Below, one piece after another: positions 1-5,745 of a stretch of DNA of 5,745 bases. The notes below the pieces were generated by a model. The model saw only the letters and a program-made list of their open reading frames with translations. It ran no database searches and was not told the DNA's origin. A program made the translations under genes and the position numbers. Each line of letters begins with the position of its first letter. The first letter of the stretch is position 1. This stretch comes from Planctomicrobium sp. (GTDB lineage: Bacteria > Planctomycetota > Planctomycetia > Planctomycetales > Planctomycetaceae): positions 1 through 5,745 of the forward strand of contig JABJMI010000401.1 of assembly GCA_018659505.1 (NCBI GenBank), in the 5' to 3' direction.

Positions 1-692
1 AACTCTCCGTCGATGAAACCGATCAACCAACAACATTGGCTGAGCATTACATCATCGCAGATCAGTGCATTCAAGGTGGAATGAAACTCGTCAGTCTGGC
101 ACCACGCTTCATTGGCGAATTGGAGAAGGGTGTTGACTACAAAGGCGATGTCTCTGCTTTGGAAGCATCCTTAAATGATCACGCAGCGATCTCTCAGTTG
201 GTTGGACCATACAAACTAAGTTTGCATTCCGGGTCAGACAAGATCTCCATGTATCCCGCTTTGGCACGTGCCACGCAAGGCATGTTTCATGTGAAGACCG
301 CGGGGACGAGTTACCTCGAAGCAATCCGAGTTGTCGCTCGACACGATGAGGAACTCTTCCGTCGCATCGTGAAGTTCGCTCGTGATCGTTACGACGTTGA
401 TAAAGCGACATACCACGTCGCTGCAACAAATGCGACGGTTCCTACAGGAGAAGGGCTGGACGCAACAAAGCTCGAACAGGTTTATCTCGAACGCTGGCAG
501 GATGTCCCCCAAGGATTAGGTTTCACCGAACCTGGACGCCAGATCCTGCATTGCACGTTCGGTTCAGTGCTGACAAGCGAAGAATTCGGACCGGCTGTTT
601 ATTCCGTTCTGGAGAGCCATCCAGAAACTTACAAAGATGTTCTCGCTGACCATTTCAGCCGACATTTAGACGCACTTCGTTCAGGCATGTAG
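1..692 (+). CDS. uxaE: Tagaturonate epimerase-family protein (UxaE-like), C-terminal part; start lies off the left edge
   Basis: The frame is open to the left edge (first full codon at base 3), so the TTG at 36 is not the start; about 229 residues remain, ending at TAG 690-692. The UxaE family converts D-tagaturonate to D-fructuronate in the cytoplasm, letting galacturonate breakdown join the glucuronate route, and is usually a little under 500 residues, so about half is missing. Visible family blocks, in order, are LSLHSGSDKISMYP (bases 219-260), HVKTAGTSYLEAIR (289-330), a YHVAATNATVP block, RQILHCTFGSVL (537-572) and a C-terminal DHFSRHL. I recognise these from memory of the family; no alignment was run. 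No frameshift is seen. The sulfatase gene starts 42 bases downstream on the same strand, so the two may be cotranscribed. A broader sugar-acid epimerase role within the family remains possible. Confidence 0.82.
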   Translation, partial: LSVDETDQPTTLAEHYIIADQCIQGGMKLVSLAPRFIGELEKGVDYKGDVSALEASLNDHAAISQLVGPYKLSLHSGSDKISMYPALARATQGMFHVKTAGTSYLEAIRVVARHDEELFRRIVKFARDRYDVDKATYHVAATNATVPTGEGLDATKLEQVYLERWQDVPQGLGFTEPGRQILHCTFGSVLTSEEFGPAVYSVLESHPETYKDVLADHFSRHLDALRSGM

Positions 693-734
693 AACACATT
701 TCTCTTCTCTATCTTCATTCAGAATTAAGTTATA

Positions 735-2339
735 ATGACACGCACTCTTATATTGTTTCAGGTCTTCTTCATCACAAGCTGCCTAACAGCAGCTGACAGA
801 CCGAACGTCTTGTTCATTATGTCGGATGATCACACGACTCAGGCATTTGGATGCTATGGAAGTCGGCTGGCAGAACTCAATCCAACGCCAGTCTTAGACA
901 AGTTTGCCAGCGAAGGGATGGTCTTCGACAATGCCTTTGCCACGAATTCGATCTGCACTCCTAGCCGCGCCTGTGTCCTGACCGGGCAATATAATCATGT
1001 GAATGGAGTGCATGATCTGGGGGGCAGAATTGAGAAAGGACGCCAGTATCTTGCTTTGGAATTTGGCAAGGCTGGCTACCAAACTGCGATGATCGGGAAA
1101 TGGCATTTGAAGGAAGAACCAGCTGCGTTCGACTTCTATAGCGTTCTACCTGGGCAAGGGAAATACTTTGACCCTGTCTTTAGAACACAAGGCGATAAGA
1201 AGTGGCCGAACAATACGATTGAATTCAAAGGAATGCACTCGACCGACGCCATCACCGATCAGACACTGAAATGGTTTAAAGAAGAAAGAGACCAGAAGAA
1301 ACCGTTCTTTCTAATGCACCACTACAAAGCTCCACACGATTTCTTTGAATATGCACCACGCTATGAAGAGTATCTCCAAAGCACCGAGATCCCAGAACCA
1401 GAAAGTCTTTGGTCGCAGCCAAAGTTCGGCTCTATCGCAACACTTGGTGCGAACGGAGAATTGAAACCGCATATCGGGACTTCCATCGGTCGCAGAAACC
1501 CCCGACGAAATTACGTCAAGCATTACGAACTTAGCGATGGTTTCGACGACGAGGCTGCCAAACGCGAAGCATACAATATCTACCTGAAACACTATCTTCG
1601 TTGCGTGAAAGGTGTCGACGACAACTTGGGGCGTCTGTTTGCGTATCTCGAAGAATCGGGACAGATGGATAACACGGTCATCATCTATACGGGTGACCAA
1701 GGTTTCATGTTGGGTGAACACGACTACATGGACAAACGCTGGATGTACGAAGAATCGCAACATATGCCGTTTCTAATTCGTCATCCTAAGTCCATCAAAG
1801 CCGGAACGCGCAGCGACGCGATTGTCGAGAACGTCGACTATGGTCCTACTATGCTCGCCTTCGCAGGGATCGAGACACCTGAATACATGCAGGGCAAAAG
1901 CTTCAAGCAAATTTGTGAAACCGGACAAGAACCCAAAGATTGGAAGCAGGCAGCTTACTACCGTTACTGGATGCACATGGCTCACCACGACAACCCTGGT
2001 CACCTAGGGATTCGTACCAAGAAGCACAAATTGATTTACTACTACGGCTGCGATTACGAAGGTGAGAATCAAACTCCACCAGGCTGGGAACTTTACGATT
2101 TAGAAGATGATCCTAAAGAAGTCGTCAATCAATACGACAATCCAAAATACAAACAAACAGTCGAAGAATTAAAAATTCAACTTGCCGAGCTTCGTAAACA
2201 AGTTAAAGACGATGGCACAGACTACCCTAAAGCTGAAAAGATCGTGCAGGAGTTCTGGGATTATGATGAAGAAGATCGATTCAAGGCTGTTGAGATTTCT
2301 CACAAGCATCGAACGAAGATGAACTCTGCCGGAAACTGA
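735..2339 (+). CDS. Exported type I (formylglycine-dependent) sulfatase
   Basis: Hydrolyses sulfate esters, probably on a polysaccharide outside the cytoplasm. Residues 1-20 form a signal peptide (hydrophobic stretch L5-L17, possible cleavage after LTA at 17-19). ITSC at 13-16 also fits a lipobox, so it could be a lipoprotein. The mature part opens with PNVLFIMSDDH, giving metal ligands D31 and D32. The signature C74-T-P-S-R78 with T83-G84 marks C74 as the cysteine converted to formylglycine. Other expected active-site residues are K122 and H124 (GKWHLK), K198 and H201 (KAPHDFF), D321-Q322 (GDQGF) and K334 (DKRW). The C-terminal part has the usual GIRTKKHKLIYYY and ELYDLEDDPKE blocks and ends in a charged helix. 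The 534-residue length is normal for SulfAtlas family S1. The PGQGKYFDPVF and MYEES blocks recall GlcNAc-6-O-sulfatase-like subfamilies, but the substrate is not established. The start is fixed by the signal peptide; no Shine-Dalgarno motif precedes it. Confidence 0.95.
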   Translation: MTRTLILFQVFFITSCLTAADRPNVLFIMSDDHTTQAFGCYGSRLAELNPTPVLDKFASEGMVFDNAFATNSICTPSRACVLTGQYNHVNGVHDLGGRIEKGRQYLALEFGKAGYQTAMIGKWHLKEEPAAFDFYSVLPGQGKYFDPVFRTQGDKKWPNNTIEFKGMHSTDAITDQTLKWFKEERDQKKPFFLMHHYKAPHDFFEYAPRYEEYLQSTEIPEPESLWSQPKFGSIATLGANGELKPHIGTSIGRRNPRRNYVKHYELSDGFDDEAAKREAYNIYLKHYLRCVKGVDDNLGRLFAYLEESGQMDNTVIIYTGDQGFMLGEHDYMDKRWMYEESQHMPFLIRHPKSIKAGTRSDAIVENVDYGPTMLAFAGIETPEYMQGKSFKQICETGQEPKDWKQAAYYRYWMHMAHHDNPGHLGIRTKKHKLIYYYGCDYEGENQTPPGWELYDLEDDPKEVVNQYDNPKYKQTVEELKIQLAELRKQVKDDGTDYPKAEKIVQEFWDYDEEDRFKAVEISHKHRTKMNSAGN

Positions 2340-2383
2340 ATAACGTTTGCTGTGTCACGCGGAATAAACAACTGTTGAACTAT

Positions 2384-2403
2384 AGTGAGCGAAGCGAACC
2401 ACT
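2384..2403. repeat. Short GCGAA-rich inverted repeat
   Basis: This 20-base element has AGTG at 2384-2387 pairing with CACT at 2400-2403 around AGCGAAGCGAAC. The interior is a tandem GCGAA and contains GCGAAGC (2389-2395), a heptamer known to form an unusually stable mini-hairpin as single-stranded DNA. It lies 44 bases after the sulfatase stop and is separated by one base from the larger inverted repeat beginning at 2405. There is no T-run on either side, so it is not a standard intrinsic terminator. It resembles short dispersed intergenic repeats, but no second copy is seen in this window. Confidence 0.4.
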
Positions 2404-2404
2404 G

Positions 2405-2476
2405 TCCCTTCTCCCCACCTTAGATTTTCATTCTCGCAAGCAGTTTCGCTGTGGGAAGAAGGTTAGGATGAAGGGA
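2405..2476. repeat. REP-like imperfect inverted repeat between convergent genes
   Basis: The outer arms TCCCTTC (2405-2411) and GAAGGGA (2470-2476) are perfect inverted copies. The inner arms TTCTCCCCAC (2409-2418) and GTGGGAAGAA (2451-2460) pair at 9 of 10 positions around a 32-base loop. The two pairings overlap at 2409-2411, so they are partly alternative. The right arm, GTGGGAAGAAGGTTAGGATG followed by AAGGGA, resembles the GGGAGAAGG-TTAGGGTGAGGGG type of dispersed repeat that I recall from intergenic regions of several bacterial phyla; here it looks partly decayed. It sits between the ends of the convergent sulfatase and methyltransferase genes, where it could mark or protect mRNA 3' ends. 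It lacks a T-tract, so it is not called a terminator. Confidence 0.5.
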
Positions 2477-2594
2477 ATATTTGAACCCTCGATCACGCAG
2501 GCTATCAATAAGCGACAGTCTTAAACCCCAAGTCAGTTAGCAACGAAGCGCGACATGTTCATTGTAGAAATGTAAAATGCTATCGATTACGGAG

Positions 2595-3821
2595 TCATTT
2601 CACAGGAGTGATTTTCAACTCATCAAGGTAGAGAGTACCGGTGGCGCCATTGAGTCCTGCTTGGACAATTGCTTCTTTGGCTCCGCGTGGAATGTTGATG
2701 AGAACACCGGAGCGAGTCCAGTTCTCCTGATCTGCTAGCCAGGGACCAATGACAACGCGATCAATCGGGATGCGCCGTCCATCATAGAAATAGAAGACGA
2801 TGCCAGGATATTCATTTGAGTTTCGACCCGCGCCGATGTTCTCCGATTTCATTGCCCAGCTGACTCTGGCTTGACGAACCTGTGTTCCATCGATTGCCAT
2901 GCCTTGCAGCATATGAGCATTGCGACCTCTCTCAGCATTTTCAAAACGAATACTTGCTGTCCCCGCTGCTGCGTCGTCGCTAATCTCGCCGCGCCGAAGA
3001 TAGTGCCAGCCATCAGCGAGACCATCTTCGTTTTCATCGTCTTCGAAACTCCCGTTGACGATTTCGGGATTGGCAGGATCAGGTTGAATCTTGCGCAACT
3101 CTTCCATTTGTCCAGTCATTGGGACAAAGAGTGTTGGTAGTAATTTTGTCTGAACCAGCTTACCTTCAATCTTTTCAAACAAGTGAAAGACTTGTTGATA
3201 CCGCTCACCCAGAGGGACAATCATTTTGCCCCCTTCTTTGAGTTGCTGAATTAATTTTGGAGGGACGTTTTCAGGCGAGCAGGTGACGATAATCTTGTCG
3301 AACGGAGCAAATTCTGGCCATCCCTGATAGCCGTCTCCGATGCGAGTATGAACATTCTTGTATTTTAATCGTTCCAGCAACTTTTTGGTTCGCTGACCAA
3401 GAGGTTCGACAATCTCAATGGAATAAACATCTTGTACAAGTCCCGAGAGAACCGCTGCCTGATAGCCACTCCCGGTTCCGATTTCCAGAACTTTGTCCGT
3501 CGGTTTCGGATCGAGAACTTCCGTCATGTAGGCAACAATAAACGGTGGTGAGATTGTTTGTTTGAAGCCAATATCCAGGGCGCTGTCAGCGTATGCCATA
3601 CTACGCAGGTTCGGACGCACGAAAAGATGACGAGGAACTTCCGCCATCGAAGCGAGAACTCGCTCATTTGTCACCCCTTCGGCAGCGATGAAATCCGTCA
3701 CCATCGTTTGACGCGCTGCGTAGTACGGGTCGCGTCGCTGTGCAATGACAACACCTTGAGCAAGTGTGCAAAGGAGCGCGAGTACGCACGCCATTCGAGT
3801 TGGTCGATTCAAAAACTGCAT
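2595..3821 (-). CDS. pcm: Secreted protein-L-isoaspartate O-methyltransferase with C-terminal beta-sandwich-like domain
   Basis: The family transfers a methyl group from S-adenosylmethionine to isoaspartyl residues in damaged proteins, starting their repair. Residues 1-27 look like a signal peptide (R6 and R9, hydrophobic M10-A27, cleavage after VIA at 25-27). The methyltransferase domain spans about 33-244. It contains the family block F86-K-Q-T-I-S-P-P93 with substrate-site T89/S91, the SAM-binding loop V111-LEIGTGSGYQAA-A123, acidic E136 after the second strand, the GDGYQGWP block (162-169) and FVPMTG (232-237). A typical bacterial Pcm is about 210 residues, so about 155 residues are extra. 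Residues 253-408 begin with the NGSFEDDENEDGLADGW pattern and end with TLYLDELKI, as in CBM4/9-type or other galactose-binding-like jelly rolls. The upstream leader has only a weak purine stretch, but the signal peptide supports the ATG at 3819-3821. It converges on the sulfatase gene. Methyltransferase membership is firm; export and the C-terminal fold are inferred. Confidence 0.92.
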   Translation of the reverse strand: MQFLNRPTRMACVLALLCTLAQGVVIAQRRDPYYAARQTMVTDFIAAEGVTNERVLASMAEVPRHLFVRPNLRSMAYADSALDIGFKQTISPPFIVAYMTEVLDPKPTDKVLEIGTGSGYQAAVLSGLVQDVYSIEIVEPLGQRTKKLLERLKYKNVHTRIGDGYQGWPEFAPFDKIIVTCSPENVPPKLIQQLKEGGKMIVPLGERYQQVFHLFEKIEGKLVQTKLLPTLFVPMTGQMEELRKIQPDPANPEIVNGSFEDDENEDGLADGWHYLRRGEISDDAAAGTASIRFENAERGRNAHMLQGMAIDGTQVRQARVSWAMKSENIGAGRNSNEYPGIVFYFYDGRRIPIDRVVIGPWLADQENWTRSGVLINIPRGAKEAIVQAGLNGATGTLYLDELKITPVK

Positions 3822-3947
3822 TTGCGATACCGAATTTCTCTAACATTAACGGAACTAGAAGTACCCATAGTTTCTTAAATTTCACTTGAACTGGGCAACA
3901 CCAATTTTCCGATCTTGTGTGAATTCCCGTTGGTGCCAGTGTTCTGT

Positions 3948-3995
3948 ATTTTAGTCTTGAATGATCTCGACGTGATTTCTCAGTCTGACTAAAAT
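3948..3995. promoter_or_regulatory. Perfect 9-base inverted repeat, candidate operator
   Basis: ATTTTAGTC at 3948-3956 and GACTAAAAT at 3987-3995 are exact inverted copies 30 bases apart. The left arm overlaps the tentative -10 TATTTT at 3947-3952. A further partial copy of the right arm, GACTAAA, occurs at 4038-4044, 18 bases before the plus-strand start codon. The arrangement could be a looped operator or an RNA stem in the leader of the plus-strand gene. This is inferred from the repeat geometry only. Confidence 0.35.
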
Positions 3996-4000
3996 CAGAC
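3983..4000. promoter_or_regulatory. Small hairpin GTCTGA-CTAAAA-TCAGAC
   Basis: GTCTGA (3983-3988) and TCAGAC (3995-4000) form a perfect 6-base stem with a 6-base loop. Its stem and loop use the same bases as the right arm of the longer inverted repeat (3987-3995), so in RNA the two pairings would exclude each other. It lies 62 bases before the plus-strand start codon and has no following T-run. It may be an operator half-site or a leader hairpin; chance is also possible for a 6-base stem. Confidence 0.3.
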
Positions 4001-4062
4001 GAGAACGAACTTTCCAGCCATTCGACTCATAAATCGAGACTAAAGAAATAGCTCACAGCAAC

Positions 4063-5280
4063 ATGGATGTCACAGATTTACAATCAGAATATCGCTGTCC
4101 TGGGGAGACGCAGCCGATTTCAAAATCTTTGCATCTGGCACGCCTCGCAGCTGGATATTCAGCTTGCTTTGAGTGTGTACATCGCTGCGAAACTGGGACT
4201 CTTGCGGTTGATGTTGTTGAGAAGATTAAGACAAAGAACTTTGCAGAGCACTCTTTTCAACTAGAGACTCAATTTGAACAAAAAGACGAAATACGTGGTA
4301 TTTACCTCAATGAATTAACGCGACCAAAGACTGAAAGCCTGATTGAGCACGTCCTTGAGTTAGTCCAACAAGAGCGTTCACAACTCTCGACTCCACCTAG
4401 AGTTTTGGTCGCCCACGATTGGCGTCCCTCGTCACCTGATCTGGTGACAGGGGTTGTTGCAGTCCTCCGCCGATGGGGATGTGAAATCGCTGATCTGGGG
4501 CAGATCAATCGTCCTTGCTTCGACTTCGCAATGTCACAATTTCCCGCAGACTTAGGGATCTTTGTCACGGGGGGAGTCGAAGCCGAGAAGCTCAACGGGC
4601 TAGATATTATCTCTGCCGAAGGAATCGAATGGAGCCACCCCGGTCGATTGAGCAAACTCTTTGAGAATCTCTCCAAACCGACGAGCCGTTCTCGTCGTCA
4701 AGCAGGAGAGTTTCAGTCAATTTCAGTAACAAAGAATTATGAAGCACTGATCAATCAACATTTTCCTGATATTCAGCCGATGCGAGTTGCCTTGGCCTGC
4801 GCTGAACCATTGGCATTGCAGATTCTTGGCTCAATACTGTTGAAGCATGGTTGTGAAGTGAATTTCCACGAGTTGAATTATTCTTCCTCAGATTTCAAAA
4901 AGCAGATGGAGGTCTTTCGTCATGCCGTTCGTGACACGCATATCGACATTGGGGTATTGATTCGTGCTGATGGCCAATCCCTCGCGATATTTGATGAACG
5001 AGGCAAACGGGTTTCTCATACAGCACTTCTCAATCTACTGAAACTTTCGGTTCCAAACGATCATCAGATACCGATTCAGAATTCCCCCGAACAGCTTTTA
5101 ACTGAATCTCGAGAGTCTGAGTGGGAATTTGTCACTGATGAAGAAGAACGTATCTGGTTCGCAGATCTAGAACCACAATGTGATGCGATTCATGTGATCG
5201 GCAAAGTCCTCATGCGATTGTCAGAGTCAGACTCTTCGCTTTCAGTATTGAGCCGTCGAAATACGGTTCATAATCCTTGA
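4063..5280 (+). CDS. Phosphoglucomutase/phosphomannomutase-like protein with Cys/His N-terminus, probable pseudoenzyme
   Basis: Residues 10-47 hold a Cys/His module, CPGET at 12-16 then H24, C35-x-x-C38, H40 and C42, which could bind zinc. Phosphohexomutase features follow. IRGIYLNELTRP (77-88) matches the family's N-terminal GIRGI block, HDWRPSSPDL (118-127) matches the GRDxRxSS block, and DLG (144-146) matches the next strand. The phosphoserine loop, normally T-A/G-S-H-N-P, is here T169-G-G-V-E173, so the catalytic serine is missing, although NGLD (178-181) is kept. The magnesium loop, normally DGDxDR, is R301-A-D-G-Q-S306, though the following IFDERG (309-314) is kept. The chain ends near residue 405 after a domain III-like end, so the phosphate-binding domain IV appears absent; active enzymes are usually about 450 residues or longer. 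Mutase activity is therefore unlikely, and sugar-phosphate sensing or a structural role is possible. CPGET at residue 12 supports this ATG. No signal peptide is visible, so it is probably cytoplasmic. Confidence 0.83.
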   Translation: MDVTDLQSEYRCPGETQPISKSLHLARLAAGYSACFECVHRCETGTLAVDVVEKIKTKNFAEHSFQLETQFEQKDEIRGIYLNELTRPKTESLIEHVLELVQQERSQLSTPPRVLVAHDWRPSSPDLVTGVVAVLRRWGCEIADLGQINRPCFDFAMSQFPADLGIFVTGGVEAEKLNGLDIISAEGIEWSHPGRLSKLFENLSKPTSRSRRQAGEFQSISVTKNYEALINQHFPDIQPMRVALACAEPLALQILGSILLKHGCEVNFHELNYSSSDFKKQMEVFRHAVRDTHIDIGVLIRADGQSLAIFDERGKRVSHTALLNLLKLSVPNDHQIPIQNSPEQLLTESRESEWEFVTDEEERIWFADLEPQCDAIHVIGKVLMRLSESDSSLSVLSRRNTVHNP

Positions 5281-5316
5281 AGTTGATGTTCTAAAATGAC
5301 TTCGCATTTGAGGCGA

Positions 5317-5745
5317 TTACGAATTCTCTTCGAAGACTGCTTTCATTTTGCGAAGCCCGGTTTCCATGACGGTTTTCGGATCTTGCTTCCAGTAGTCTTT
5401 GTTAAACAATTCAAGAGAAGCCGCTCCGTTGAAACCGATGGAGTTTAGAATTCCAATGATTTCTTTCCAAGGCGCTACACCATCTCCCGGATAAACACGA
5501 TGAGAGTCATTCATTTCTAAACGAGCAGGTTCTGCTGGATAGTCATTGAAGTGGAAACAGTGAACGGCGTCTCCACTTAAAAGTCCCAAGCCCGCGAACG
5601 CCGAACCTCCTCGAAAAATGTGGTAGACATCGGGCAGAACACAAGCATCAGAATGACCACTCTCGACAGCGACGAAAATCGCTTCGCCGAGTCTCGAAAG
5701 ATTCTTTGATGGTCCCCAGATTTCAACTTGAGGGATGACACCTGT
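5317..5745 (-). CDS. Sugar phosphate isomerase/epimerase-like TIM barrel, C-terminal part; start lies off the right edge
   Basis: The minus-strand frame stays open to the right edge, giving 142 C-terminal residues ending at TAA (5317-5319). The TTG at 5587-5589 is internal, because clear family sequence lies before it. That upstream part reads [18 protein letters not shown], then [15 protein letters not shown], then CFHFNDYP, the later strands of a xylose isomerase-like (AP endonuclease 2 superfamily) barrel. Expected metal ligands are the Glu of QVEIWG, the Asp and His of PDVYHI, the His of CFHFND and the Glu of ASLELFN. The [14 protein letters not shown] block is common in this group. Full members are usually 270-310 residues, so about half is present. 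The reaction is probably isomerisation or epimerisation of a sugar or sugar derivative; the substrate cannot be told. It converges on the phosphohexomutase-like gene with a 36-base gap and no obvious terminator. Confidence 0.88.

What the first reader, a model, noticed from the sequence alone, without database searches (positions are those of the whole stretch)
4063..5280. Phosphohexomutase framework with both catalytic loops destroyed
The protein keeps several family blocks (IRGI, HDWRPSSP, NGLD, IFDERG). Yet the phosphoserine position is glycine (TGGVE at 169-173 instead of TASHNP), the metal loop is RADGQS (301-306) instead of DGDADR, and domain IV appears missing. Losing two separate catalytic elements while keeping a long intact frame suggests selection for a non-catalytic job, such as sensing a sugar phosphate or regulating a true mutase. 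I recall similar CPGET-start proteins in other planctomycetes annotated simply as phosphomannomutase, so the annotation may be misleading across a lineage.
Basis: partly seen in the sequence, partly recalled or inferred. Interest (0 to 1): 0.72.

Follow-up and report, generated by a model that had tools for sequence, protein, structure and literature searches.

The report
Dead sugar-phosphate mutase with metal-site module
This planctomycete protein keeps the fold of a sugar-phosphate mutase but has lost all four of the loops that such enzymes use for catalysis, while keeping a near-invariant cysteine/histidine module, predicted to bind zinc, that intact mutases of anammox bacteria also carry; it is therefore likely a regulator or scaffold rather than the mutase that databases call it.

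Summary

It occurs once in 83 of 84 sampled genomes of the window's family. The same module, with Cys for His, sits on intact mutases of anammox Brocadiales; in three other genomes it is a small gene just upstream of a mutase gene. The His/Cys exchange points to a metal, probably zinc. All 15 family genomes checked also encode an intact mutase.

Best reading: a mutase ancestor became a metal-bearing, non-catalytic binding protein. Partner, ligand and metal are unknown.

The parts
4063..5280 (+). Whole gene: phosphohexomutase-fold protein without domain IV, 405 aa plus stop
4090..4185 (+). N-terminal module, residues 10-41, with C12 (codon 4096-4098), H24 (4132-4134), C35 (4165-4167), C38 (4174-4176); predicted metal site
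   Evidence: C12, P13, H24, R27, C35, C38 invariant in 115 aligned sequences; module profile match G000:C914:4087-4200, E 2.1e-20
4282..4662 (+). Domain I, residues 74-200
   Evidence: Pfam match 74-192; model
4567..4587 (+). Remnant of the phosphoserine loop, residues 169-175 (TGGVEAE)
   Evidence: alignment to 1k2y; column counts
4708..5016 (+). Domain II, residues 216-318
   Evidence: sub-threshold Pfam match 236-314; model; boundaries approximate
4963..4980 (+). Remnant of the metal-binding loop, residues 301-306 (RADGQS)
   Evidence: alignment to 1k2y; column counts
5017..5262 (+). Domain III, residues 319-400, shortened and diverged
   Evidence: model aligned to residue 372 of solved mutases; profile alignment to 1k2y residue 362; boundaries approximate
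5137..5154 (+). Remnant of the sugar-binding loop, residues 359-364; the loop His corresponds to R363
   Evidence: profile alignment; R in 106 of 120

Best explanation
This is a phosphohexomutase-fold protein that has lost all four active-site loops and domain IV, so it is predicted to be catalytically dead, and that likely works as a binding or regulatory protein whose N-terminal Cys3His module would hold a zinc ion. Shown by the calls: domain content of the model; loss of the loops in the listed homologues; purifying selection; one module copy per genome in nearly all sampled members of the window's family; the same module on intact mutases, and as a separate gene beside mutase genes; intact mutases elsewhere in the genomes checked. 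Inferred: a mutase that worked together with a small metal-binding module lost catalysis in the ancestor of this clade, and the module and body were kept because they bind a partner protein and/or a phosphorylated ligand. The working model is GlmM, which inhibits the c-di-AMP cyclase CdaA by docking, also when its domain 4 is removed (PMC8573169). Partner, ligand and metal are not identified.
For: Loops: 0 of 161 listed homologues with SHNP, DGDxDR, GExS[GA]H or RxS[NG]TEP; positive control on 120 listed anammox relatives, Ser 120, metal Asp 120/120/116, sugar-loop Glu 112. Fold of domains I-III kept. Purifying selection, dN/dS 0.06-0.14 in 18 of 19 pairs, one saturated. One clade, support 100/99. 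Module match in 83 of 84 family genomes, one each. His/Cys exchange at one module position: 160 His-form and 112 Cys-form proteins; Cys4 in 114 of 114 rows that reach it. Module as a separate gene just upstream of a mutase gene in 3 genomes. Module is the most conserved region per column. Mutases with intact serine and metal loops in the window's genome and in 15 of 15 further family genomes.
Against: No activity, metal or binding was measured. The metal loop keeps two acidic residues in most relatives and 28 of 120 still have Ser at the serine column, so some other chemistry is not excluded. Gene context names no partner: holA is divergent and adjacent in 71 of 134 His-form loci but not in the window. 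The geometry of the four Cys/His ligands could not be inspected. The tree does not place the inactive clade inside the anammox form (AU p 0.12 for a joint clade: not rejected, not shown).
Confidence: 0.62

Rival explanations
1. It is still an enzyme: the pocket has been rebuilt and catalyses another reaction on a phosphorylated compound, using the [DE][DE]DG loop and conserved arginines.
For: D303 kept in 112 of 120; R78 119, R121 120, R209 118, R212 119 and R363 106 of 120.
Against: All four superfamily loops are changed, the serine column varies (A, S, G, H), and the window's own subgroup has lost the first acidic position of the metal loop (R in 10 of 120), which an active site would not be expected to tolerate.
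Confidence: 0.15
2. It binds a sugar phosphate or nucleotide sugar in the old cleft and signals its level to an intact mutase or another enzyme (a pure metabolite sensor).
For: The domain I-III body is kept, and PGM5 shows that an inactive mutase can still bind glucose-1-phosphate (PMC7761743, abstract and section 4.1).
Against: PGM5 keeps its loops; here the sugar and phosphate loops are gone, domain IV with its phosphate-binding loop is missing, and domain III is the least conserved domain.
Confidence: 0.2
3. It is a c-di-AMP cyclase regulator, the local counterpart of GlmM on CdaA.
For: A body without domain 4 suffices in B. subtilis (PMC8573169); DAC domains are in 59 of 61 family genomes, the window's own included.
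Against: No direct link was found here; interface residues were not compared; DAC domains also occur in 11 of 14 control genomes, so co-occurrence says little.
Confidence: 0.1
4. The module carries an iron-sulfur cluster rather than zinc, making the protein a redox or oxygen sensor.
For: Three Cys plus one His, or four Cys on the anammox relatives.
Against: His/Cys exchange at a fixed ligand position is more usual for zinc (recalled, from no call); nothing here measures a metal.
Confidence: 0.15
5. It is a decaying gene on its way out.
For: Motifs of the parent enzyme are lost.
Against: Purifying selection, near-universal single copy, invariant module.
Confidence: 0.02

Closest known systems
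PGM5 (aciculin), inactive vertebrate phosphoglucomutase (PMC7761743, PMC5570346)
   Different: PGM5 has four domains, keeps TASH and its metal site and binds substrate (passages and section read); the present protein has lost all four loops and domain IV and carries an N-terminal Cys/His module.
GlmM as inhibitor of the c-di-AMP cyclase CdaA (PMC8573169)
   Different: GlmM is an enzyme with a catalytic serine (Ser100 in the passages seen) and no such module; a link to a cyclase is untested here.
CPGE-module phosphomannomutases of anammox Brocadiales (e.g. Candidatus Brocadia, Kuenenia, Jettenia, Scalindua)
   Same: Same N-terminal module and domains I-III.
   Different: Cys in place of His24, intact loops and domain IV; in 11 of 14 loci directly behind an epimerase/dehydratase gene and an FMN-reductase gene.
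P. aeruginosa PMM/PGM (1k2y and related entries)
   Same: Best sequence match among solved structures, E 1e-41 with the family profile over residues 42-362.
   Different: Active four-domain enzyme without the module.

Membership tests
alpha-D-phosphohexomutase superfamily (fold and descent) | Domains I-III of the mutase fold, with sequence similarity to members | tested here: met
alpha-D-phosphohexomutase superfamily (fold and descent) | Domain IV | tested here: not met
   No PGM_PMM_IV match; model aligns only to residue 372 of 455 of 1wqa
Active phosphohexomutase | Phosphoserine loop (TASHNP type) | tested here: not met
   TGGVE in the window; SHNP in 0 of 161 listed homologues
Active phosphohexomutase | Metal-binding loop DGDxDR type | tested here: not met
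   RADGQS in the window; DGDxDR in 0 of 161; usual form [DE][DE]DG
Active phosphohexomutase | Sugar-binding loop GExSGH type | tested here: not met
   0 of 161; His column is R in 106 of 120
Active phosphohexomutase | Phosphate-binding loop of domain IV | tested here: not met
   RxS[NG]TEP in 0 of 161
Active phosphohexomutase | Mutase activity | not testable with these tools
   needs purified protein
GlmM, phosphoglucosamine mutase (NCBIfam TIGR03990, TIGR01455) | Score above the curated cut-off | tested here: not met
   68.9 against 439 bits and 54.9 against 447.55 bits
GlmM-like regulator of a c-di-AMP cyclase | Binding to and inhibition of a DAC protein | not testable with these tools
   a DAC domain is encoded in the window's genome; binding needs experiment
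PGM5-like inactive mutase | Mutase fold without mutase activity | not testable with these tools
   predicted from the lost loops only
Zinc-binding module | Conserved set of Cys/His ligands | tested here: met
   C12, H24, C35, C38 invariant in 115 sequences; His or Cys at the second ligand position
Zinc-binding module | Tetrahedral ligand geometry and bound zinc | not testable with these tools
Zinc-binding module | Match to a described module in Pfam or to a solved structure | tested here: inconclusive
   no Pfam match for three small module ORFs and only E 0.097 for a fourth; best PDB sequence match E 0.96; fold search not accepted

The most novel reading that the evidence does not exclude
An undescribed zinc module is the shared partner of phosphohexomutases across Planctomycetota: a separate gene beside the enzyme in some lineages, fused to an active enzyme in anammox bacteria, and in Planctomycetaceae fused to a body that gave up catalysis altogether and became a core metal-bearing regulator; catalysis was lost at least twice (this clade, and locus L159).
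Probability: 0.4. Interest if true: 0.75.

Novelty: new variant of a known kind. Interest (0 to 1): 0.58.

Why it matters
Inactive phosphohexomutases are known from vertebrates (PGM5). A bacterial one that is single-copy, near-universal in a family and under purifying selection would be a clean case of an enzyme fold kept for a non-catalytic job, with active relatives that carry the same extra module for direct comparison. If the reading holds, the names phosphomannomutase or phosphoglucosamine mutase given to some of these proteins mislead metabolic reconstructions of planctomycetes. It also defines a small Cys/His module, without a Pfam family in the ORFs tested, whose link to sugar-phosphate enzymes can be tested.

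Tried and rejected
Recent decay was rejected on selection, clade and distribution data.

Gene context as a guide to function: holA (DNA polymerase III delta, Pfam) is divergent and adjacent in 71 of 134 His-form loci, a set in which named and unnamed records of one species can both occur; of the 131 with 700 or more upstream bases, 69 have it so, 1 has it farther off and 61 have none, the window among them. No pathway follows.

One fusion event for the inactive and the anammox form is neither shown nor rejected (AU p 0.12; 0.143 with two split-gene mutases added; 16 of 65 rows, long, short or near-duplicate, were left out of that tree). In both trees the inactive clade lies outside the intact PMM-type rows, which a single inheritance of module plus enzyme does not predict simply.

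Literature: the listings showed no paper on this family, and one search found none; the library holds open-licence PMC papers only. PMC10632474 (essential genes of Planctopirus limnophila; passages only) has no hit for mutase, GlmM or holA in its main text; its tables could not be opened.

Other dead ends: the first genome-contig scan with the single sequence found no relative. The module profile has no convincing PDB sequence match. The module folded alone gave pLDDT 80.2, pTM 0.51, too weak to name a fold.

Limits: protein searches list only the best 120 rows (123, 142 and 7998 found). 115 of the 120 rows went into alignment A1 (five fragmentary or redundant rows dropped by me). Patterns undercount intact loops in the anammox set (91 of 112 had all three by pattern; aligned counts). 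Nine of 281 proteins had no module match by pattern: one His-form fragment, and eight of the anammox set, most of them short at the N-terminus.

Full report

The loops. Four loops, one per domain, carry the active site of the superfamily: phosphoserine, metal-binding, sugar-binding and phosphate-binding (PMC6443537 and PMC5570346, passages seen). In the 120 listed homologues the serine column is A 56, S 28, G 19, H 11, other 6; the next column (His in active enzymes) is G in 99; the column of the loop's Lys is D or E in 113; the metal loop is mostly [DE][DE]DG with D303 in 112; the column of the sugar-loop His is R in 106 (mapped by the alignments). Over all 161 homologues of this form listed, fragments included, none has SHNP, DGDxDR, GExS[GA]H or RxS[NG]TEP. 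As a control, the 120 listed anammox relatives have the Ser in 120, the three metal Asp in 120, 120 and 116, the sugar-loop Glu in 112, and the phosphate-loop Arg in 119.

The module. Invariant columns in 115 aligned sequences are C12, P13, H24, R27, C35, C38, D119, R121 and L135; six of the nine lie between residues 12 and 38. Per column the module is the most conserved region: mean information 3.24 bits, against 2.63, 2.21 and 1.91 for domains I, II and III. Of four small ORFs that hold a module, three had no Pfam match and one only E 0.097. The phylum search led to intact mutases with the same module and Cys in place of His24; the protein search names Kuenenia, Brocadia, Jettenia and Scalindua. 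By pattern, 160 of 281 listed proteins have the His form, none of them with a catalytic motif, 112 the Cys form, and 9 no match. By alignment the Cys form has four Cys in 114 of 114 rows that reach this far. Among fetched loci, 112 of 112 His-form loci lack all three patterns and 12 of 12 Cys-form loci have all three. A His/Cys exchange at one place is what a metal ligand would do; zinc is the likely metal (inference).

Split genes and a second loss. In L160, L163 and L166, from three genomes (two of one genus), the module is a small separate ORF directly upstream of a mutase gene on the same strand, behind a TatD-family hydrolase gene. The mutases of L163 and L166 have intact loops; that of L160 is cut by the contig end and shows only the serine loop. 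In L159 a Cys-form module precedes a long protein with Pfam domains I, II and III and, by eye, a domain IV-like tail; none of the four loop patterns is found in it. This looks like a second, separate loss, seen in one genome only.

Distribution and selection. With the module profile, 92 of 297 genomes of the class match, one match each: 83 of 84 in the window's family f1 (the miss is a 92% complete genome), 4 in f2, 3 in f103, 2 in f3. In eight or more f1 genera the full-length profile aligns only up to about profile positions 210-290, so domains II and III have diverged further there. f1 is very probably Planctomycetaceae: the window's genome is in the genus of G194, whose protein equals that of Thalassoglobus neptunius over 376 of 376 residues, and that species is placed in Planctomycetaceae. 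The source is thus probably a Thalassoglobus species. Of 19 close pairs, 18 gave dN/dS values between 0.06 and 0.14 and one was saturated; several of the 18 have dS above 1. The inactive form is one clade with 100/99 support in both trees; it lies outside the intact PMM-type rows, and a joint clade with the anammox form is not rejected (p 0.12).

Other mutases in the same genomes. The window's genome has a mutase with TASHNP, DGDADR and GESSAH on contig C223. In 15 of 15 further f1 genomes, chosen by me from those already searched, a mutase with intact serine and metal loops was found beside the inactive protein. The inactive protein is thus probably not needed for the standard reaction.

How it likely works. 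A mutase body without domain 4 is the part of GlmM that suffices to bind and inhibit the c-di-AMP cyclase CdaA (PMC8573169; abstract, one section and passages seen). PGM5 shows that an inactive mutase can be kept, and it is reported to act in protein contacts, though it retains its loops (PMC7761743, abstract and section 4.1; PMC5570346, passages). I therefore commit to a non-catalytic binding or regulatory protein with a likely zinc-bearing N-terminus. The partner is open: a DAC protein is encoded in 59 of 61 f1 genomes, but also in 11 of 14 control genomes, and the genome's own intact mutase is another candidate. Neither was tested.

Context. In the anammox loci the intact form stands directly behind an epimerase/dehydratase gene and an FMN-reductase gene in 11 of 14 loci, in keeping with sugar-nucleotide synthesis. 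In the inactive form no such setting is kept; holA is divergent and adjacent in 71 of 134 loci, a redundant set, and not in the window. The window's neighbours are a PCMT-type methyltransferase and a TIM-barrel protein.

Novelty. Inactive members of this superfamily are known, so this is a new variant of a known kind. The Cys/His module shared by active, split and inactive forms was not found described in the searches made.

Noticed in passing
L160, L163, L166: A TatD-family hydrolase gene, a small module gene and a mutase gene stand in a row on one strand.
   Followed up: partly
L161, L164, L165, L168, L170, L171, L172: Small ORFs with a module-like CPxx...C..RQ...KC..C motif and no mutase next to them on the stretch fetched; perhaps a wider family of small Cys4 proteins in Planctomycetota.
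   Followed up: partly
L159:2182-4005: A Cys-form module on a long mutase-like protein without any of the four loop patterns: a probable second loss of catalysis.
   Followed up: partly
f1 genomes: Diadenylate cyclase (DAC) domains in 59 of 61 genomes of the window's family, the window's own (contig C669) included.
   Followed up: no
71 of 134 His-form loci: holA (DNA polymerase III delta) divergent and adjacent to the inactive mutase gene in about half of a redundant locus set.
   Followed up: partly
window 3-692, 735-2339, 2595-3821 and 5317-5745: Neighbours: end of a tagaturonate epimerase (UxaE), a sulfatase with an SGSH_C domain, a PCMT-type methyltransferase with extra C-terminal region, and part of a xylose-isomerase-like TIM barrel.
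   Followed up: no
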